Part shown: one piece after another, positions 1-64,000 of the stretch | Numbering within the stretch: the first letter of the stretch is position 1 | Layout: each line of letters starts with the position of its first letter | NCBI RefSeq assembly: GCF_009749465.1 | Contig: NZ_WBIS01000001.1 | Span: 248,001-312,000, forward strand | Length of the DNA: 64,000 nucleotides | Direction: 5' to 3' | Source of the DNA: Agromyces terreus | Lineage (GTDB): Bacteria; Actinomycetota; Actinomycetes; Actinomycetales; Microbacteriaceae | Program-made: the position numbers and the translations under genes | Notes under the pieces: model-generated | The model's input: only the letters and a program-made list of their open reading frames with translations | The model's database searches: none | Told to the model about the DNA's origin: nothing

Positions 1-1376
1 ACGACGTTGACGGCGAGGCCGCCGAGGCTCGTCTCCTTGTACTTCGTCTTCATGTCGAGGCCGGTCTGGCGCATGGTCTCGATGACGGTGTCGAGCGACA
101 CGAGGTGCGTGCCGTCGCCGTGCAGCGCGAGCCTGGCCGCCGAGACCGCGGTCGACGAGGCGATCGCGTTGCGCTCGATGCAGGGCACCTGCACGAGACC
201 GCCGACCGGGTCGCACGTGAGGCCGAGGTGGTGCTCCATCGCGATCTCGGCGGCGTTCTCGATCTGCTGTGGCGTGCCGCCGAGCACGGCGCAGAGGGCC
301 CCGGCCGCCATGGCGCACGCGGAGCCGACCTCTGCCTGGCATCCGCCTTCGGCGCCCGAGATCGACGCGTTGCGCTTGACGAGCGACGCGATCGCCGCCG
401 CCGTCAACAGGAAGCGGCGGATGCCGGCGGCATCCGCGCCCGGCACGAAGCGCAGGTAGTAGTGGCCGACGGCCGGGATGATGCCCGCGGCGCCGTTCGT
501 GGGCGCGGTCACGACACGCCCGCCCGAGGCGTTCTCTTCATTGACGGCGAGGGCGTAGGCGTGCAGCCACTCGGTCGACGTGTCGCGCGCGCCCGGATGC
601 CCGGTCTCGTCGCGCTCGTACTCTTCGAGGCGTCGGCGCACGCCGGGCGCGCGGCGCGGCACGCCGAGCCCGCCGGGCAGGGTTCCCCCGGTCGAGAGGC
701 CGTGCTCGACGCACTCGGCCATGCCCGCCCAGATCGCGTCGAGCCCGTCGTCGATGCCCGTCTCGCCGTGCAGCGCGACCTCGTTGTACCGCACGACATC
801 GCAGAAGGAAACGCCGTGGGTCTCGCAGAGCGCGAGCAGCTCCGCCGCGTTCGAGTAGGGGAGGGGGTAGCGCACGACCTCGGACTCCTGCGGGGCGTCG
901 CCGTCGCGGCGGATGAAGCCGCCGCCGACCGAGTAGAACGTCTCCTCGGCGATCGGGAGCGCGTCTCCATCGCCCCAGGCCTGCAGCGTCATCGCGTTCG
1001 GATGCCCGGGCAGGCGGGTGCGCGGCGCGAACACGACCTCGTCGGCCGACATGCGAATCGGATGCCGCCCCGCGAGCAGGACCTCGCCGCCCTCGCCGAG
1101 CGAGGTCCACGCCCCGCGCACGTCGTCGGGGTCGCACGTGTCGGGCCGCAGCCCACGAAGGCCGGCGACGACGGCGTCGGGGGTGCCGTGGCCGAGCCCG
1201 GTGGCGCCGAGCGACCCGTAGAGGGTGCACGCGACGCGGTCGACGCGCTCGAGGAGGCCGTCGTCGAGGAGGCCCTGCGCGAAGGCGTTGGCGGCCCGCA
1301 TCGGGCCGACCGTATGCGAGCTCGACGGCCCGATGCCGATCGAGAAGAGGTCGAGGGCGGAGACGAACGCTGTCAC
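1..1376 (-). CDS. sdaA: L-serine ammonia-lyase (iron-sulfur type), 3' end outside window
   Basis: Deaminates L-serine to pyruvate and ammonia in the cytosol, using a [4Fe-4S] cluster. The visible 458 codons start at GTG 1376 and end in a GGLAVNVV stretch typical of the extreme C-terminus, so only a few residues are missing. Near the N-terminus is [13 protein letters not shown], the conserved substrate motif. The three cluster cysteines of the family are present in [20 protein letters not shown] and VPCIERN. It is the fused single-chain form (alpha plus beta domains). A TAGCCT hexamer on the minus strand at 1384-1389 puts the predicted transcript start one base before the GTG. It is divergent from the acetyltransferase gene that follows. 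Confidence 0.95.
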
Positions 1377-1499
1377 GGCCTCAAGGCTACGCCGCAGACC
1401 GTGCAGGCATTCGCCGTGAACGTGCAGGAACCTGCGTATTCGGCCGATCCGGCGCACACGGTCTTCGTGCAGGAGGGCGGTCGTAGGCTGATCCTCCGT

Positions 1500-2066
1500 A
1501 TGAACGAGATAACCGCTGCGAGCAAGCCCATCCTCGACGCCCCGACCGGGAGCGCGCCCCGACGTGACGACGTCGTGGTTCGGCTCATGCACCCCGAAGA
1601 GACCGACGAGGTCGCCGAGCTGTCCGTCGCCGCCTACTCCGCCTCGTACGCGATCGGCGACGGCTATCGGGCCGACATCGCGGCCGTGGCCGACCGGGCC
1701 CGCGAGCACGAGGTCTGGGTGGCGGCGGATGCCGCGACCGGGGCCCTGCTCGGCACGGTCGCCACGCCCCGGGCCGGCCGAACCATGTCGCCCGTCGCCC
1801 GAGACGGCGAACTCGACTTCCGGCTGCTCGCGGTCGCGCCCGACGCACGACGGCGCGGCATCGGCGAGACGCTCGTCGAGCATGTGCTCGGGCTCGCGCG
1901 CGAGCGCGGCTCGGAGCGGGTCGTGCTCAACACGGGCCCCGAGATGCTCGGCGCGCACCGCCTCTACGAACGCCTCGGGTTCGAGCGGCTGCCCGAGCGG
2001 GAGCACACGATCACGCGGCCCGACGGATCGAGCTTCCTCCTGATGGCCTACGGGCGAACCCTCTGA
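1500..2066 (+). CDS. GNAT family N-acetyltransferase
   Basis: A 188-residue acetyl-CoA-dependent N-acetyltransferase of unknown substrate. The core fold is recognisable from LLAVAPDARRRGIGETLVEHVL (around residues 110-130), which holds the acetyl-CoA pyrophosphate loop RRRGIG, and from the following ..LYERLGFERL.. segment that is standard near the GNAT C-terminus. The open frame extends far upstream, but that part is antisense to sdaA. ATG 1500 is chosen because TAGGCT at 1484-1489 would start the transcript about four bases before it. No partner gene indicates the substrate. Confidence 0.88.
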   Translation: MNEITAASKPILDAPTGSAPRRDDVVVRLMHPEETDEVAELSVAAYSASYAIGDGYRADIAAVADRAREHEVWVAADAATGALLGTVATPRAGRTMSPVARDGELDFRLLAVAPDARRRGIGETLVEHVLGLARERGSERVVLNTGPEMLGAHRLYERLGFERLPEREHTITRPDGSSFLLMAYGRTL

Positions 2067-2151
2067 GGGGCCGAGCGGGTTCGACTCGCGGGATCACCCG
2101 CTCGGCCGCGGGTGTCTAGGGTGGGAGGAACGGTCGACTCAGGGGGACGGG

Positions 2152-2688
2152 ATGCGGACACACGCGAAGCACGCGCCGGCGGCGCTCATCGGACTCGCGG
2201 GCGTGCTCCTGCTGGCCGGATGCGTCATGCCGGTCGACCGCGACCCGGCCGGGGTCGACGGCTCCGACGGGTCCGACGGGTCGAACGCCGCCGGCGGCCG
2301 CCAGCAGGTCTCGTGCGCCGAGACGTCGAGCATCACGCTCGAGGGGCAGCGGGTCAGGTACGACGTCGAGGGCGACTGCGCCGAGGTCATCGTGCGCGGC
2401 GACGACCTGACCGTGCGCCTGAACGCGACCACGGCGCTCAGCATCGAGGGCCAGGACAACGACATCGAGTCCCGCGCCGAGCTCGGCGCGGTCACGATCA
2501 ACGGAAACGACAACGACGTGGAGGCGCGCACCATCGCGTCGATCACCATCTCGGGGCGCGACAACGACCTCGAAGCCGCGACCGTCGGCTCGGTCGAGAT
2601 CTCGGGCGAGGACAACAGCATCGAGGCCGACAACGATCCGCAGCCGGTCCGCATCAACGGCAACGGCAACACCGTCGAGCGGCGCTGA
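2152..2688 (+). CDS. DUF3060 domain lipoprotein
   Basis: A 178-residue secreted lipoprotein. The N-terminus is a lipoprotein signal peptide with lipobox LLAGC and the lipidated cysteine at residue 24. A short Asp/Gly/Ser linker follows, then a beta-helix-like region of short repeats with recurring GNDNDVEA, GRDNDLEA and GEDNSIEA units, characteristic of DUF3060 (known from mycobacterial and other actinobacterial surface proteins). No catalytic motif is evident. It probably sits on the outer face of the membrane; function unknown. Confidence 0.87.
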   Translation: MRTHAKHAPAALIGLAGVLLLAGCVMPVDRDPAGVDGSDGSDGSNAAGGRQQVSCAETSSITLEGQRVRYDVEGDCAEVIVRGDDLTVRLNATTALSIEGQDNDIESRAELGAVTINGNDNDVEARTIASITISGRDNDLEAATVGSVEISGEDNSIEADNDPQPVRINGNGNTVERR

Positions 2689-2794
2689 GGCCGCCGCTCG
2701 AACCGATGGGGCGGCGCTCGAGACGGCCGCTCGAGACGGCCGAACCGAACGAAAGGCTGACGACGCGAGCGCGCGCGCCTGCGAGACTCGAGCC

Positions 2795-3562
2795 ATGACG
2801 AACGCCGCACCGAACGAGTCCGCCGCCGAACGTCCGAGGGGTCGCCGTGGCATCCGCGTGCTGCTCGCCGTGGTCGTGGTGCTCCTGCTCGTGGTCGTGG
2901 GATTCCTCGTGTGGGCGAAGACCGTCATGCAGGGCGAACGACCCGCGGCGCTCGAAGCCTGGACCGACGACCGGGTGAGCATCGAGTCGTTCGACGACTC
3001 GGTCGTCATGACCCCGGTCGACGCGGCATCCGATCGCGGGCTCGTGTTCATCCCCGGTGCGAAGGTCGATCCGTACGCCTATCTCGCGAAACTCGCCGAC
3101 GCGGTCGCCGAGACGGGCACGACGGTCGTCATCACGAAACCCACGCTGAACCTCGCGTTCTTCGACCTGCGCCCGCTCTCGACGTTCACGGGCCACGCGC
3201 CCGACGTCGACGAGTGGTACGTCGGCGGGCACTCGCTCGGGGGAGTGAAGGCCTGCATGATGGCCGCCGACGAGGAGGTCGCGGGCATCGTGTTCTTCGG
3301 CTCGTACTGCGCGAACGACGTGAGCGGCGACGACCTCTCCGTGCTCAGCATCTCGGGCAGCGAAGACGGCCTCAGCACGCCCGACAAGATCGAGGGTGCC
3401 GCGCATCTGGTGCCGGCCGACACGACCTTCGTCGAGATCGAGGGCGCGAACCACGCGAGCTTCGGCGACTACGGCGTGCAGCCCGGCGACGGCGTGGCGA
3501 CGGCGAGCGACGACGACGTGCGCGCGCAGATCACCGAGGCGCTCGTCGCGTTCTGGGGCTGA
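2795..3562 (+). CDS. membrane-anchored alpha/beta hydrolase
   Basis: A 255-residue protein with one N-terminal membrane anchor (about residues 23-45), followed by an alpha/beta hydrolase domain of the Abhydrolase_5 type. The nucleophile elbow reads GGHSLGGVK, placing the catalytic serine near residue 147; the C-terminal GANHASFGDYG supplies the likely catalytic histidine. The anchor and missing C-terminal tail suggest an extracytoplasmic enzyme. Substrate unknown. It ends just before a strong bidirectional hairpin at 3581-3618. Confidence 0.88.
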   Translation: MTNAAPNESAAERPRGRRGIRVLLAVVVVLLLVVVGFLVWAKTVMQGERPAALEAWTDDRVSIESFDDSVVMTPVDAASDRGLVFIPGAKVDPYAYLAKLADAVAETGTTVVITKPTLNLAFFDLRPLSTFTGHAPDVDEWYVGGHSLGGVKACMMAADEEVAGIVFFGSYCANDVSGDDLSVLSISGSEDGLSTPDKIEGAAHLVPADTTFVEIEGANHASFGDYGVQPGDGVATASDDDVRAQITEALVAFWG

Positions 3563-3580
3563 TCGTCAGGTGAGACGGCG

Positions 3581-3618
3581 GATGCCCCGGAACCCACGAG
3601 CGCGGGTTACGGGGCATC
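3581..3618. terminator. bidirectional hairpin terminator
   Basis: GATGCCCCG at 3581-3589 pairs perfectly with CGGGGCATC at 3610-3618, and AACCC/GGGTT pair inside it. It lies between two convergent genes ending at 3562 and 3640, as expected of a shared terminator. There is no long T tract, which is common in high-GC actinobacteria. Confidence 0.75.
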
Positions 3619-3639
3619 CATTCGCGTGCGTGCGTGCTC

Positions 3640-4251
3640 CTAGCGCAGCGTCTTGCGCGCCGTGATCTGGCCGGTGTCGAAGCCGAGCAGGTGCAGTCCG
3701 CCGTGGAAGCGGGCGTGCTCGACCTTGATGCAGCGGTCCATGACGACGGTGAGCCCCTGCTCCTCGCCGGAGTACGCGGCCTCCTGGTTCCAGATGCCGA
3801 GCTGCACCCAGATGGTCTTCGCGCCCACGGCGACGACGTCGTCGATGACGCTCGGGATGTCGCTGCCGCGGCGGAACACCACGACGATGTCGGGCACCCC
3901 GGGCAGGTCCTTCAGGCTCGCGTAGGCGGGCTGGCCGAGGATCTCCTTTTCCATGGGGTTCACGAAGTACAGGCGGTAGGCGCTGGACTGCTGCAGGTAG
4001 GTGCCGACGAAGTAGCTCGAGCGCTGCGGCTTCGGCGAGGCGCCCACGATCGCGACCGACTTCGCCGCGCGCAGGATCGCGAGGCGCTGCTTCGCGTCGG
4101 GGCCGACCCAGGTGCGCTGCGACTTCAGCAGCTTCGCGAGCGGCGAGCTCGCGGGCAGGTCGCACGAGAGGCCGTTGACGAGGCGAACGGTCTCGGTCGA
4201 GGCGTCGCCGGTCGAGGCATCCGTGCTCGGGGTGTCGAGTGCAGTGCTCAT
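3640..4251 (-). CDS. CoA-binding protein paired with metY
   Basis: A 203-residue cytosolic protein of the CoA_binding_2 family (YccU-like). The Rossmann-type dinucleotide/CoA loop is seen in SVAIVGASPKPQRSSYFVG (around residues 68-86), and the family's VVFRRGSDIP and IWVQLGIWNQEA segments are present. Its ATG overlaps the metY stop by four bases (ATGA), so the two are translationally coupled. Close coupling to an O-acetylhomoserine sulfhydrylase suggests a role in sulfur-amino-acid metabolism; the molecular role is not established. Confidence 0.9.
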   Translation of the reverse strand: MSTALDTPSTDASTGDASTETVRLVNGLSCDLPASSPLAKLLKSQRTWVGPDAKQRLAILRAAKSVAIVGASPKPQRSSYFVGTYLQQSSAYRLYFVNPMEKEILGQPAYASLKDLPGVPDIVVVFRRGSDIPSVIDDVVAVGAKTIWVQLGIWNQEAAYSGEEQGLTVVMDRCIKVEHARFHGGLHLLGFDTGQITARKTLR

Positions 4252-5543
4252 CGTGAAGCTCCAGTCGCGGCCGTGAGGGCCTGGTCGAGGTCGTCGATGA
4301 TGTCTTCAACGTCTTCGATGCCCACGCTAATCCGCACGACGCCCGGAAGCACGCCCGCGTCGACGAGCTGCTGCTCGGTCAACTGCGCGTGCGTGGTCGA
4401 TGCCGGGTGGATGATGAGCGTCTTCGCGTCGCCGATGTTCGCGAGGTGCGAGGCGAGGTTGACCGACTCGATGAGCTTCTGGCCGACGGCGCGGCCGCCC
4501 TTGACCTCGAAGCTGAAGACCGATCCCGGGCCCTTGGGCAGGTACTTCTTCGCACGGTCGAAGTGCGGGTGGTTCTCAAGGCCGGCCCACCAGACGTTCT
4601 CGATGCGCGGGTCGGATTCGAGCCATTCGGCGACCGCGCGGGCGTTGTCGATGTGCGCCTGGATGCGGTACGGCAGCGTTTCAACGCCCTGCGCGAGCAG
4701 GAACGCGGAGTGGGGGGCGAGCGCGGGGCCGATGTCGCGCAGCTGCTCGGCGCGCAGGCGCGTGAGGAACGCGTACTCGCCGAAGTTGCCCGACCATTCG
4801 AGTCCTCCGTAGCTCGGCACCGGCTGGCCGAACAGCGGGAACTTCTCGGAGTGCCAGTGGAAGCGGCCCGACTCGACGACGACGCCGCCGAGGGTCGTGC
4901 CGTGCCCGCCGAGGAACTTCGTCGCCGAGTGCGTGACGATGTCGGCGCCCCACTCGATCGGCCGGTTGAGGTACGGCGTCGCGATGGTCGAGTCGACGAT
5001 GAACGGGATGCCGTGGGCGTGCGCGACATCGGCGAGGCCCTCGAGGTCGGCGACCTCGCCCGACGGGTTCGCGATGGTCTCGACGAAGAGGGCCTTGGTG
5101 TTGTCCTGGATCGCGGCGGCGTAGTCGACCGGGTCGGCGGAGCGCACGAACGTCGTCTCGATGCCGAACCGGCGCAGCGTGACATCCAACTGCGTGATCG
5201 ACCCGCCGTAGAGGTTGGCCGAGGCGACGATGTGGTCTCCGCTGCCCGCGAGCGAGGCGAAGGTGATGTACTGCGCCGACAGGCCGGAGGCCGTGGCGAC
5301 GGCGCCGAGGCCGCCCTCGAGGCTCGCGACGCGCTCCTCGAAGCTCGCGACGGTGGGGTTGGCCAGACGCGAGTAGATGTTGCCGTACTTCTGCAGGGCG
5401 AAGCGCGCCGCGGCGTCGGCCGTGTCGTCGAAGACGAAGGCGCTCGACTGGTAGATCGGCAGGGCGCGCGCGCCCGTCACCTGGTCGGGGATGTTGCCCG
5501 CGTGGATGGCGCGGGTCTTGAAGCCGTATTCGCGGTCTGCCAT
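4248..5543 (-). CDS. metY: O-acetylhomoserine sulfhydrylase (aminocarboxypropyltransferase)
   Basis: A 431-residue PLP enzyme of the Cys/Met metabolism family that makes homocysteine from O-acetylhomoserine and sulfide. The N-terminal FKTRAIHAGN, the SATKFLGGHGT motif carrying the PLP-binding lysine, and the C-terminal HPASTTHAQLTEQQL are all diagnostic of MetY rather than MetB. A minus-strand TAGCGT at 5550-5555 places the predicted start of transcription exactly on the ATG. It heads a two-gene unit with the CoA-binding protein. Confidence 0.94.
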   Translation of the reverse strand: MADREYGFKTRAIHAGNIPDQVTGARALPIYQSSAFVFDDTADAAARFALQKYGNIYSRLANPTVASFEERVASLEGGLGAVATASGLSAQYITFASLAGSGDHIVASANLYGGSITQLDVTLRRFGIETTFVRSADPVDYAAAIQDNTKALFVETIANPSGEVADLEGLADVAHAHGIPFIVDSTIATPYLNRPIEWGADIVTHSATKFLGGHGTTLGGVVVESGRFHWHSEKFPLFGQPVPSYGGLEWSGNFGEYAFLTRLRAEQLRDIGPALAPHSAFLLAQGVETLPYRIQAHIDNARAVAEWLESDPRIENVWWAGLENHPHFDRAKKYLPKGPGSVFSFEVKGGRAVGQKLIESVNLASHLANIGDAKTLIIHPASTTHAQLTEQQLVDAGVLPGVVRISVGIEDVEDIIDDLDQALTAATGASR

Positions 5544-5549
5544 GCGTTC

Positions 5550-5555
5550 ACGCTA
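5550..5555 (-). promoter_or_regulatory. -10 hexamer, leaderless metY
   Basis: TAGCGT on the minus strand; seven bases downstream of its last base is the A of the metY ATG at 5543. No clear -35 box is seen. Confidence 0.55.
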
Positions 5556-5635
5556 GTCGCGCCGCCTGCACCGACCGCCCGAACCCGTAATGCAGTGCAA
5601 TCAGACCGCGAGGATGCCTCGAGTGCCGCGGCCGC

Positions 5636-6778
5636 CTAGGACCCGGTGCGCCACGCGGTGACCTCGACGTCGCCGCCCGTGATGTCGGTCCGAGCTGGAA
5701 CGTACGTGCGGACGGCACCCGCGTACGGCGCCACGAGCACGAAGTCGGCGGGTTCGAGGTCGCTCGCTGCCGGGGCGCGCCACGAGAGCTCGGCCTCGAC
5801 GCCGGAGCCGGGCTCGACGGTGAGCTCCACCGGGCCCGCATCCGGCTCGGCGAGTCCGCCGCCGTGCAGCACGCGCACGTCGACGGCTCCCGTGGTGATC
5901 GCGCTGAACGCGAGGTCGGGGTAGCCGTCGAGCACGCAGGGCGCCGACGAGACGTTCACCGCGGTGACGCGCATGCCCCGCGTGCCCGCCGCGGAGTCCG
6001 GCTCCGATGCCGTGAACTCGAGCTGGTTCTCCGTGCACCACGTCGGGTCCACCGTCCAGTCGCCCGGCGCGACGTCGGGCGCCGGCGTGCCAGTGGGGAT
6101 GGGTTCGGACGGCTCGTGCAACTCCCCGTCGGAGTCGGCCGCCTCGGCGGAGATCGCCCTGTGCCAGGCCTGGTCGGCCGCCGGCACGATCGCGGCGACC
6201 GCGATCAGGCCGACCAGGGCGGCTGCGGCGGCGACGGCGACCGGACGACGATGGGCACGCCTCGGACCGGTGGGGGTCGCCGGTGTGGTCTGCGCCGGGG
6301 AGCCGGTCACGGCCCGGGCCGGCTCGAACGCGACGACGGCGAGCGCCGGGAGCCAGCCCCACAGCACGCCCCAATACGCGCCGACTGCGGCGGATTCCGT
6401 CGTGGGCAGCACGAACGGCGTCGACGCGACCAGTCCGGCGATGACCGTGCCGAACACGGGCAGCGCAGCCACGGCCGTGCCGGCGAGCACCGCGGCGAGC
6501 CATCCGGCGGCGAAACCCGGGGTCCCGCGTCCCGCGCGCAGCAGCAGTGCGAGCAGGGCGAACCCGCCGCCGATCGCGAGCGCCGATGCGAGCACGGCGA
6601 GCGGACCCCATGGCCCCGGCGCCGAAGCGCCGACGGGCAGCGTGTCGGGCGCGAGCACACGCGTGATCCTGGTCGCAGCGGACGACCCCGAGGCCATGCC
6701 CGCGTGCGCGATCCAGCCGCTCGCGAACCAGGCGGCGATGGCGACGACGGGCGGAACGATCCAACGGGCGACGCGCAT
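5636..6778 (-). CDS. membrane protein with C-terminal DUF4232 domain
   Basis: A 380-residue protein. The first part has several hydrophobic helices (about residues 5-25, 55-80, 100-135 and 145-170), then a membrane segment near residue 190. After that comes a proline/acid-rich linker and a C-terminal DUF4232 domain (about 245-380), recognisable from the CTENQLEF start, the paired cysteine in SAPCVLDGYPDLAF and the SWRAPAASD segment. DUF4232 is usually extracellular in actinobacteria. Function unknown. It is divergent from the ABM gene, both reading off a 49-bp intergenic space. Confidence 0.85.
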   Translation of the reverse strand: MRVARWIVPPVVAIAAWFASGWIAHAGMASGSSAATRITRVLAPDTLPVGASAPGPWGPLAVLASALAIGGGFALLALLLRAGRGTPGFAAGWLAAVLAGTAVAALPVFGTVIAGLVASTPFVLPTTESAAVGAYWGVLWGWLPALAVVAFEPARAVTGSPAQTTPATPTGPRRAHRRPVAVAAAAALVGLIAVAAIVPAADQAWHRAISAEAADSDGELHEPSEPIPTGTPAPDVAPGDWTVDPTWCTENQLEFTASEPDSAAGTRGMRVTAVNVSSAPCVLDGYPDLAFSAITTGAVDVRVLHGGGLAEPDAGPVELTVEPGSGVEAELSWRAPAASDLEPADFVLVAPYAGAVRTYVPARTDITGGDVEVTAWRTGS

Positions 6779-6784
6779 CGCCCG

Positions 6785-6790
6785 AGCCTA
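6785..6790 (-). promoter_or_regulatory. -10 hexamer, leaderless DUF4232 gene
   Basis: TAGGCT on the minus strand, with seven-base spacing to the ATG at 6778. It forms a divergent pair with the plus-strand TAGGCT at 6816-6821. Confidence 0.55.
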
Positions 6791-6815
6791 CGGACTCGGA
6801 GCAGGTGCTCGTCGG

Positions 6816-6821
6816 TAGGCT
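6816..6821 (+). promoter_or_regulatory. -10 hexamer, leaderless ABM gene
   Basis: TAGGCT, with the predicted start point exactly on GTG 6828. This supports the GTG as the true start. Confidence 0.55.
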
Positions 6822-6827
6822 CGCCGG

Positions 6828-7124
6828 GTGATCCTCGAACATGCGCTGCTGCCCGTTGTGCCCGGACTCGAGCGCGAGTTCGAGGCCGCGTTCGACGAGG
6901 CGCGCCACCTCATCGCGGGCATGCCCGGCTTCGTCGACCTCACACTCTCTCGCGGCGTCGAGTCGCCCTCGACCTATCTGCTGCTCGTGCACTGGGAGAG
7001 CGTCGAGGCGCACGAGATCGGGTTCCGCGGGGCGCCCGAGTACGCGCGTTGGCGCGAACTGCTGCACCGCTTCTACGACCCGTTCCCCGTCGTGGAGCAC
7101 TTCGCGACCGTGCACAGCGCCTGA
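6828..7124 (+). CDS. antibiotic biosynthesis monooxygenase (ABM) domain protein
   Basis: A 98-residue single-domain protein of the ABM/dimeric alpha-beta barrel family. It has the MPGFVDLTLSRGVESPSTYLLLVHWESVEAH pattern: a strand, a turn, then the conserved W-E/D-S segment before a helix. Such proteins are small dimeric enzymes, typically monooxygenases or heme-degradation relatives. No heme-binding residues characteristic of IsdG are obvious, so the substrate is unknown. The start is GTG, supported by the upstream -10 box. Confidence 0.82.
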   Translation: MILEHALLPVVPGLEREFEAAFDEARHLIAGMPGFVDLTLSRGVESPSTYLLLVHWESVEAHEIGFRGAPEYARWRELLHRFYDPFPVVEHFATVHSA

Positions 7125-7138
7125 GCAGGAACGATCGG

Positions 7139-7144
7139 TAGGGT
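7139..7144 (+). promoter_or_regulatory. possible -10 box for riboswitch-gdx transcript
   Basis: TAGGGT, about 25 bases before the riboswitch aptamer; it would start transcription near 7151, giving a leader of about 80 nt. No good -35 box is visible. Confidence 0.4.
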
Positions 7145-7170
7145 TGCGGGAACGCCGCGGCTCGCGGCAT

Positions 7171-7213
7171 CCGGACGAGGGCACCCAGTACCCGGAACGC
7201 GACAAGACTGGCT
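7171..7213 (+). ncRNA. guanidine-III (ykkC-III) riboswitch
   Basis: The leader of the SMR gene matches the guanidine-III aptamer closely: CCGGACGAGG, then GUACCCGG, then GACAAGAC, in the right order and spacing. The two CCGG blocks (7171-7174 and 7191-7194) form one helix. CCAGT (7185-7189) pairs with ACTGG (7207-7211) as the pseudoknot helix; those bases differ from the textbook aptamer but remain complementary, i.e. covariation. The ribosome-binding site GGAG (7216-7219) follows directly in the loop of a small CTCA/TGAG hairpin, so control is most likely at translation: guanidinium binding should expose the site. Confidence 0.92.
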
Positions 7214-7229
7214 CAGGAGTTGAGTCGTC

Positions 7230-7556
7230 ATGTCATGGATCGTCCTCATCGCCTCGGGCGTGCTCGAAGCTGTCTGGGCCACCGCGCTCGGCAAGTCCGA
7301 GGGGTTCACGAAGCTCTGGCCGTCGGTCGTGTTCGGCGTCGCGCTCGTCGCATCGATGGGTGGGCTCGCGTTCGCGATGCGCGACATCCCGACCGGCACC
7401 GCCTACGCGGTCTGGGTCGGCATCGGCGCGGCGCTCACGGTCGTGTGGTCGATGATCACGGGCGACGCGGATGTCTCGTGGGCGAAGATCCTGCTGCTCG
7501 TCGGTCTCGTGGGCTGCGTCGTCGGCCTGAAGTTCGTCGACGGGGGCAGCCACTAG
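7230..7556 (+). CDS. gdx: guanidinium exporter, SMR family (Gdx/SugE type)
   Basis: A 108-residue four-helix small multidrug resistance protein. The N-terminal helix has the essential glutamate in GVLEAVWATALGKSEGF, the Gdx/SugE-subtype signature with the downstream lysine/serine, followed by YAVWVGIGAALTVVWSMI. SMR proteins work as antiparallel dimers exporting cations in exchange for protons. The guanidine-III riboswitch immediately upstream argues that the physiological substrate is guanidinium and not quaternary ammonium drugs. A 14-bp-stem terminator follows the gene, so it is a single-gene unit. Confidence 0.94.
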   Translation: MSWIVLIASGVLEAVWATALGKSEGFTKLWPSVVFGVALVASMGGLAFAMRDIPTGTAYAVWVGIGAALTVVWSMITGDADVSWAKILLLVGLVGCVVGLKFVDGGSH

Positions 7557-7578
7557 CGTCACGCCGGTCGACGTCGTC

Positions 7579-7612
7579 GAGCGGATGCCGGCGGCGCTGC
7601 CGGCATCCGCTC
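7579..7612 (+). terminator. hairpin terminator after gdx
   Basis: Perfect 14-bp stem (7579-7592 with 7599-7612) and a six-base loop, followed by TCTGTC. It isolates gdx from the XRE operon. Confidence 0.78.
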
Positions 7613-7630
7613 TCTGTCACCGTCAATGAT

Positions 7631-7646
7631 GTAAAGAATGCTTGAC
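7631..7646. promoter_or_regulatory. imperfect operator copy over the -35 region
   Basis: GTAAAGAATGCTTGAC matches the core of the downstream perfect palindrome (GTCAAGAATTCTTGAC) at 14 of 16 positions. It overlaps the -35 box TTGACC at 7642-7647. The two site centres are 46 bp apart. Confidence 0.6.
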
Positions 7647-7670
7647 CTCAGGTTCGGAATGCCTTACATT
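7642..7670 (+). promoter_or_regulatory. promoter of membrane protein/XRE pair
   Basis: TTGACC (7642-7647), a 17-bp spacer, then TACATT (7665-7670): the best consensus promoter in the window. Predicted start point near 7677, inside the perfect palindrome. Confidence 0.7.
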
Positions 7671-7674
7671 CGGG

Positions 7675-7694
7675 GTGTCAAGAATTCTTGACAC
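7675..7694. promoter_or_regulatory. 20-bp perfect palindromic operator
   Basis: GTGTCAAGAATTCTTGACAC reads the same on both strands and sits on the predicted transcription start. It is the likely binding site of the XRE regulator encoded by the second gene of this operon (negative autoregulation), by position and symmetry. Confidence 0.68.
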
Positions 7695-7711
7695 TCGCGA
7701 AGGAGGGCACG

Positions 7712-8143
7712 ATGTCGTACGAGGAGAAGGGCGTCTGGTCGTTCCTGGCCATCGCCGTCATCGGCTACGCGGTCTACCTCGGCATCATGCTCCCGCGGCT
7801 CGTGGGCACGCCGATCCCCGAGGTCGACTACGTGTGGCCGATGGTGTGGACCATCGGCGGCACGATCGTCGCGGGCATCCTGTCGCGCATCCTCATCGAG
7901 ATCGTCGCGCCGAGCGAGACCTACAAGGCCGACCAGCGCGACCGCGAGATCGAGCGCACCGGCGACCGGGTCGGCAACTCCTTCGTCGTGATCGGGGCGC
8001 TGGCCGCCCTGATCCTCGCGTGGTTCGAGGTCGACTGGTTCTGGATCGCGAACGTGATCTACCTGTGCTTCGTGATCAGCGGCATCCTCGCGAGCCTCAC
8101 GAAGCTCGCGGCCTACCGCGCCGGGGGGTTCCAGGAATGGTGA
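7712..8143 (+). CDS. small membrane protein coupled to XRE regulator
   Basis: A 143-residue integral membrane protein with four hydrophobic helices (about residues 8-28, 42-65, 88-106 and 110-132) and a charged cytosolic loop rich in Asp/Arg between helices two and three. I do not recognise a named family. ATG 7712 follows a strong AGGAGG at 7701-7706; an upstream in-frame TTG lies inside the operator and is unlikely. The 3' end overlaps the XRE gene by seven bases. Pairing with a tiny XRE regulator is a widespread arrangement in Firmicutes and actinobacteria, but its purpose is unknown. Confidence 0.85.
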   Translation: MSYEEKGVWSFLAIAVIGYAVYLGIMLPRLVGTPIPEVDYVWPMVWTIGGTIVAGILSRILIEIVAPSETYKADQRDREIERTGDRVGNSFVVIGALAALILAWFEVDWFWIANVIYLCFVISGILASLTKLAAYRAGGFQEW

Positions 8144-8358
8144 AGCCCACGCGCGTGACGAACGCCATCCGCTCGCTGCGGTTCGCCCACGGCGAGATGA
8201 CCCAGGCCGAGCTCGCCGGTCGCATCGGGGTCACCCGCCAGACCGTCATCGCCATCGAGCAGGGCCGCTACTCGCCCTCGCTCGAACTGGCCTTCCAGAT
8301 CGCGCGGGTCTTCGGGGTGCCGCTCGACGACGTCTTCCAGTACCCCGAGGGGGAGTGA
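8137..8358 (+). CDS. XRE-family transcriptional regulator
   Basis: A 73-residue protein that is almost only a Cro/C1-type helix-turn-helix (about residues 20-60): MTQAELAGRIGVTRQTVIAIEQGRYSPSLELAFQIA, followed by FGVPLDDVFQYPEGE. It has the size and ending of the YozG-like group. It overlaps the membrane protein gene and probably binds the palindrome at 7675-7694 and the related site at 7631-7646, shutting off its own operon. Confidence 0.92.
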   Translation: MVKPTRVTNAIRSLRFAHGEMTQAELAGRIGVTRQTVIAIEQGRYSPSLELAFQIARVFGVPLDDVFQYPEGE

Positions 8359-8364
8359 ACGACG

Positions 8365-9450
8365 ATGAACGAGACGAAGGCCGAGACGAAGGCCGAGACG
8401 AAGGCCGAGACACAGGTCGAGACGCACGCCGCCGAGCGGCCCGCGACGGCCATGCGGGCCGTCGCCCAGCATCGCTACGGCGGGCCCGAGGTGCTCGCGC
8501 TCGAGACCGGCGCGGCGCCCGAGCCGAAGCCCGACGAGGTGCTCGTCGCCGTGCACGCCGTCGACGTCGCCTCGGGCGACGTGCGGATCATGCGGGGCGA
8601 GCCGAAGCTCATGCGGGCGTTCTTCGGATTCCGCAGGCCCCGCGTGCCGACGGTCGGCCGCGACATCGCGGGCACGGTGGCGGCGGTCGGGTCCGCGGTC
8701 TCCGGCATCTCGGTCGGTGACCGGGTCTGCGGCGAGGCGTCCCAGGGCGGCTGGGCCGAATACGCGGTGCTGCCCGAGCGGTTCGCGGTGCGGGTGCCCG
8801 ACGACGTCGGGTTCGCGGATGCCGCGACCCTGCCCGTCTCCGCGGGCACCGCGCTGCAGGGCCTGCGCCTCGCCGGCATCGACCCCGCGCGCCCGGTCGA
8901 CGCATCCGGGTCACGACCCCGGCTGCTCGTCATCGGCGCCTCCGGCGGAGTCGGGGGATTCGCGATGCAGCTCGCGGTGATCGCCGGGTGGCAGGTCGTC
9001 GGCGTCTGCAGCGAGGCGAAGGCCGACCACGTGCGAGCGCTCGGCGCCGATCGAGTGCTCGACCGCGCGGGCGACTGGCCCGACCTCGAGGCCGACGGCT
9101 CGTACGACGCCGTGTTCGACCTCGCCGGCGCCCAATCGCTCGGCGGACTCGCCCGGCTCGTGCGGCGCGGCGGCACGGTGGTGCTCTCTGCCGGCGGCGG
9201 CGACGGCCTGCTCGGGCCGATCCCGAGGCTGGTCGGGGCGATGCTGCGCAGGCCCTTCATGCACGCCTCCCTGAAGCCGCTCGCCGCGGCCCGCGACGCC
9301 GAGGACCTCGAGGCGCTCGTGTCGCTGCTCGAGCAGGGACGCCTCGGGCCGATGATCGACCGCATCGTGCCGCTCGCCGAGGTGCGGGCCGCGGTGGAGG
9401 CGTTCCAGGCCGGCGAGGTGCGCGGCAAGCTCGTGCTCGAGGTGCGCTGA
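8365..9450 (+). CDS. zinc-free medium-chain reductase (quinone oxidoreductase-like)
   Basis: A 361-residue NAD(P)-dependent alcohol dehydrogenase of the quinone oxidoreductase branch. The cofactor loop is GASGGVGGFAMQLA (about residues 192-205), and the GroES-like half has VGRDIAGTVAAVG. The catalytic-zinc cysteine/histidine ligands are absent, so it is probably a zinc-independent reductase. The N-terminus carries three KAET repeats from a 12-bp tandem repeat at 8371-8406; family homology begins at MRAVAQHRYGGPE (8452), so translation could also start there. It ends 11 bp from the convergent yeiH gene. Confidence 0.88.
   Translation: MNETKAETKAETKAETQVETHAAERPATAMRAVAQHRYGGPEVLALETGAAPEPKPDEVLVAVHAVDVASGDVRIMRGEPKLMRAFFGFRRPRVPTVGRDIAGTVAAVGSAVSGISVGDRVCGEASQGGWAEYAVLPERFAVRVPDDVGFADAATLPVSAGTALQGLRLAGIDPARPVDASGSRPRLLVIGASGGVGGFAMQLAVIAGWQVVGVCSEAKADHVRALGADRVLDRAGDWPDLEADGSYDAVFDLAGAQSLGGLARLVRRGGTVVLSAGGGDGLLGPIPRLVGAMLRRPFMHASLKPLAAARDAEDLEALVSLLEQGRLGPMIDRIVPLAEVRAAVEAFQAGEVRGKLVLEVR
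8371..8406 (+). repeat. 12-bp tandem repeat in 5' coding end
   Basis: GAGACGAAGGCC three times in a row, with a degenerate fourth copy. It codes for ETKA repeats ahead of the conserved reductase domain. Confidence 0.85.
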
Positions 9451-9461
9451 GCGGGTCGCCG

Positions 9462-10451
9462 TCAGCCGAGCAGCACGGCGCCGTAGGCGAGGGTCGCGAC
9501 GAGCACCCACGAGGTGAGCCCGACGACGAGCGCGCGCCAACCGGTGGCGGCGAGGTCGGCGAACCTGATCGACGCGCCGAGGGCGAAGAGCGCCATGGCC
9601 AGCACCGCCGTCTGCACGGCGTCGGCGGCCGAGAGCACGGCCTCGGGGAGCGGCACGAACGTCGCGACGAGCACGGCGGCCACGAACCCCGCGATGAACA
9701 GGGGCACCACGGGCGGGCGCGAACCGGTCGTCTCGACGTGGCGCCGCCGTTCGACGGCCGCGGTGATCGCGACCATCGGGGCGAGCATGAGCACGCGGGT
9801 CAGCTTCACGACGACCGCGACGGCGAGCGCCGCAGGTCCGGCGAGCTGGGCGGTCGCGACCACCTGGCCCACGTCGTGCACGCCGGCACCCACCCAGTGG
9901 CCGAACTGCACCGCCGACAGCCCGAGCGGATGCCACAGCGCGGGCAGCACCGCGATGGCCAGCGTCCCGCACAGCGTGACGAGCGCGACCGGCACGGCCT
10001 GATCCTCGTCGCGTGCGCGCACGGTCGAGCCCATCGCGCCGATCGCCGAGGCGCCGCAGATGGCGAATCCGCTCGCGACCAGGAGCGGCTGGTGCCCGGG
10101 CAGCCCGAGGGCGCGCCCGAGCCCGATCGTGCCGACGAAGGTGAGCAGGACGACCGCGACGGTCGTGGCGATGGTCACCCAGCCGAGGTGGGCGATGTCG
10201 AAGAGGCTGAGCTTCAGCCCGAGGAGCACGATGCCGACGCGGAGCAGGCTCTTCGACGCGGTCTTGAGCCCGGGCGCCAGGGCGCCGTCGAGGCGGCGCT
10301 GCACCGCGGGCACCTGGCCGACCACGATGCCGAGGGCCACGGCGACCGTGAGCAGGGGCAGGGCCGGGACCGCGAGGTGCACGAGCCAGGCGACAGCCGC
10401 GGCGGTCGCGGCGACGAGGAGTCCGGGCATCCGCCCTCGGAGGTCGATCAT
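9462..10451 (-). CDS. YeiH/UPF0324 family membrane protein (putative sulfate exporter)
   Basis: A 329-residue polytopic membrane protein with about ten helices. The family signature is clear in GFAICGASAIGAMGSTV and in GVHDVGQVVATAQLAG. The family is annotated as putative sulfate exporters, with little direct proof. ATG 10451 overlaps the stop of the mannosyltransferase gene by four bases (ATGA), so it is translationally coupled to that gene, which is an odd functional pairing. Confidence 0.88.
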   Translation of the reverse strand: MIDLRGRMPGLLVAATAAAVAWLVHLAVPALPLLTVAVALGIVVGQVPAVQRRLDGALAPGLKTASKSLLRVGIVLLGLKLSLFDIAHLGWVTIATTVAVVLLTFVGTIGLGRALGLPGHQPLLVASGFAICGASAIGAMGSTVRARDEDQAVPVALVTLCGTLAIAVLPALWHPLGLSAVQFGHWVGAGVHDVGQVVATAQLAGPAALAVAVVVKLTRVLMLAPMVAITAAVERRRHVETTGSRPPVVPLFIAGFVAAVLVATFVPLPEAVLSAADAVQTAVLAMALFALGASIRFADLAATGWRALVVGLTSWVLVATLAYGAVLLG

Positions 10452-12166
10452 CCCCAGCTCGGCAGCCAGAAGTGCAGCTGGCGGAAGTCGGGCGTGAGCG
10501 GGATGCCGCTCCAGAGGGGATAGAAGAACGCCGAGACGAGCAGCACGAACACGAGGTAGACCCCGACCGTGGCGATGCCGCGCTCGCGGCGCCACCAGAC
10601 GTCGTCGGGCCGGCCGAGGATGAGCCGGACCACCGCCGCCAGGGCGAGGATCATGTACGGCTCGAACGCGATCGAGTAGAACTGGAACACCGTGCGGTCC
10701 AGGTACATGAGCCAGGGCAGGTAGCCCGCGCCGAGCCCGAGCAGCACGAGTCCGACCTGCCACTCGCGGTACCGCGCGAGCCGGTACACGAGGTAGAGGC
10801 AGGCGAGGGCGGCGGCCCACCAGATGATCGGGTTGCCGATGCCCATGATCGAGGACCAGCACGTCTCGCCGCCGCATCCGCCCGAGCCGTCGTCGGTCGA
10901 GGAGAAGTACATGTTCGTCGGCCGGCCCATGACGAGCCAGGTCAGCGGGTTCGACTGCCACGGATGCTCCGAGTGCACGCCGATGTGGTACTGGTACGCC
11001 GACTGGTGGTAGTGCCAGAGGCTCTGCAGCGCGGTCGGCACCCACGAGAAGAAGCCGGTCGCGCGGTTGGCCCCGTCGTCGGCCCAGTGCCGGTCGTACC
11101 CGCCGTCGGTCGCGAGCCACCCCGTCCACGAGGCGAGGTAGACGGCGAACGCGACCGGCACGTACAGCAGGAAGGTGATCGGGCCCTGCTTGAGGATCGC
11201 GGCCGTCGCATACAGCGGAACCCCGGCGCGGCGCCGTGCGAGCGCGTCGACGATGACGAGGTAGATGCCGAACGCGGCGACGAACCAGAGGCCCGACCAC
11301 TTGACGGCGGTCGCCGCGCCGAAGGCCGCGCCCGCCGCGACGAGCCACGGACGCGACCAGAGGGCCGGGCCGTAGTGCGGGTCGCGGCCGGCCGTGCGCG
11401 CGGCCGCGAGCGCGCGTTCGAGCCGTTCACGCGCCCAGGCGCGGTCGAGCACCACGAACCAGACGCCCAGCAGCGCGAAGATCATGACCCAGTTGTCGAG
11501 CAGCGCGACGCGCGACATCACGATCGCGTTGCCGTCGACGGCGAACAGGAGCCCGGCGATGACGGCGACGATCGTCGAGGGCCAGAGCCGACGCGCCAGC
11601 ATCATGATCACGAACACGCCCGCGGTGCCCGCGAGGGCGGTGGTGGCACGCCACCAGAACGCGTTGTCGGCGCCGAACGCGGCCATGCCGAGCGCGATCA
11701 TCCACTTGCCGAGGGGCGGATGCACCACGTACGACGGGTCGTCGAGGTAGGTGTCGGTGTCGCCGTCGGCGAAGCCCTCGTCGGCGCCCTCGGGCCAGCT
11801 CGACTCGTAGCCGTGGTGCAGGAGCGTCCAGGCGTCCTTGACGTAGTACGTCTCGTCGAAGACGATCGCCTGCGGATGGCCGAGGTTCCAGAACCGCAGC
11901 ACGGCGGCGATGAGGGTGACGAGGATCGGGCCGCCCCAGTACCACAGCGCGCGCCGGCGCGGCGTCGAGAGCGTGCGCGCCCACCATGCGTCGAGGCGGG
12001 TGCCGCGCGGTTCGGGCGCCTTCGGTTCCGCCTCGGCGGCCTCAGTGGCCCCGGCAGCCCCGGCGGCCCCGGCGGGGTTCTCGACCGCTTCGGCCGCGTG
12101 GTCGGATGCCTCGGGCGTCACCGTCTCGACGGGCGCCGTGGAGGCGGCATCCGTCTCGGCAGTCAT
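10448..12166 (-). CDS. protein O-mannosyltransferase (PMT family, GT39)
   Basis: A 572-residue membrane glycosyltransferase that moves mannose from polyprenyl-phosphate mannose to secreted proteins. An Ala/Glu-rich cytosolic N-terminus of about 75 residues precedes the first helix. The catalytic Asp-Glu is in VFDETYYVKDAWTLL on the first external loop, with HPPLGKWMIALG downstream, as in mycobacterial PMT. About ten membrane helices follow. A minus-strand TACGCT at 12174-12179 predicts a one-base leader. Divergent from rsmI. Confidence 0.92.
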   Translation of the reverse strand: MTAETDAASTAPVETVTPEASDHAAEAVENPAGAAGAAGATEAAEAEPKAPEPRGTRLDAWWARTLSTPRRRALWYWGGPILVTLIAAVLRFWNLGHPQAIVFDETYYVKDAWTLLHHGYESSWPEGADEGFADGDTDTYLDDPSYVVHPPLGKWMIALGMAAFGADNAFWWRATTALAGTAGVFVIMMLARRLWPSTIVAVIAGLLFAVDGNAIVMSRVALLDNWVMIFALLGVWFVVLDRAWARERLERALAAARTAGRDPHYGPALWSRPWLVAAGAAFGAATAVKWSGLWFVAAFGIYLVIVDALARRRAGVPLYATAAILKQGPITFLLYVPVAFAVYLASWTGWLATDGGYDRHWADDGANRATGFFSWVPTALQSLWHYHQSAYQYHIGVHSEHPWQSNPLTWLVMGRPTNMYFSSTDDGSGGCGGETCWSSIMGIGNPIIWWAAALACLYLVYRLARYREWQVGLVLLGLGAGYLPWLMYLDRTVFQFYSIAFEPYMILALAAVVRLILGRPDDVWWRRERGIATVGVYLVFVLLVSAFFYPLWSGIPLTPDFRQLHFWLPSWG

Positions 12167-12218
12167 GCGATTCAGCGTAACCGAGGCGGACCCGACGGGA
12201 GGTCGCCCGGTGGTGCGC

Positions 12219-12224
12219 GAGACT
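12219..12224 (+). promoter_or_regulatory. -10 hexamer, leaderless rsmI
   Basis: GAGACT, a variant -10 box whose predicted start point is exactly the ATG at 12231. Confidence 0.4.
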
Positions 12225-12230
12225 GGGGGC

Positions 12231-13064
12231 ATGATCATCCTCGCCGCAACGCCCATCGGCAACCTCGGCGACGCCTCGGCGCGCCTGCGCGAGGCCCTCG
12301 CCGGGGCGCAGGTCGTCGCCTCGGAGGACACCCGCGTGACGCAGCGCCTCCTCGCCGGGCTCGGCATCGAGAACCGGCCGAGGCTCATCGCGCTCCACGA
12401 GCACAACGAGCGGCAGAAGGCGGGCGAGCTCGTCGAGCTCGCCCGCGACGCCGACCTGCTCGTGCTGAGCGACGCGGGCATGCCCACCGTCTCCGATCCG
12501 GGGTTCCCGCTCGTGCAGGCGGCCGTCGCCGCGGGCGTCGAGGTGACCGCGATCCCCGGGCCGAGCGCCGTCATCACGGCGCTCGCCGTCGCCGGGCTGC
12601 CCACCGACCGGTTCGCGTTCGAAGGGTTCCTGCCCCGCAAGTCGGGCGACCGGGCGCGACGCCTCGCCGAGCTCGCGGGCGACCGGCGCACGCTCGTGTT
12701 CTTCGAGGGCCCGTCGCGGCTCGCCGCGAGCCTGGGCGCGCTCGCCGACGCGTTCGGCGCCGACCGGCCCGCAGCCGTCTGCCGGGAGCTCACGAAGCTC
12801 CACGAGGAGGTTCGGCGCGGCGGCCTCGGCGAGCTCGCCGAGTGGGCCGCCGAGGGCGTCCGCGGCGAGATCTGCATCGTCGTGCAGGGCGCGGCCGAAC
12901 AGCGGGCGGATGCCTCGACCGCCCTCGAGCGCGTGCTCGGCCTCGCGGCATCCGGAACGCGGCTGAAGGACGCCGCCTCCCTCGTCGCCGCCGAGACCGG
13001 ACTCGGCAAGCGCGACCTGTACGAGGCGGCGCTGGCCGCCAAGCGCGCCGTGCCGCCTTCCTGA
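12231..13064 (+). CDS. rsmI: 16S rRNA (cytidine-1402-2'-O)-methyltransferase
   Basis: A 277-residue SAM-dependent methyltransferase modifying C1402 in the ribosomal P-site. The N-terminus MIILAATPIGNLGD is diagnostic. SEDTRVTQRLL, LSDAGMPTVSDPGF and PGPSAVITALAVAGLP are the family's conserved blocks in order. ATG 12231 is chosen because the conserved N-terminus starts there. It is divergent from the PMT gene. Confidence 0.96.
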   Translation: MIILAATPIGNLGDASARLREALAGAQVVASEDTRVTQRLLAGLGIENRPRLIALHEHNERQKAGELVELARDADLLVLSDAGMPTVSDPGFPLVQAAVAAGVEVTAIPGPSAVITALAVAGLPTDRFAFEGFLPRKSGDRARRLAELAGDRRTLVFFEGPSRLAASLGALADAFGADRPAAVCRELTKLHEEVRRGGLGELAEWAAEGVRGEICIVVQGAAEQRADASTALERVLGLAASGTRLKDAASLVAAETGLGKRDLYEAALAAKRAVPPS

Positions 13065-13065
13065 G

Positions 13066-13095
13066 AATCCGTCCCCTTTTCGGGGGATGGGGAGG
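13066..13095 (+). terminator. weak hairpin after rsmI
   Basis: CCCC-TTTTC-GGGG just after the rsmI stop; a short stem, so only a tentative terminator. Confidence 0.3.
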
Positions 13096-13127
13096 ACAAT
13101 GGGGTCGTACGCACGAGGAGGCGCGAG

Positions 13128-14222
13128 ATGGCCCACGAAGTCAGGTTCGCAACGTTCGGCGGCCCCGAAGTGCTCGAGATCGCCGAGGTCCCCACGCCCG
13201 AGCCGGGTGAGGGCGAGGTGCTCGTCGAGGTCTACGCGGCGGGGCTGAACCCCATCGAGAGCGCGATCAGGCGCGGCGAGCATCCCGAGCGATGGCGCGT
13301 CGAGCCGCCCAGCCCGCAGGGGCGCGACCTCGCGGGCCTCGTGATCGCGACCGGCCCGGGCACGATGCGGTTCGACCGGGGCGACGAGGTCATGGGCTTC
13401 GCCGACGACGGGGCGCAGGCCACGCACGTCGTCGTGCCCGAGGCGAACCTCATCGGGCGCCCGCCCGCCCTCTCGTGGGAGGTCGCCGGGTCGCTCTACA
13501 CGGCCGGCACCACGGCCTGGTCGATCATCGAGGGACTGCACCTCGGCGCCAACGACACGGTCGTCGTCACCGCGGCCGCGGGCGGGGTCGGATGCCTCGC
13601 CGCGCAGCTCGCCCGCCTCCGCGGCGCCGCCGTGATCGGCACCGCACCCGACATGCGCTTCGACTTCCTCCGCCAGTTCGGCGTGATCCCGCTCGAGTAC
13701 GGCCCCGCGCTCGCCGACCGCGCGCGCGAGGTCGCCCCGCACCCCGTCAGCGTCTTCCTCGACTTCCTCGGCGGTCAGGCCGGGGAGGCTGCGGCGCTCG
13801 GCGTCGAGCCGTCGCGCGTGTTCACGCTGACCGACTGGGACGCCGTCGAACGCGAGCAGGCGGTGCGCGCGGGAACGGGAGACCTCGTCGCGCTCGGCCG
13901 AGTCGCGGCGCTCGTGTCCGCCAGGCGGATCCGGCTGCCCATCGCCGACGTCTTCCCGCTCGAGCGGGTCGCCGATGCGTACCGCGCGCTCGAGCGGCGG
14001 GAGGCGCCGGGCAAGATCGTGCTCGGCATGCGGGTCGTCGACTACCCGATGCAGAAGATGAAGGAGCCCGACCTGAAAGAGGAGGACGTCACCATCGGCG
14101 TGCCGACCGAGCACGACCGGCTCGACGTCGAGGAGGCCGTGCCGGCGGCGGTCGGCGACGGCAGCGTGCGCCGTCGTCGCCGGGCGGCGCGCGAACGGGA
14201 CGACGCCGAAGCCCTCGAGTGA
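13128..14222 (+). CDS. NADP-dependent quinone oxidoreductase-like protein with charged tail
   Basis: A 364-residue medium-chain reductase. Family blocks: VYAAGLNPIESAIRRGEHP, GRDLAGLVIATGPG and the cofactor loop AAAGGVGCLAAQLARLRGA (about residues 146-164). Zinc ligands are missing. The enzyme domain ends near residue 307 (GKIVLGM). A further 57 residues are highly charged, acidic then Arg-rich (VRRRRRAARERDDAEALE), which is unusual for the family. It is preceded by GAGGCG in place of a strong ribosome site. Confidence 0.88.
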   Translation: MAHEVRFATFGGPEVLEIAEVPTPEPGEGEVLVEVYAAGLNPIESAIRRGEHPERWRVEPPSPQGRDLAGLVIATGPGTMRFDRGDEVMGFADDGAQATHVVVPEANLIGRPPALSWEVAGSLYTAGTTAWSIIEGLHLGANDTVVVTAAAGGVGCLAAQLARLRGAAVIGTAPDMRFDFLRQFGVIPLEYGPALADRAREVAPHPVSVFLDFLGGQAGEAAALGVEPSRVFTLTDWDAVEREQAVRAGTGDLVALGRVAALVSARRIRLPIADVFPLERVADAYRALERREAPGKIVLGMRVVDYPMQKMKEPDLKEEDVTIGVPTEHDRLDVEEAVPAAVGDGSVRRRRRAARERDDAEALE

Positions 14223-14266
14223 CCCTGCGCGCCCGTAACGCGGACGTCGGGGCATCCGCTCGCCCG

Positions 14267-14272
14267 TAGGAT
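14267..14272 (+). promoter_or_regulatory. -10 hexamer for metG
   Basis: TAGGAT; predicted start point 14279, one base before the metG ATG. Confidence 0.5.
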
Positions 14273-14279
14273 TGAGCGC

Positions 14280-15839
14280 ATGGCCGAAGGCTCCTCGTTC
14301 TATGTCACCACGCCCATCTTCTACGTCAACGACGTGCCCCACATCGGGCACGCGTACACGGAGGTGGCCGCCGACGTGCTCGCGCGCTGGCACCGCCAGG
14401 CCGGCGAGCGCACGTGGTCGCTCACGGGCACCGACGAGCACGGCCAGAAGATCCTGCGCACGGCCACCGCGAACGGCGTGACCCCGAAGCAGTGGGCCGA
14501 CAAGCTCGTCGACGAGGCCTGGAAGCCGCTGCTCGAGACGGTCGACATCGCGAACGACGACTTCATCCGCACGACCGACGTGCGGCACGAGGAGAACGTG
14601 CAGAAGTTCCTGCAGAAGCTCTACGACGACGGCCACATCTACACGGGCGAGTACGAGGGCTACTACTGCGTCGGCTGCGAGGAGTACAAGCAGGAGTCCG
14701 ACCTCGTGCCGGGGTCCGGCGAGTACGAGGGCCAGCTCGTCTGCGCCATCCACTCCAAGCCCGTCGAGCTGCTGCACGAGAAGAACTACTTCTTCCGCAC
14801 CTCGGCCTTCGCCGAGCGCCTGCTCGCGCTCTACGAGGAGCGGCCCGACTTCGTGCAGCCCGAGTCGGCGCGCAACGAGGTGCTCGGCTGGGTGCGCTCC
14901 GGGCTGTCCGACCTGTCGATCTCGCGGTCGACGTTCGACTGGGGCGTCAAGGTCCCGTGGGACGAGACGCACGTCGTCTACGTCTGGTTCGACGCGCTGC
15001 TGAACTACATCACGGCCGTCGGCTACGGCCAGGACGACGAGGAGTTCGCGAGCCGCTGGCCCGCGCAGCACATCGTCGGCAAAGACATCCTGCGCTTCCA
15101 CGCGGTCATCTGGCCCGCCATGCTCATGGCGGCCGGGCTCGACGTGCCGCGCGGCGTGTTCGGGCACGGCTGGCTGCTCGTCGGCGGCGAGAAGATGTCG
15201 AAGTCGAAGCTCACCGGCATCGCCCCCGAGCAGATCACCGACACGTTCGGCTCCGACGCGTTCCGCTACTACTTCCTGCGCGCCATCGCGTTCGGCCAAG
15301 ACGGGTCGTTCTCGTGGGAGGACCTCTCGGCCCGCTACCAGGCCGAGCTCGCGAACGGCTTCGGCAACCTCGCGTCGCGCGTCATCGCCATGATCACGCG
15401 CTACTGCGACGGCGAGGTGCCCGCGGCATCCGAGCGCACCGAGGCCGACGAGGCCATCGCCGCGGTCGAGCAGCGGGCCACGGATGCCTCGTGGTCGGCC
15501 ATCGACCGCATCGCGATCCACGAGGCCATCGGCGCCGTCTGGGAGCTCGTCGAGGCGCTCAACGGCTACATCACGGCCGAGGAGCCGTGGGTGCTCGCGA
15601 AGGACCCGGCGAAGCGGGAGCGCCTCGAGACCGTGCTCGCCACGGCGTACCACGGGCTCGGCACGCTGGCCGTGCTGCTCTCGCCGGTGCTGCCGAAGGC
15701 GACCGCCAAGCTCTGGACCGCGCTCGGCGCGCCCGGCACCGTGCAGGAGCAGCGCATCGACCGTGCCGACGAGTGGAGCGTCGGCCCGCGGGTGGCGCCG
15801 CTCGAGGCGCTGTTCCCGCGCATCGAAACGGCGGAGTGA
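14280..15839 (+). CDS. metG: methionyl-tRNA synthetase
   Basis: Charges tRNA-Met with methionine. 519 residues, class I synthetase. The HIGH motif is VPHIGHAYTE (about residue 20) and the KMSKS motif is GGEKMSKSKLTG (about residue 305). It is the short form without the C-terminal tRNA-binding extension found in E. coli. It begins a cluster in which tatD starts inside its stop codon (GTGA overlap), followed by rsmA and ispE. Confidence 0.97.
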   Translation: MAEGSSFYVTTPIFYVNDVPHIGHAYTEVAADVLARWHRQAGERTWSLTGTDEHGQKILRTATANGVTPKQWADKLVDEAWKPLLETVDIANDDFIRTTDVRHEENVQKFLQKLYDDGHIYTGEYEGYYCVGCEEYKQESDLVPGSGEYEGQLVCAIHSKPVELLHEKNYFFRTSAFAERLLALYEERPDFVQPESARNEVLGWVRSGLSDLSISRSTFDWGVKVPWDETHVVYVWFDALLNYITAVGYGQDDEEFASRWPAQHIVGKDILRFHAVIWPAMLMAAGLDVPRGVFGHGWLLVGGEKMSKSKLTGIAPEQITDTFGSDAFRYYFLRAIAFGQDGSFSWEDLSARYQAELANGFGNLASRVIAMITRYCDGEVPAASERTEADEAIAAVEQRATDASWSAIDRIAIHEAIGAVWELVEALNGYITAEEPWVLAKDPAKRERLETVLATAYHGLGTLAVLLSPVLPKATAKLWTALGAPGTVQEQRIDRADEWSVGPRVAPLEALFPRIETAE

Positions 15840-16741
15840 ACGACTCGGTGAGCCCCGACCACCTCCGCACCCGCAACGACGGCGGACGCCCCGTCGAGTA
15901 CCCGCCGCTGCCCGAGGGCCTGCCGGTCGGCGTCTACGACAACCACACGCATCTCGAGATCGCCGACGGCGCGCTCCCGCTCGACGTGCACGAGCACCTC
16001 GAGCGCGCGGCATCCGTCGGCGTGATCGGCGCGGTGCAGGTCGGCACCGACGTCGCGACGAGCCGATGGTCGGCCGAGGTCGCCGCGCGCGAGCCCCGCC
16101 TGCTCGCCGCGGTCGCGCTGCACCCCAACGAGGCGCCCGAGCTCGAGGCCGCCGGCACCCTCGACGACGCGCTCGCCGTCATCGACGAGCTGGCCGCGCA
16201 GCCGCGCGTGCGCGCGGTGGGCGAGACGGGGCTCGACTTCTTCCGCACGGGCGACGAGGGGCGGCCGGCGCAGTTCCGCTCGTTCGAGGCGCACATCGAC
16301 ATCGCCAAGCGGCACGGCATCGCCATGCAGATCCACGATCGCGACGCCCACGACGAGGTCGTCGAGACGCTGCGACGCGTCGGGGCGCCCGACCGCACGG
16401 TGTTCCACTGCTTCTCGGGCGGCGACGAGCTCGCCCGGCTCGCGGCATCCGAGGGCTGGTACCTCTCGTTCGCCGGCAACGTGACGTTCAAGAACGCCGA
16501 GAACCTGCGCGACGCGCTGCGGGTCGCGCCGCGCGAGCGCATCCTCGTCGAGACCGACGCGCCCTACCTCACGCCCGCGCCGCTGCGCGGTCGCCCGAAC
16601 GCGCCCTACCTCGTGCCGCACACCGTGCGGTTCATGGCGGACGTGCTCGGAGCCGACCTCGACGCGCTGTGCGCCGATCTCGCGTCGAACACGCGCCGCG
16701 TCTACGGCTCATGGCAGGATGAAGCGCGTGCGGGGGACTGA
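15836..16741 (+). CDS. tatD: TatD family metal-dependent hydrolase (DNase)
   Basis: A 301-residue TIM-barrel metallohydrolase. Metal ligands: the DNHTHLEI motif near the N-terminus (usually D-x-H-x-H), VGETGLDFF, QIHDRDAHDE and VETDAPYLTP. These proteins have 3'-5' exonuclease activity. GTG 15836 overlaps the metG stop, coupling translation. The metG-tatD-rsmA-ispE order is conserved in actinobacteria and supports the assignment. Confidence 0.94.
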   Translation: MNDSVSPDHLRTRNDGGRPVEYPPLPEGLPVGVYDNHTHLEIADGALPLDVHEHLERAASVGVIGAVQVGTDVATSRWSAEVAAREPRLLAAVALHPNEAPELEAAGTLDDALAVIDELAAQPRVRAVGETGLDFFRTGDEGRPAQFRSFEAHIDIAKRHGIAMQIHDRDAHDEVVETLRRVGAPDRTVFHCFSGGDELARLAASEGWYLSFAGNVTFKNAENLRDALRVAPRERILVETDAPYLTPAPLRGRPNAPYLVPHTVRFMADVLGADLDALCADLASNTRRVYGSWQDEARAGD

Positions 16742-16771
16742 GACACGGGTCGACGACGCGGGGGGCGCGGC

Positions 16772-17674
16772 ATGAACGCGCACCGCCACGAGGCCGAGGG
16801 AGCGCCGGCGATCGCGCGCCTGCTCGGCCCCGCCGAGATCCGCGACCTCGCCGAGCTGCTCGACGTCACGCCGACGAAGAAGCTCGGCCAGAACTTCGTG
16901 CACGACGGCAACACCGTGCGCCGCATCGTGCAGACCGCGGGCGTACACGCCGGCGAGACCGTGCTCGAGATCGGGCCGGGGCTCGGCTCGCTCACGCTCG
17001 GGCTGCTCGAGGCCGGGGCATCCGTCATCGCGGTCGAGATCGACAAGCGCCTCGCCGCGCAGCTGCCCCACACGGCCGGCATCATGCAGCCGGGCACCTC
17101 GCTCACCGTCGTCACCGCCGACGCGCTCCGTGTGACGGAACTGCCCGGCGAGCCCGTGCGGCTCGTCGCGAACCTGCCCTACAACGTCTCGGTCCCTGTC
17201 CTGCTGCACCTGCTCGAGCACTTCGACTCGCTGCGGTCGGGCATCGTGATGGTGCAGGCCGAGGTCGGGCACCGGCTCGCGGCCGAACCCGGCTCGAAGG
17301 TCTACGGCGCGCCGAGCCTGAAGGCCGCCTGGTACGGCGACTGGCGCACCGCGGGCCAGGTCTCGCGCATGGTCTTCTGGCCCGTGCCCAACGTCGACTC
17401 GGTGCTCGTGGGCTTCGAGCGCGGCGAGCAGCCCGGCACGATCGAGGAGCGGCGCGCGACCTTCGCGCTCGTCGACGCGGCCTTCCAGCAGCGCCGCAAG
17501 ATGCTCCGGCAGTCGCTGTCCGGCGTCCTCGGCGGCACCGCCTCGGCCGCGAGCGAGGTGCTCGAACGCGCCGGCGTCGCCCCCGAGTCGCGCGGCGAGC
17601 AGCTCGTCGTCGGCGACTTCCTGCGCATCGCCCGCGCCGCGGTCGCATCCGCCGCCACGGCCCCGGAGTCGTGA
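16772..17674 (+). CDS. rsmA: 16S rRNA (adenine-1518/1519-N6)-dimethyltransferase
   Basis: Also called ksgA. A 300-residue Rossmann methyltransferase that dimethylates two adenines in the 3' hairpin of 16S r[21 protein letters not shown] and the SAM loop [17 protein letters not shown] are textbook, as is the catalytic NLPYNVS. The C-terminus has the [11 protein letters not shown] segment. The ispE ATG follows the stop by four bases. Confidence 0.96.
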
Positions 17675-17678
17675 GCGC

Positions 17679-18605
17679 ATGAGCATCGCCTGGACCGAAG
17701 ACTCCGTGCACGTGCGCGCGCCCGGCAAGATCAACCTGTTCATGCGCGTGGGCGAGGTGCAGCCCGACGGCTACCACGACGTCGCGACGGCGTACCAGGC
17801 CGTCTCGCTCTATGAAGACGTTCGCGCCTGGCCCGACGACGAGTTCAGCGTGGCCTTCGGCGGCAGCGTCGACACCTCCGGGCTCGAGACCGACGCCTCG
17901 AACCTCGCGATCCGGGCCGCGAAGCTCCTCGCCCGCGTCACAGGGGTCCGCGGCGGTGTGCGGCTCGAGATCGAGAAGCACGTCCCGATCGCCGGCGGCA
18001 TGGGCGGCGGATCAGCGGATGCCGCGGCCACCCTCGTGGCCTGCGACGCGTTGTGGGGCACCGGCCTCCCGAAGGAGGAGCTCTCCTCCATCGCGGCGCA
18101 GCTCGGCGCCGACGTGCCGTTCTCGCTCGCGGGCGGCACCGCCATCGGGTCCGGCCGCGGCGACCGGCTGAGCCCGGCGCTCGCGACCGGCTCCTTCCAC
18201 TGGGTGCTCGCGGTCGCCGAGTTCGGACTCTCGACGCCCGGCGTCTACGGCGAGCTCGATCGGATCCGCCACGACGAGGGACGGCACGTGCCCGCCTCGC
18301 CCGTCGTCGACGCCGAGGTGCTGCAGGCGCTCCGCGCCGGGGATCCGGGCCTGCTCGCGACGGCGCTGCACAACGACCTCCAAGAGGCCGCGCTGCGGCT
18401 CGCGCCCGGACTCCGCGGCATCCTCGAGCTCGGCGTGGCGAACGGCGCCCTCGCCGGCCTCGTCTCGGGCTCGGGGCCGACGGTCGCCTTCCTCGCGGCC
18501 GACACCGACTCGGCACTCGAGCTGCAGGTCGCGCTCTCCGCGGCGCGGCTGACGGCCATCCACGTGCACGGCGCGGTGCACGGCGCGCGGGTGCTCGCCC
18601 GCTGA
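17679..18605 (+). CDS. ispE: 4-diphosphocytidyl-2-C-methyl-D-erythritol kinase
   Basis: A 308-residue GHMP kinase, fourth committed step of the non-mevalonate (MEP) isoprenoid pathway. [23 protein letters not shown] is the family N-terminus, and the ATP loop is [28 protein letters not shown] is the third GHMP motif. It is the last of the closely spaced metG-tatD-rsmA-ispE run. Confidence 0.96.
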
Positions 18606-18700
18606 CCGTCTCGCCGACGGGTGCGCCGACCCGCGCGCCGACCGCCCGGGGGCGCCGCCGCCCGAGCGACGCCCGGCCGGGGGCGCCCAGCAACGGCAAC

Positions 18701-18706
18701 TAGGCT
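18701..18706 (+). promoter_or_regulatory. -10 hexamer for ABC-F gene
   Basis: TAGGCT; predicted start point 18713, three bases before ATG 18716. Confidence 0.45.
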
Positions 18707-18715
18707 CGACGGGAC

Positions 18716-20593
18716 ATGGCACATCTTCTCGGCGCCGAGCGCCTGCATCTCGAGTTCCCGACGCGCACCGTCTTCGACGAGGTGACCCTCGGCATCGACG
18801 AGGGCGACCGCATCGGCGTCGTCGGCCGCAACGGCGACGGCAAGTCCACCCTGCTGAAGCTGCTCGCCGCACGCCTGCGACCCGACGGCGGGCGGGTCAC
18901 GATGCGCCGCGGCATCCGCATCGGCATGCTGGACCAGTCCGACGTCGTCGATCCGGGCAAGACGGTGGCCGAGTTCGTCGTCGGCGGCATCGAGGAGCAC
19001 GTCTGGGCCGGCGACCCGAAGGTGCGCGACGTCATCGGCGGCCTGCTGGCCGACGTGCCGTGGCACGGGCAGATCGCGAGCCTGTCGGGCGGGCAGCGCC
19101 GCCGCGTCGGCCTCGCCGCGCTGCTCGTCGGCGACTGGGACGTCGTGTTCCTCGACGAGCCGACGAACCACCTCGACGTCGAGGGCATCGCCTGGCTCGC
19201 CGCGCACCTCAAGCGTCGTTGGGCGGCCGACTCCGGCGCGCTCGTCGTCGTCACGCACGACCGCTGGTTCCTCGACGAGGTCTGCACCGCCACGTGGGAG
19301 GTGCACGACGGCATCGTCGAGCCGTTCGAGGGCGGGTACGCGGCCTACGTGCTCCAGCGCGTCGAACGCGACCGCATGGCGGCGGCATCCGAGGCGAAAC
19401 GGCAGAACCTCATGCGCAAGGAGCTCGCGTGGCTGCGCCGCGGCGCCCCGGCGCGCACGTCGAAGCCGAAGTTCCGCATCGACGCGGCGAACGAGCTCAT
19501 CGAGAACGAGCCCCCCGTCCGCAACAAGGTCGAGCTCGACCGGCTCGCGGTCTCGCGGCTCGGCAAGGACGTGGTCGACCTCATCGACGTCTCCGTGGAG
19601 TTCGCCGCGACCGACACGTCGCAGGCCGGCGCATCCGGCGAGCCGGCGACGAAGACCGTGCTGCGCGACGTCGAGTGGCGCATCGCGCCGGGGGAGCGCA
19701 CCGGCATCCTGGGCGTGAACGGGGCCGGCAAGTCCACGCTGCTCGGACTCGTGACCGGCGCGGTGCAGCCGACCGGCGGGCGCGTCAAGCGCGGCAAGAC
19801 CGTGCGCATCGCGACCCTCAGCCAGGAGCTCGACGAGCTCGCCGAATGGGCCGAGCAGCGCGTCTCGGCCGTGGTCGCCGAGCAGCGCACGAGTTACGAG
19901 GTCGGCGGCAAGGAGATGACGCCCGGGCAGCTGCTCGAGCGGCTCGGCTTCACGACGGCCCAGCTCTCGACCCCGGTGAAGAACCTCTCGGGCGGGCAGA
20001 AGCGCCGCCTGCAGCTGCTGCTGATCCTGCTTCAGGAGCCGAACGTGCTCATCCTCGACGAGCCGACGAACGACCTCGACACCGACATGCTCGCGGCCAT
20101 CGAAGACCTCCTCGACTCCTGGCCCGGCACGCTGCTCGTGGTCAGCCACGACCGCTACCTCATCGAGCGCGTCACCGACCGCCAGTTCGCGATCCTCGAC
20201 GGGCACCTGCGCGACCTGCCCCGCGGCGTCGACCAGTACCTCGAGCTGCGCAGGGCGCTCGAGCCGCGTGCGGCGGCGGATGCCGCGGGGCGGGCGTCGG
20301 CTCCCGCCGCCGGGCCCGCGGGCGCGACGCGGCTCGACACCGGCACGGCCCAAGCGGCGCCCGCCCTCGCCGGCGCGGAGCGCCGCACCGCCGAGAAGGA
20401 GCTCGCGTCGATCGACCGCAAGCTCGAGAAGCTCGCCGCCGAGATCGCCCGGGCGCACGAACGACTGGCCGTGCACGACCAGTCCGACTACGAGGGGCTG
20501 GGCGTGCTCGGCGACGAACTGCGCGCGCTCGAGACATCCGTCGCCGACCTCGAGACGCGCTGGATCGAAGTTTCCGAGATTCTCGAAGCCTGA
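18716..20593 (+). CDS. ABC-F family ATPase (Uup-like)
   Basis: A 625-residue protein with two ATP-binding cassettes and no membrane segments. First cassette: GRNGDGKST, LSGGQRRRVGL, FLDEPTNHLD. Second: GVNGAGKST, LSGGQKRRLQL, ILDEPTNDLD. A linker between them holds the ABC-F interdomain segment, and the C-terminus (about 560-625) is a charged helix predicted to form a coiled coil, as in Uup. ABC-F proteins act on the ribosome or in genome maintenance; antibiotic resistance cannot be inferred from sequence alone. Confidence 0.92.
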   Translation: MAHLLGAERLHLEFPTRTVFDEVTLGIDEGDRIGVVGRNGDGKSTLLKLLAARLRPDGGRVTMRRGIRIGMLDQSDVVDPGKTVAEFVVGGIEEHVWAGDPKVRDVIGGLLADVPWHGQIASLSGGQRRRVGLAALLVGDWDVVFLDEPTNHLDVEGIAWLAAHLKRRWAADSGALVVVTHDRWFLDEVCTATWEVHDGIVEPFEGGYAAYVLQRVERDRMAAASEAKRQNLMRKELAWLRRGAPARTSKPKFRIDAANELIENEPPVRNKVELDRLAVSRLGKDVVDLIDVSVEFAATDTSQAGASGEPATKTVLRDVEWRIAPGERTGILGVNGAGKSTLLGLVTGAVQPTGGRVKRGKTVRIATLSQELDELAEWAEQRVSAVVAEQRTSYEVGGKEMTPGQLLERLGFTTAQLSTPVKNLSGGQKRRLQLLLILLQEPNVLILDEPTNDLDTDMLAAIEDLLDSWPGTLLVVSHDRYLIERVTDRQFAILDGHLRDLPRGVDQYLELRRALEPRAAADAAGRASAPAAGPAGATRLDTGTAQAAPALAGAERRTAEKELASIDRKLEKLAAEIARAHERLAVHDQSDYEGLGVLGDELRALETSVADLETRWIEVSEILEA

Positions 20594-20776
20594 CGTCGCA
20601 GATCCTGTGACGTACTGTGACCCTCGTGGCCGGTACGCAAAGAATCTTCACCTAACGTGGGAATGCGCCCGCGTTCGCGGCATCGAAGCCCCCCACCGTG
20701 ACCCACCGTGGCGGAGCCGTGCCCGCTCCACTGCCATCAGCACCAGAACGCGCGCGACGACGAAAGGAACACTCCC
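20594..20776 (+). promoter_or_regulatory. metQNI upstream region with direct repeats
   Basis: This 183-bp leader has two pairs of 10-bp-spaced direct repeats: TGTGAC at 20606 and 20616, and CCCACCGTG at 20692 and 20702. They could bind a regulator on one face of the helix. I looked for SAM riboswitch cores and found none. A ribosome site AAAGGAA precedes metQ. Confidence 0.3.
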
Positions 20777-21679
20777 ATGGCATCCCGCTTCCAGGCACGC
20801 AGCACCAAGCTCATCGCCGCACTCGCCGCCGTCCCCCTCGTACTCGGCCTCGCCTCCTGCGCCTCCGGCGACGGCGGCAGCGCAGACGACGTCGTCAAGA
20901 TCGGCGTCGTCGGCAAGGGCGATCCGCAGTGGGACGCGTTCGAGAAGGCCGCCGACGAAGCGGGCATCGACATCGAGCTCGTCGACTTCTCGGACTACGC
21001 GCAGCCGAACCCGGCCACGACCGAGGGCGAACTCGACCTCAACCAGTTCCAGCACATCGTCTACCTCGCCGACTACAACGTCTCCGCCGGCCAGGATCTG
21101 ACGCCCATCGGCTCGACGGCGATCTACCCGCTCGGCCTGTACTCGACGAAGGTCGACGACGTCGCCGACATCGAGAAGGGCGACACCGTCGCTGTGCCGA
21201 ACGACGCCTCGAACCAGGCGCGCGCGCTGCTCGTGCTGCAGTCGGCCGGGCTCGTCGAGCTCAAGAGCGGCGGCACGATCTTCTCCGATCTCGCCGACAT
21301 CGACGAGGAGAACTCGAAGGTGAAGGTCACCGCGCTCGAGGCCTCGCTCACGCCGACCTCGCTGCCCGACGTCGCCGCCGCCATCATCAACAACGACTAC
21401 GTCGCCGACGCCGGCCTCTCGTTCGAGGACGCCATCGCGCAGGACGACCCCTCCGACCCGAACGCGCTGCCCTACGTGAACATCTTCGCGACGCGCGCCG
21501 AAGACGCCGACAACGAGACCTACCTGAAGCTCGTCGAGATCTTCCAGACCGACCCCGACGTGCAGGCGGGCCTGCTCGAGGCGTCGGGCGACACCGCCGT
21601 GCCGCTCGAGGTCTCCGTGGCCGACCTGCAGGACTCGCTCGCCAAGGTCGAGGCCGACACCGAGGAAGCCAAGGGCTGA
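20777..21679 (+). CDS. metQ: methionine ABC transporter substrate-binding lipoprotein
   Basis: A 300-residue NlpA/MetQ-type binding protein that captures methionine outside the cell. Lipoprotein signal with lipobox GLASC, lipid cysteine at residue 28. The mature protein has the family blocks VKIGVVGKGDPQWDAF, DYAQPNPATTEGELDLNQFQH and TVAVPNDASNQARALLVLQ. ATG 20777 is chosen because the signal peptide starts there and AAAGGAA is just upstream. First gene of metQ-metN-metI. Confidence 0.94.
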   Translation: MASRFQARSTKLIAALAAVPLVLGLASCASGDGGSADDVVKIGVVGKGDPQWDAFEKAADEAGIDIELVDFSDYAQPNPATTEGELDLNQFQHIVYLADYNVSAGQDLTPIGSTAIYPLGLYSTKVDDVADIEKGDTVAVPNDASNQARALLVLQSAGLVELKSGGTIFSDLADIDEENSKVKVTALEASLTPTSLPDVAAAIINNDYVADAGLSFEDAIAQDDPSDPNALPYVNIFATRAEDADNETYLKLVEIFQTDPDVQAGLLEASGDTAVPLEVSVADLQDSLAKVEADTEEAKG

Positions 21680-21776
21680 TCGAACCGGCGTCCGCCTCGG
21701 CGGATCGCCGCTTCGTGGGGCGGCGGGACCCGAACCGGTCCCGCCGCCCGTTCCGGCGTTCTGGAAGGAGCACCAC

Positions 21777-22805
21777 ATGGCACTCGTCAGCCTCACCGAC
21801 GTCACCAAGTCCTACCCCTCGCCCGAGAAGGGCGGCGCACCGATTGTCGCCGTCGACTCGGTGAGCCTCGAGATCGAGGCCGGCGACGTCTACGGCATCA
21901 TCGGCTACTCGGGCGCGGGCAAGTCCACGCTCGTGCGGCTCATCAACGCCCTCGAACCGACGACCTCGGGCACGATCGAGGTGGGCGGCCGCGAGATCAC
22001 GGCCATGCCGGAGCGCGAGCTCCGCGGCATCCGGCTCGAGATCGGCATGATCTTCCAGCAGTTCAACCTCTTCAACTCCAAGACAGTGCGGGCGAACATC
22101 GCGTACCCGTTGCAGGTCGCGGGCGCGTCGAAGGCCGAGATCACGGCTCGGGTCGACGAATTGCTCGCCTTCGTGGGGCTCGCCGACAAGGCGCGGAGCT
22201 ATCCCGACCAGCTCTCGGGCGGCCAGAAGCAGCGCGTCGGCATCGCCCGAGCGCTCGCGACGTCGCCGCGACTGCTCCTCGCCGACGAGGCCACCAGCGC
22301 CCTCGACCCCGAGACGACGCAGGAGGTGCTCGAACTCCTGAAACGCGTGAACCGGGAGTTCGGCGTCACGATCGTCATCATCACCCACGAGATGGACGTC
22401 ATCCAGTCCATCGCCACGAAGGTCGCCGTCATGGACGGCGGCAGGGTCATCGAGTCCGGCGACGTGTTCGACGTGTTCTCGTCGCCGAAGAACGCGTCGT
22501 CGGCGCGGTTCGTCTCGACGGTGGTCAAGGGCATCCCGTCACCGGCCGAGGCCGTCGTGCTGCGCGAACGCCACGCGGGCCGAATCGTCACCATCTCCTT
22601 CCGCGACGGCGACGCCTCGCAGGCTGCGGTGTTCCTCGACCTCGCGAACGCGGGGCTCGAGTTCGAGCTCGTCTACGGCGGCATCAACGACATCCAGGGG
22701 CGGGCGTTCGGTCACCTGACGCTCGCGATCAGAGGGGCGGATGCCGCGGTCGACGCGGTGCTCGCGAAGATCGGCGACCGCGCCGAGGTCACGGAGGTGG
22801 CGTGA
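21777..22805 (+). CDS. metN: methionine ABC transporter ATP-binding protein
   Basis: A 342-residue ATPase. Walker A GYSGAGKST, signature LSGGQKQRVGIA, Walker B LLLADEATSALD. The last 80 residues or so (from about 262) form the NIL domain, the C-terminal regulatory module of MetN that binds methionine and shuts down transport when it is plentiful. A strong ribosome site GGAAGGAG lies before the ATG. Its TGA overlaps the metI start. Confidence 0.95.
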   Translation: MALVSLTDVTKSYPSPEKGGAPIVAVDSVSLEIEAGDVYGIIGYSGAGKSTLVRLINALEPTTSGTIEVGGREITAMPERELRGIRLEIGMIFQQFNLFNSKTVRANIAYPLQVAGASKAEITARVDELLAFVGLADKARSYPDQLSGGQKQRVGIARALATSPRLLLADEATSALDPETTQEVLELLKRVNREFGVTIVIITHEMDVIQSIATKVAVMDGGRVIESGDVFDVFSSPKNASSARFVSTVVKGIPSPAEAVVLRERHAGRIVTISFRDGDASQAAVFLDLANAGLEFELVYGGINDIQGRAFGHLTLAIRGADAAVDAVLAKIGDRAEVTEVA

Positions 22806-23464
22806 TGGATCGCCTGTTCGAGCTCGGGCCCGAGTTCTGGGAAGCGGCGTTCGAGACGCTCTACATGGTCGCGCTCACGCTGCTGTTCGGCGGGCTCGCA
22901 GGCCTCCTCCTCGGCATGGTGCTCTACACGACCCGACCGGGCAGCCTGCTGTCGAACAAGCCGGTCTTCACGATCGTCAACGTCGTCATCAACTTCTTCC
23001 GGCCCATCCCGTTCATCATCTTCATCGCGGCCGTGCAGCCGCTCTCGCGCCTCGTGATCGGCACCGGCATCGGCAACGACGCGCTCGTGTTCGCGCTCTC
23101 GATCGCCGCGTCGTTCGCCATCGCGCGCATCGTCGAGCAGAACCTGCTGACCGTCTCGCCCGGCGTGGTCGAGGCCGCGCGGTCGATGGGCGCCGGACCG
23201 ATCCGCATCCTCCGCACCGTCGTGCTGCCAGAGGCGCTCGGCCCCCTGATCCTCGGCTACACCTTCGTGCTCGTCGCGATCGTCGACATGACCGCGGTGG
23301 CCGGGCTCATCGGCGGCGGCGGTCTCGGCAACTTCGCGGTGGTCTACGGCTACCGCCAGTACCAGCCGCTGATCACGTGGGCCGCGGTGATCCTCATCAT
23401 CGTCTTCGTGCAGCTCGCGCAGTTCTTCGGCAACTGGCTCGCCCGCAAGGTCATGCGCCGCTGA
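22805..23464 (+). CDS. metI: methionine ABC transporter permease
   Basis: A 219-residue inner-membrane protein with five helices. The EAA-type loop contacting MetN is visible in VVEAARSMGAGPIRILRTVVLPEAL. ATG 22805 overlaps the metN stop (TGATG) and sits seven bases after GGAGG; a GTG three bases earlier is possible. Completes the importer. Converges with the marR gene at a 16-bp gap. Confidence 0.95.
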   Translation: MDRLFELGPEFWEAAFETLYMVALTLLFGGLAGLLLGMVLYTTRPGSLLSNKPVFTIVNVVINFFRPIPFIIFIAAVQPLSRLVIGTGIGNDALVFALSIAASFAIARIVEQNLLTVSPGVVEAARSMGAGPIRILRTVVLPEALGPLILGYTFVLVAIVDMTAVAGLIGGGGLGNFAVVYGYRQYQPLITWAAVILIIVFVQLAQFFGNWLARKVMRR

Positions 23465-23480
23465 CGGCAGCGGGTCCCGC

Positions 23481-23972
23481 TCAGTCGAAGCCGAGGCTCA
23501 GCTTGCGCAGCAGCGCGGCGAGCCGCTTCTGCTCGGCCGCCGGCAGGCTGTCGAGGAGCTCGGCCTCGGCGTCGACGAGGCGCGTGATCGCGGCATCCAC
23601 CCGCGTGAGGCCGGCCGGGCTCATCTCGACGAGGATGCCGCGTCCGTCGTTCGGGTCGGTCTGGCGGGTGACGAGCCCGCGTTCGACGAGGCGGTCGATG
23701 CGGTTGGTCATCGTGCCGCTCGAGACGAGCGTCTGCTGCAGCAGCTGCTTGGGCGACAGCCGGAACGGCGAGCCCGCGCGGCGCAGCGCCGAGAGCACGT
23801 CGAACTCGCTCGCCTCGAGCTCGGAGCGCGCGAACGCCTGGCGTCGCGCGCGATCGAGATGCTTCGACAGCCGTGCGACGCGCGAGAGCACCTGCAGGGG
23901 TGCGAAGTCGAGATCGGGGCGTTCGCGCTCCCAGTCCTCGACGATGCGGTCGACCTCGTCGGCATGCGTCAT
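23481..23972 (-). CDS. MarR family transcriptional regulator
   Basis: A 163-residue winged-helix regulator. The recognition region is SPKQLLQQTLVSSGTMTNRIDRLVERGLVTRQTDPNDGRGILVEMSPAG, with the D-x-R-G wing turn of MarR proteins. No neighbour on its own strand suggests a target; it is convergent with metI and divergent from tRNA-Gln. Ligand unknown. Confidence 0.92.
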   Translation of the reverse strand: MTHADEVDRIVEDWERERPDLDFAPLQVLSRVARLSKHLDRARRQAFARSELEASEFDVLSALRRAGSPFRLSPKQLLQQTLVSSGTMTNRIDRLVERGLVTRQTDPNDGRGILVEMSPAGLTRVDAAITRLVDAEAELLDSLPAAEQKRLAALLRKLSLGFD

Positions 23973-24113
23973 CCCGCCATTATCGCGCGGCCCGGCCGTG
24001 CGATCGACGTGCGTGACGATGCACGAAGCGGATGCCGCGGGCCCGGGCCGTGCGGTCCGGCGCGCCGCGGTCTGGCAGACTGGATGGCGCCCGTGCGCAT
24101 GCCGCCCGAGCGG

Positions 24114-24185
24114 TCCGCCATAGTGTAACGGCAGCACGACAGCCTTTGGAGCTGTTCGGTCCAGGTTCGAATCCTGGTGGCGGAG
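24114..24185 (+). tRNA. tRNA-Gln (anticodon TTG)
   Basis: 72-nt cloverleaf: acceptor TCCGCCA/TGGCGGA, anticodon stem ACAGC/GCTGT with loop CTTTGGA, T stem CCAGG/CCTGG with TTCGAAT. The anticodon TTG reads CAA. The 3' CCA is not encoded. Confidence 0.96.
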
Positions 24186-24245
24186 CCGGAACGCCGTCGA
24201 ACGCCACCGGAACACCGCAAGATCCCACCCCACAGGAAGACGCGA

Positions 24246-25691
24246 ATGACCGACCAGAACCTCGCCATCATCGTCCTCGCCGCCGGGCAGGGCACCCGCA
24301 TGAAGTCGGCCACGCCGAAGCTGCTGCACCCCCTCGCCGGAGCCCCCATCGTGGCCCACGTGCTCGCGACCGCGCGCACCCTCGAGGCGGCGCACGTCAT
24401 CGCCGTCGTGCGCCACGAGCGCGACCAGGTCGCCGCGGCCGTCGAGGCCGAGCTGCCGGGCGCCGTTATCGTCGACCAGGACGACGTGCCGGGCACGGGC
24501 CGGGCCGTCGAGCAGGCCGTCGCCGCGCTTCCCGACGGCTTCGACGGCGAGGTGCTCGTGCTGAACGGCGACGTGCCGCTGCTGAACGCCGACACGCTCG
24601 TCGGGTTCCTCGAGCGTCACCGCGATCGCGCTGCGGCGGCATCCGTGCTCTCCGCCTTCTACGACGACCCCACCGGCTACGGCCGCATCGTGCGCGACAG
24701 CGTCGGCGTGTTCGACCGCATCGTCGAGCAGAAGGACGCGAGCGACGCCGAGCGCACCATCGCCGAGATCAACGCGGGCATCTACGCGTTCGGCGCGGCC
24801 GCGCTGCGCGATCAGCTCGCGAACCTCACGACCGAGAACGCGCAGGGCGAGAAGTACCTCACCGACGTCATCCAGCTCCTGCGCGCCGCCGGTTCCGAGG
24901 TCGAGGCCGTGCCCGTGACCGAGCCGTGGCTCGTGGCGGGCATCAACGACCGCGCCCAGCTCTCCGAGACCGCCGCGCGGCTGAACGCCCTCATCGTGCG
25001 CGGCTGGCAGCTGAACGGCGTGACGATCGAAGACCCGGCGACCACGTGGATCGACCTCACCGTGCGCATCGCGCCCGACGTGACCATCCGTCCCGGCACG
25101 CAGCTCAAGGGCGCGACCGTGGTCGAGACGGGCGCGCGCATCGGGCCCGACACGACGCTGACCGACTGCGAGGTCGGCGCGGGCGCCGAGGTGCGACGCA
25201 CCGACGGCACGCTCGCGGTCGTCGGCGCCGGAGCCGCGGTCGGCCCGTTCTCGTTCCTGCGGCCGGGCACCGTGCTCGGGGCCGACGGCAAGATCGGCGC
25301 CTTCGTCGAGACGAAGAACGCGACCATCGGCACCGGCAGCAAGGTGCCGCACCTGAGCTACGTCGGCGACGCCACGATCGGCGTGCACTCCAACATCGGA
25401 GCGGGCTCGGTCTTCGCCAACTACGACGGGGTCCGCAAGCACCGCTCCGAGGTCGGGTCGCACGTGCGCACCGGCTCCCACGGCGTCTTCGTCGCGCCGG
25501 TTAGGATTGGTGACGGCGCCTACACGGGCGCCGGAACCGTCGTCCGAAAAGACGTCCCGTCCGGCGCGCTCGCCGTGAACGTGGCACCGCAACGCAACAT
25601 CGAGGAGTGGGTCCAGAAGCACCGGGCCGGTTCGGCGGCGGCAGACGCCGCCGGCGCCGCGCACGAGGCATCCGGTTCCGACGCCGACTGA
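24246..25691 (+). CDS. glmU: bifunctional GlmU (UDP-GlcNAc synthesis)
   Basis: A 481-residue two-domain enzyme making UDP-N-acetylglucosamine for the cell wall. The N-terminal uridylyltransferase has VLAAGQGTRMKSATPKLLH; the C-terminal acetyltransferase is a left-handed beta helix of hexapeptide repeats (from about residue 250) with the acetyltransferase motif around SNIGAGSVFANYDGVRKHRSEVG. An Ala-rich tail follows. Starts 60 bases after tRNA-Gln; prs follows closely, the usual actinobacterial order. Confidence 0.97.
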   Translation: MTDQNLAIIVLAAGQGTRMKSATPKLLHPLAGAPIVAHVLATARTLEAAHVIAVVRHERDQVAAAVEAELPGAVIVDQDDVPGTGRAVEQAVAALPDGFDGEVLVLNGDVPLLNADTLVGFLERHRDRAAAASVLSAFYDDPTGYGRIVRDSVGVFDRIVEQKDASDAERTIAEINAGIYAFGAAALRDQLANLTTENAQGEKYLTDVIQLLRAAGSEVEAVPVTEPWLVAGINDRAQLSETAARLNALIVRGWQLNGVTIEDPATTWIDLTVRIAPDVTIRPGTQLKGATVVETGARIGPDTTLTDCEVGAGAEVRRTDGTLAVVGAGAAVGPFSFLRPGTVLGADGKIGAFVETKNATIGTGSKVPHLSYVGDATIGVHSNIGAGSVFANYDGVRKHRSEVGSHVRTGSHGVFVAPVRIGDGAYTGAGTVVRKDVPSGALAVNVAPQRNIEEWVQKHRAGSAAADAAGAAHEASGSDAD

Positions 25692-25729
25692 ACACGCCGC
25701 GCAGGGCGCAGGCGGAGAGGACACAGCAC

Positions 25730-26707
25730 ATGTCGGGAATCGAGACCACCGGATCGAAGCGGCTCGTGCTCGTGTCGGGGCGGGCGCATCCCGCCCTCGC
25801 CGAGCAGATCGCGCACGAACTCGGTTCGGAGCTCGTGCCCACCGATGCGCGCACCTTCGCGAACGGTGAGATCTACGCCCGGTTCGACGAGAGCGTGCGA
25901 GGCTCCGACGCGTTCGTGATCCAGTCGCACACCGCGCCGATCAACGAGTGGCTCATGGAGCAGCTCATCATGCTCGACGCGCTCAAGCGGGCCTCCGCGA
26001 AGCGCGTCACCGTCGTCGCGCCGTTCTACCCCTACGCCCGCCAGGACAAGAAGGGCCGCGGGCGCGAGCCCATCTCGGCCCGACTCGTCGCCGACCTGTT
26101 CAAGGCGGCCGGCGCCGACCGCATCATGTCGATCGACCTGCACGCCGCGCAGATCCAGGGCTTCTTCGACGGCCCCGTCGACCACCTCTTCGCCATGCCC
26201 GTGCTGCTCGAGGAGTTCAAGAACTCGCTCGACCCGTCGACGCTGACCGTCGTCTCGCCCGACATGGGCCGCGTGCGCGTCGCCGACATCTGGAGCGACA
26301 AGCTCGGCGCACCGCTCGCCATCATCCACAAGCGCCGCGACCCGCTCGTGCCGAACCAGGTTTCGGTGCACGAGATCGTCGGCGAGGTCGAGGGGCGCGT
26401 GTGCCTCCTGGTCGACGACCTCATCGACACGGGCCGCACCATCGTGAAGGCCGCCGAGGCGCTGAAGGAGGCCGGCGCCACCGGCGTCGTGGTCGCGGCC
26501 ACGCACGCGGTGTTCTCGAACCCGGCCACCGAGATCCTGCAGTCCGACGTCATCGACCGGGTGGTCGTGACCGACACCCTCCCCGTCCCCGAGGAGAAGC
26601 GCTGGGATCGCCTCACCGTGCTCCCCATCGCGCCGCTGCTCGCACGCGCCATCCACGAGGTCTTCGAAGACGGCTCGGTGACGAGCATGTTCGACGGCGC
26701 GGCGTAG
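25730..26707 (+). CDS. prs: ribose-phosphate pyrophosphokinase
   Basis: A 325-residue PRPP synthase supplying nucleotide, His and Trp synthesis. The PRPP-binding loop is LLVDDLIDTGRTIVKAA, with the flexible ATP loop around FYPYARQDKKGRGREPISARL and the catalytic His in IDLHAAQIQGFF. ATG 25730 follows GGAGAGGA. glmU is 38 bp upstream. Confidence 0.97.
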   Translation: MSGIETTGSKRLVLVSGRAHPALAEQIAHELGSELVPTDARTFANGEIYARFDESVRGSDAFVIQSHTAPINEWLMEQLIMLDALKRASAKRVTVVAPFYPYARQDKKGRGREPISARLVADLFKAAGADRIMSIDLHAAQIQGFFDGPVDHLFAMPVLLEEFKNSLDPSTLTVVSPDMGRVRVADIWSDKLGAPLAIIHKRRDPLVPNQVSVHEIVGEVEGRVCLLVDDLIDTGRTIVKAAEALKEAGATGVVVAATHAVFSNPATEILQSDVIDRVVVTDTLPVPEEKRWDRLTVLPIAPLLARAIHEVFEDGSVTSMFDGAA

Positions 26708-26711
26708 ACCG

Positions 26712-28412
26712 GTGACCATCGAGACGCCGCGCCCATGGCTCGCCGGCTACGCCGACGGCGTGCCGCATGACATCGAGCCGCAGACCGACTCGCTCTACGA
26801 CCTCGTTCGCGGTTCCGTCGAGGCGTACCCCGACAGCGTCGCGCTCGAGTTCTTCGAGCGCACCACCACGTACCGCGAGCTCGGCGAGCAGATCGAGCGC
26901 GCGGCCGAGGGGCTGCGCCTGCTGGGCGTGCAGCCCGGCGACCCGGTCGCCCTCGTGCTGCCCAACTGCCCGCAGCACATCGTCGCGTTCTACGCGGTGC
27001 TGCGCCTCGGCGCGATCGTGATCGAGCACAACCCGCTCTACACGCCGCGCGAGCTGCGCCACCAGTTCGAGGATCACGGCGCCGCCGTGGTCATCGCCTG
27101 GGACAAGGTGGTCGACACGATCCAGGCGTTCCCCGCCGACGTCGCGGTCCGCGAGATCATCTCGGTCGACGTGACCCGGGCGATGCCGTTGCTGACGCGT
27201 GCTCTGCTCCGGATGCCGGTCGCCAAGGCCCGCGAATCGCGCGAGGCGCTCACCACGAAGGTCCGCGGCACGACGCCGTGGCAGAAGCTCGTGGCGTCCG
27301 CCCCGGTCGATTCCCACATCGTCGCGCCCGCGGTCGGCGACGTCGCGCTCATCCAGTACACGAGCGGCACGACCGGCAGCCCCAAGGGCGCGACGCTCAC
27401 GCATGCGAACCTCGTTTCGAACGCGGCGCAGGCCCGCGCCTGGGTTCCGCAGATCGAACGCGGCAGCGCCGTCGTGCACGCGGTCCTGCCGATGTTCCAC
27501 GCGTACGGGCTCACCCTCTGCCTCACCTTCGCGATGAGCATGGGCGCCCGTCTCGTGCTCTTCCCGAAGTTCGATCCCGAACTCGTGCTGAAGGCCGTGA
27601 AGCGCCGCCCGCCGACGTTCCTCCCCGCAGTGCCGCCCATCTACGACCGGCTCACGAAGGCGGCCGCCGAGGCCGGCGTCTCGCTCGACGGCATCGAGAT
27701 CGCGATCTCGGGCGCGATGCCGCTGTCGGCCGACGTGGTCGAACCGTGGGAGCAGGCATCGGGCGGATATCTCGTCGAGGGCTACGGGCTCAGCGAGTGC
27801 TCGCCCGTGCTGATGGCCAACCCGGTCGCGCCGAACCGCCGCGCCGGAACCGTCGGGCTGCCGTTGCCGTCGACCGAAGCCCGCGTCGTCGACCCCGACG
27901 ATCCCCAGACAGATGTCGCGGCGGGCGCCGAGGGCGAGCTCATCGTGCGCGGCCCGCAGGTCTTTTCCGGCTACTGGCAGAAGCCCGATGAGACGGCGGC
28001 CGTCTTCGTGCCGTCCGACGACGGCGGTGCCGACTGGTTCCGCACAGGCGACATCGTCTCGATCGACGAAGACGGCTTCGTGCACATCGTCGACCGCATC
28101 AAGGAGCTCATCATCACGGGCGGCTTCAACGTCGCCCCGAGCGAGGTCGAAGAGGCGGTGCTCGCGCACCCCGACGTGGTCGAGGTCGCCGTGGTCGGCG
28201 TGCCCGACGAGCACTCGGGCGAGCAGGTCGTCGCCGTCGTGGTGCTCCGCGACGGGGCCGAGCTCGACGAGCAGGGCATCCGCGACCTCGCCCGCGACGG
28301 GCTCACCGCCTACAAGGTGCCCAAGCGCGTCGTCCAGGCCGACGAGCTCCCTCGCTCCCTCATCGGCAAGGTCATCCGGCGCGAGGTTCGCAACAGCCTC
28401 CTCGCCGAGTGA
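26712..28412 (+). CDS. long-chain fatty-acid-CoA ligase
   Basis: A 566-residue AMP-forming acyl-CoA synthetase (ANL superfamily). The phosphate loop is YTSGTTGSPKGATLTH (about residues 216-231). Other core motifs: GYGLSECSP, FRTGDIVSIDEDGFVHIVDRIKELIITGGFNVAPSEVE, and the catalytic lysine region at the C-terminus (RSLIGKVIRREV). GTG 26712 starts four bases after the prs stop. Precise chain-length preference cannot be told. Confidence 0.92.
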   Translation: MTIETPRPWLAGYADGVPHDIEPQTDSLYDLVRGSVEAYPDSVALEFFERTTTYRELGEQIERAAEGLRLLGVQPGDPVALVLPNCPQHIVAFYAVLRLGAIVIEHNPLYTPRELRHQFEDHGAAVVIAWDKVVDTIQAFPADVAVREIISVDVTRAMPLLTRALLRMPVAKARESREALTTKVRGTTPWQKLVASAPVDSHIVAPAVGDVALIQYTSGTTGSPKGATLTHANLVSNAAQARAWVPQIERGSAVVHAVLPMFHAYGLTLCLTFAMSMGARLVLFPKFDPELVLKAVKRRPPTFLPAVPPIYDRLTKAAAEAGVSLDGIEIAISGAMPLSADVVEPWEQASGGYLVEGYGLSECSPVLMANPVAPNRRAGTVGLPLPSTEARVVDPDDPQTDVAAGAEGELIVRGPQVFSGYWQKPDETAAVFVPSDDGGADWFRTGDIVSIDEDGFVHIVDRIKELIITGGFNVAPSEVEEAVLAHPDVVEVAVVGVPDEHSGEQVVAVVVLRDGAELDEQGIRDLARDGLTAYKVPKRVVQADELPRSLIGKVIRREVRNSLLAE

Positions 28413-28425
28413 CGCAGGGCACACC

Positions 28426-28977
28426 ATGGCGTTCCTGTCCGGCGACAGCGCGGCCGCCCTCGCGGCGCTCGCGGCGCTGGAGACCGGCGACGGCGTGCCG
28501 CCGCTCGACCGGCTCCGGGGCATCCGCTCGCTTCTGACGGCCCTCGAGACCGACCCGGCGATGCTCGCCGCGGCACGCGACGCCCTCGAGGCGGGCTCGT
28601 CGTGGGAGCAGATCGCGGATGCCGCGGGCCTCAGCCCGTCGGCGGCAAAGTACCGGTGGGCCGGCGCCGACGACGAGATCGCCGAGCGACAGGAGGCGAG
28701 TCGTCGCCGGAAGCGCGAGCGGCCCTCGAGCGTCCCGACCGACCTGCCAGGGGAGAGCGTCGCCGAGGCGGCCAAGCGCCTCGGAGTGACGCCCCAGGCG
28801 ATCTACCAGCGCGTGACCCGCGGGCTGGTCGAGGCCCGCACGGTGACGTTGGCCGACGGGCGTTCGTACAAGCGCGTGTTCATCGCCGACGGAGCGCCTG
28901 ACGCGGCGCCCGCCGGAGGGCCGGCTGCGGGCGGAGCGGCCCACGACGATGACCGGGCCGACGGTCGACGCGCCTAG
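28426..28977 (+). CDS. hypothetical protein with helix-turn-helix-like segments
   Basis: A 183-residue protein with no family I can name. Two regions look like DNA-binding helices: SSWEQIADAAGLSPSAAKYRWAG (about 60-82) and SVAEAAKRLGVTPQAIYQRVTRGLVEARTVTLADG (about 107-141), the latter resembling a MerR/excisionase-type winged element that reads TPQAIYQRV. The ending is Gly/Ala/Asp-rich. It follows the acyl-CoA ligase by 13 bp and its end overlaps the convergent hypothetical gene by four bases. Confidence 0.72.
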   Translation: MAFLSGDSAAALAALAALETGDGVPPLDRLRGIRSLLTALETDPAMLAAARDALEAGSSWEQIADAAGLSPSAAKYRWAGADDEIAERQEASRRRKRERPSSVPTDLPGESVAEAAKRLGVTPQAIYQRVTRGLVEARTVTLADGRSYKRVFIADGAPDAAPAGGPAAGGAAHDDDRADGRRA

Positions 28978-29336
28978 GTCGGCGTACCGGTGCCGTAGCG
29001 CGGTGTCGCCGGGAACAGGCCGAAGTTCGCGAGATGCCGACGGGCGCCGTTCTCGGTGATGACGTAGCACTGCCAACCGGGCCCGCCGGCGGCGAACAGC
29101 TCGAACGGGGCATCCGTCGTGAACTCGCCGCCCGTGGCGCCCGCGGCCGCCGTGGCGAACGCGGTGCACGTGGAGCGCGCGGTCGAGGTGGCGACCGAGA
29201 ACGTCGAGAGCACGATCGGGAGCACCATGGCCGCGAGGGCGAGGAAGACCGCGACCCGCATCGCACGACGGCGCCCCGGGCGACGGGGCCGGTCGACCGG
29301 CTCGTAGCCGGCGAGCTCGGGGTGCTCTTCGCTCAT
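28974..29336 (-). CDS. hypothetical single-pass membrane protein
   Basis: A 120-residue protein with a basic cytosolic N-terminus, one membrane helix (about residues 26-50) and an external domain of about 70 residues with two cysteines (STCTAF, WQCYVI) that may pair. Unrecognised. It overlaps the stop of the upstream DUF202 gene by four bases, so the three minus-strand genes from 30047 to 28974 form one operon. Confidence 0.75.
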   Translation of the reverse strand: MSEEHPELAGYEPVDRPRRPGRRRAMRVAVFLALAAMVLPIVLSTFSVATSTARSTCTAFATAAAGATGGEFTTDAPFELFAAGGPGWQCYVITENGARRHLANFGLFPATPRYGTGTPT

Positions 29337-29674
29337 CTCGTGGCCTCGATCAGGATGGACGCGATGCCCGCGACGGCGGCGAGCAGCACGGTGGCGGCCA
29401 CGCCGAGCATCGCCACCGGCGACGGCGGGATGATCTCGCGCCGGGCGTCGAGCTGCCGGCGTCGCACCGCGCCGTGCGCGACGGCGACGGCGGCGAGCAC
29501 GAAGAGCGCGACCCCGGCGGTCGAGAGCGCGGGCTGGCTCGAGCTCAGCCCGTCGCGCAGCACGAGCACGGCGTTCACCGCGATGGCGAGCCCGGTGCGG
29601 CTCCAGGCCAGTGCCGTGCGCTCGGGCTGCATGCCCGGGTCGCGCGACAGCGCAGCAGGCGGGACGGTCGTCAT
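29333..29674 (-). CDS. DUF202 family membrane protein (second of pair)
   Basis: A 113-residue protein with three hydrophobic helices. The MQPERTALAWSRTGLAIAVNAVLVLRDG segment is the DUF202 signature (E-R-T-x-L-A-W-x-R-T). Function unknown. It is adjacent to another DUF202 gene, a common tandem arrangement. Confidence 0.87.
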   Translation of the reverse strand: MTTVPPAALSRDPGMQPERTALAWSRTGLAIAVNAVLVLRDGLSSSQPALSTAGVALFVLAAVAVAHGAVRRRQLDARREIIPPSPVAMLGVAATVLLAAVAGIASILIEATR

Positions 29675-29681
29675 GGGGTGC

Positions 29682-30047
29682 TCAGCCCGAGAAGCCCGAG
29701 ATCAGGATCAGGGCGGCGATGGCGGCTGCGGCGAGGAGCGCGATGCCCGAGAGCAGGGGGATCATGACACTGTGCGGCAGCGGCCGACCCGTTCGCATCG
29801 CGACCTCGTTCGCCTTCCAGCGCACGTACGACAACCCGCCGAGCACGGCGGCGACGACGGCCAGTCCGACCGCGAGGATCAGCACCACGAAGCGCGGGCC
29901 GATCGCCTGGGCGAACTCGAAGAGCAGCACGCCGCCCGCGAGCAGCGCGAGGGCGGTGCGGATCCACGCGAGGAACGTGCGCTCGTTGGCGAGCGTGAAG
30001 CGGTAGTCGGGGTCCTCGCCCTGGGTCTGCCACGTCGGCTTGCGCAT
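29682..30047 (-). CDS. DUF202 (YidH-type) membrane protein (first of pair)
   Basis: A 121-residue three-helix protein. DYRFTLANERTFLAWIRTALALLAGGVLLFEF is the diagnostic YidH/DUF202 block. It is more typical of the family than its downstream partner, so the pair may form a heteromer. Function unknown. A gnd terminator lies upstream (30089-30110). Confidence 0.9.
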   Translation of the reverse strand: MRKPTWQTQGEDPDYRFTLANERTFLAWIRTALALLAGGVLLFEFAQAIGPRFVVLILAVGLAVVAAVLGGLSYVRWKANEVAMRTGRPLPHSVMIPLLSGIALLAAAAIAALILISGFSG

Positions 30048-30088
30048 GCGCCCTCACTCGTCGTCGGATCGGCGGGGGACCGGTCTCG

Positions 30089-30110
30089 GCCCCGGGCTGG
30101 TGCCCGGGGC
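30089..30110 (-). terminator. hairpin terminator after gnd
   Basis: GCCCCGGGC at 30089-30097 and GCCCGGGGC at 30102-30110 pair perfectly around a TGGT loop, nine bases past the gnd stop. Confidence 0.75.
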
Positions 30111-30118
30111 CAAGGCTA

Positions 30119-31582
30119 CTAGTGGGTGGACGGCGTGGTGGCGATCTCGGATCGGTCGCCCGACCACAGCGTGTGGAACACGCCCTCCTTGTCGACGCGC
30201 TTGTACGTGTGCGCGCCGAAGAAGTCGCGCTGGCCCTGCACGAGCGCGGCGGGCAGGCGGTCGGCGCGCAGGCCGTCGTAGTACGCGAGCGAGGAGGCGA
30301 ACGCGGGGGCCGGGATGCCGGTCTCGACCGAGCGCACGACGACCCGGCGCCAGGCCGCCTGCGCCCGCGTGAACGCCTCGGCGAAGTACGGCGCCGAGAG
30401 CAGCAGCTCGAGGTCGGGGGTCTCGTCGTACGCGTCGGCGATGCGGTTCAGGAACTGGGCGCGGATGATGCATCCGCCGCGCCAGATCTTCGACACCGCG
30501 GCGAGGTCGATGTTCCAGTCGTACTCCTTGGCGCCGGCGCGGATCGCGTCGAAGCCCTGCGAGTAGGCGACGATCTTCGAGGCGTAGAGCGCCAGCCGCA
30601 CGTCTTCGATGAACGCGTCGACCTCGTCGGCCGGGATGCGGTCGGCCTCGTCGGGGCCCGCGAGGCCCTTCGCGACGGAGCGCTGCTCGGGGTGCGACGA
30701 GAGGCCGCGGGCGAACACGGCCTCGGCGATGTTCGACACCGGCGTGCCCAGGCTGAGCGCGGTCTGCACGGTCCAGACGCCCGTGCCCTTCGAGCCGGCC
30801 TCGTCGAGGATGACGTCGACGAGCGGCGCACCGGTCTCGGCATCGACCTGCTTCAGTACCTCTGCCGTGATCTCGATGAGGTAGCTCTCGAGCTCGCCGT
30901 GGTTCCACTCGGCGAAGACGTCGGCGATCTCGGCGGGCGTCTTGCCCGTGCCGCGGCGGATGAGGTCGTAGGCCTCGGCGATGAGCTGCATGTCGGCGTA
31001 CTCGATGCCGTTGTGGATCATCTTCACGAAGTGGCCGGCGCCGTCGTGGCCGATGTGGGTGACGCAGGGCTCGCCCTCGGCGACCGCGGCGATCGACTTC
31101 AGGATCGGGCCGAGCGTGACCCACGACTCGTCGGAGCCGCCGGGCATGATCGAGGGGCCGTTCAGCGCGCCCTCCTCGCCGCCCGAGATGCCGGCGCCGA
31201 CGAAGTTGATGCCGGTCTCGCGCACGGCCTTCTCGCGCCGGATGGTGTCGGTGAACAGCGCGTTGCCGCCGTCGACGATGATGTCGCCCGGCTCGAACCG
31301 GCTCGAGAGCTCGGAGATGACCGCATCGGTGCCCTTGCCGGCCTGGACCATGATGATCGCGGTGCGGGGCTTGGCGAGCGAGGCGACGAACTCGTCGTAG
31401 GACTCGGCGCCGACGAACCCGGCCTCGGGGTGCTCTTCGAGGAGCGTCGCGGTGCGCTCGTACGAGCGGTTGAAGACGGCGACCGTGTTGCCCTCGCGGC
31501 TCGCGAGGTTGCGGGCGAGGTTCGAACCCATGACGGCGAGTCCGACGACTCCGATGTTGGCTACGGCTTCAGGCACGGACAC
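30119..31582 (-). CDS. gnd: 6-phosphogluconate dehydrogenase, decarboxylating
   Basis: A 487-residue enzyme of the oxidative pentose phosphate pathway making ribulose-5-phosphate, CO2 and NADPH. Rossmann start NIGVVGLAVMGSNLARNLASR; catalytic lysine and asparagine in GAGHFVKMIHNGIEYADMQ; C-terminal SAQ-like substrate region around EYDWNIDLAAVSKIWRGGCIIRA. GTG 31582 is listed, but GTG 31576 is better spaced from AGGAG (seven bases). Divergent from gluconokinase, whose product it consumes; both share a palindrome-rich 98-bp control region. Confidence 0.96.
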   Translation of the reverse strand: MSVPEAVANIGVVGLAVMGSNLARNLASREGNTVAVFNRSYERTATLLEEHPEAGFVGAESYDEFVASLAKPRTAIIMVQAGKGTDAVISELSSRFEPGDIIVDGGNALFTDTIRREKAVRETGINFVGAGISGGEEGALNGPSIMPGGSDESWVTLGPILKSIAAVAEGEPCVTHIGHDGAGHFVKMIHNGIEYADMQLIAEAYDLIRRGTGKTPAEIADVFAEWNHGELESYLIEITAEVLKQVDAETGAPLVDVILDEAGSKGTGVWTVQTALSLGTPVSNIAEAVFARGLSSHPEQRSVAKGLAGPDEADRIPADEVDAFIEDVRLALYASKIVAYSQGFDAIRAGAKEYDWNIDLAAVSKIWRGGCIIRAQFLNRIADAYDETPDLELLLSAPYFAEAFTRAQAAWRRVVVRSVETGIPAPAFASSLAYYDGLRADRLPAALVQGQRDFFGAHTYKRVDKEGVFHTLWSGDRSEIATTPSTH

Positions 31583-31622
31583 ACTCCTCGTGACGGGATT
31601 CTGGGGATGCCTCCAGCGTACT

Positions 31623-31649
31623 GTGAGGCGGCCTCACCGTTGCACGGTG
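31623..31649. promoter_or_regulatory. palindromes between gnd and gntK
   Basis: GTGAGGC-G-GCCTCAC (31623-31637) is a perfect 7-bp inverted repeat around one base. It overlaps CACCG-TTGCA-CGGTG (31635-31649). Likely operator(s) for a gluconate-responsive regulator acting on both divergent genes. Confidence 0.5.
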
Positions 31650-31668
31650 TTGCTGAGAGGTGTCGTGA

Positions 31669-31674
31669 GAGGAT
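31669..31674 (+). promoter_or_regulatory. -10-like hexamer, possibly leaderless gntK
   Basis: GAGGAT, with predicted start point on ATG 31681. The match to consensus is weak. Confidence 0.3.
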
Positions 31675-31680
31675 CGGCCG

Positions 31681-32211
31681 ATGAGCGCACGAGAGCCTGA
31701 GCCCCCCACCGTCGTCGTCATGGGCGTCTCCGGATCCGGGAAGTCGACGATCGGAAGGCTCGTGGCGAGGGAACTCGGCGTGCCGTTCACCGACGCCGAC
31801 GACCTGCATCCGATCGCGAACATCGAGAAGATGGCGTCGGGCGTGCCGCTCGACGACGAGGACCGCCGGCCGTGGCTCGAGCTCGTCGGGACGACGCTCG
31901 CCGAGGCGGATCGGGCCGGCACCGGCCTCGTCGTCGCCTGCTCGGCGCTGAAGCGCGCGTATCGCGATGCGATCCTCGCGGAGGCGCCGGCGACGCTGTT
32001 CCTGCACCTGCACGGCAGCCGAGCGGTGCTCGCGGCCCGCACCGAGGGGCGCACGGGCCACTTCATGCCGCCGAGCCTTCTGGACTCGCAGCTCGCGAGC
32101 CTCGAACCGCTCGAGCGCGACGAGCCCGGCGTCGTGGTCGACATCGGCGATCCGGTCGAGAAGGTCGTCGAACGGGCGGCCGCGTCGGTGGCTGCTAGAC
32201 TGGGCGATTGA
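31681..32211 (+). CDS. gntK: gluconokinase
   Basis: A 176-residue kinase phosphorylating gluconate to 6-phosphogluconate, the substrate of Gnd encoded on the other strand. Walker A VMGVSGSGKSTIG at the N-terminus; DADDLHPIANIEKMASGVPLDDEDRRPWL is the family substrate motif; HFMPPSLLDSQLASLEPL follows. Divergent from gnd, so the pair forms a gluconate-to-pentose-phosphate module. No gluconate permease is in the window. Confidence 0.95.
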   Translation: MSAREPEPPTVVVMGVSGSGKSTIGRLVARELGVPFTDADDLHPIANIEKMASGVPLDDEDRRPWLELVGTTLAEADRAGTGLVVACSALKRAYRDAILAEAPATLFLHLHGSRAVLAARTEGRTGHFMPPSLLDSQLASLEPLERDEPGVVVDIGDPVEKVVERAAASVAARLGD

Positions 32212-32397
32212 ACTTCGGCGAGGGAGGCCCGCCGCGCGAGCGATCGCGCACGAGGCATCCGTGATCGACGCGGTGGGAGCTGGCTCCACGGCTATTCCTC
32301 ACGCATCCGCGCATCCTGCATGCCGCGCGTTCGAGTTGAAGACATCAGACACACGATCTGGGCGCCGAGAAGCCGGGCCCACCCAAGGAGAGACATC

Positions 32398-33030
32398 ATG
32401 GCTGAAGACAACAAGGTCGTCGCGGAGCACCGCGACTCGTTCGGCAAGGGCGCAGCCCGCAAGATCCGCGCCGTCGGCAAGATCCCCGCGGTCATCTACG
32501 GCCACGGCACCGAGCCGCAGCACGTGACGCTGCCGGGCCACCAGGTCCAGCTGCTGATCCGCAAGGCGAACGCCGTGCTCGACCTCCAGATCGAGGGCAA
32601 GAGCCAGCTCGCGCTCGTCAAGGACGTCCAGAAGGACCCGGTGCACCAGATCATCGAGCACCTCGACCTCATCGTCATCAAGAAGGGCGAGAAGGTCCAG
32701 GTCGAGGTCCCCGTGCACGTCGAGGGCGAGACCGCTCCCGGCACCATCGCCGACCTCGACTCGCACACGCTGCTGCTCGAGGTCGAGGCGACCCACATCC
32801 CCGAGAGCGTCGTCGTCTCGGTCGAGGGCCTCGAGGATGGCGCGCAGATCCACGCGAAGGACGTCGAGCTGCCCAAGGGCGCCTCGCTCGTCACCGACGA
32901 GGACTCCCTCGTCGTCAACGTGCACACCCCGCAGAAGGTGGACCTCGGCGAGGAGGCCGCAGAGGCCGCCGAGGGCGAGGCCGACGAGGCCGCTGCCGAG
33001 GCTCCGGCCGACGAGGCCGCCGCGGAGTAG
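32398..33030 (+). CDS. rplY: 50S ribosomal protein L25/general stress protein Ctc
   Basis: A 210-residue long-form L25 that binds 5S rRNA. The N-terminal L25 domain is recognised in RDSFGKGAARKIRAVGKIPAVIYGHGTEPQHV, followed by the TL5/CTC C-terminal domain (about 95-185) and an acidic Glu/Ala-rich tail. ATG 32398 follows AAGGAGAG. A 186-bp leader precedes it. pth follows after a hairpin; rplY-pth is the usual actinobacterial pair. Confidence 0.95.
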   Translation: MAEDNKVVAEHRDSFGKGAARKIRAVGKIPAVIYGHGTEPQHVTLPGHQVQLLIRKANAVLDLQIEGKSQLALVKDVQKDPVHQIIEHLDLIVIKKGEKVQVEVPVHVEGETAPGTIADLDSHTLLLEVEATHIPESVVVSVEGLEDGAQIHAKDVELPKGASLVTDEDSLVVNVHTPQKVDLGEEAAEAAEGEADEAAAEAPADEAAAE

Positions 33031-33064
33031 TCGCACCGCACGCACGCCGATCGGGCCTGCGGCA

Positions 33065-33090
33065 CCGCATCCGGGTACGCTCGGATGCGG
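33065..33090 (+). terminator. hairpin between rplY and pth
   Basis: CCGCATCCG (33065-33073) pairs with CGGATGCGG (33082-33090) over an eight-base loop. Its loop also contains TACGCT, which could be a -10 box for pth, so it may serve either role. Confidence 0.5.
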
Positions 33091-33135
33091 GCCGCGGGCC
33101 CGTTCCCGTCGTGCACCCAGGAGAGGAGCGAACCG

Positions 33136-33768
33136 GTGGGTCTCCTCGATCTCCTCCGATCCCGTCCGAAAGGCGAACTGCACGTGGCCGCGAACACCTG
33201 GCTCGTCGTGGGCCTCGGCAACCCGGGCGCCCAGTACGCGGCGAACCGGCACAACGTCGGCCAGATGGTCGCCGACGAGCTCGCGTCGCGCCTCGGCGCG
33301 ACGTTCAAGTCGCACAAGACGCCGTCGCGTGTGGCCGAGGGATTCCTGCGCCCAGGCGGTCCGAAGCTCGTCATCGCGAAGCCGAACAGCTACATGAACA
33401 CCTCCGGCGGTCCGGTCTCCGCGTTGCTCAAGTTCTACGGCCTCGAGCCCGACCGCCTCATCGTCGTCCACGACGAGCTCGACATCCCGTTCGACACCAT
33501 CCGCCTGAAGGCGGGCGGCGGCCACGGCGGCCACAACGGACTCCGCGACATCCTGAAGGCCACCGGCAACGCCGACTTCACGCGCGTGCGCGTCGGCGTG
33601 GGCCGCCCGCCCGGGCGTCAGGATGCGGCCGACTTCGTGCTGAAGGACTTCTCGGGCACCGAGCGCGCCACGCTGCCGAACCTGCTCTCGGACGCGGCCG
33701 ACGCCGTGGAGGCCGTCGCCGACGTCGGACTCGTGGCGGCGCAGCAACGGTTCCACTCGCCGGCCTGA
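33136..33768 (+). CDS. pth: peptidyl-tRNA hydrolase
   Basis: A 210-residue enzyme releasing stalled peptidyl-tRNA. LVVGLGNPGAQYAANRHNVGQM carries the catalytic asparagine and histidine; PNSYMNTSG and GGGHGGHNGLRDI complete the active site, and FTRVRVGVGRP is conserved. GTG 33136 is favoured because GAGAGGAG precedes it; a GTG at 33184 would lose only a variable N-terminus. Confidence 0.95.
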   Translation: MGLLDLLRSRPKGELHVAANTWLVVGLGNPGAQYAANRHNVGQMVADELASRLGATFKSHKTPSRVAEGFLRPGGPKLVIAKPNSYMNTSGGPVSALLKFYGLEPDRLIVVHDELDIPFDTIRLKAGGGHGGHNGLRDILKATGNADFTRVRVGVGRPPGRQDAADFVLKDFSGTERATLPNLLSDAADAVEAVADVGLVAAQQRFHSPA

Positions 33769-33825
33769 CCGGCCGCTGCGAAACCGGCGGTGCGGGTCGG
33801 CGCCGTTCGGTCGGCGCGGTTCGGG

Positions 33826-34563
33826 TCAGATCAGCCCGCGCAGGTACTCCTCGGGGGAGACGCCCGACGCGCGAGCGAGCTGCAGCAGCCGGTCGTGCTC
33901 CTCGGTCGAGAGCTCGACCGTGAGCTGGTGCCAGGCGTCGGGCGCGTCGTCGAGCGTGAAGAGCGCATCGTCGTCCTGCGGGACCGCGTCGGTCGGGCCG
34001 GCGGGCGTCGGGTCGAGGGCGGATGCCGCGGCGAGCCCGGTTTCGATGTCATCGGCGGCCGAGCTCGTCGCGCCCGCGCGGGCGGCCGTGCGCGTCCCGC
34101 CCGCGTCGCTCCAACCGGGGCCGGAAGGCACGGCGCCGCCGCTGCGGTAGGCCTCGGCGACCGAGCGCGCCCGGATGTCGGCCGCCTCGTTCATGGGGTG
34201 CCCGACGTGGCCCTTGACCCACTCGAAGCGGTAGCGGCGGCCGGCGAGCTCCGCGTCGAGCTCCTTCAGCAGTTCGACGTTGAGCACCGGCTTGCCGTCG
34301 GCCTTGCGCCAGCCCTTGCGCTTCCAGCCCTGCATCCACTTCGTGATGCAGTTGATGACGTACTGGCTGTCGCAGAGCACGAGGAGCTCCTCGTCGAGGT
34401 GCGCGGTCGCGCGGAACAGCTCGAGCACGGCCCGCAGCTCGCCCTGGTTGTTCGTGGCGTGCTTCCAGCCGCCCGCCGCCCAACGGTCGTCGTCGACGTA
34501 CCAGGCCCACCCGGCCGGGCCGGGATTGCCGAGTGCGGATCCATCGGCGGCGGCTGTGATCAC
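33826..34563 (-). CDS. rnhA: RNase HI with C-terminal extension
   Basis: Cleaves RNA in RNA-DNA hybrids. A 245-residue protein: the RNase H domain fills the first 150 residues (ADGSALGNPGPAGW with the first catalytic Asp; NNQGELRAVL with the Glu; CDSQYVINCITKW with the second Asp; WVKGHVGHPMNEAADIRA with the last). An Ala/Thr/Asp-rich linker follows, then LTVELSTEEHDRLLQLARASGVSPEEYLRGLI, which resembles a ribbon-helix-helix or CopG-like element. GTG start preceded by AGGAG. Divergent from mfd. Confidence 0.9.
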   Translation of the reverse strand: MITAAADGSALGNPGPAGWAWYVDDDRWAAGGWKHATNNQGELRAVLELFRATAHLDEELLVLCDSQYVINCITKWMQGWKRKGWRKADGKPVLNVELLKELDAELAGRRYRFEWVKGHVGHPMNEAADIRARSVAEAYRSGGAVPSGPGWSDAGGTRTAARAGATSSAADDIETGLAAASALDPTPAGPTDAVPQDDDALFTLDDAPDAWHQLTVELSTEEHDRLLQLARASGVSPEEYLRGLI

Positions 34564-34664
34564 GGGGCTCCTCAGGTGACGTGTGCGTGTTCCGGCGTGC
34601 GGCGCCCATCGTATCGGGAGCGGCCGACCGCCTCGCGGCCGGAACCCCTGTCGGCGGCCCCGCG

Positions 34665-34670
34665 TAGACT
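34665..34670 (+). promoter_or_regulatory. -10 hexamer for mfd
   Basis: TAGACT; the predicted start point is 34677, the GTG one codon after ATG 34674, so a leaderless transcript would begin translation at that GTG. Confidence 0.5.
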
Positions 34671-34673
34671 CGC

Positions 34674-37600
34674 ATGGTGATCCTGCAGGGCTTGAACACG
34701 GCGCTTTCGCGCGCCTCGACGATCGACGCTGCGCTGGCCGAGGCCCTGCGCAACGCCGACTTCTCCGCGCCCGAAGGCGTCGACGCGCCCCTCCTCGCGG
34801 GCCTGCTCTCGCGGCGGGCCGAAGCGGGACTCGCTCCGGCGCTGCTCGTGATCACCGCCACGAGCCGCGAGGGCGAGCTCGTGCGCGCCTCGATCGAGCC
34901 GTACCTCGACGGCGTCGAGGTGCTCGAGTTCCCCGCCTGGGAGACGCTGCCCCACGAACGGCTGAGCCCGTCGGCAGAGACGGTCGGCCGTCGGCTGCAC
35001 GCGTTGCGGCGCATGCACGACTGGCAGCACGAGGGCGCGGGGCATCCGCTCGTCGTCGTGGCCTCGGTGCGCGCCGCGCTGCAGCCGCTCGCCGAGAACC
35101 TCACCGACCTCGAACCCATCGAACTCGTCGCCGGGGGGCGCGGGCACGACCTGTCCGCGATCTCGCGCACGCTCGTCGACCTGGCCTACGCGAGGGTCGA
35201 CATGGTCGCCCGGCGCGGCGAGTTCGCGCTGCGCGGCGGCATCCTCGACGTCTTCCCGCCGACCGCAGACCATCCGGTCCGGGTGGAGTTCTTCGGCGAC
35301 GAGGTCGAGGAGCTGCGGGCGTTCTCCGTCGCCGACCAGCGGTCGCTGCCCGAGGTGGTCGACCGCGTCGTGCTCGCGCCGAGCCGCGAGCTGCTGCTCA
35401 CGCCCGCCGTGCGCCAGCGCGCCCGCGAGATGGTGCACGAGTTCCCGAGCCTGTCCGGCATGCTCGAGAAGGTCGCCGAGGGCATCCCGGTCGAGGGCAT
35501 GGAGTCGCTCGCCCCCGCCCTGCTCGAACGGCTCGTGCCGTTCGCGCACTATCTTCCGCTCGGCGCCGCGGTCGCGGTCCTCCAGCCCGAGCGGGTCGCC
35601 GGCCGGGCCGCGAGCCTCGCCGAGACGAACCGCGAGTTCCTCGGCGCCGCGTGGAGCGCCGCGACCGTCGGGGCGGACGCCCCGATCGACCTCGCGGCCG
35701 GCGACTTCCTCACGCTGCGCGAGTTCCGCGACGCGACGCTGTTCAGCGCGCCGGGGCGGCCCGATCCCAAGCGCGTCTGGTGGACCTTCTCGAACTTCGA
35801 CATCGGCGACGCCGCATCCGTCGTCGCCGCCGCGGGCGACGGAGCGGCCGCCGACCTCGCCGCGAGCGTCGCCTCCGACTACGTCCGCGTCGCCGCGACC
35901 GCGGTCCCGACCTTCGCGGGCAACGTCGCCGGGGCGATCGACCACGTCGCCGAGCGGCTGCGCGACGGGTGGAGCCTCGTCGTGGCATCCGCAGGGCACG
36001 GCCTCGTCGAGCGTGCCAGAGACGTGATCGCCGAGGCGGGCCTCGCCGCGCGCATCGTCGACGAGATGCCCGCCGAGCTCGAGCCGGGCGTCGCCTATCT
36101 CGTGCAGGCGGGGGCCGCCAGGGGATTCGAGGTGCCCGAGGTCAAGATCGGCCTCCTCTCCGAGACCGAGTTCTACGGCCGAGCGGTCGGGTACGACACC
36201 CGCCGCAACACGAAGCTCGCGTCGCGGCGGCGCAACGTCGTCGATCCGCTCCAGCTGAAGGCCGGCGACTTCGTCGTGCATCAGACCCACGGCATCGGCC
36301 GGTTCGTCGAGATGGTGCAGCGCGAGGTCGCCACCGGCTCGAGGCCGACCGGGCCGAGCCGCACGGCCGGCATCGCCCAGCAGCCGAAGGCCGTCCGCGA
36401 GTACCTCGTCATCGAGTACGCGCCCTCCAAGCGCGGGCAGGCGGGCGACCGCCTGTTCGTGCCCACCGACCAGCTCGACCTGCTGAGCCGCTACGTCGGC
36501 GGCGAGGCTCCCTCGCTGTCGAAGATGGGCGGCAGCGACTGGGCGCAGGCCAAGGGCCGTGCCCGCAAGGCCGTCCGCGACATCGCGGTCGAGCTCGTCA
36601 AGCTCTACTCGGCCCGTATGGCCGCGAAGGGGCACGCGTTCGGCCCCGACACGCCGTGGCAGCACGAGCTCGAAGAGGCCTTCCCGTTCGTCGAGACGCC
36701 CGACCAGGTGCAGACCATCGACGAGATCAAGGCCGACATGGAGCGGCCCATCCCGATGGACCGTCTGCTCGCGGGCGACGTCGGCTTCGGCAAGACCGAG
36801 GTCGCGGTGCGCGCCGCGTTCAAGGCGATCCAAGACGGCAAGCAGGTCGCGATGCTCGTGCCGACCACGCTGCTCGTCAAGCAGCACCTCGAGACGTTCA
36901 CCGAGCGCTTCGCGGGCTTCCCGGTGCACGTGCACGCGCTCAGCCGCTTCCAGACCGACAAGGAGGCCCGCGAGACCATCGCCGGCCTCGCCGACGGCAC
37001 CGTCGACATGGTCATCGGAACGCACCGCATCCTCACCGAGAAGGTCGTGTTCAAAGACGTCGGCCTCGTCATCATCGACGAGGAGCAGCGCTTCGGCGTC
37101 GAGCACAAGGACGCGCTCAAGAAGCTCAAGACCAACGTCGACATCCTCGCCATGAGCGCCACGCCCATCCCGCGGTCGCTCGAGATGGCGGTCACCGGCA
37201 TCCGCGAGATGTCCACGCTCGCGACGCCGCCCGAAGACCGGCACCCGATCCTGACCTACGTCGGCCCCTACTCCGACCAGCAGGTCGGTGCCGCGATCCG
37301 GCGCGAGATGCTCCGCGAGGGCCAGGTCTTCTTCGTGCACAACCGGGTCTCCTCGATCAACCGGGTCGCCGCGCAGCTCTCCGAGCTCGTGCCCGAGGCG
37401 CGCATCGCGGTGGCGCACGGGCAGCTCAACGAGCACGTGCTCGAGCAGATCGTCAACGACTTCTGGGAGCGCAAGTTCGACGTGCTCGTCTCGACGACGA
37501 TCATCGAGACCGGACTCGACATCTCGAACGCCAACACGATCATCATCGATCGGGCCGACAAGTACGGGCTCTCGCAACTGCACCAGTTGCGCGGGCGGGT

Positions 37601-38369
37601 CGGGCGCGGGCGCGAGCGCGCGTACGCGTACTTCCTGTGGGATCCGGCGAAGCCGCTCAGCGAGACCGCCCACGACCGCCTCTCCACCATCGCGGCGAAC
37701 AACGACCTCGGCTCGGGCATGCAGGTCGCGCTGAAGGACCTCGAGATCCGCGGTGCCGGGAACCTGCTCGGCGCCGAGCAGGCGGGCCACATCGCCGGCG
37801 TCGGCTTCGACCTGTACCTGCGCATGATCGGCGAAGCGGTGTCGGCGTTCCGCGGCGACGTCGCCGAGGGCCAGACCGAGCTGCGCCTCGAGCTGCCCAT
37901 CGACGCACACATCCCCGAAGACTACGTCGACTCCGAGCGGCTCCGCCTCGAGGCGTACCAGAAGCTCTCCGCTGCCAGCGGCCCGGCCGCGAAAGACGGG
38001 CAGATCGATCTCGTGGTCGACGAGCTCGCCGACCGCTACGGCGCCCTGCCCGACGCGGTCGAGCACCTCGTCGCCGTGTCCCGGCTTCGCCGTCAGGCGC
38101 AGCTCGCCGGGCTCTCCGACGTCATCGCGACGGGGTCGAAGCTCCGCCTCGCGCCGGCGAACATCCCCGACTCGCGCCGTGTCCGCCTCGAGCGCATGTA
38201 CCCGGGCGCGAAGCACTTCGCGCAGAACGACGTCATCCTCGTGCCGTTCCCCACCCCGGGCGGCGAGGCGCCGGGCGACGCCGACCTCATCGAATGGGTG
38301 TCGAGGCTGATCGCCAACATCTTCCCGCTGCCCGAGCCGAGCGTCGAGGCGACGGCCGGCACCGCCTGA
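34674..38369 (+). CDS. mfd: transcription-repair coupling factor
   Basis: A 1231-residue DNA translocase that removes stalled RNA polymerase and recruits UvrA. Order: UvrB-homology modules (1-330), linker domain, CarD-like RNA polymerase interaction domain with VVHQTHGIGRF (about 530), then the RecG-like motor with Walker A GDVGFGKTEVA (about 700), IIDEEQRFGVEH and RGRVGRGRERAYAYF, and the C-terminal TRCF domain (about 1050-1160). Full length for the family. TAGACT lies immediately upstream; translation may begin at ATG 34674 or GTG 34677. Confidence 0.97.
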   Translation: MVILQGLNTALSRASTIDAALAEALRNADFSAPEGVDAPLLAGLLSRRAEAGLAPALLVITATSREGELVRASIEPYLDGVEVLEFPAWETLPHERLSPSAETVGRRLHALRRMHDWQHEGAGHPLVVVASVRAALQPLAENLTDLEPIELVAGGRGHDLSAISRTLVDLAYARVDMVARRGEFALRGGILDVFPPTADHPVRVEFFGDEVEELRAFSVADQRSLPEVVDRVVLAPSRELLLTPAVRQRAREMVHEFPSLSGMLEKVAEGIPVEGMESLAPALLERLVPFAHYLPLGAAVAVLQPERVAGRAASLAETNREFLGAAWSAATVGADAPIDLAAGDFLTLREFRDATLFSAPGRPDPKRVWWTFSNFDIGDAASVVAAAGDGAAADLAASVASDYVRVAATAVPTFAGNVAGAIDHVAERLRDGWSLVVASAGHGLVERARDVIAEAGLAARIVDEMPAELEPGVAYLVQAGAARGFEVPEVKIGLLSETEFYGRAVGYDTRRNTKLASRRRNVVDPLQLKAGDFVVHQTHGIGRFVEMVQREVATGSRPTGPSRTAGIAQQPKAVREYLVIEYAPSKRGQAGDRLFVPTDQLDLLSRYVGGEAPSLSKMGGSDWAQAKGRARKAVRDIAVELVKLYSARMAAKGHAFGPDTPWQHELEEAFPFVETPDQVQTIDEIKADMERPIPMDRLLAGDVGFGKTEVAVRAAFKAIQDGKQVAMLVPTTLLVKQHLETFTERFAGFPVHVHALSRFQTDKEARETIAGLADGTVDMVIGTHRILTEKVVFKDVGLVIIDEEQRFGVEHKDALKKLKTNVDILAMSATPIPRSLEMAVTGIREMSTLATPPEDRHPILTYVGPYSDQQVGAAIRREMLREGQVFFVHNRVSSINRVAAQLSELVPEARIAVAHGQLNEHVLEQIVNDFWERKFDVLVSTTIIETGLDISNANTIIIDRADKYGLSQLHQLRGRVGRGRERAYAYFLWDPAKPLSETAHDRLSTIAANNDLGSGMQVALKDLEIRGAGNLLGAEQAGHIAGVGFDLYLRMIGEAVSAFRGDVAEGQTELRLELPIDAHIPEDYVDSERLRLEAYQKLSAASGPAAKDGQIDLVVDELADRYGALPDAVEHLVAVSRLRRQAQLAGLSDVIATGSKLRLAPANIPDSRRVRLERMYPGAKHFAQNDVILVPFPTPGGEAPGDADLIEWVSRLIANIFPLPEPSVEATAGTA

Positions 38370-38384
38370 GCCGTGTCTCGGCGC

Positions 38385-38410
38385 GGGCGCCGACTCGGAC
38401 CGAGGCGCCC
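38385..38410. terminator. hairpin between convergent mfd and hypothetical gene
   Basis: GGGCGCC (38385-38391) and GGCGCCC (38404-38410) pair perfectly with a 12-base loop, between two genes reading towards each other. Confidence 0.45.
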
Positions 38411-38453
38411 GGGGTGGGCCGTGCCCGCGGCATCCGGCACCCGCCTGATGCCT

Positions 38454-38771
38454 TCAGGGCTTGAGATGACCCCACTCGTCGAGGAACTCCTCGACGCTCA
38501 TGCGGGCGAGGTCGTCGTTGATCGTGCGCAGCAGCGCGTCCGCCTCATCGAGCGAGCCGGCCTTCGTGCGGAGCACCGGCGCCTCGGTCGCGCGTCGCAC
38601 CACGACGAGGTCGGCGACCGACGGCCCGCCGAGGCCGCTCGCCTCGCCCGCGAGGAGCAGCGTGGCGTGCACGAACCCGCGGATGCCGGTCAGGCGGCGT
38701 TCCTGCAGCTCGGCGCGCAGATGCACGCGCGCGGCATCGGTCGGGCCGTTGCCCGATCGCGCCTCGGTCAT
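38454..38771 (-). CDS. hypothetical 105-residue protein coupled to nhaA
   Basis: A small soluble protein, mostly helical by composition, with Arg/Leu-rich stretches (RVHLRAELQERRLTG) and an acidic end (RMSVEEFLDEWGHLKP). I do not recognise it. Its ATG overlaps the nhaA stop by four bases (ATGA), so both are made together, which suggests a cytosolic partner or modulator of the antiporter. It is not a membrane protein. Confidence 0.7.
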   Translation of the reverse strand: MTEARSGNGPTDAARVHLRAELQERRLTGIRGFVHATLLLAGEASGLGGPSVADLVVVRRATEAPVLRTKAGSLDEADALLRTINDDLARMSVEEFLDEWGHLKP

Positions 38772-40075
38772 CGCGAGAACGGACCGCCCGGCCCGCTGAG
38801 CGCTCCCGCCTTGCGGTACTGCCGCGAACGCACCGTGACCGCGATCGCCGAGCAGACGATGGCGATGCCGGAACCGAGCAGCACCGCGAGCGTGCCCTCG
38901 TCGGCGACCTCGGGGTGGTCGGAGAACGCGAGCTCGTTCATGAGCAGCGACACCGTGAAGCCGATGCCGCCGAGCGCGCCGACCATGAGGAGGTCGCCGA
39001 TCGTGAGCGGCACGCCCGCCCGGCGCTTCACGAGCATCACCCCGAGGCCGCCGATGAGCACGATGCCGATGATCTTGCCGACCGGAAGGCCGACGAGGAT
39101 GCCCCAGAACGCCGGGTCGAGCTCGCTCGGGCTGACCTGCGGAATCGCCACCATCGCGGCGGAGAGCGCGAACAGCGGCAGGATGATGCCGTTCGAGTAC
39201 GGCTCGAGCGCGTGCACCGATCGGCCGCCGGGGCGCCGCGCCATCACGAAGCCGAGGGCCACGCCGGCGATCGTCGCGTGCACGCCGGACTGGTAGATGA
39301 AGTACCACGTCAGTGCGGCGAGCACCCAGAGCACGACGGCGATGGGCCACTGCGGCTTGCGCGAGAGCACCCAGGCCGAGCGCGGCTTCAGCATGCGGCT
39401 GAACGCGCCGAACATCGTGATCGTGATCGCGCCGAGGCCGATGAACGCGAGGTTCGCGTCGCTCGTGAAGAAGAACGCGATGATGAGGATCGCGATGAGG
39501 TCGTCGAGCACGGCGAGCGCAAGCAGGAACACGCGCACGCGGGTCGGGATGAACCGGCCGAACACGGCGAGCACGCCGAGGGCGAAGGCGATGTCGGTGG
39601 CCGTCGGGATGGGCCATCCGTCGACCGTGTCGGTGCCCCACGCGAACGCGACGAAGATGAGGGCCGGCACGACCACGCCGCCGATCGCGGCGATCGCGGG
39701 CAGCATCGCCTTCGAGAGCGAGTTGAGCTCGCCGATGACGAGCTCGCGCTTGAGCTCGACGGCGACGATGAAGAAGAAGACCGCGAGGAGGCCGTCGCTG
39801 ATCCAGTGCTCGATCGAGAGGTCGAGCCCGAGCCAGGGCAGGTCGATGTGCGCGGTGTTCAGCTCGATCACCTTGGCCCCGAACGACACGTTCGCGAGCA
39901 CGAGGCCGAGGACGGCGGCGACGAGCAGCAGGATGGCGGACCAGCGCTCGGACCTGAGGATGTTCACGGGCACTCCGTTCGTCGAGTGCGACGCCGGGTG
40001 TGGCGGGCCACGGGGTTTCGGCGTCGACGGGGCGATGTCGGCGGTCTCCCGCCGGCCGACCAGACTTCCCGGCAC
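38768..40075 (-). CDS. nhaA: Na+/H+ antiporter NhaA
   Basis: A 435-residue membrane antiporter that exports Na+ for protons. About eleven helices. The ion site is seen in ALAVLDDLIAILIIAFFFTS (the Asp pair) and the TDIAFALGVLAVFGRFIP motif. The start is uncertain: GTG 40075 lies close behind a minus-strand TAGGAT box at 40086-40091, but GTG 39973 would give the family-typical short N-terminus before NILRSERWSAILLL. Divergent from the LysE-type gene at 40113. Confidence 0.93.
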   Translation of the reverse strand: MPGSLVGRRETADIAPSTPKPRGPPHPASHSTNGVPVNILRSERWSAILLLVAAVLGLVLANVSFGAKVIELNTAHIDLPWLGLDLSIEHWISDGLLAVFFFIVAVELKRELVIGELNSLSKAMLPAIAAIGGVVVPALIFVAFAWGTDTVDGWPIPTATDIAFALGVLAVFGRFIPTRVRVFLLALAVLDDLIAILIIAFFFTSDANLAFIGLGAITITMFGAFSRMLKPRSAWVLSRKPQWPIAVVLWVLAALTWYFIYQSGVHATIAGVALGFVMARRPGGRSVHALEPYSNGIILPLFALSAAMVAIPQVSPSELDPAFWGILVGLPVGKIIGIVLIGGLGVMLVKRRAGVPLTIGDLLMVGALGGIGFTVSLLMNELAFSDHPEVADEGTLAVLLGSGIAIVCSAIAVTVRSRQYRKAGALSGPGGPFSR

Positions 40076-40100
40076 TCCTCAGGGAATCCTATCGGGCGCG

Positions 40101-40106
40101 TACACT
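40101..40106 (+). promoter_or_regulatory. -10 hexamer, leaderless lysE-type gene
   Basis: TACACT, with the predicted start point exactly on GTG 40113. Confidence 0.55.
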
Positions 40107-40112
40107 GCTGCG

Positions 40113-40904
40113 GTGTCGTTCTCGGTCTGGGTCGCGTTGCTCGCGGCGAGCGTGGTGATCTCGTTCACCCCCGGCGCGGGTGCCGTCAACACGATGGGCA
40201 ACGCCCTGAAGGTCGGCCTGCGGCGCTCGATCTGGGGCATCCTCGGCCAGCAGGCCGCGCTCGTCGTGCACATCGTCGTCGTCGCGGCGGGGCTCGGCGT
40301 GCTCGTCGCGAACTCGCCGGTCGCGTTCGATGCCATCCGGTACGCGGGCGCCGCGTACCTCGTCTACCTCGGCATCCGGCAGTTCCTCGCGAAGCCGGTC
40401 GTGACCGCGCCGGTCGCGTCCGCGCCGGTCGCGTCCGCGCCGGTCGCGTCGACCGGCGAAGCGGATGCCTCCGGCGGCGCCGAACTCGTCCGGACGGGCG
40501 CCGAGACCGCCGCGGGCACGGGCGCATCCGTCGCCGCATCCGCCCCGGCAGGCGCCGCCACGGTGGCCGCTCCCGCGCGCGCCGCATCCGGCTTCTCGAC
40601 GGAGTCGTCGTGGTCGCTGTTCCGCCGCGGACTGCTCGTGAACCTCTCGAACCCGAAGGCGATCGTGTTCTTCCTCGCGTTCCTCCCGCAGTTCATCCGT
40701 CCCGATGCGCCGCTCCTGCCGCAGTACCTGATCGTCGGCGCGACCGTGATCGCCGTCGACATCGCGGTCATGTGGGGCTTCTTCGCGCTCGCGGCGCGCT
40801 CGTTCCGCCGGGCGACGACGTCGGCGCGCGGGCAGACGATCGTGAACCGGGTGTTCGGGTCGCTGTTCCTCATCGTCGGCGTGGCGCTCGCGGCGATCCA
40901 CTGA
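40113..40904 (+). CDS. LysE/RhtB-type amino acid exporter
   Basis: A 263-residue membrane transporter with six helices. Family blocks: ISFTPGAGAVNTMGNALKVGLRRSIWGILGQQ at the N-terminus and FRRGLLVNLSNPKAIVFFLAFLPQF. The loop between helices three and four is stretched by a roughly 65-residue Ala/Val/Thr-rich insert, part of which is three copies of a 15-bp repeat (APVAS). Substrate unknown, probably amino acids such as threonine or homoserine. Confidence 0.9.
   Translation: MSFSVWVALLAASVVISFTPGAGAVNTMGNALKVGLRRSIWGILGQQAALVVHIVVVAAGLGVLVANSPVAFDAIRYAGAAYLVYLGIRQFLAKPVVTAPVASAPVASAPVASTGEADASGGAELVRTGAETAAGTGASVAASAPAGAATVAAPARAASGFSTESSWSLFRRGLLVNLSNPKAIVFFLAFLPQFIRPDAPLLPQYLIVGATVIAVDIAVMWGFFALAARSFRRATTSARGQTIVNRVFGSLFLIVGVALAAIH
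40407..40451 (+). repeat. 15-bp coding tandem repeat
   Basis: GCGCCGGTCGCGTCC three times, the third with one changed base; adds APVAS repeats to a loop of the exporter. Confidence 0.85.
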
Positions 40905-40925
40905 CCGCTCCGAGCCGGGCGTGCC

Positions 40926-40931
40926 TAGGCT
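40926..40931 (+). promoter_or_regulatory. -10 hexamer, leaderless mazG
   Basis: TAGGCT with predicted start point exactly on ATG 40938. Confidence 0.55.
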
Positions 40932-40937
40932 GATCGC

Positions 40938-41678
40938 ATGGACCACCCCGCCGCGCGGCCAGCGCACGAAGGACTCGACGAACTCATCGCGACGGTCGCC
41001 CTGCTGCGGGCCCCCGGCGGCTGCCCGTGGGACGCGGACCAGACCCACGAGAGCCTCGTGCAGTACCTCGTCGAGGAGAGCTGGGAGCTCATCGACGCGA
41101 TCGAGTCGGGCGACCGCGCCGAGATGATCGAGGAGCTCGGCGACGTGCTCTACCAGGTGCTGTTCCACGCCGACATCGCCGCGCACACGGCGGGCGAGGC
41201 GTTCGACATCGACGACGTCGCCCGGCACATGACGGCGAAGATGGTGTCGCGGCATCCGCATGTCTTCGGCGATCGCGAGGCGTCGACGGCCGACGACGTC
41301 GTCGCGTTCTGGGAGGACCTCAAGGCCGAGGAGAAGCCGCACCGCACGAGCGTGCTCGACGGGGTGCCCCGCGGCATGCCCGCGCTCGCGCTCGCGCAGA
41401 AGATGCTCGGCAAGGCCGCGAAGGTCGGCGTCGGCATCGGGGCCTTCCGAGCGGAGGCTGCGGATGCCGCGCGCGTCGCGCCCGCCGTCGTGTCGCCGCC
41501 CACCGAGGACGAGCTCGGCCGGATCCTGTTCGAGCTCGCGGCATCCGCCCGCGCGCAGGGGCTCGACGCCGAGCGTGCGCTGCGGGGCGCGATCCGCGGG
41601 TTCGAGGCCGAGGTGCGCGCGGCCGAGGCCGAGCCTGCGGCCGAGCCTGCGGATGCCGCGGGGCCCGCCTCCGACTGA
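40938..41678 (+). CDS. mazG: nucleoside triphosphate pyrophosphohydrolase
   Basis: A 246-residue enzyme hydrolysing (d)NTPs to monophosphates, part of nucleotide-pool cleaning. GGCPWDADQTHESL opens the MazG domain; EESWELIDAIE and EELGDVLYQVLFHADIA hold the Mg-binding EExxE...ExxD set. The second half (about 165-240) is a shortened second domain with Ala-rich spacing. Transcript probably leaderless. Confidence 0.94.
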   Translation: MDHPAARPAHEGLDELIATVALLRAPGGCPWDADQTHESLVQYLVEESWELIDAIESGDRAEMIEELGDVLYQVLFHADIAAHTAGEAFDIDDVARHMTAKMVSRHPHVFGDREASTADDVVAFWEDLKAEEKPHRTSVLDGVPRGMPALALAQKMLGKAAKVGVGIGAFRAEAADAARVAPAVVSPPTEDELGRILFELAASARAQGLDAERALRGAIRGFEAEVRAAEAEPAAEPADAAGPASD

Positions 41679-41722
41679 CGGATGCACGCCCGCGGCCCGC
41701 ACGTGCTGGAAGAATGGTCGGC

Positions 41723-42991
41723 ATGGCTGCATCCGTCACCCCTCCGCGCGGCATGCGCGACTTCCTCCCGGCCGAGAAGGCGCGTCGCGAGCACGCGCTC
41801 GGCGTGATCCGCGGCGTGTATGCGTCGCACGGGTTCGACGAGATCGAGACGCCCGTCATGGAGGACGCCTCGCGTCTGCACGCCGGCCTCGGCGGCGACA
41901 ACGAGAAGCTCGCGTTCGCGGTGATGAAGCGCGGCATCACCCCCGACGACCTGGCGGCCGCCGCGGCATCCGGCGACGCGCTCTCGCTGGCCGATCTCGG
42001 CCTGCGCTACGACCTGACGGTGCCGCTCGCGCGCTTCTACGCCACGCACCGCGCGGCGCTGCCGCCCGTGTTCCGGTCGATCCAGATCGCCCCCGTCTGG
42101 CGCGCCGAACGCCCCCAGAAGGGCCGCTACCGCCAGTTCGTGCAGTGCGACATCGACATCATCGGCGAGCCGGGCGCGCTCGCCGAGCTCGAGCTGCTCT
42201 CGGCCACGGTCGCGACGCTCGACGCGCTCGGCCTCACCGGATGCACGATCCGCCTCAACGACCGGCGCGTGCTCGCCGGCATCCTGTCATCCTGGGGCGT
42301 GGCCGACGACACACGCGAGCGCGCCCTCATCACGATCGACAAGCTCGACAAGATCGGCACCTCCGGGGTCGCCTCCGAGCTGCGCGAACTCGGCATCGTG
42401 GGGGAGGGCGCCGACGTGGCCGCCGAGCTCGAGGCGCTCACCACGGCAGATTGGCACCTCTACGACGGCGTCATGCCGCCGCCCGCCTGGCTCGACCGCG
42501 ACGCGTACGCCGACCTGCTCGCGCTGCGCGAGACGATGCCCGACGCGACGATCGAGTTCGACCCGACGCTCGTGCGCGGCATGGGCTACTACACGGGCAC
42601 GATCTTCGAGATCTCGCACCCCGACTTCGGCTACTCGCTCGGCGGCGGCGGCCGCTACGACGGCATGATCGGAAGGTTCCTCGGTCAAGACGTGCCCGCC
42701 TGCGGCTTCTCGATCGGGTTCGAGCGCATCGTCGACCTCCTCGCCGTGCGCGACGAGGGCCGCCCGCGCTCGGTCGTGCTCGTCTACGACCCCGCGGTGC
42801 CGCCCGCGACGCTGCTGAACCTCAAGCACGAGCTCGTGGCATCCGGAACCCGCGTGCGCTTCGAGCGCCGCGTGAAGAACGCGCGCGCCCTGTTCGAGCG
42901 CGTCACCGCCGACGGCTTCGACGCGGTCGCGAACGTGACCCTCGAGACGACGGATGCCGCGTCGCTGAGCTTCCGCGACCTGGCCGCGTAG
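41723..42991 (+). CDS. hisS: histidyl-tRNA synthetase
   Basis: A 422-residue class II synthetase. TPPRGMRDFLPAEKARREHALG is motif-1 region, RYDLTVPLARFYATH and IQIAPVWRAERPQKGRYRQFVQCDIDIIG contain motif 2, GMGYYTGTIFEI is the histidine-A site and CGFSIGFERIVDLL is motif 3. ATG 41723 is preferred because GGAAG lies ten bases upstream; ATG 41714 is too close to it. Followed by a hairpin and repeats. Confidence 0.96.
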   Translation: MAASVTPPRGMRDFLPAEKARREHALGVIRGVYASHGFDEIETPVMEDASRLHAGLGGDNEKLAFAVMKRGITPDDLAAAAASGDALSLADLGLRYDLTVPLARFYATHRAALPPVFRSIQIAPVWRAERPQKGRYRQFVQCDIDIIGEPGALAELELLSATVATLDALGLTGCTIRLNDRRVLAGILSSWGVADDTRERALITIDKLDKIGTSGVASELRELGIVGEGADVAAELEALTTADWHLYDGVMPPPAWLDRDAYADLLALRETMPDATIEFDPTLVRGMGYYTGTIFEISHPDFGYSLGGGGRYDGMIGRFLGQDVPACGFSIGFERIVDLLAVRDEGRPRSVVLVYDPAVPPATLLNLKHELVASGTRVRFERRVKNARALFERVTADGFDAVANVTLETTDAASLSFRDLAA

Positions 42992-43016
42992 GCGGGAGTG
43001 CGGGAGGGCTCCCGCC
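42991..43016 (+). terminator. hairpin terminator after hisS
   Basis: GGCGGGAG (42991-42998) pairs with CTCCCGCC (43009-43016); a shorter alternative CGGGAG/CTCCCG is nested inside. It starts at the last base of the hisS stop codon and is followed by pyrimidine-rich sequence. Confidence 0.55.
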
Positions 43017-43020
43017 TTCC

Positions 43021-43064
43021 CGTCTTCCCGCGCTCCCGTCTTCCCGCGCTCCCGTCTTCCCGCC
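43021..43064. repeat. 16-bp tandem repeat
   Basis: CGTCTTCCCGCGCTCC twice in full and once in part, in the non-coding space between the hisS terminator and the first 60-bp hairpin. Pyrimidine-rich on the plus strand. Confidence 0.85.
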
Positions 43065-43071
43065 CCGAAGA

Positions 43072-43131
43072 CGTGATCCGTCGATCTTCGCCCTTCCGCG
43101 CACGGCATCGGGCGAAGATCGACGGATCACG
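43072..43131. repeat. 60-bp perfect hairpin element, copy 1
   Basis: Two 22-base arms (43072-43093 and 43110-43131) are perfectly complementary around a 16-base loop. The same arms recur at 44347-44406 with a different loop that shares its last five bases (GCATC). It lies upstream of the DUF559 gene. It could be a mobile palindromic unit or a processed RNA hairpin. Confidence 0.8.
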
Positions 43132-43208
43132 AATCGATGGGTCGACCGGAGGCGGCAGGCCTGTGGAGAGTCGGAGCGGCTGTGCCGTGCGTCGCGCACG
43201 ATGTGTGC

Positions 43209-44204
43209 ATGCCGCGTCGTGTCCCGATTCCCCCGCACCTGCGCGGATCCGCGTTCAGATCCGCCGATCGCGGGGCGCACGGTCTTGGCGCGAAGCGGTT
43301 GAGATCCGCCGACGTGTCGCACCCGTTCACCGCGGTCAGCGGGGTCGGGCTCGATCTCGACTCGATCCGCGGGGTGTGTCTCGCGTACGAGCCGCTGCTC
43401 AGGCCGGGAGAGGCGTTCAGTCATGCCACGGCGGCCCGCCTGCACGGTTTGCCGCTCCCGCCCGACCTGCCGTTGCGCCCGCTGCACCTGTTGGCGCCGC
43501 CCGACATGGCGCGGGCCCGCACCGCGGGGGTGGTCGGCCACGAGTCCGCGACACCGTTCGTCTCGTGGCTCGAGTCGGGCCTCCCCGTGGCGAGCCCGGT
43601 GCTCGCGTGGTGCCAACTCGCGGCATCCCTCGAGGTCGCCGATCTCGTCGCGGTCGGCGATGCCCTCGTCACCGGCCGGAGGAACGGACGGCATCGTGTG
43701 CAGGCCCTGGCGACGATCGACGAACTGCGGGCCGCGGTGCGGGCCTGGGGTCGCCGCCGCGGCGCTCGCAGGCTCGCGGAGGCCCTGCCGCAGGTGCGCG
43801 TCGGCCCCGAGTCGCGTCCCGAGACGCTGCTGCGCCTGGTACTCGTTCGCAGTGGGCTGCCCGAGCCCGAGATCGCCCTGCCGGTCGTGGTCGGAGAGGC
43901 CCACGAGGTGCTGCATCCCGATCTGGCGTATCCCGATTGGCGCGTCGCGATCGAGTACGAGGGCGAGCATCATCGGGATCGAGCGCGGTGGAAGCGCGAC
44001 ATCACCCGCCGCGAGCGTTTCGAGGCTTCGGGATGGCGCGTCATTCGCGTGACGTCCGATGATCTGTTCGGTGATCCTGACGCGATGGTGGAACGAGTAC
44101 GGCGCGTGGTCGCCCTGCAGACCGCGGGCGTGGGGATCGCGGGCGTGGGGATCGCGGGCGTGGAGGGAGCGACGCCCGCCGACCAGGCGAAACGGCCTGC
44201 GTGA
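43209..44204 (+). CDS. DUF559/Vsr-like endonuclease-domain protein
   Basis: A 331-residue protein. The C-terminal third is a DUF559-type restriction-endonuclease-like fold: HPDLAYPDWRVAIEYEGEHHRDRARW (about 236-261) followed by RRERFEASGWRVIRVTSDDLF matches the Vsr/PD-(D/E)xK pattern. The N-terminal two thirds resemble the AbiEi-like/unknown region often joined to it in Microbacteriaceae. The last residues are AGVGI repeats from a 15-bp tandem repeat. ATG 43209 is chosen; an in-frame ATG at 43137 would abut the hairpin. It stands alone between two identical hairpins; target and role unknown. Confidence 0.8.
   Translation: MPRRVPIPPHLRGSAFRSADRGAHGLGAKRLRSADVSHPFTAVSGVGLDLDSIRGVCLAYEPLLRPGEAFSHATAARLHGLPLPPDLPLRPLHLLAPPDMARARTAGVVGHESATPFVSWLESGLPVASPVLAWCQLAASLEVADLVAVGDALVTGRRNGRHRVQALATIDELRAAVRAWGRRRGARRLAEALPQVRVGPESRPETLLRLVLVRSGLPEPEIALPVVVGEAHEVLHPDLAYPDWRVAIEYEGEHHRDRARWKRDITRRERFEASGWRVIRVTSDDLFGDPDAMVERVRRVVALQTAGVGIAGVGIAGVEGATPADQAKRPA
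44124..44168 (+). repeat. 15-bp tandem repeat at 3' coding end
   Basis: GCGGGCGTGGGGATC twice and a degenerate third copy, coding for AGVGI units near the C-terminus of the DUF559 protein. Confidence 0.8.
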
Positions 44205-44346
44205 TGGGGCGGGTTGGGCCTGCGGGGTGGGTGGGTCCTGCGGGGTGGGTTGGGCCTGCGGGGTCGGGCCTGCGTGGTGGGTTGGGCGTCGGGGGGGGGG
44301 GGGGGGTGGGGCGGGGGGGGGGGGGCGTGCGTGGTGGGTTGGGCGT
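44195..44346 (+). repeat. degenerate G-rich tandem repeats with poly-G runs
   Basis: Units of about 18 bp built on CCTGCGGGGTGGGTTGGG run from the last codons of the DUF559 gene through the intergenic space. They end in a 16-G run (44291-44306) and a 13-G run (44313-44325). Many G-triplets on one strand make G-quadruplex formation likely, and run lengths are prone to slippage and sequencing error. This is most of the only gene-free stretch above 300 bp (44205-44576); the rest holds hairpin copy 2 and the eno promoter. Confidence 0.8.
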
Positions 44347-44406
44347 CGTGATCCGTCGATCTTCGCCCTGGGCGAGCGAGCATCGGGCGAAGATCGACGG
44401 ATCACG
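44347..44406. repeat. 60-bp perfect hairpin element, copy 2
   Basis: Arms 44347-44368 and 44385-44406 are identical to those of copy 1 and perfectly paired; the loop TGGGCGAGCGAGCATC differs from copy 1. It lies downstream of the DUF559 gene and 107 bp before eno, in the same orientation as copy 1. Confidence 0.8.
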
Positions 44407-44501
44407 AACCCAGGACACTCGGACGGGCAGGGGTGCGGCGCGCGGCCCGTGCAACCGTCGGGAGGTCGCGCGCGGCATCCTACTCGCGACGCAATGTGTG
44501 A

Positions 44502-45857
<1,356 letters not shown>

Positions 45858-45879
45858 TCGGCTCGAGCCGGTACCGACT

Positions 45880-45909
45880 GGCGGGGGCGGCCGTGCGGCC
45901 GTCCCCGCC
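45880..45909 (+). terminator. hairpin terminator after eno
   Basis: A GC-rich stem of 14 pairs (45880-45893 with 45896-45909, one G-T pair), 22 bases after the eno stop. Confidence 0.7.
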
Positions 45910-45954
45910 GGCGTCGTCTCGGGGTTCGCGTCGGGGGAGAGCAGAGGAGGGGCG

Positions 45955-46779
45955 ATGAGCAGGGATGCTTCGCGTGCGCGCCGTCCGGCCGACCCGACGA
46001 AGGCGCCCAGGAAGCCCGCGAAGCCGGCCTCCGAGCCCGCCGCGTCGAAGGCCCCCGCGTCGAAGTCCTCCGCGTCGAAGTCCTCCGCGTCGAAGTCTCC
46101 CGCGTCGACGTCCTCGGCGTCGAAGCGGCCCGCGGCTTCGACGACGTCGGCATCGAACGCGTCCTCGGCGACGAAACGTCCGTCCTCCGCGAAGAATGCA
46201 GCCGCGGCGAAGTCGACGACGACGCCGAAGCCCGGCTCCGCCGCGCCGAAGTCGACCACGACGCCGAAGCCCGCGTCCGCCGCGAAGCCCGCGCGTGCGC
46301 GGGGCACGGCGTCGGGGTCGGGCGGCGCACGCCCGCCGCGCCGACCGGGTCAGGCGCCCTCGGGATGGCTCGGCGGCATCCGATTCTCAGGTTTCTCGCT
46401 CATCATGATGGGCGTCCTCGTGCTCGCGGTCGTGGTGCTCGCACCGACGATCGCGTCGTTGGCCGAGCAGCGGCAGCAGATCGCGGCGCTGCGGGCCGAC
46501 GTCTCGGCGCAGGAGTCCGAGGTGCAGCGCCTGCGCGACGAGCGCGAGCGCTGGAACGACGAGACCTTCATCATGACCCAGGCGCGCGAGCGGCTGACCT
46601 ACGTGATGCCGGGCGAGGTGAGCTACCTCGTGATCGACGACCGCGCCGAGACCGCCAAGACGGATGCCGCGACCGAGGTCTCCGCAGACGTGACCGAATC
46701 GAAGGGGGACTGGATGAGCACCATCCTCTCCTCCGTGCTGACCGCGGGACTCGCGCCCGCCGCTGGAGAGACCCCATGA
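45955..46779 (+). CDS. divIC: septum formation initiator family protein (FtsB/DivIC)
   Basis: A 274-residue bitopic membrane protein of the divisome. The first 140 residues are an extraordinary Ser/Lys/Ala/Pro-rich cytosolic tail built in part from six 15-bp repeats (ASKSS type). One membrane helix (about 150-170) is followed by a coiled coil (RQQIAALRADVSAQESEVQRLRDERERW) and the YVMPGEVSYLV end typical of actinobacterial DivIC. The FtsB homologues of most bacteria are near 100 residues, so the tail is the odd part. Its stop overlaps the DUF501 start. Confidence 0.9.
   Translation: MSRDASRARRPADPTKAPRKPAKPASEPAASKAPASKSSASKSSASKSPASTSSASKRPAASTTSASNASSATKRPSSAKNAAAAKSTTTPKPGSAAPKSTTTPKPASAAKPARARGTASGSGGARPPRRPGQAPSGWLGGIRFSGFSLIMMGVLVLAVVVLAPTIASLAEQRQQIAALRADVSAQESEVQRLRDERERWNDETFIMTQARERLTYVMPGEVSYLVIDDRAETAKTDAATEVSADVTESKGDWMSTILSSVLTAGLAPAAGETP
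46042..46131 (+). repeat. six 15-bp coding repeats in divIC
   Basis: Six consecutive units of the form GCGTCGAAGTCCTCC, with variants, encode ASK-xx pentapeptides in the cytosolic tail. Confidence 0.85.
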
Positions 46780-47351
46780 GCCGACCGCCGTTCGAACCCG
46801 TGAGCGACCGCGACATCCGCATCGTCTCGGCGCAGCTGGGTCGTCAGGCGCGCGATGTCGTGGGCATCCCGGCGCGATGCGCGTGCGGGGCTCCGACGGT
46901 GGTCGCGACGGCCCCGCGGCTCGCCGACGGCACCCCGTTCCCGACGTTCTACTACCTGTCGCACCCCGCGGCGACGGCCGCGATGAGCTTCCTCGAGGCG
47001 GCGCAGCTCATGGTCGAGTGCAACGAGCTGCTCGCCGACGATGCCGAGGTCGCCGCGCACTACGCCGCGGCGCACCGCGACTACCTCGCCGACCGCGAGT
47101 CGTTCGGCGTGGTGCCCGAGCTCGCGGGCATCTCCGCGGGCGGCATGCCGACGCGGGTCAAGTGCCTGCACGCGCTCGTGGCGCACGCGCTGTCGGCGGG
47201 TCCGGGCGCCAACCCCATGGGCGACCTCGCGCTCGAGCGGTCGAGCTGGTCGCCCGACGTGTGCCAGTGCCCCGACTACGGGGTCGATGCGCCCGGCGGC
47301 GACGGCTCGGCAGCCGACGAGCACGCCGACGACGGGTCCGGCGCGGCATGA
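46776..47351 (+). CDS. DUF501 domain protein
   Basis: A 191-residue actinobacterial-specific protein. The pattern ARCACGAPTVVATAPRLADGTPFPTFYYLSHPAA, with its cysteine pair, and AGGMPTRVKCLHALVAHAL are the conserved DUF501 blocks. It overlaps divIC by four bases (ATGA) and the subtilase by four (ATGA). Located in the eno-divIC-DUF501 cluster that usually ends with ppx. Function unknown. Confidence 0.93.
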   Translation: MSRPPFEPVSDRDIRIVSAQLGRQARDVVGIPARCACGAPTVVATAPRLADGTPFPTFYYLSHPAATAAMSFLEAAQLMVECNELLADDAEVAAHYAAAHRDYLADRESFGVVPELAGISAGGMPTRVKCLHALVAHALSAGPGANPMGDLALERSSWSPDVCQCPDYGVDAPGGDGSAADEHADDGSGAA

Positions 47352-48613
47352 AGCTGCGCAGCGCGCTCCCGAAGGCCGCCGCGGCGCTCGCGGTCGGCGC
47401 GGTGGTGGCGCTCGCGGGTGCGACTCCGGCGCACGCCGACACGGTGCGCGACTACCAGTACTGGTTGGCCGACTACGGCTTCACGACCGCGTGGAACACC
47501 ACCAAGGGCAAGGGCGTCACGGTGGCGGTCATCGACACCGGGGTGAACGGCAACGTCGCCGAGCTGCGCGGCGTCGTCAAGGGCGGCACGGATGTCTCGG
47601 GCCTCGGCTCGCCCGACGGGCAGACCCCTGTCGGCGAGAACGAGGATCACGGCACCATGGTGGCGTCGCTCCTCGCCGGTCGCGGCACCGGAACCGGCAA
47701 CGGCGTCATCGGGGTCGCGCCAGAGGCCGACCTGCTCACGGTCTCCGTCGCGTTCGGCACCGACACCGGGGCGACGAAGTCGAACGACGACCAGATCGCC
47801 GAGGCGGTGGAGTGGGCGGTCGACAACGGGGCCGACGTGATCAACATGTCGTTGACCCGCAACACCCGCGACTGGCCCGAGAGCTGGGACGAGGCGTTCA
47901 CGTACGCGTTCGAGCACGACGTGGTCGTCGTCGCGGCGGCCGGCAACCGCGGAAGCGGCACGAGCGAGGTCGGCGCGCCCGCGACGATCCCGGGCGTGCT
48001 GGCCGTGGCCGGGGTCGACCGCGACAAGAACGCGAGCTTCGACGCGAGCTCGCAGGGCATCACGCTCGCGGTCGCGGCGCCGAGCGAGAACCTGGTCGGG
48101 GTCGCGCCCGACGGCGCCTACAAGGTGTGGGGCGGCACGAGCGGTGCGGCGCCGCTCGTCTCGGGGCTCGTCGCGCTCGTGCGGGCCGAGTACCCCGATC
48201 TCGATGCGGCGAACGTCATCGAGCGCGTCATCAAGACGGCCGACCCCAACGGCCACGACGTTCCGAGCCCGCTGTACGGGTGGGGGCTCATCGACCCGGT
48301 TCCGGCGCTGACCGCGACGGTCGATCCGGTCGACGCGAACCCGCTGGGCAGCCTCGCGGAGTGGATCACCCTGCATCGGCGAGCGGATGCCCCGGTCAGC
48401 ACGGATCCCGCCGAGGAGCAGGAGATCGTGCCGATCGCCGATCCGCCGCCGCCGCTGGACGTCGATGCGCAGACGCTGCTGCCGACCCCGTGGACGCTGG
48501 CCTACATCACCCTCCCGCTCTCACTGGTCGCGGGATTTGGTACGCTAGCAGCGCTGTTGGGCATCGGTGCCGCTCGGCATACCAGGCGGACGGCTCGAAA
48601 ACACGAGCTGTGA
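47348..48613 (+). CDS. S8 family serine protease, membrane-anchored (mycosin-like)
   Basis: A 421-residue secreted subtilase. Signal peptide cleaved after AHA (about residue 30). Catalytic triad: Asp in VAVIDTGVN, His in DHGTMVASLLAG, Ser in GGTSGAAPLVSG. A proline-rich linker precedes one C-terminal membrane helix with a basic tail, the mycosin layout. No type VII secretion genes are near. Coupled to DUF501 by an ATGA overlap. Confidence 0.92.
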   Translation: MKLRSALPKAAAALAVGAVVALAGATPAHADTVRDYQYWLADYGFTTAWNTTKGKGVTVAVIDTGVNGNVAELRGVVKGGTDVSGLGSPDGQTPVGENEDHGTMVASLLAGRGTGTGNGVIGVAPEADLLTVSVAFGTDTGATKSNDDQIAEAVEWAVDNGADVINMSLTRNTRDWPESWDEAFTYAFEHDVVVVAAAGNRGSGTSEVGAPATIPGVLAVAGVDRDKNASFDASSQGITLAVAAPSENLVGVAPDGAYKVWGGTSGAAPLVSGLVALVRAEYPDLDAANVIERVIKTADPNGHDVPSPLYGWGLIDPVPALTATVDPVDANPLGSLAEWITLHRRADAPVSTDPAEEQEIVPIADPPPPLDVDAQTLLPTPWTLAYITLPLSLVAGFGTLAALLGIGAARHTRRTARKHEL

Positions 48614-48647
48614 GCGCCATCACCCAGAACTGAGGAGTCCATTCACC

Positions 48648-50057
48648 GTGCCCAAGATTCTCATCGTCGGCGGCGGCTATGCGGGGTTCTACACGGCGTG
48701 GAAGCTCGAGAAGTGGCTGCGCGCCGGCGAAGCAGAGGTCACGATCGTCGACCCGCTGCCCTACATGACGTACCAGCCGTTCCTCCCCGAGGTCGCGGCC
48801 GGCTCCATCGAGCCCCGTCACGCGGTGGTCGCCCAGCGGCGCCACCTCAAGAAGACGAACGTCATCACCGCGAAGGTCTCCGGCATCGACCACGCCTCCA
48901 AGACCGCGACGATCACGCCCGAGGTGGGCGAGCCGTGGCAGTTCGAGTACGACGTGGTCGTCGTCACCGGCGGCGCCGTCTCGCGCACCTTCCCGATCCC
49001 GGGCATCGCCGACAACGCGATCGGCCTGAAGACGATCGAAGAGGCCGTCGCGATCCGTGACCGCGTGCTCACCAACTTCGACAAGGCCTCGAACCTGCCC
49101 CCCGGCCCCGAGCGCGAGCGCCTGCTCACGTTCGTCGTCGTCGGCGGCGGCTTCGCCGGCATCGAGGTGTTCGCCGAGCTCCGCTCGTTCGCGAGCGCGC
49201 TGCTCGAGTACTACCCGCAGCTCACGTTCGACGAGACGCACTTCCACCTCATCGAGGCGATGGGCCGCATCATGCCCGAGGTCTCGCTCGAGACGAGCCA
49301 CTGGGTCATCAAGCACCTCGCCCAGCGCGGCGCCGAGATCCACCTCGACACGCAGCTGCAGAGCGCGGTCGACGGCAAGATCGAGCTGTCCACGGGCGAG
49401 AGCTTCGAGTCCGACCTCATCGTCTGGACGGCCGGCGTCATGGCGAACCCCGCCATCGTGCGCACGAGCGACCTCCCCGTCGAGGAGCGCGGCCGCATCA
49501 AGACCCGCGCGGATCTGCGCGTGGGCGACGACGACGACTTCGTGCCCGACGCCTGGGCGGCCGGCGACATCTCGGCCGTGCCCGACCTCACCGGCGGCGG
49601 CGTCGGCGGCTACTGCGTGCCGAACGCCCAGCACGCGGTGCGTCAGGGCAAGCTGCTCGCGAAGAACATCGTCGCCGTGCTGCGCGGCGAGGAGCCCAAG
49701 CAGTACGTGCACAAGAACCTCGGTGCGGTGGCCGGCCTCGGCATCGGTTCGGGCGTGTTCCAGTCGGGCAAGCTCGCCATCAAGGGCCTTCTCGCGTGGT
49801 TCGCGCACCGTGGCTACCACGGTCTCGCGATGCCGAGCTGGGAGCGCAAGTTCCGCGTGTTCTGGGGCTGGGTGAACAACTTCTTCCTCGGTCGCGACAT
49901 CGTCTCGCTGAGCGCGCTGCAGCAGCCGCGCGCCGCGTTCGAGGCGTTCGCCGCGCGCCCGAAGCCGCCGGCAGCGGCCGCTCCGGCGCCGGTCGAGGCC
50001 GCCCCGAAGGCCGCCAAGGCCCCGAAGGCGAAGGCCGAAGCCGCCGCCGCGAAGTAG
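48648..50057 (+). CDS. ndh: NADH dehydrogenase, type II
   Basis: A 469-residue peripheral membrane flavoprotein passing electrons from NADH to quinone without proton pumping. FAD loop KILIVGGGYAGFYTAWKLE; NADH loop FVVVGGGFAGIEVFAEL; the WAAGDISAVPDL motif and the C-terminal amphipathic region with WERKFRVFWGWVNNFFLGRDI. A Pro/Ala/Lys tail ends it. GTG 48648 follows GAGGAG. Confidence 0.93.
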   Translation: MPKILIVGGGYAGFYTAWKLEKWLRAGEAEVTIVDPLPYMTYQPFLPEVAAGSIEPRHAVVAQRRHLKKTNVITAKVSGIDHASKTATITPEVGEPWQFEYDVVVVTGGAVSRTFPIPGIADNAIGLKTIEEAVAIRDRVLTNFDKASNLPPGPERERLLTFVVVGGGFAGIEVFAELRSFASALLEYYPQLTFDETHFHLIEAMGRIMPEVSLETSHWVIKHLAQRGAEIHLDTQLQSAVDGKIELSTGESFESDLIVWTAGVMANPAIVRTSDLPVEERGRIKTRADLRVGDDDDFVPDAWAAGDISAVPDLTGGGVGGYCVPNAQHAVRQGKLLAKNIVAVLRGEEPKQYVHKNLGAVAGLGIGSGVFQSGKLAIKGLLAWFAHRGYHGLAMPSWERKFRVFWGWVNNFFLGRDIVSLSALQQPRAAFEAFAARPKPPAAAAPAPVEAAPKAAKAPKAKAEAAAAK

Positions 50058-50070
50058 GCCGAGGCGCAAC

Positions 50071-50166
50071 ATGACGCGCAGCACCCCGTCGAACGCGACG
50101 CAGCCCTCGGGCGGCGTCGCGTTCGCCGTCGGTGCCGTGGCGCCGTCGGCCGGGGGTCGGCGGTGA
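50071..50166 (+). CDS. possible 31-residue small ORF coupled to FAD oxidase
   Basis: ATG 50071 to TGA 50166, beginning MTRSTPSNATQPSGGVAFAV. Its stop overlaps the next GTG (GTGA), the same coupling used by true genes here. No strong ribosome site precedes it, and the peptide has no recognisable features, so it may be chance or a translation-coupling leader. Confidence 0.25.
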   Translation: MTRSTPSNATQPSGGVAFAVGAVAPSAGGRR

Positions 50167-51281
50167 GCGTCGTCGACACCGAGGTCGTCGTCGTCGGCGG
50201 CGGCGCCATGGGGTCGGCCGCGGCGTGGCGGCTCGCAGCGCGCGGTCATGAGGTGACGCTGCTCGAGCGTTTCGAGCCCGGGCATCGACATGGCGCGTCG
50301 CACGGCGCATCCCGCAACTTCAACCTCGCGTACGCCGAGCCGTCGCATGTGTCGATGCTCGTCGAGTCGCGGCGGGCGTGGCGCGAACTCGAGGCCGAGA
50401 CCGGCGCGTCGGTGCTCGACGAGGTGGGGCTCGTCAACCACGGCGGCGACGGGGCGGTCGACGACGAGGTGCACGCGGCACTCGCCTCGGCGGGCGTGCC
50501 CGGCGAGTTCCTCCCGGCTGAGGAGGCAGGGCGCCGGTGGCCGGGCATCCGCTTCGACGGTCGCGTGCTGCACTTGCCCACCGCCGGACGATTGCATGCG
50601 GATGCCGCGGTGCGGGCGCTGCAACAGGCCGCGATCGCACACGGGGCGCGGGTCCGACACCGCGTGCCGGTGCGAGGCATCCGGGTCGAGGGGCCCGATC
50701 GCGTGCATCTCGAGACCGAGCGCGGCACGATGACCGCGCGCCGTGTCGTCGTGGCCGTCGGCGGGTGGACCTCGAAGCTCCTGGGCGGGGTCGTGGAGCT
50801 GCCGCGGCTCGTCGTCACGCAGGAGCAGCCGGCCCACTTCGCCGTGCGCCCCGACGCCGGCGCGTGGCCCGGGTTCAACCATCGGCCCGGCCCCTCCGAC
50901 GACTGGTGGTATTCGCCGGTCTACGGCATGCTCACGCCGGGCGAGGGCGTGAAGGCCGGATGGCACGGCGTCGGTCCCGTCGTCGACCCCGATCGTCGCG
51001 ACCACCTCGCCGAGCCGGTGCAGTTCGCCGCGCTGCGGCGCTATGCGCGCGAGTGGTTGCCCGGCGTCGACGCCGAGGTCGCGACGCCGATCAGCTGCAC
51101 CTACACGACGACCCCCGACGCGGTCTTCGTGCTCGATTCCGCCGGACCGGTCACGGTCGCGGCGGGGTTCTCGGGGCACGGGTTCAAGTTCACACCCGCC
51201 GTCGGCCGGATCCTCGCCGATCTCGTCGACGGTCGCCCGGCGCCGGGCGTCTTCGCCCTTCGGCGGTTCGCGTCGGCCTGA
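50163..51281 (+). CDS. FAD-dependent amine oxidase (sarcosine oxidase/N-methyltryptophan oxidase type)
   Basis: A 372-residue flavoprotein of the DAO family. The FAD loop is VVVGGGAMGSAAAWRLAARGHEVTLLE; the HGASHGASRNFNLAY motif and ISCTYTTTPDAVFVLD, with the cysteine that covalently links FAD in monomeric sarcosine oxidase, place it in the MSOX/SolA group. It would oxidise an N-methyl amino acid, releasing formaldehyde and peroxide. Exact substrate uncertain. Follows ndh. Confidence 0.88.
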   Translation: MSVVDTEVVVVGGGAMGSAAAWRLAARGHEVTLLERFEPGHRHGASHGASRNFNLAYAEPSHVSMLVESRRAWRELEAETGASVLDEVGLVNHGGDGAVDDEVHAALASAGVPGEFLPAEEAGRRWPGIRFDGRVLHLPTAGRLHADAAVRALQQAAIAHGARVRHRVPVRGIRVEGPDRVHLETERGTMTARRVVVAVGGWTSKLLGGVVELPRLVVTQEQPAHFAVRPDAGAWPGFNHRPGPSDDWWYSPVYGMLTPGEGVKAGWHGVGPVVDPDRRDHLAEPVQFAALRRYAREWLPGVDAEVATPISCTYTTTPDAVFVLDSAGPVTVAAGFSGHGFKFTPAVGRILADLVDGRPAPGVFALRRFASA

Positions 51282-51357
51282 TGCGGCGCGGCCCGGTCGG
51301 TGCCGCGAAGTAGGGTTGACGCGTGGTGCCGAGCCTCCCGACGGGCCGGCGTCGCGC

Positions 51358-51431
51358 GCTCCCGTAGCCCAATCGGCAGAGGCAGGCGACTTAAACTCGC
51401 CGCAGTCTGGGTTCGAATCCCAGCGGGAGCA
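51358..51431 (+). tRNA. tRNA-Leu (anticodon TAA) with short variable loop
   Basis: 74-nt cloverleaf: acceptor GCTCCCG/CGGGAGC, anticodon stem GGCGA/TCGCC with loop CTTAAAC (anticodon TAA, reading UUA), T stem CTGGG/CCCAG. The variable loop is only GCAGT, class I, whereas leucine tRNAs normally have a long variable arm. Predicted by anticodon as tRNA-Leu; its true charging identity is open. Confidence 0.82.
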
Positions 51432-51465
51432 CCGGCCGAGCGCCGCCGAGCACCAGCCGAGCCGC

Positions 51466-52392
51466 TCAGGCGAGCCGGTCGAGCCTGCGGAGGATGAGCC
51501 CCTCGCGCAGGGCCCACGGCGAGACCTCGAGCTCGGGCACGTCGAAGGCCTTCATCGCCTCGGAGAGCACGACGGCGCCCGCGACGATCTGGAAGGTGCG
51601 GTCGGCCGTGATGCCGGGCAGGGCGGGTCTCGCATCGGCGGGGATGCGGGCCAGCCGGGGGATCCAGTCGTCGAGCGCCTTGCGGCGCAGGATGCTGCGT
51701 TCCCCGGAACCGACGCCGTCCTCGGTCCAACCGGCGAGTCGGGCGAGCGAGCGGATCGTCTTCGACGAGCCCACGACGTGGTCGGCCGAGGGCAGCCGGG
51801 CGAACTCGCCGACCGCGCCGCTCAGCACCGCGGCGGCGTGCTCGCGCAGCCGCTGCACGTCTTCGGGCGCGGGTGGGTCGTCGGGCAGGAAGGCGATGGT
51901 CGAGCGCCCGGCGCCGAGGGGGAGCGACCGCGCGACGTCGGGGAACTCGTCGATGCCGTTCGCGATCTCGAGCGAGCCGCCGCCGATGTCGAAGAGCAGG
52001 ATGCGGTCGGCCGACCAGCCGTACCAGCGACGCACGGCGAGGAACGTCAGTCGCGCCTCGTCGTCGCCCGAGAGCACCTGCAGTTCGACCCCGGTCTCGT
52101 CGGCGACGCGTGCGAGCACGGCCTCGCCGTTGGCGGCCTCCCGGATCGCAGAGGTCGCGAAGGCGAGGAGCTCGTCGATGCCCGCCTCCCGGGCGGCGGT
52201 CGACGCTCCGGAGACGGCGGCGAGGATCGCGTCGACGCCCGCTGCGCCGATCGATCCGTCGGGCTCGAGGTAGCGCATGAGCCGCAGCACCGACTTGTGC
52301 GATGCGGCCGGGATCGGTCGTGCGCCGGCGTGGGCGTCGACGACGATGAGGTGCACGGTATTGGATCCGACGTCGAGTACTCCGAGGCGCAT
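51466..52392 (-). CDS. Ppx/GppA family phosphatase
   Basis: A 308-residue actin-like ATPase-fold phosphatase acting on polyphosphate or pppGpp. [21 protein letters not shown] is the phosphate-1 motif, [15 protein letters not shown] the phosphate-2 motif, and [16 protein letters not shown] follows. Actinobacterial short form. A minus-strand TACGCT at 52399-52404 puts the transcript start on the ATG. Convergent with tRNA-Leu. Confidence 0.93.
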
Positions 52393-52398
52393 GGAGCG

Positions 52399-52404
52399 AG
52401 CGTA
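52399..52404 (-). promoter_or_regulatory. -10 hexamer, leaderless ppx/gppA
   Basis: TACGCT on the minus strand, exactly seven bases before the ATG at 52392. Confidence 0.55.
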
Positions 52405-52460
52405 ACGTGCGGGGGGACGCGTCCTCGTGCGGCGAGTGTGCCGGACGGCGCGCTCTGGTG

Positions 52461-52494
52461 CATACTGTTGCAACTGGGTCACCCGACCCAGTTG
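52461..52494 (+). promoter_or_regulatory. tetR promoter and palindromic operator
   Basis: CATACT (52461-52466) as -10, then CAACTGGGTC-ACCC-GACCCAGTTG (52471-52494), a perfect 10-bp inverted repeat over the predicted start. Typical placement for a TetR-type operator controlling its own operon. Confidence 0.65.
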
Positions 52495-52559
52495 TCTCCG
52501 TCCGACGTCCGCCCCGACGCCCGCACCGGAGATCGGCAGTGTCGTCGAGAGGAGCCGTC

Positions 52560-53156
52560 ATGACCCGCATCCCCGCCGGCGAGCGCCGCGCGGCGCTCAT
52601 CGAGGCCGCGCTGCGCGTGATCTCCCGCAACGGCATCGCCCAGGCCACGACCCGCGCCATCGTCGCCGAGGCCGGCATGAGCCTCGCGAGCTTCCACTAC
52701 GCGTTCGACTCCCGGGACGAGCTCATCGACGAACTCATCGTCACCGTCATCGAGCACGCCCGGCACGCGGTGATGCCCGACGACCTCGTCGACGGCACCC
52801 TCGTCGAGATGCTCGAAGCGGGCATCGTCCGATACTTCGACCACCTGCGGGCCGACCCCGAGCACGAGCAGGCGATGCTCGAGCTCACCCAGTACGCGCT
52901 CCGTTCGCCCGAGCGGCATCCGATGGCCCGCGCCCAGTACGCGCGCTACGTCGAGCTCGCCGAGCAGTCGCTCGTCGTCGCCGCGGAGCGCTCCGGCAGC
53001 GAGTGGACGGTCCCGGTCGCGCAGGCGGCGCGCGTGCTCGTCGCCTTCACCGACGGACTCACCCTGACCTGGCTCGTCGACCGAGACGACGACGCCTCGC
53101 TGGCGGTCGCGCACGCGGCCGCCGTCGCCCTCTCGAGAATGGCCGAACCCCGATGA
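52560..53156 (+). CDS. TetR family transcriptional regulator
   Basis: A 198-residue repressor. The N-terminal helix-turn-helix is RAALIEAALRVISRNGIAQATTRAIVAEAGMSLASFHYAFDSRDELIDELI. The ligand domain has no recognisable fingerprint. ATG 52560 follows GAGAGGAG. It heads an operon with an MFS transporter (ATGA overlap), an aldolase and a lactone oxidase, so it most likely senses their substrate; the 24-bp palindrome upstream is the likely operator. Confidence 0.94.
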   Translation: MTRIPAGERRAALIEAALRVISRNGIAQATTRAIVAEAGMSLASFHYAFDSRDELIDELIVTVIEHARHAVMPDDLVDGTLVEMLEAGIVRYFDHLRADPEHEQAMLELTQYALRSPERHPMARAQYARYVELAEQSLVVAAERSGSEWTVPVAQAARVLVAFTDGLTLTWLVDRDDDASLAVAHAAAVALSRMAEPR

Positions 53157-54415
53157 CGAGCCTTCAGCACAACCCGCCCGCGGCGCTCGCGGAACCCGTC
53201 CGGCGGGTCTCCGCCGGCTGGATCGGATCCTTCGCGACCGTCTGGTTCGCGATCTGGATGGCGCAGCTCACGCCGATCCAACTGCTGCTGCCCGCCCAGA
53301 TCGATGACGTGCTCCACCCCGAGCACTGGGTCGACAGCGTCATGGCCTTCGGCCTCATCTCGGGCGTCGCGGCCGTTGCGACGATCATCGCGTATCCGCT
53401 CACCGGTGCCGCGAGCGACCGCACGGCCTCGCGGTTCGGCCGTCGCCGCCCATGGATCCTCATCGGTGCGCTCGTGTTCGCGGGCTCGCTCGTCGTGCTC
53501 GGCCTGCAGACCGAGATCTGGGCCATCGGCGCGGCGTGGGTCGCGGCATCCGTCGGCTTCTGCATCATGACGGCGGCGCTGACCGCGACCATCTCGGACC
53601 AGGTGCCGGTGGGGCAGCGCGGGTTCGTCTCCGGCTGGATGTCGGCGCCGCAGGCGGTGGGCATCATCGTCGGGCTCCTGCTCGTCACCGAGCTCGTCAC
53701 CGACCGCGCGCTCGGCTACCTCGTGCTCGCGATCGCCCTGGTCGTGCTCGCGGTGCCGTTCCTCCTGCGCTTCGACCAGCCCCTCGCCGCCGCCGAGCGC
53801 ACGCGCGTCACGGCGAAGGGCGTGATCGCGAGCCTCTGGATCAGCCCTCGCGCGCACCCCGATTTCGGCTGGACGCTCCTCAGCCGCGTGCTCGTGTCGG
53901 TCGGCAACGCGCTCGGCACGAGCCTACTGCTCTACTTCCTGATGTTCGGACTCGGCGACGAGAACGCGGAGGACGACCTCATCATCCTCACGCTCGTCTA
54001 CATGGTCTTCGTGATCGCGGCGTCGCTCGTCGGCGGACGGCTCTCCGACCGGCTCGGGCGGCGCAAGGCGTTCGTGTTCGCGGCATCCGCGCTGCAGGCC
54101 GTCGCGGCGCTGCTGCTCGCGCTCGTGCCCGACCTCACGGTCGCGATCGTCGCGGCGGGCATCCTCGGACTCGGCTACGGCTGCTTCCTGTCGGTCGACC
54201 AGGCCCTTGCGACCCAGGTGCTGCCCGACGCGGCATCCCGCGGCAAGGATCTCGGCATCATGAACATCGCCACCGCGGTGCCGCAGGCGATCGGTCCGCT
54301 CATCGGCGCGGCCGCGGTGGTGGTCTCCGGCTCGTTCATGCCGGTCTTCATGTTGAGCGCGGTGTTCGCGTTCCTGGGTGCGATCGCGGTCTCGCGAGTT
54401 CGGAGCGTGCGCTGA
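53153..54415 (+). CDS. MFS transporter
   Basis: A 420-residue, twelve-helix major facilitator. The 2-3 loop has PLTGAASDRTASRFGRRRPWI, and the 8-9 loop repeats it as GGRLSDRLGRRKAF. The R-x-G-R-R-P-x-I form is typical of the sugar-transporting GPH/SLC45-like group, so a sugar or polyol is a plausible substrate (inference). Overlaps tetR by ATGA and the aldolase gene by TGATG. Confidence 0.92.
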   Translation: MTSLQHNPPAALAEPVRRVSAGWIGSFATVWFAIWMAQLTPIQLLLPAQIDDVLHPEHWVDSVMAFGLISGVAAVATIIAYPLTGAASDRTASRFGRRRPWILIGALVFAGSLVVLGLQTEIWAIGAAWVAASVGFCIMTAALTATISDQVPVGQRGFVSGWMSAPQAVGIIVGLLLVTELVTDRALGYLVLAIALVVLAVPFLLRFDQPLAAAERTRVTAKGVIASLWISPRAHPDFGWTLLSRVLVSVGNALGTSLLLYFLMFGLGDENAEDDLIILTLVYMVFVIAASLVGGRLSDRLGRRKAFVFAASALQAVAALLLALVPDLTVAIVAAGILGLGYGCFLSVDQALATQVLPDAASRGKDLGIMNIATAVPQAIGPLIGAAAVVVSGSFMPVFMLSAVFAFLGAIAVSRVRSVR

Positions 54416-55662
54416 TGCTCGACCTCTCCTCGAACAGGGGCTCTGGAACGGAGGATGCCGCACCGTGGGCGACGCCGTCGAGATACTGGCCGGCGATGAC
54501 GACCGCGACCGCCGGGCTCGACGCCCCGGTGGGCGCGCTGCACCTCGGGGCGCTCCGCCACAACGCGGCCGACATGCTGCGCCGCGCGCACGGCAAGCCG
54601 ATCCGCGTCGCCTCGAAGTCGATCCGGGTTCGCAGCGTCATCGAGGCGCTCCTGCGGATGCCCGGCTACGAGGGCGTGCTCGCCTACACGCTCGCCGAGG
54701 CGATCTGGCTCGCCGACACCGTCGAGGACCTCGTGGTCGGCTACCCGACCGCGGAACGCGGCAGCATCCGGCGGCTCGCGACCGATGCCCGGCTCGCGTC
54801 GCGCATCACGCTCATGGTCGACTCGATCGCCCAGCTCGACCTCATCGACTCGGTCGTCGCGCCGGGCGAACGGGAGCCGATCCGCATCGCCCTCGAGCTC
54901 GACGCCTCGTGGAACGCGCCGGTGCTCGGCCACCTCGGCGTGCGCCGGTCGCCGGTCTACGAGCCGGCCGACGCGGGCGCGCTCGCCGCGTACCTCGTGC
55001 AGCGGCCCGGCTTCCGACTCGTCGGGATGATGGGGTACGAGGCGCAGATCGCGGGCGTGACGAACCGTCCTGCGGGCAGGCCCGTCGACGGGGCCGTCAA
55101 CCGCTGGATGCAGTCGCGCTCGATGCCCGAGCTCGTCGAGCGCCGCACCCGCGCGGTCGCGGCCGTGCGGGAGCACGCCGACCTCGAATTCGTCAACGGC
55201 GGCGGCACCGGTTCGCTCGAGGCCACCGCGGCCGACGGCTCGGTCACCGAGGTCGCCGCGGGCTCCGGGCTGTTCGGCGGTCACCTCTTCGACGGGTACG
55301 CGCACTTCACGCCGGCGCCGGCGGCGGCGTTCGCCATGGACGTCGTGCGTCGCCCGTCGCCGAACCACGCGACGATCCTCGGCGGCGGCTGGATCGCATC
55401 CGGGCCGCCGGCGCCCGACCGACTTCCGCGGATCGTGTGGCCCGAGGGGCTCTCGATGCTGCCGCGCGAGGCTGCCGGGGAGGTGCAGACCCCCGTCGGC
55501 GGTGCCGCGGCCGCGCAGCTCCGGGCCGGCGACCGGGTGTGGTTCCGGCACACGAAGTCGGGCGAGCTCTCCGAGCACCTGAACGAGTTCCAGCTCGTCG
55601 ACGACGGCCGCATCGTCGACGTGCTTCCGACGTACCGCGGTGAGGGAAAGGTGTTCCTGTGA
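54415..55662 (+). CDS. amino acid deaminase/aldolase (PLP, alanine racemase N-terminal fold)
   Basis: A 415-residue enzyme of the DSD1/D-threonine aldolase type. The PLP lysine is in KPIRVASKSIRVRSVIEALL near residue 65; substrate/metal region FVNGGGTGSLEATAADGSVTEVAAGSGLFGGHLFDGY; ending DRVWFRHTKSGELSEHLNEFQLV, with conserved His residues. Commonly found beside a D-arabinono-1,4-lactone oxidase in actinobacteria, as here. ATG overlaps the MFS stop. Confidence 0.88.
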   Translation: MLDLSSNRGSGTEDAAPWATPSRYWPAMTTATAGLDAPVGALHLGALRHNAADMLRRAHGKPIRVASKSIRVRSVIEALLRMPGYEGVLAYTLAEAIWLADTVEDLVVGYPTAERGSIRRLATDARLASRITLMVDSIAQLDLIDSVVAPGEREPIRIALELDASWNAPVLGHLGVRRSPVYEPADAGALAAYLVQRPGFRLVGMMGYEAQIAGVTNRPAGRPVDGAVNRWMQSRSMPELVERRTRAVAAVREHADLEFVNGGGTGSLEATAADGSVTEVAAGSGLFGGHLFDGYAHFTPAPAAAFAMDVVRRPSPNHATILGGGWIASGPPAPDRLPRIVWPEGLSMLPREAAGEVQTPVGGAAAAQLRAGDRVWFRHTKSGELSEHLNEFQLVDDGRIVDVLPTYRGEGKVFL

Positions 55663-56972
55663 CGGCGACCGGGGCGATCTGGCGGAACTGGGGCCGCACC
55701 GAGCAGGTGCGGCCGCTCCGCGTGGAGCGGCCGGCATCGGCCGCGGCGGTGCAGCGGGCCGTGGCGTCGGCCGCGGCATCCGGGCTCCGCATCAAGGCGG
55801 TCGGCGCCGGACACAGCTTCACGGGCATCGCGGTGGCCCCCGGGGTCCAGTTGGAGCTCGCGGACCTCTCGGGCGTCATCGACGCGGATGTCGCGACCGG
55901 GCGTGTGCGGCTGGCCGCCGGCACCCGGCTGCACGAGCTGCCCGACCTCCTGGCGCCGTACGGGCTCGCTCTTCCCAACATGGGCGACATCGACCGCCAG
56001 TCGATCGCCGGCGCGACCTCGACCGGGACGCACGGCACCGGACTCGGCTTCGGCGGGCTCGCGACCCAGATCGTCGCGGCGAAGCTCGTGACCGGCACCG
56101 GCGAGCTGCTCGAGGTGAGCGAGACGAGCCGCCCCGAGCTGCTGCCCGCGGTGCGCCTCGGCCTCGGCGCGCTCGGCGTGCTCGTCGAGCTCACCCTGCA
56201 GCTCGTGCCGAGGTACGTGCTGTCGGCGGTCGAGCGCGTCGAGCCGCTCGAGGCGGTGCTCCGCGAGTGGATGTCGCGCGTCGGCGAAGCCGACCACTTC
56301 GAGTACTACTGGTTCCCGCACACCGACACCGCGCTGACGAAGACGAACACGAGACTCCCGGCGGATGCCCCGCGCAACCCGCTCGGCCGCGTCTCGCGGT
56401 GGATCGACGACGAGCTCCTGGCGAACGGCGCCTATCGCGCCATCTGCGCGCTCGGCAGGGCGGCCCCGCGCACCACGCCGTTCTTCGCCCGGCAGGTCGA
56501 CCGGCTCACCGGCGATCGGGAGTTCGCGGACTTCTCGCCCAAGGTGTTCGTGACGAACCGGACCGTGCGCTTCCGCGAGATGGAGTACGCGATCCCGCTG
56601 GAGCAGGTGCCCGAGGCGTTCCGCGAGGTGCGGGCGCTCATCGAGCGCCGTGGATGGTCGGTGAGCTTCCCGATCGAGGTCCGCGCCGCGGCATCCGACG
56701 AGAACTGGCTCTCGACGGCGTACGGCCGCGACACGGGCTACATCGCGGTGCACCGCTATTTCCGCGAGGACTGCACCGAGTACTTCGCCGCGGTCGAGGA
56801 GATCATGCAGGCCCACGGCGGGCGTCCGCACTGGGGCAAGATGCACACGCAGACGGATGCCTCGCTGCGCGAGCGGTACCCGCGATTCGACGACTTCCTC
56901 GCGGTGCGCGACGAGCTCGACCCCGAACGCCGATTCGCGAACCCGTACCTGGACCGCGTGCTCGGGGCGTGA
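55659..56972 (+). CDS. D-arabinono-1,4-lactone oxidase family protein
   Basis: A 437-residue FAD enzyme of the aldonolactone oxidase/VAO type. AVGAGHSFTGIAVAPGVQLELADLSGV is the FAD-linking region (with His of GHSF), and the C-terminus has HWGKMHTQTDASLRERYPRFDDFLAVRDELDPERRFANPYL. It oxidises a sugar lactone or polyol. GTG 55659 overlaps the aldolase stop (GTGA), the last gene of the tetR operon. Confidence 0.92.
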   Translation: MTATGAIWRNWGRTEQVRPLRVERPASAAAVQRAVASAAASGLRIKAVGAGHSFTGIAVAPGVQLELADLSGVIDADVATGRVRLAAGTRLHELPDLLAPYGLALPNMGDIDRQSIAGATSTGTHGTGLGFGGLATQIVAAKLVTGTGELLEVSETSRPELLPAVRLGLGALGVLVELTLQLVPRYVLSAVERVEPLEAVLREWMSRVGEADHFEYYWFPHTDTALTKTNTRLPADAPRNPLGRVSRWIDDELLANGAYRAICALGRAAPRTTPFFARQVDRLTGDREFADFSPKVFVTNRTVRFREMEYAIPLEQVPEAFREVRALIERRGWSVSFPIEVRAAASDENWLSTAYGRDTGYIAVHRYFREDCTEYFAAVEEIMQAHGGRPHWGKMHTQTDASLRERYPRFDDFLAVRDELDPERRFANPYLDRVLGA

Positions 56973-57010
56973 AGCGCGCGTGGGCGGCTCCCCGCCCGCC
57001 CGCCGGCCGG

Positions 57011-57745
57011 TCAGGGCGTGCGGCGGCGCAGGGTGATCGCGCCGAGCACGATCGAGCCGACGATCCAGGCGATGATGACGAGGAGCTTCGACACGATCCA
57101 CTCGGTGCTCTCGGAGTCGTCGGCGACGGCCTGGAGCGCGTCGATCGCGAAGCTCAAGGGCAGCCACTCGCTGATCGTCTCGAGCACCTCCGGCAGTTGG
57201 TCGCGGGGGAGGAAGATGCCGCAGAGCAGGATCTGCGGCAGCACGAGCAGCGGCATGAACTGCACGACCTGGAACTCGGTTCGCGCGAACGCGCTCGCGA
57301 GCAGCCCGAGCGCGGTGCCGAGGAGGGCGTCGGCGACCGCGACCGCGAAGAGCAGCCAGATCGAGCCCGTGATCTCGAGCCCGCACACCCAGATCGCGAA
57401 CGAGACCGCGACGGCCGTCTGCGCGATCGCGAGCAGGCCGAAGGCGAGCGCGTAGCCGAGCAGGAAGTCGCCCTTGCCCATCGGCATCGACAGGAGCCGC
57501 TCGAGGGTGCCGCTGCGGCGCTCGCGGAGGGTCGCGATGCTCGTGACGAGGAACATCACGATGAACGGGAACAGCGCGATCATCGCGGGGCCGATGTCGC
57601 CGAAGACCTCGGTGTCGCTGAAGATCCACGCGACGAGGCCGATGAGCAGGGCGGGCACGAGCAGCAGCAGCGCGATCGTGCGCGGGTCGTGCCGGATCTG
57701 CGCGAGCACGCGGCCCGCGGTCGCGATCGTGCGGATGAGGCTCAT
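57011..57745 (-). CDS. ABC-2 type transporter permease
   Basis: A 244-residue membrane protein with six helices. LRERRSGTLERLLSMPMGKGDFLLGYALAFG is the ABC-2 coupling region, and QVVQFMPLLVLPQILLCGIFLPRDQLPEVLETISEWLPLSFAIDALQ is the C-terminal signature. ATG 57745 overlaps the ATPase stop (ATGA). Together they form an exporter of unknown substrate, most likely drugs or lipids. Confidence 0.93.
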   Translation of the reverse strand: MSLIRTIATAGRVLAQIRHDPRTIALLLLVPALLIGLVAWIFSDTEVFGDIGPAMIALFPFIVMFLVTSIATLRERRSGTLERLLSMPMGKGDFLLGYALAFGLLAIAQTAVAVSFAIWVCGLEITGSIWLLFAVAVADALLGTALGLLASAFARTEFQVVQFMPLLVLPQILLCGIFLPRDQLPEVLETISEWLPLSFAIDALQAVADDSESTEWIVSKLLVIIAWIVGSIVLGAITLRRRTP

Positions 57746-58554
57746 CGCACGGCCTCCGATCCGGTCCCGGCGTCCGGATCGCCGCCGCGGGGTTCGGCGC
57801 CCCCGGCTCCGCCCGGGCGGAGGTCGGGCGCCCCGCGGTCGATGAGCCGGAGGAACGCGGTCTCGACGTCGTCGGTGCCGGTGAAGGCCAGCAGCCCGTC
57901 GACCGTGTCGTCGGCGAGGAGCGCGCCGTCGCGCATGAGGAGCAGCCGGTCGCAGCGCTTGGCCTCGTCCATGACGTGGCTCGAGACGAGGAGCGTCGCC
58001 CCGTCGTCGGCGAGGCTGCGGAACAGCTGCCACAGCTCGACGCGGAGCACGGGGTCGAGGCCGACGGTCGGCTCGTCGAGCACGAGCACCTCGGGGGAGC
58101 CGAGCAGCGCCGCCGCGAGCGACACCCGGCCGCGCTGGCCGCCCGAGAGCTCGCCGGCGAGACGGTCGGCGACGGCGGTGAGGTCGGTGCGCTCGATGAC
58201 GCGGTCGACGTCGGATGCCGGGGCGCCGAGCACCCGGCGGAAGTACCGCAGGTTCTGCCGCACGGTCAGGTCGTCGTAGACGCTCGCCTGCTGCGTGACG
58301 TAGGCCACGCGGCGGCGGAGCGCCGGGGAACCGGCGGCGAGCCCGAGCACCTCGACGGAGCCCGACTGCACGACCTGGACGCCCACGATCGCGCGCATGA
58401 GCGTCGTCTTGCCGCTGCCGCTCGGACCGAGCAGGCCCACGACGGCGCCGGCCGGCACGCTGAGCGACAGGCCGTCGAGCACCTGGGTCGACCCGCGTCG
58501 CACCCGGAGCGCCTCGACGACGACGGCGGAGCCGGAGGCATCCGAATTATTCAT
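57742..58554 (-). CDS. ABC transporter ATP-binding protein
   Basis: A 270-residue ATPase. Walker A GLLGPSGSGKTTLMR, signature LSGGQRGRVSLA, Walker B VLVLDEPTVGLD, with an ending Asp/Gly-rich tail. ATG 58554 overlaps the tetR stop by eight bases. A 16-bp near-palindrome centred at CACGTG overlaps this start. Confidence 0.93.
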   Translation of the reverse strand: MNNSDASGSAVVVEALRVRRGSTQVLDGLSLSVPAGAVVGLLGPSGSGKTTLMRAIVGVQVVQSGSVEVLGLAAGSPALRRRVAYVTQQASVYDDLTVRQNLRYFRRVLGAPASDVDRVIERTDLTAVADRLAGELSGGQRGRVSLAAALLGSPEVLVLDEPTVGLDPVLRVELWQLFRSLADDGATLLVSSHVMDEAKRCDRLLLMRDGALLADDTVDGLLAFTGTDDVETAFLRLIDRGAPDLRPGGAGGAEPRGGDPDAGTGSEAVR

Positions 58555-58572
58555 CACGTGGTGAATTCTTCG
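58543..58572. promoter_or_regulatory. near-palindrome at tetR/ABC junction
   Basis: TTCATCACGTGGTGAA at 58550-58565 with partly matching flanks. It lies in coding sequence, so could be chance or an internal operator for the ABC genes. Confidence 0.3.
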
Positions 58573-59230
58573 CCTCGGGCGGTGCGGCGTCAAGGCCGCG
58601 CGCCGAACGGATACCGGACCCCTCCACCGCTCCGTCGAGGTGGCGCTGCACGGAGGGCGCGACCGCCGCGACGACCTCGTCGACGTCGGCGGAGGCGAGC
58701 GGCTCGAACGCGAACACGTAGCGGACCATGAGCAGCCCGGCGACCTGGCTCAGCGCGAGCTCGGCGCGGAGTTCGCGCTGCCCGCCCTCGAGCCGATCCG
58801 CGATGCGCAACATGATCTCCCGGTGGATGAACTCGCGCAGGGTTCGCGAGACCGGCCCCCGGCCCATCGCGGTGCGCATCGCCGCGGTCGCCGCCGTGCG
58901 CACGGGCGCCGAGTCCCACGCCGTGACCACCGCACGCACGATCAGGGCGCCGAGCTCGTGCGGGGGCGCTTCGATGACCGCGCCGAGGATCTGATCGGGG
59001 CGCAGCGGCACGCTGACGGACTCGGCGACCATGCCCGCCTTGCCGTCGAAGTAGTGGTGCACGAGCGACGGGTCCACGCCCGCCCGTCGCGCGATCGCGC
59101 GCACCGAGGCCGCCTCGTAGCCGACCTCGGCGAACTCCTCCGTCGCCGCCCGCAGGATGCGCGACCTCGTCTCGCCCGATCGCGTGCCGGCGGGGCGCCC
59201 GGGGCGCCTCGGCCCGGTGCCCTCGTTCAC
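58547..59230 (-). CDS. TetR family transcriptional regulator
   Basis: A 227-residue repressor with the standard helix-turn-helix ETRSRILRAATEEFAEVGYEAASVRAIARRAGVDPSLVHHYFDGKAGMVAESV, followed by a TetR_C-type domain. GTG 59230 is used because GAGGGG precedes it. It overlaps the ABC ATPase by eight bases, so the three genes form one operon; it most likely responds to the exported compound. Confidence 0.93.
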   Translation of the reverse strand: MNEGTGPRRPGRPAGTRSGETRSRILRAATEEFAEVGYEAASVRAIARRAGVDPSLVHHYFDGKAGMVAESVSVPLRPDQILGAVIEAPPHELGALIVRAVVTAWDSAPVRTAATAAMRTAMGRGPVSRTLREFIHREIMLRIADRLEGGQRELRAELALSQVAGLLMVRYVFAFEPLASADVDEVVAAVAPSVQRHLDGAVEGSGIRSARGLDAAPPEAKNSPRDE

Positions 59231-59396
59231 GGACGCGTCCCCTCGGTCATGGTGCGAGCCTATGCCCGGGGGCACCGCGCCGGGAGTCCGCCGGAGGTTG
59301 CTCCGAGTCTCATGGGAACCGCGGTCGGGCTCACATGAGATCGATAGGATGTCAGGGCATCCGTCGTCCACGCAAGAGCGCTAGGAGTCCGCCGCC

Positions 59397-59963
59397 ATGG
59401 AATGGCTCATCCCCGTCATCATCGTCGTCGCGCTCGTGCTGGTCATCGGCATCTACCTCTGGGCGACGTACAACTCGCTCGTCACGCTCAACGTGCGCGT
59501 CGATGAGGCGTGGAGCGACATCACGGTGCAGCTCAAGCGCCGTGCCGACCTGATCCCGAACCTCATCGACACGGTCAAGGGCTACGCGGCCCACGAGAAG
59601 TCCGTGTTCGAGTCCGTGACGCGTGCGCGCGCCGAGACCCTGCAAGCGCAGGGCCCCGCCGACGCATCCGCGGCCGAGAACCACATGCAGCAGGCGCTCA
59701 AGTCGATCTTCGCGGTGGCCGAGGCCTACCCGCAGCTGCAGGCGAGCCAGAACTTCCTGCAGCTGCAGTCCGAGCTCGTCGACACCGAAGACAAGATCCA
59801 GGCCTCGCGCCGGTTCTACAACGGCGGAGTGCGCGAACTCAACACGAAGATCAAGGTCTTCCCGAACACGCTCTTCGTGCGCGGGCTCGGGTTCCACGAA
59901 CGCGACTTCTTCGAGGTCACCGAGCCGGCCGCCATCGCCGAGCCGCCGCGCGTCCAGTTCTGA
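59397..59963 (+). CDS. lemA: LemA family protein
   Basis: A 188-residue membrane-anchored coiled-coil protein. One N-terminal helix (about 5-25) followed by YNSLVTLNVRVDEAWSDITVQLKRRADLIPNLIDTVKGYAAHEKSVFESVTRARAET, the LemA signature. Start at ATG 59397 with AGGAG upstream. Adjacent to htpX, a conserved pairing suggesting a membrane-protein quality role. Confidence 0.94.
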   Translation: MEWLIPVIIVVALVLVIGIYLWATYNSLVTLNVRVDEAWSDITVQLKRRADLIPNLIDTVKGYAAHEKSVFESVTRARAETLQAQGPADASAAENHMQQALKSIFAVAEAYPQLQASQNFLQLQSELVDTEDKIQASRRFYNGGVRELNTKIKVFPNTLFVRGLGFHERDFFEVTEPAAIAEPPRVQF

Positions 59964-60042
59964 TGGGCTCCGACAGGCACCCGTCGAGGTCGAGGAGCAC
60001 CGCGCGAAGCGGGGCGCAGATCGAGACCCCCAGAGGCAGCTG

Positions 60043-60918
60043 ATGTACCGGGCGATCGCCAAGAACAAGCGCAACACCTTCTTCATCATCCTGTTCTTCC
60101 TGGTGATCGTCGGCGCGCTCGGCTGGCTCGCCTCGGCGATCTACGGCGATGCGACGATCGTCGTGGTGACCGTGGTCATCGCCTCCGCGTACGCGCTGTT
60201 CCAGTACTTCACGGCCGACCGCCAGGCGCTCGCGATGTCGGGCGCCGTCGAGGTGCAGAGCAAGGCCGATCACCCGCGGCTCTGGCGAACGGTCGAGAAC
60301 CTGTCGATCGCGACCGGCACGCCCATGCCGAAGGTCTACGTCGTCTCCGACCCCGCACCCAATGCGTTCGCCACGGGGCGCGACCCCGAGCACGCGGTCG
60401 TCGCGGCCACCACGGGGCTGCTCGAGATCATGGACGACGCCGAGCTCGAGGGCGTCATGGCCCACGAACTCGGCCACGTCCGCAACTACGACATCCGGCT
60501 CTCCATGATCGTCTTCGGGCTCGTCGTGGCCATCGGATTCATCTCCGACATGTTCCTTCGCATGGCGTTCTTCGGCCGCAACAACAACAACGGCAATCCC
60601 GTCGTGATGGTCGTCGGACTCGTGGCCATGCTCATCGCCCCGCTCGTCGCGAGCCTCGTGCAGCTCGCCGTCTCGCGACAGCGCGAGTACCTCGCCGATG
60701 CGACCGGCGCGATGACCACGCGGCATCCCGACGCGCTCGCCTCGGCGCTCGAGAAGCTCGAGGCGTACGGCCGGCCCATGAAGCGGCAGAACTCGTCGAT
60801 GGCGCACCTCTGGATCGCCGACCCGTTGAAGCCGGGCGCGCTCAGCCGGCTCTTCGCGACCCACCCGCCGATCGCCGACCGCGTGAAGCGGCTCGAGCAG
60901 ATGGGCGGCTCGTTCTAG
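60043..60918 (+). CDS. htpX: M48 family membrane zinc protease HtpX
   Basis: A 291-residue membrane protease. Two N-terminal helices, then HELGHVRNYD with zinc ligands H141 and H145 and catalytic E142, two further helices, and the third zinc ligand in SRQREYLADATGA. The NPDALASALEKLE-like segment and FATHPPIADRVKRLEQM end it. It degrades damaged membrane proteins. Downstream of lemA. Confidence 0.94.
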   Translation: MYRAIAKNKRNTFFIILFFLVIVGALGWLASAIYGDATIVVVTVVIASAYALFQYFTADRQALAMSGAVEVQSKADHPRLWRTVENLSIATGTPMPKVYVVSDPAPNAFATGRDPEHAVVAATTGLLEIMDDAELEGVMAHELGHVRNYDIRLSMIVFGLVVAIGFISDMFLRMAFFGRNNNNGNPVVMVVGLVAMLIAPLVASLVQLAVSRQREYLADATGAMTTRHPDALASALEKLEAYGRPMKRQNSSMAHLWIADPLKPGALSRLFATHPPIADRVKRLEQMGGSF

Positions 60919-60954
60919 CAGCGGCGTCGTGATAGCAGCGGCCTCGCGCGGGGC

Positions 60955-62163
60955 TCAGGCGTGCGCGAGCTCGCTGCGAACGGATGCCGCGAGGTCGCCC
61001 CGGGCGGCCACCACGATGTCGTCGAGGCCCTGCCAGGTCGCGGCGTCGCGGAGCACCGGCGCGAGGCGCGCGGCCGTCTCGCCGGGCGCCGTCGCCTCGC
61101 CCCACGCCGACTGCACTCTGAGCACGCGGGCCTTGCGGTCGCTCTTGAGATCGACCCGGCCCACCACGTCGTCGTCGAGGAGCACGGGCAGCGAGTAGTA
61201 GCCGAAGACCCGCTGCGGCTCGGGCGTGTAGATCTCGATGCGGTAGTGGAAGTCGAACATGCGCTCGGCCCGTGGACGGAACCACACGACCGGGTCGAAC
61301 GGGGAGAGCAGCGTCGCCGCCTCGATGCGCCGCGGGCGCCGCGCGTCGCGGTGCAGCCACGCGGGCGCGGGGCGTGCTCCGCTGCGCCACCCCGGAACCT
61401 CGACGGGCAGCAGGACGCCGGCGTCTTCGAGGTCGTGCACGGCGGCGCGCACCTGCTGCCGCTTCATGCGCCAGTAGTCGGCAAGGTCTGCTTCGGTCGC
61501 GATGCCGAGGGCGGATGCCGCGCGCTCGACGAGAACCCGGACGGCATCGCCGGGCTCGGGCGCAACGCCGAGCAGTCCGGGCTCGAGCGCCTGCTCGGGC
61601 AGCGCGTACACCCGCTCGAAGCGACGACGCTCGATGCAGACGACCTCGCCGACGCGGAACATCCACTCGAGCGTGCGCTTGACCGTCGACCAGCCCCACC
61701 ACGGGCCGCGGCGCACGTTGGCGTCGTGCTCGATGTCGCTCGCCCGCAGGGGGCCGTTCGCCGCGAGCTCGGCCCGCAGCCAGTCGGCGAGCACGCGGTT
61801 CTCGACCAGCCAGCCGCCCCACGCCTCGCCCTTCGCGCGGTACTCGCTGCGTCGGAACTCGAACAGCGGCCACAGCTCGCGCGGCACGAAGGCCGCCTCA
61901 TGGGCCCAGTACTCGAGCGTGCGCCCGCGCCGGCCGGTGGTGATGCGGTCGAGCAACGACCGGTCGTACGGGCCGAGACGGCTGAAGACGGGCAGGTAGT
62001 GACTGCGCTCGAAGACGTTGACCGAGTCGATCTGCAGGAGGCCGAGACGATCGAGCACACCGCCGACCTGGCGTGTGCCGGCCGACGTCGAGCCCGGGCG
62101 GCCGAACCCCTGCGCGGCGAGTGCGATGCGGCGTGCGAGCTGAGGACTGACGGTGTCGACCAT
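60955..62163 (-). CDS. winged-helix DNA-glycosylase-like protein (YcaQ/HTH_42 family)
   Basis: A 402-residue protein of the family that includes E. coli YcaQ and AlkX-like interstrand-crosslink glycosylases. LGLLQIDSVNVFERSHYLPVFSRLGPYD with the conserved Q-x-D pair near residue 45, EYWAHEAAFVP and WRMKRQQVRAAVHDLEDAG winged helices are present. Activity in this genus is inferred from family. Predicted transcript start three bases before the ATG. Divergent from the AI-2E permease. Confidence 0.88.
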   Translation of the reverse strand: MVDTVSPQLARRIALAAQGFGRPGSTSAGTRQVGGVLDRLGLLQIDSVNVFERSHYLPVFSRLGPYDRSLLDRITTGRRGRTLEYWAHEAAFVPRELWPLFEFRRSEYRAKGEAWGGWLVENRVLADWLRAELAANGPLRASDIEHDANVRRGPWWGWSTVKRTLEWMFRVGEVVCIERRRFERVYALPEQALEPGLLGVAPEPGDAVRVLVERAASALGIATEADLADYWRMKRQQVRAAVHDLEDAGVLLPVEVPGWRSGARPAPAWLHRDARRPRRIEAATLLSPFDPVVWFRPRAERMFDFHYRIEIYTPEPQRVFGYYSLPVLLDDDVVGRVDLKSDRKARVLRVQSAWGEATAPGETAARLAPVLRDAATWQGLDDIVVAARGDLAASVRSELAHA

Positions 62164-62227
62164 GGTTCCAGCACCGTACCGCCGGCCGCCGACACGATCG
62201 CATGCCGGTCGGCGCATGGCCCCCGCC

Positions 62228-62233
62228 TAGACT
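62228..62233 (+). promoter_or_regulatory. -10 hexamer, leaderless AI-2E permease
   Basis: TAGACT, a near-perfect actinobacterial -10 with the predicted start point exactly on ATG 62240. Confidence 0.6.
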
Positions 62234-62239
62234 GGAGCG

Positions 62240-63469
62240 ATGGGCCAGGGTCGGGGCAGGTTCGTCGGCAGGAGACGCGCGATCGAGCGCGCGCCCGAGC
62301 AGCGGGCCGCGGCGCAGCCGCCCTCCGGCGCCGACGACGAGGTCCGGGCCGCCGTGCCCTACGGCATGCGCCTCGCCGCGGCCTGGTCGTGGCGGCTGCT
62401 CCTCGTCGGCGGCGTCATCGCGGTCGCGATCTTCCTCATCATCCAGCTTCGCTACATCGTCATCCCGATGCTCGTCGCGGTGCTCATCTCGGCGCTCCTC
62501 GTGCCGTTCTCGAGCCTGCTGCAGCGGCACCGCTGGCCGAAGTGGCTCGCGATCACGGTCTCGATGCTGAGCGCGCTCGCGGTCGTCGGCGGGCTCCTGA
62601 CGCTGGGCATCTGGCAGATCGTCCGAGGGTCCGACGAGCTCGCGGCCCAGTCGGTCGTGGCCTGGAACGAGTTCCGCGCATGGCTGACCGACGGGCCCCT
62701 GCACTTCAGCGAGGCGCAGCTGAACGGCTTCGCCGACCAGATCGTGTCGGCCGTGCAGGCCGAGAGCGGCGTCCTCGTCAGCGGCGCGCTGTCGGTCGGC
62801 TCGACCGTGGGGCACTTCCTCGCGGGCACGCTGCTCGCGCTGTTCGCCACGCTCTTCATCCTGATCGACGGCCGGGGCATCTGGGCCTGGGTCGTCCGGG
62901 TGTTCCCGCGTCGGGCGCGGGCCGCCGTCGACGGCGCCGGGCTCGCCGGATGGGTCACGCTGCAGAACTTCGTCAAGGTGCAGATCCTCGTCGCCACCAT
63001 CGACGCCGTCGGCATCGGGCTCGGCGCGTTCCTCCTGCAGGTGCCGCTCGCGGTGCCCATCGCGATCCTCGTGTTCCTCGGGTCGTTCATCCCGATCGTC
63101 GGCGCCGTCGTCACGGGTGCGCTCGCGGTCTTCGTCGCACTCGTCTACAACGGCTTCTGGCCGGCCGTCATCATGCTCGCGGTCGTACTGCTCGTGCAGC
63201 AGGTCGAGGGCCACGTGCTGCAGCCGCTCATCATGGGCACCGCGGTCAAGGTGCATCCGCTCGGGGTCGTGCTCGCGGTCGCGGCGGGCTCGTTCCTCGC
63301 GGGCATCCCGGGCGCCCTGTTCGCCGTGCCGATCGCGGCCGTCCTCAACGTCATGGTCAACTTCGTCGCCGGCGGCACCTGGAAGCAGTCCGCGGGCCCA
63401 CCGGTCGTGCCGAGCTCGCCGCTCTGGCGAACCGTGCCGCAACGTCCCGGCTACCAACGAGGAGAATGA
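62240..63469 (+). CDS. AI-2E family transporter
   Basis: A 409-residue membrane protein of the AI-2E/PerM family with about eight helices. An Arg-rich cytosolic start of about 50 residues precedes the first helix. Conserved segments include VAVLISALLVPFSSLLQRH, ILVFLGSFIPIVGAVVTGALAVFVALV and QQVEGHVLQPLIMGTAVKVHPLGVVLAVAAGSFLAG. Members transport AI-2, Na+/H+ or lipids; the specific role here is unknown. Confidence 0.92.
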   Translation: MGQGRGRFVGRRRAIERAPEQRAAAQPPSGADDEVRAAVPYGMRLAAAWSWRLLLVGGVIAVAIFLIIQLRYIVIPMLVAVLISALLVPFSSLLQRHRWPKWLAITVSMLSALAVVGGLLTLGIWQIVRGSDELAAQSVVAWNEFRAWLTDGPLHFSEAQLNGFADQIVSAVQAESGVLVSGALSVGSTVGHFLAGTLLALFATLFILIDGRGIWAWVVRVFPRRARAAVDGAGLAGWVTLQNFVKVQILVATIDAVGIGLGAFLLQVPLAVPIAILVFLGSFIPIVGAVVTGALAVFVALVYNGFWPAVIMLAVVLLVQQVEGHVLQPLIMGTAVKVHPLGVVLAVAAGSFLAGIPGALFAVPIAAVLNVMVNFVAGGTWKQSAGPPVVPSSPLWRTVPQRPGYQRGE

Positions 63470-63473
63470 ACGC

Positions 63474-64000
63474 GTGATCAGCACCATCCCCGGGCCCACC
63501 CTCGCGGACTTCGAACGTGCCCGCAGCATCGTGCAGGCCGTCGCCCGGCACACCCCCATGGAGTCGTCGCGCTTCCTCGCGAACGTCGTGGGCGCCCCCG
63601 TGCACCTCAAGTGCGAGAACCTGCAGCGCACGGGTTCCTACAAGCTCCGCGGCGCGTACCACCGCCTCTCGTCGTTGAGCGTGGCCGAGCGCGAGCGGGG
63701 CGTCGTCGCGGCATCCGCCGGCAATCACGCCCAGGGCGTGGCCTACGCCGCGCGCGAGCTCGGCATCCGCGCGACCATCTACATGCCCGTCGGGGTCGCG
63801 CTGCCGAAGCTCGACGCCACGCGGGCGTACGGGGCCGACGTCGTGCTCCAGGGCGACTCGATCGGGGAGACCCTCGAAGCGGCGCAGGCGTTCTCGAACG
63901 AGACGGGCGCGGTGATCATCCCGCCGTTCGACCACGGCGACGTCATCGCCGGCCAGGGCACGCTCGGGCTCGAGATCCTCGACGACGTGCCGGATGCCGC
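63474..64000 (+). CDS. ilvA: threonine ammonia-lyase, 5' part
   Basis: The first 175 residues of a PLP enzyme that deaminates threonine to 2-oxobutyrate for isoleucine synthesis. LKCENLQRTGSYKLRGAYHRL holds the PLP lysine, VVAASAGNHAQGVAYAARELG is the phosphate-binding motif, and VIIPPFDHGDVIAGQGTLGLEIL follows. The window ends before the C-terminal regulatory part, so whether it has an ACT domain cannot be told. GTG 63474 follows GAGGAG, five bases after the AI-2E stop. Confidence 0.93.
   Translation, partial: MISTIPGPTLADFERARSIVQAVARHTPMESSRFLANVVGAPVHLKCENLQRTGSYKLRGAYHRLSSLSVAERERGVVAASAGNHAQGVAYAARELGIRATIYMPVGVALPKLDATRAYGADVVLQGDSIGETLEAAQAFSNETGAVIIPPFDHGDVIAGQGTLGLEILDDVPDA

Follow-up and report, generated by a model that had tools for sequence, protein, structure and literature searches.

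Why should a predicted nuclease gene that stands between hisS and eno in Agromyces terreus carry the same hairpin arm on both of its sides? We address this question for a window, by which we mean the whole 64-kb stretch of DNA analyzed, whose relevant features are listed here.

43072..43131, no strand assigned: left hairpin, with 22-nt arms at 43072-43093 and 43110-43131 and a loop at 43094-43109
43209..44204, + strand: gene for a predicted AbiEi-like plus Vsr/homing-endonuclease-type protein (Pfam MTES_1575/DUF559)
44206-44350: tandem repeats between the gene end and the right hairpin region, in the form of a G-rich array that includes long runs of G
44346..44407, no strand assigned: right hairpin, with 23-nt arms at 44346-44368 and 44385-44407 and a loop at 44369-44384

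Both hairpins have arms that are 100% complementary and a loop of 16 nt. The first-pass annotation called the two identical; this holds for the arms, one 22-nt sequence being the same at all four arm positions, but not for the loops, which are unrelated sequences. The 19-nt core of the arm (three mismatches or fewer) occurs four times in the window, a count attained by 0 of 100 shuffled windows (shuffle mean 0.11), and the folding z-scores of the hairpins are -7.1 and -8.3. Immediately 5' of the left hairpin lies a tandem array, TCCCGTCT, of 8/16-base units (43010-43065). A 15-base tandem repeat is also found further along, at 46040-46125 within the ORF 45955-46779.

The longest ORF of the enclosed gene is 43137-44204, and its likely start is the ATG at 43209, because homologue alignment begins there. 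No other gene lies between hisS and eno. The product is predicted to consist of an N-terminal AbiEi-like domain and a Vsr/homing-endonuclease domain, the latter with the catalytic-domain fold and the conserved acidic and His residues, among them H255 and D264, of the Vsr/EDxHD type. The gene first proposed to be DUF559-like matches the profiles of MTES_1575 (8e-9, slightly below the cut-off of that profile) and DUF559 (3e-5, above its cut-off); AbiEi matches in PADLOC are weak, at best 7e-6. A profile search against solved structures returned no match, NCBIfam nothing meaningful, and Foldseek, used alone, nothing below 0.001. A further 15-base tandem repeat (44120-44163) lengthens the frame as GVGIAGVGIAG, an extension missing from five other aligned nuclease proteins, and is followed by the G-rich array.

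Homologues of the gene were picked by protein alone, as the best 80 of at least 246 confirmed loci (mostly Microbacteriaceae, the closest mostly Agromyces); four were left out for short flanks and 76 were scored. The bracketing score tolerates mismatches, demands left/right flank similarity in both orientations, and has a threshold of 14. It was substituted for an exact-word score because the clear hairpins of locus L160 scored low on the latter. At this threshold, 44 of the 76 homologues are bracketed by same-arm hairpins. The threshold is also reached by 9 of 1000 left/right pairs whose flanks were taken from separate loci, and by 2 of 572 shifted windows. The control that we consider fairer uses the predicted neighboring genes at the same 80 loci: none of the 155 non-adjacent ones is bracketed, and 1 of the 144 adjacent ones is. 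The exact-word version gives 31/76 versus 3/400 and 2/429 in controls, and with 21 more loci (a few near-duplicates among them) the score finds 60 of 97. Same-arm hairpins do flank many other genes of the family, a check named in the first-pass annotation, with arms differing by subfamily. At some of the 32 homologues under the threshold, hairpins may have been lost, may have diverged, or may never have been present. Family matches occur in 69 of 79 genomes sampled from the class, with up to 18 per genome when fragments are counted. A class-wide set of 29 loci beyond that of the window, one of which was dropped, yielded 17 bracketed loci of 28 versus 2 of 500 controls. A universal stem-base motif was considered; CGAG/TCGA is frequent, yet not present in all hairpins.

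Several bracketed homologues can share a genome, each with its own arm: there are three in G010, three in G008, and two in G002, where a third homologue is without hairpins. At the second homologue of the A. terreus genome itself (C6:9452), three imperfect hairpins stand in tandem on the upstream side and a single one follows downstream, built on a short and different arm (GAGTYGCCC) that was read mainly by eye and missed by the automatic score. Same-site orthologues below 65% protein identity mostly have different arms. Below that identity, left and right flanks of one locus are more alike than any flanks compared between the two loci in 42 of 43 pairs, with one tie, a test that covers only the pairs with both loci bracketed, out of 98. 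Among same-site pairs at or above 65% identity, within-locus likeness is greater in one of eight, the reverse holds in six, and one is a tie. Since left and right arms are alike within a locus and different between diverged orthologues, both hairpins change in concert with the protein. Between different neighborhoods, arms are seldom shared: arm similarity reaches 14 in 48 of 4910 pairs and correlates weakly with protein identity (Spearman 0.10); it is high in both of the two pairs above 70% protein identity and in 1 of 13 at 60-70%.

The HisS search covered 36 genomes, and the hisS-eno site was inspected in 23 Agromyces, A. terreus included. The nuclease gene lies 3' of hisS in six of them (G000, G007, G008, G009, G010, and G012; in G010 the locus sequence stops short of eno). 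It is absent from 16, whose hisS-eno interval measures 96-240 bp, and it is missing from G015, where the gap is 1206 bp. The first-pass annotation proposed a comparison with relatives for an empty site, and named a gene at the same place in all of them as part of what would speak against the module; empty sites are seen, and the gene is not in all relatives. Among the 16 gene-less gaps, an inverted repeat of at least 12 pairs occurs only in G017, where it has 13. Five of the six gene-bearing loci have the same arm on both sides, and this arm is species-specific (the left copy in G007 was identified by eye; in G009 the right hairpin is clear and the left one is not). The nuclease copies of G007 and G012 appear decayed, with matches split across frames. 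In G027 (A. salentinus), a protein 69% identical to that of the window shares its arm family.

The arms are not confined to these genes. A genome-wide count, as first envisaged, finds them dispersed: the window arm builds nine hairpins in its own 3.7-Mb genome, two of them inside the window and a few with mismatched stems. Eight of them have a loop of 16 nt, and the ninth one of 17. Mean identity across the nine is 94% for the arms, 42% for the loops (the eight of equal length), and 34% for the outer 30 bases; as the arms are similar and the loops and surroundings are not, the preserved part is the inverted arm pair with its spacing. Several hairpin copies sit between convergent gene ends. Seven of the nine are located away from a nuclease gene. 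Arms without the gene were one half of what had been named as evidence against the module; that half is observed, yet it is also the expected look of dispersed REP-like copies. Direct linkage of every dispersed copy to a family gene was rejected, only two of the nine hairpins lying at one.

Similarly, the window arm (one mismatch) is present in 12 of 60 genomes, its own included, mostly of related lineages, and forms hairpins in G008, G025, and G027. Nine window-arm loci of other relatives fall within predicted ORFs, with no partner arm seen. In G025 there are several GATCCG-arm hairpins, yet no family gene flanked by that arm was found; the gene is therefore not required for hairpins to persist, and they can outlive it. 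Three further arms were counted with up to three mismatches. That of L136 occurs 17 times in its own genome versus 0-1 in each of 13 others, and that of L141 52 times versus 1-7 in 13 others, the backwards control giving 1-7 per genome. Exact matches to the L141 arm are only the four arms of its two bracketing hairpins, and most others are a variant two or three changes off that may belong to another gene in that genome. For L271, G126 (7.2 Mb) holds at least 121 matches, or some 60 hairpins if paired, while two congeneric genomes hold 21 and 13 and 11 others 0-3. Each of the four arms tested is thus dispersed within its own genome, whereas counts in other genomes are mostly close to those expected by chance.

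Some copies lie in frame within coding genes that lack them in relatives. Two hairpins of the A. terreus genome lie in frame within longer ORFs, HutI (C5) and a FAD-type oxidase (C21), gene names beside the hairpins being assigned by eye from sequence. When the variable linker of HutI was aligned over 18 genomes, five carried an in-frame hairpin. Three are of the window arm family (the G025 copy is degenerate and was read by eye), that of G012 has the arm that brackets G012's hisS-eno gene, and that of G002 has a G007-type arm. The linker segment measures 336-393 bases in these five genomes versus 234-306 in the thirteen others, where a scan gave nothing beyond four short-loop repeats with 12-14 pairs (G003, G013, G014, and G017). 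Hairpins of three arm families have thus gone into one tolerant site. Likewise, the AnmK gene of G027 carries an in-frame hairpin that is lacking from G000, G009, G013, G018, and G032; the AnmK motif was not found in G022. Both linkers are too variable for exact insertion ends to be read from them, and neither an exact junction nor a target duplication was recovered. Rickettsia palindromic elements are small palindromes found in frame within coding genes, and are not known to have an associated enzyme gene. The in-frame hairpins of HutI and AnmK, missing from other orthologues, are alike, but there is an enzyme gene and the hosts are unrelated. As an observation in its own right, in-frame hairpins of three arm families accumulate in the same linker of HutI (imidazolonepropionase), which makes it a hot spot (L177, L178, L179, L181, and L182).

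Matching hairpins at many relatives of the enzyme gene across actinobacteria, some of them dispersed, suggest that mobile DNA hairpins of a type not yet described exist together with an enzyme of their own. We think it probable that palindrome and nuclease form a two-part module in which the protein recognizes the arms and is responsible for either the spread or the upkeep of the hairpins. In the mechanism that we envisage, the AbiEi-like domain, which has a relative known to bind inverted repeats and is fused to the Vsr/homing-endonuclease domain, would serve in a nuclease that, most likely as a dimer, binds two inverted arms at fixed spacing and then introduces a nick or a cut, either at the hairpin or at a target. 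Repair would then copy hairpins to further sites and hold the arms alike, and the loop sequence, being irrelevant, would drift. The hairpins would thereby spread as small non-autonomous elements, mostly intergenic and sometimes in frame in genes.

Two known nuclease-related systems invite comparison. Homing endonucleases cut alleles that lack their gene, and the gene is then copied into the cut site; compared with the EDxHD homing endonucleases (I-Bth0305I), the gene here lies between genes and not in an intron, and the system adds an AbiEi-like domain and separate dispersed hairpins. In AbiE type IV toxin-antitoxin systems, the AbiEii toxin gene stands beside AbiEi, whereas the protein here has a C-terminal nuclease domain and the window gene is alone between hisS and eno.

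In its anatomy, the system resembles REP/RAYT modules. RAYTs are Y1/HUH tyrosine transposases, and their REPs have a GTAG-type head. The shared organization consists of an enzyme gene between two inverted palindromes that are also dispersed, several families per genome, and apparent co-evolution of enzyme and repeat, as excerpts of two accounts describe for REPs (PMC2817692, PMC3733652). The enzyme differs: here it is predicted to be an AbiEi-Vsr-type nuclease, and a Y1_Tnp (PF01797) profile search gave 0 matches in the A. terreus genome (5 of 14 control genomes were positive). The arms are also longer, with a median of 22.5 nt among 78 strong hairpins, and viewing these 78 by eye revealed no common GTAG/GT(A/G)G-type head. 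With the Y1 transposase absent and an enzyme of another fold, the system is not a member of REP/RAYT. The first-pass proposal of a palindromic mobile unit or nuclease/hairpin module, comparable to REP/RAYT with a different enzyme, agrees with the empty sites, the family-wide bracketing, and the dispersal. More broadly, we lean toward a class-wide, undescribed set of actinobacterial palindromes that are mobile and owe their propagation to a nuclease of homing type, whose AbiEi-like domain acts as the reader; this set would be an independently evolved analogue of REP/RAYT with many co-evolved enzyme-arm pairs. The organizational idea is common to REPtrons.

Other explanations must be weighed against the module. 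The hairpins could be operators whose arms let the AbiEi-like domain repress the gene that encodes it, and perhaps a regulon as well, the nuclease domain having a separate role. The N-terminal domain does resemble AbiEi, which is reported to bind two inverted repeats and repress its own promoter (PMC3985639, in part), and one hairpin is upstream of the gene in most of the bracketed loci listed. However, a second same-arm hairpin lies downstream, and the dozens of arm copies per genome, some between convergent ends or in frame, are poor operator positions; we regard this as unlikely. A restriction-like, addiction, or defense system, whose nuclease attacks DNA and whose hairpins serve as marks, as protection, or as reporters of state for the host genome, seems to us quite improbable. 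The Vsr-like fold, the weak PADLOC matches, the many family matches per genome, and the naming of the MTES_1575 REase domain in a paper on conflict and defense proteins (PMC3710099, in part) point that way, but mobility better explains why hairpins occur within coding genes and why their presence at single sites is patchy, and the window gene has hisS and eno as its neighbors.

It is very improbable that another enzyme moves the hairpins and that the nuclease gene, flanked by two of them, is often carried along and moves as well. The nuclease protein is itself no more than a candidate mobilizer, and REP-type CGTC repeats, some REPs being inside genes, reportedly have no dedicated transposase (PMC3733652, excerpt). 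Against this, arm and gene travel together across families, coexisting families each have their own arm-gene pair, and Y1, the transposase type searched, was not found in this genome. Finally, ordinary bidirectional terminators or chance palindromes are scarcely credible: stems are strong and several copies lie between convergent genes, but neither window hairpin has the T run that with a GC stem makes an intrinsic terminator, on either strand, and species-specific arms across the gene, in-frame genic copies, and the controls of 0/155 and 1/144 are unfitting (a terminator scan, which covers loops of 3-8 only, also called none at these 16-nt-loop hairpins).

Within the open-access literature (subscription papers were outside our scope), we found no earlier tie of the MTES_1575/DUF559 nuclease family to palindromic repeats. 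Repeated stem-loop families have been catalogued in mycobacteria and a corynebacterium (PMC2267715), and the MTES_1575 REase domain was named earlier, as a Vsr REase, in a HEPN protein (PMC3710099). The same Pfam domain is found in the nuclease here, but there it is part of a very long multidomain protein, and here of a short, two-domain one with hairpins. Excerpts of these two papers and of PMC13155455 gave no nuclease-palindrome connection under the terms looked for. The module offers a candidate job for a common, functionally unexplained actinobacterial gene family. If true, it would also give REP-like palindromes another type of enzyme, independent of the first. Since each bracketed gene has its own arm, many natural enzyme-target pairs are predictable and testable, and the specificity of co-evolved pairs could, if the reading is right, be read from genomes.

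Three smaller observations may be added. The class-wide arms of L270, L271, L275, L276, L279, L281, and L294 have a common TGATCAT-like or GATCATG-like core, and the remainder differs. In L152 (Curtobacterium), a nuclease-adjacent gene is bracketed by same-arm hairpins (score 36.5), perhaps as a larger unit. In addition, between the Agromyces loci L099 and L101, the nuclease gene is oppositely oriented in the same neighboring DNA, as if the bracketed unit had been inverted.
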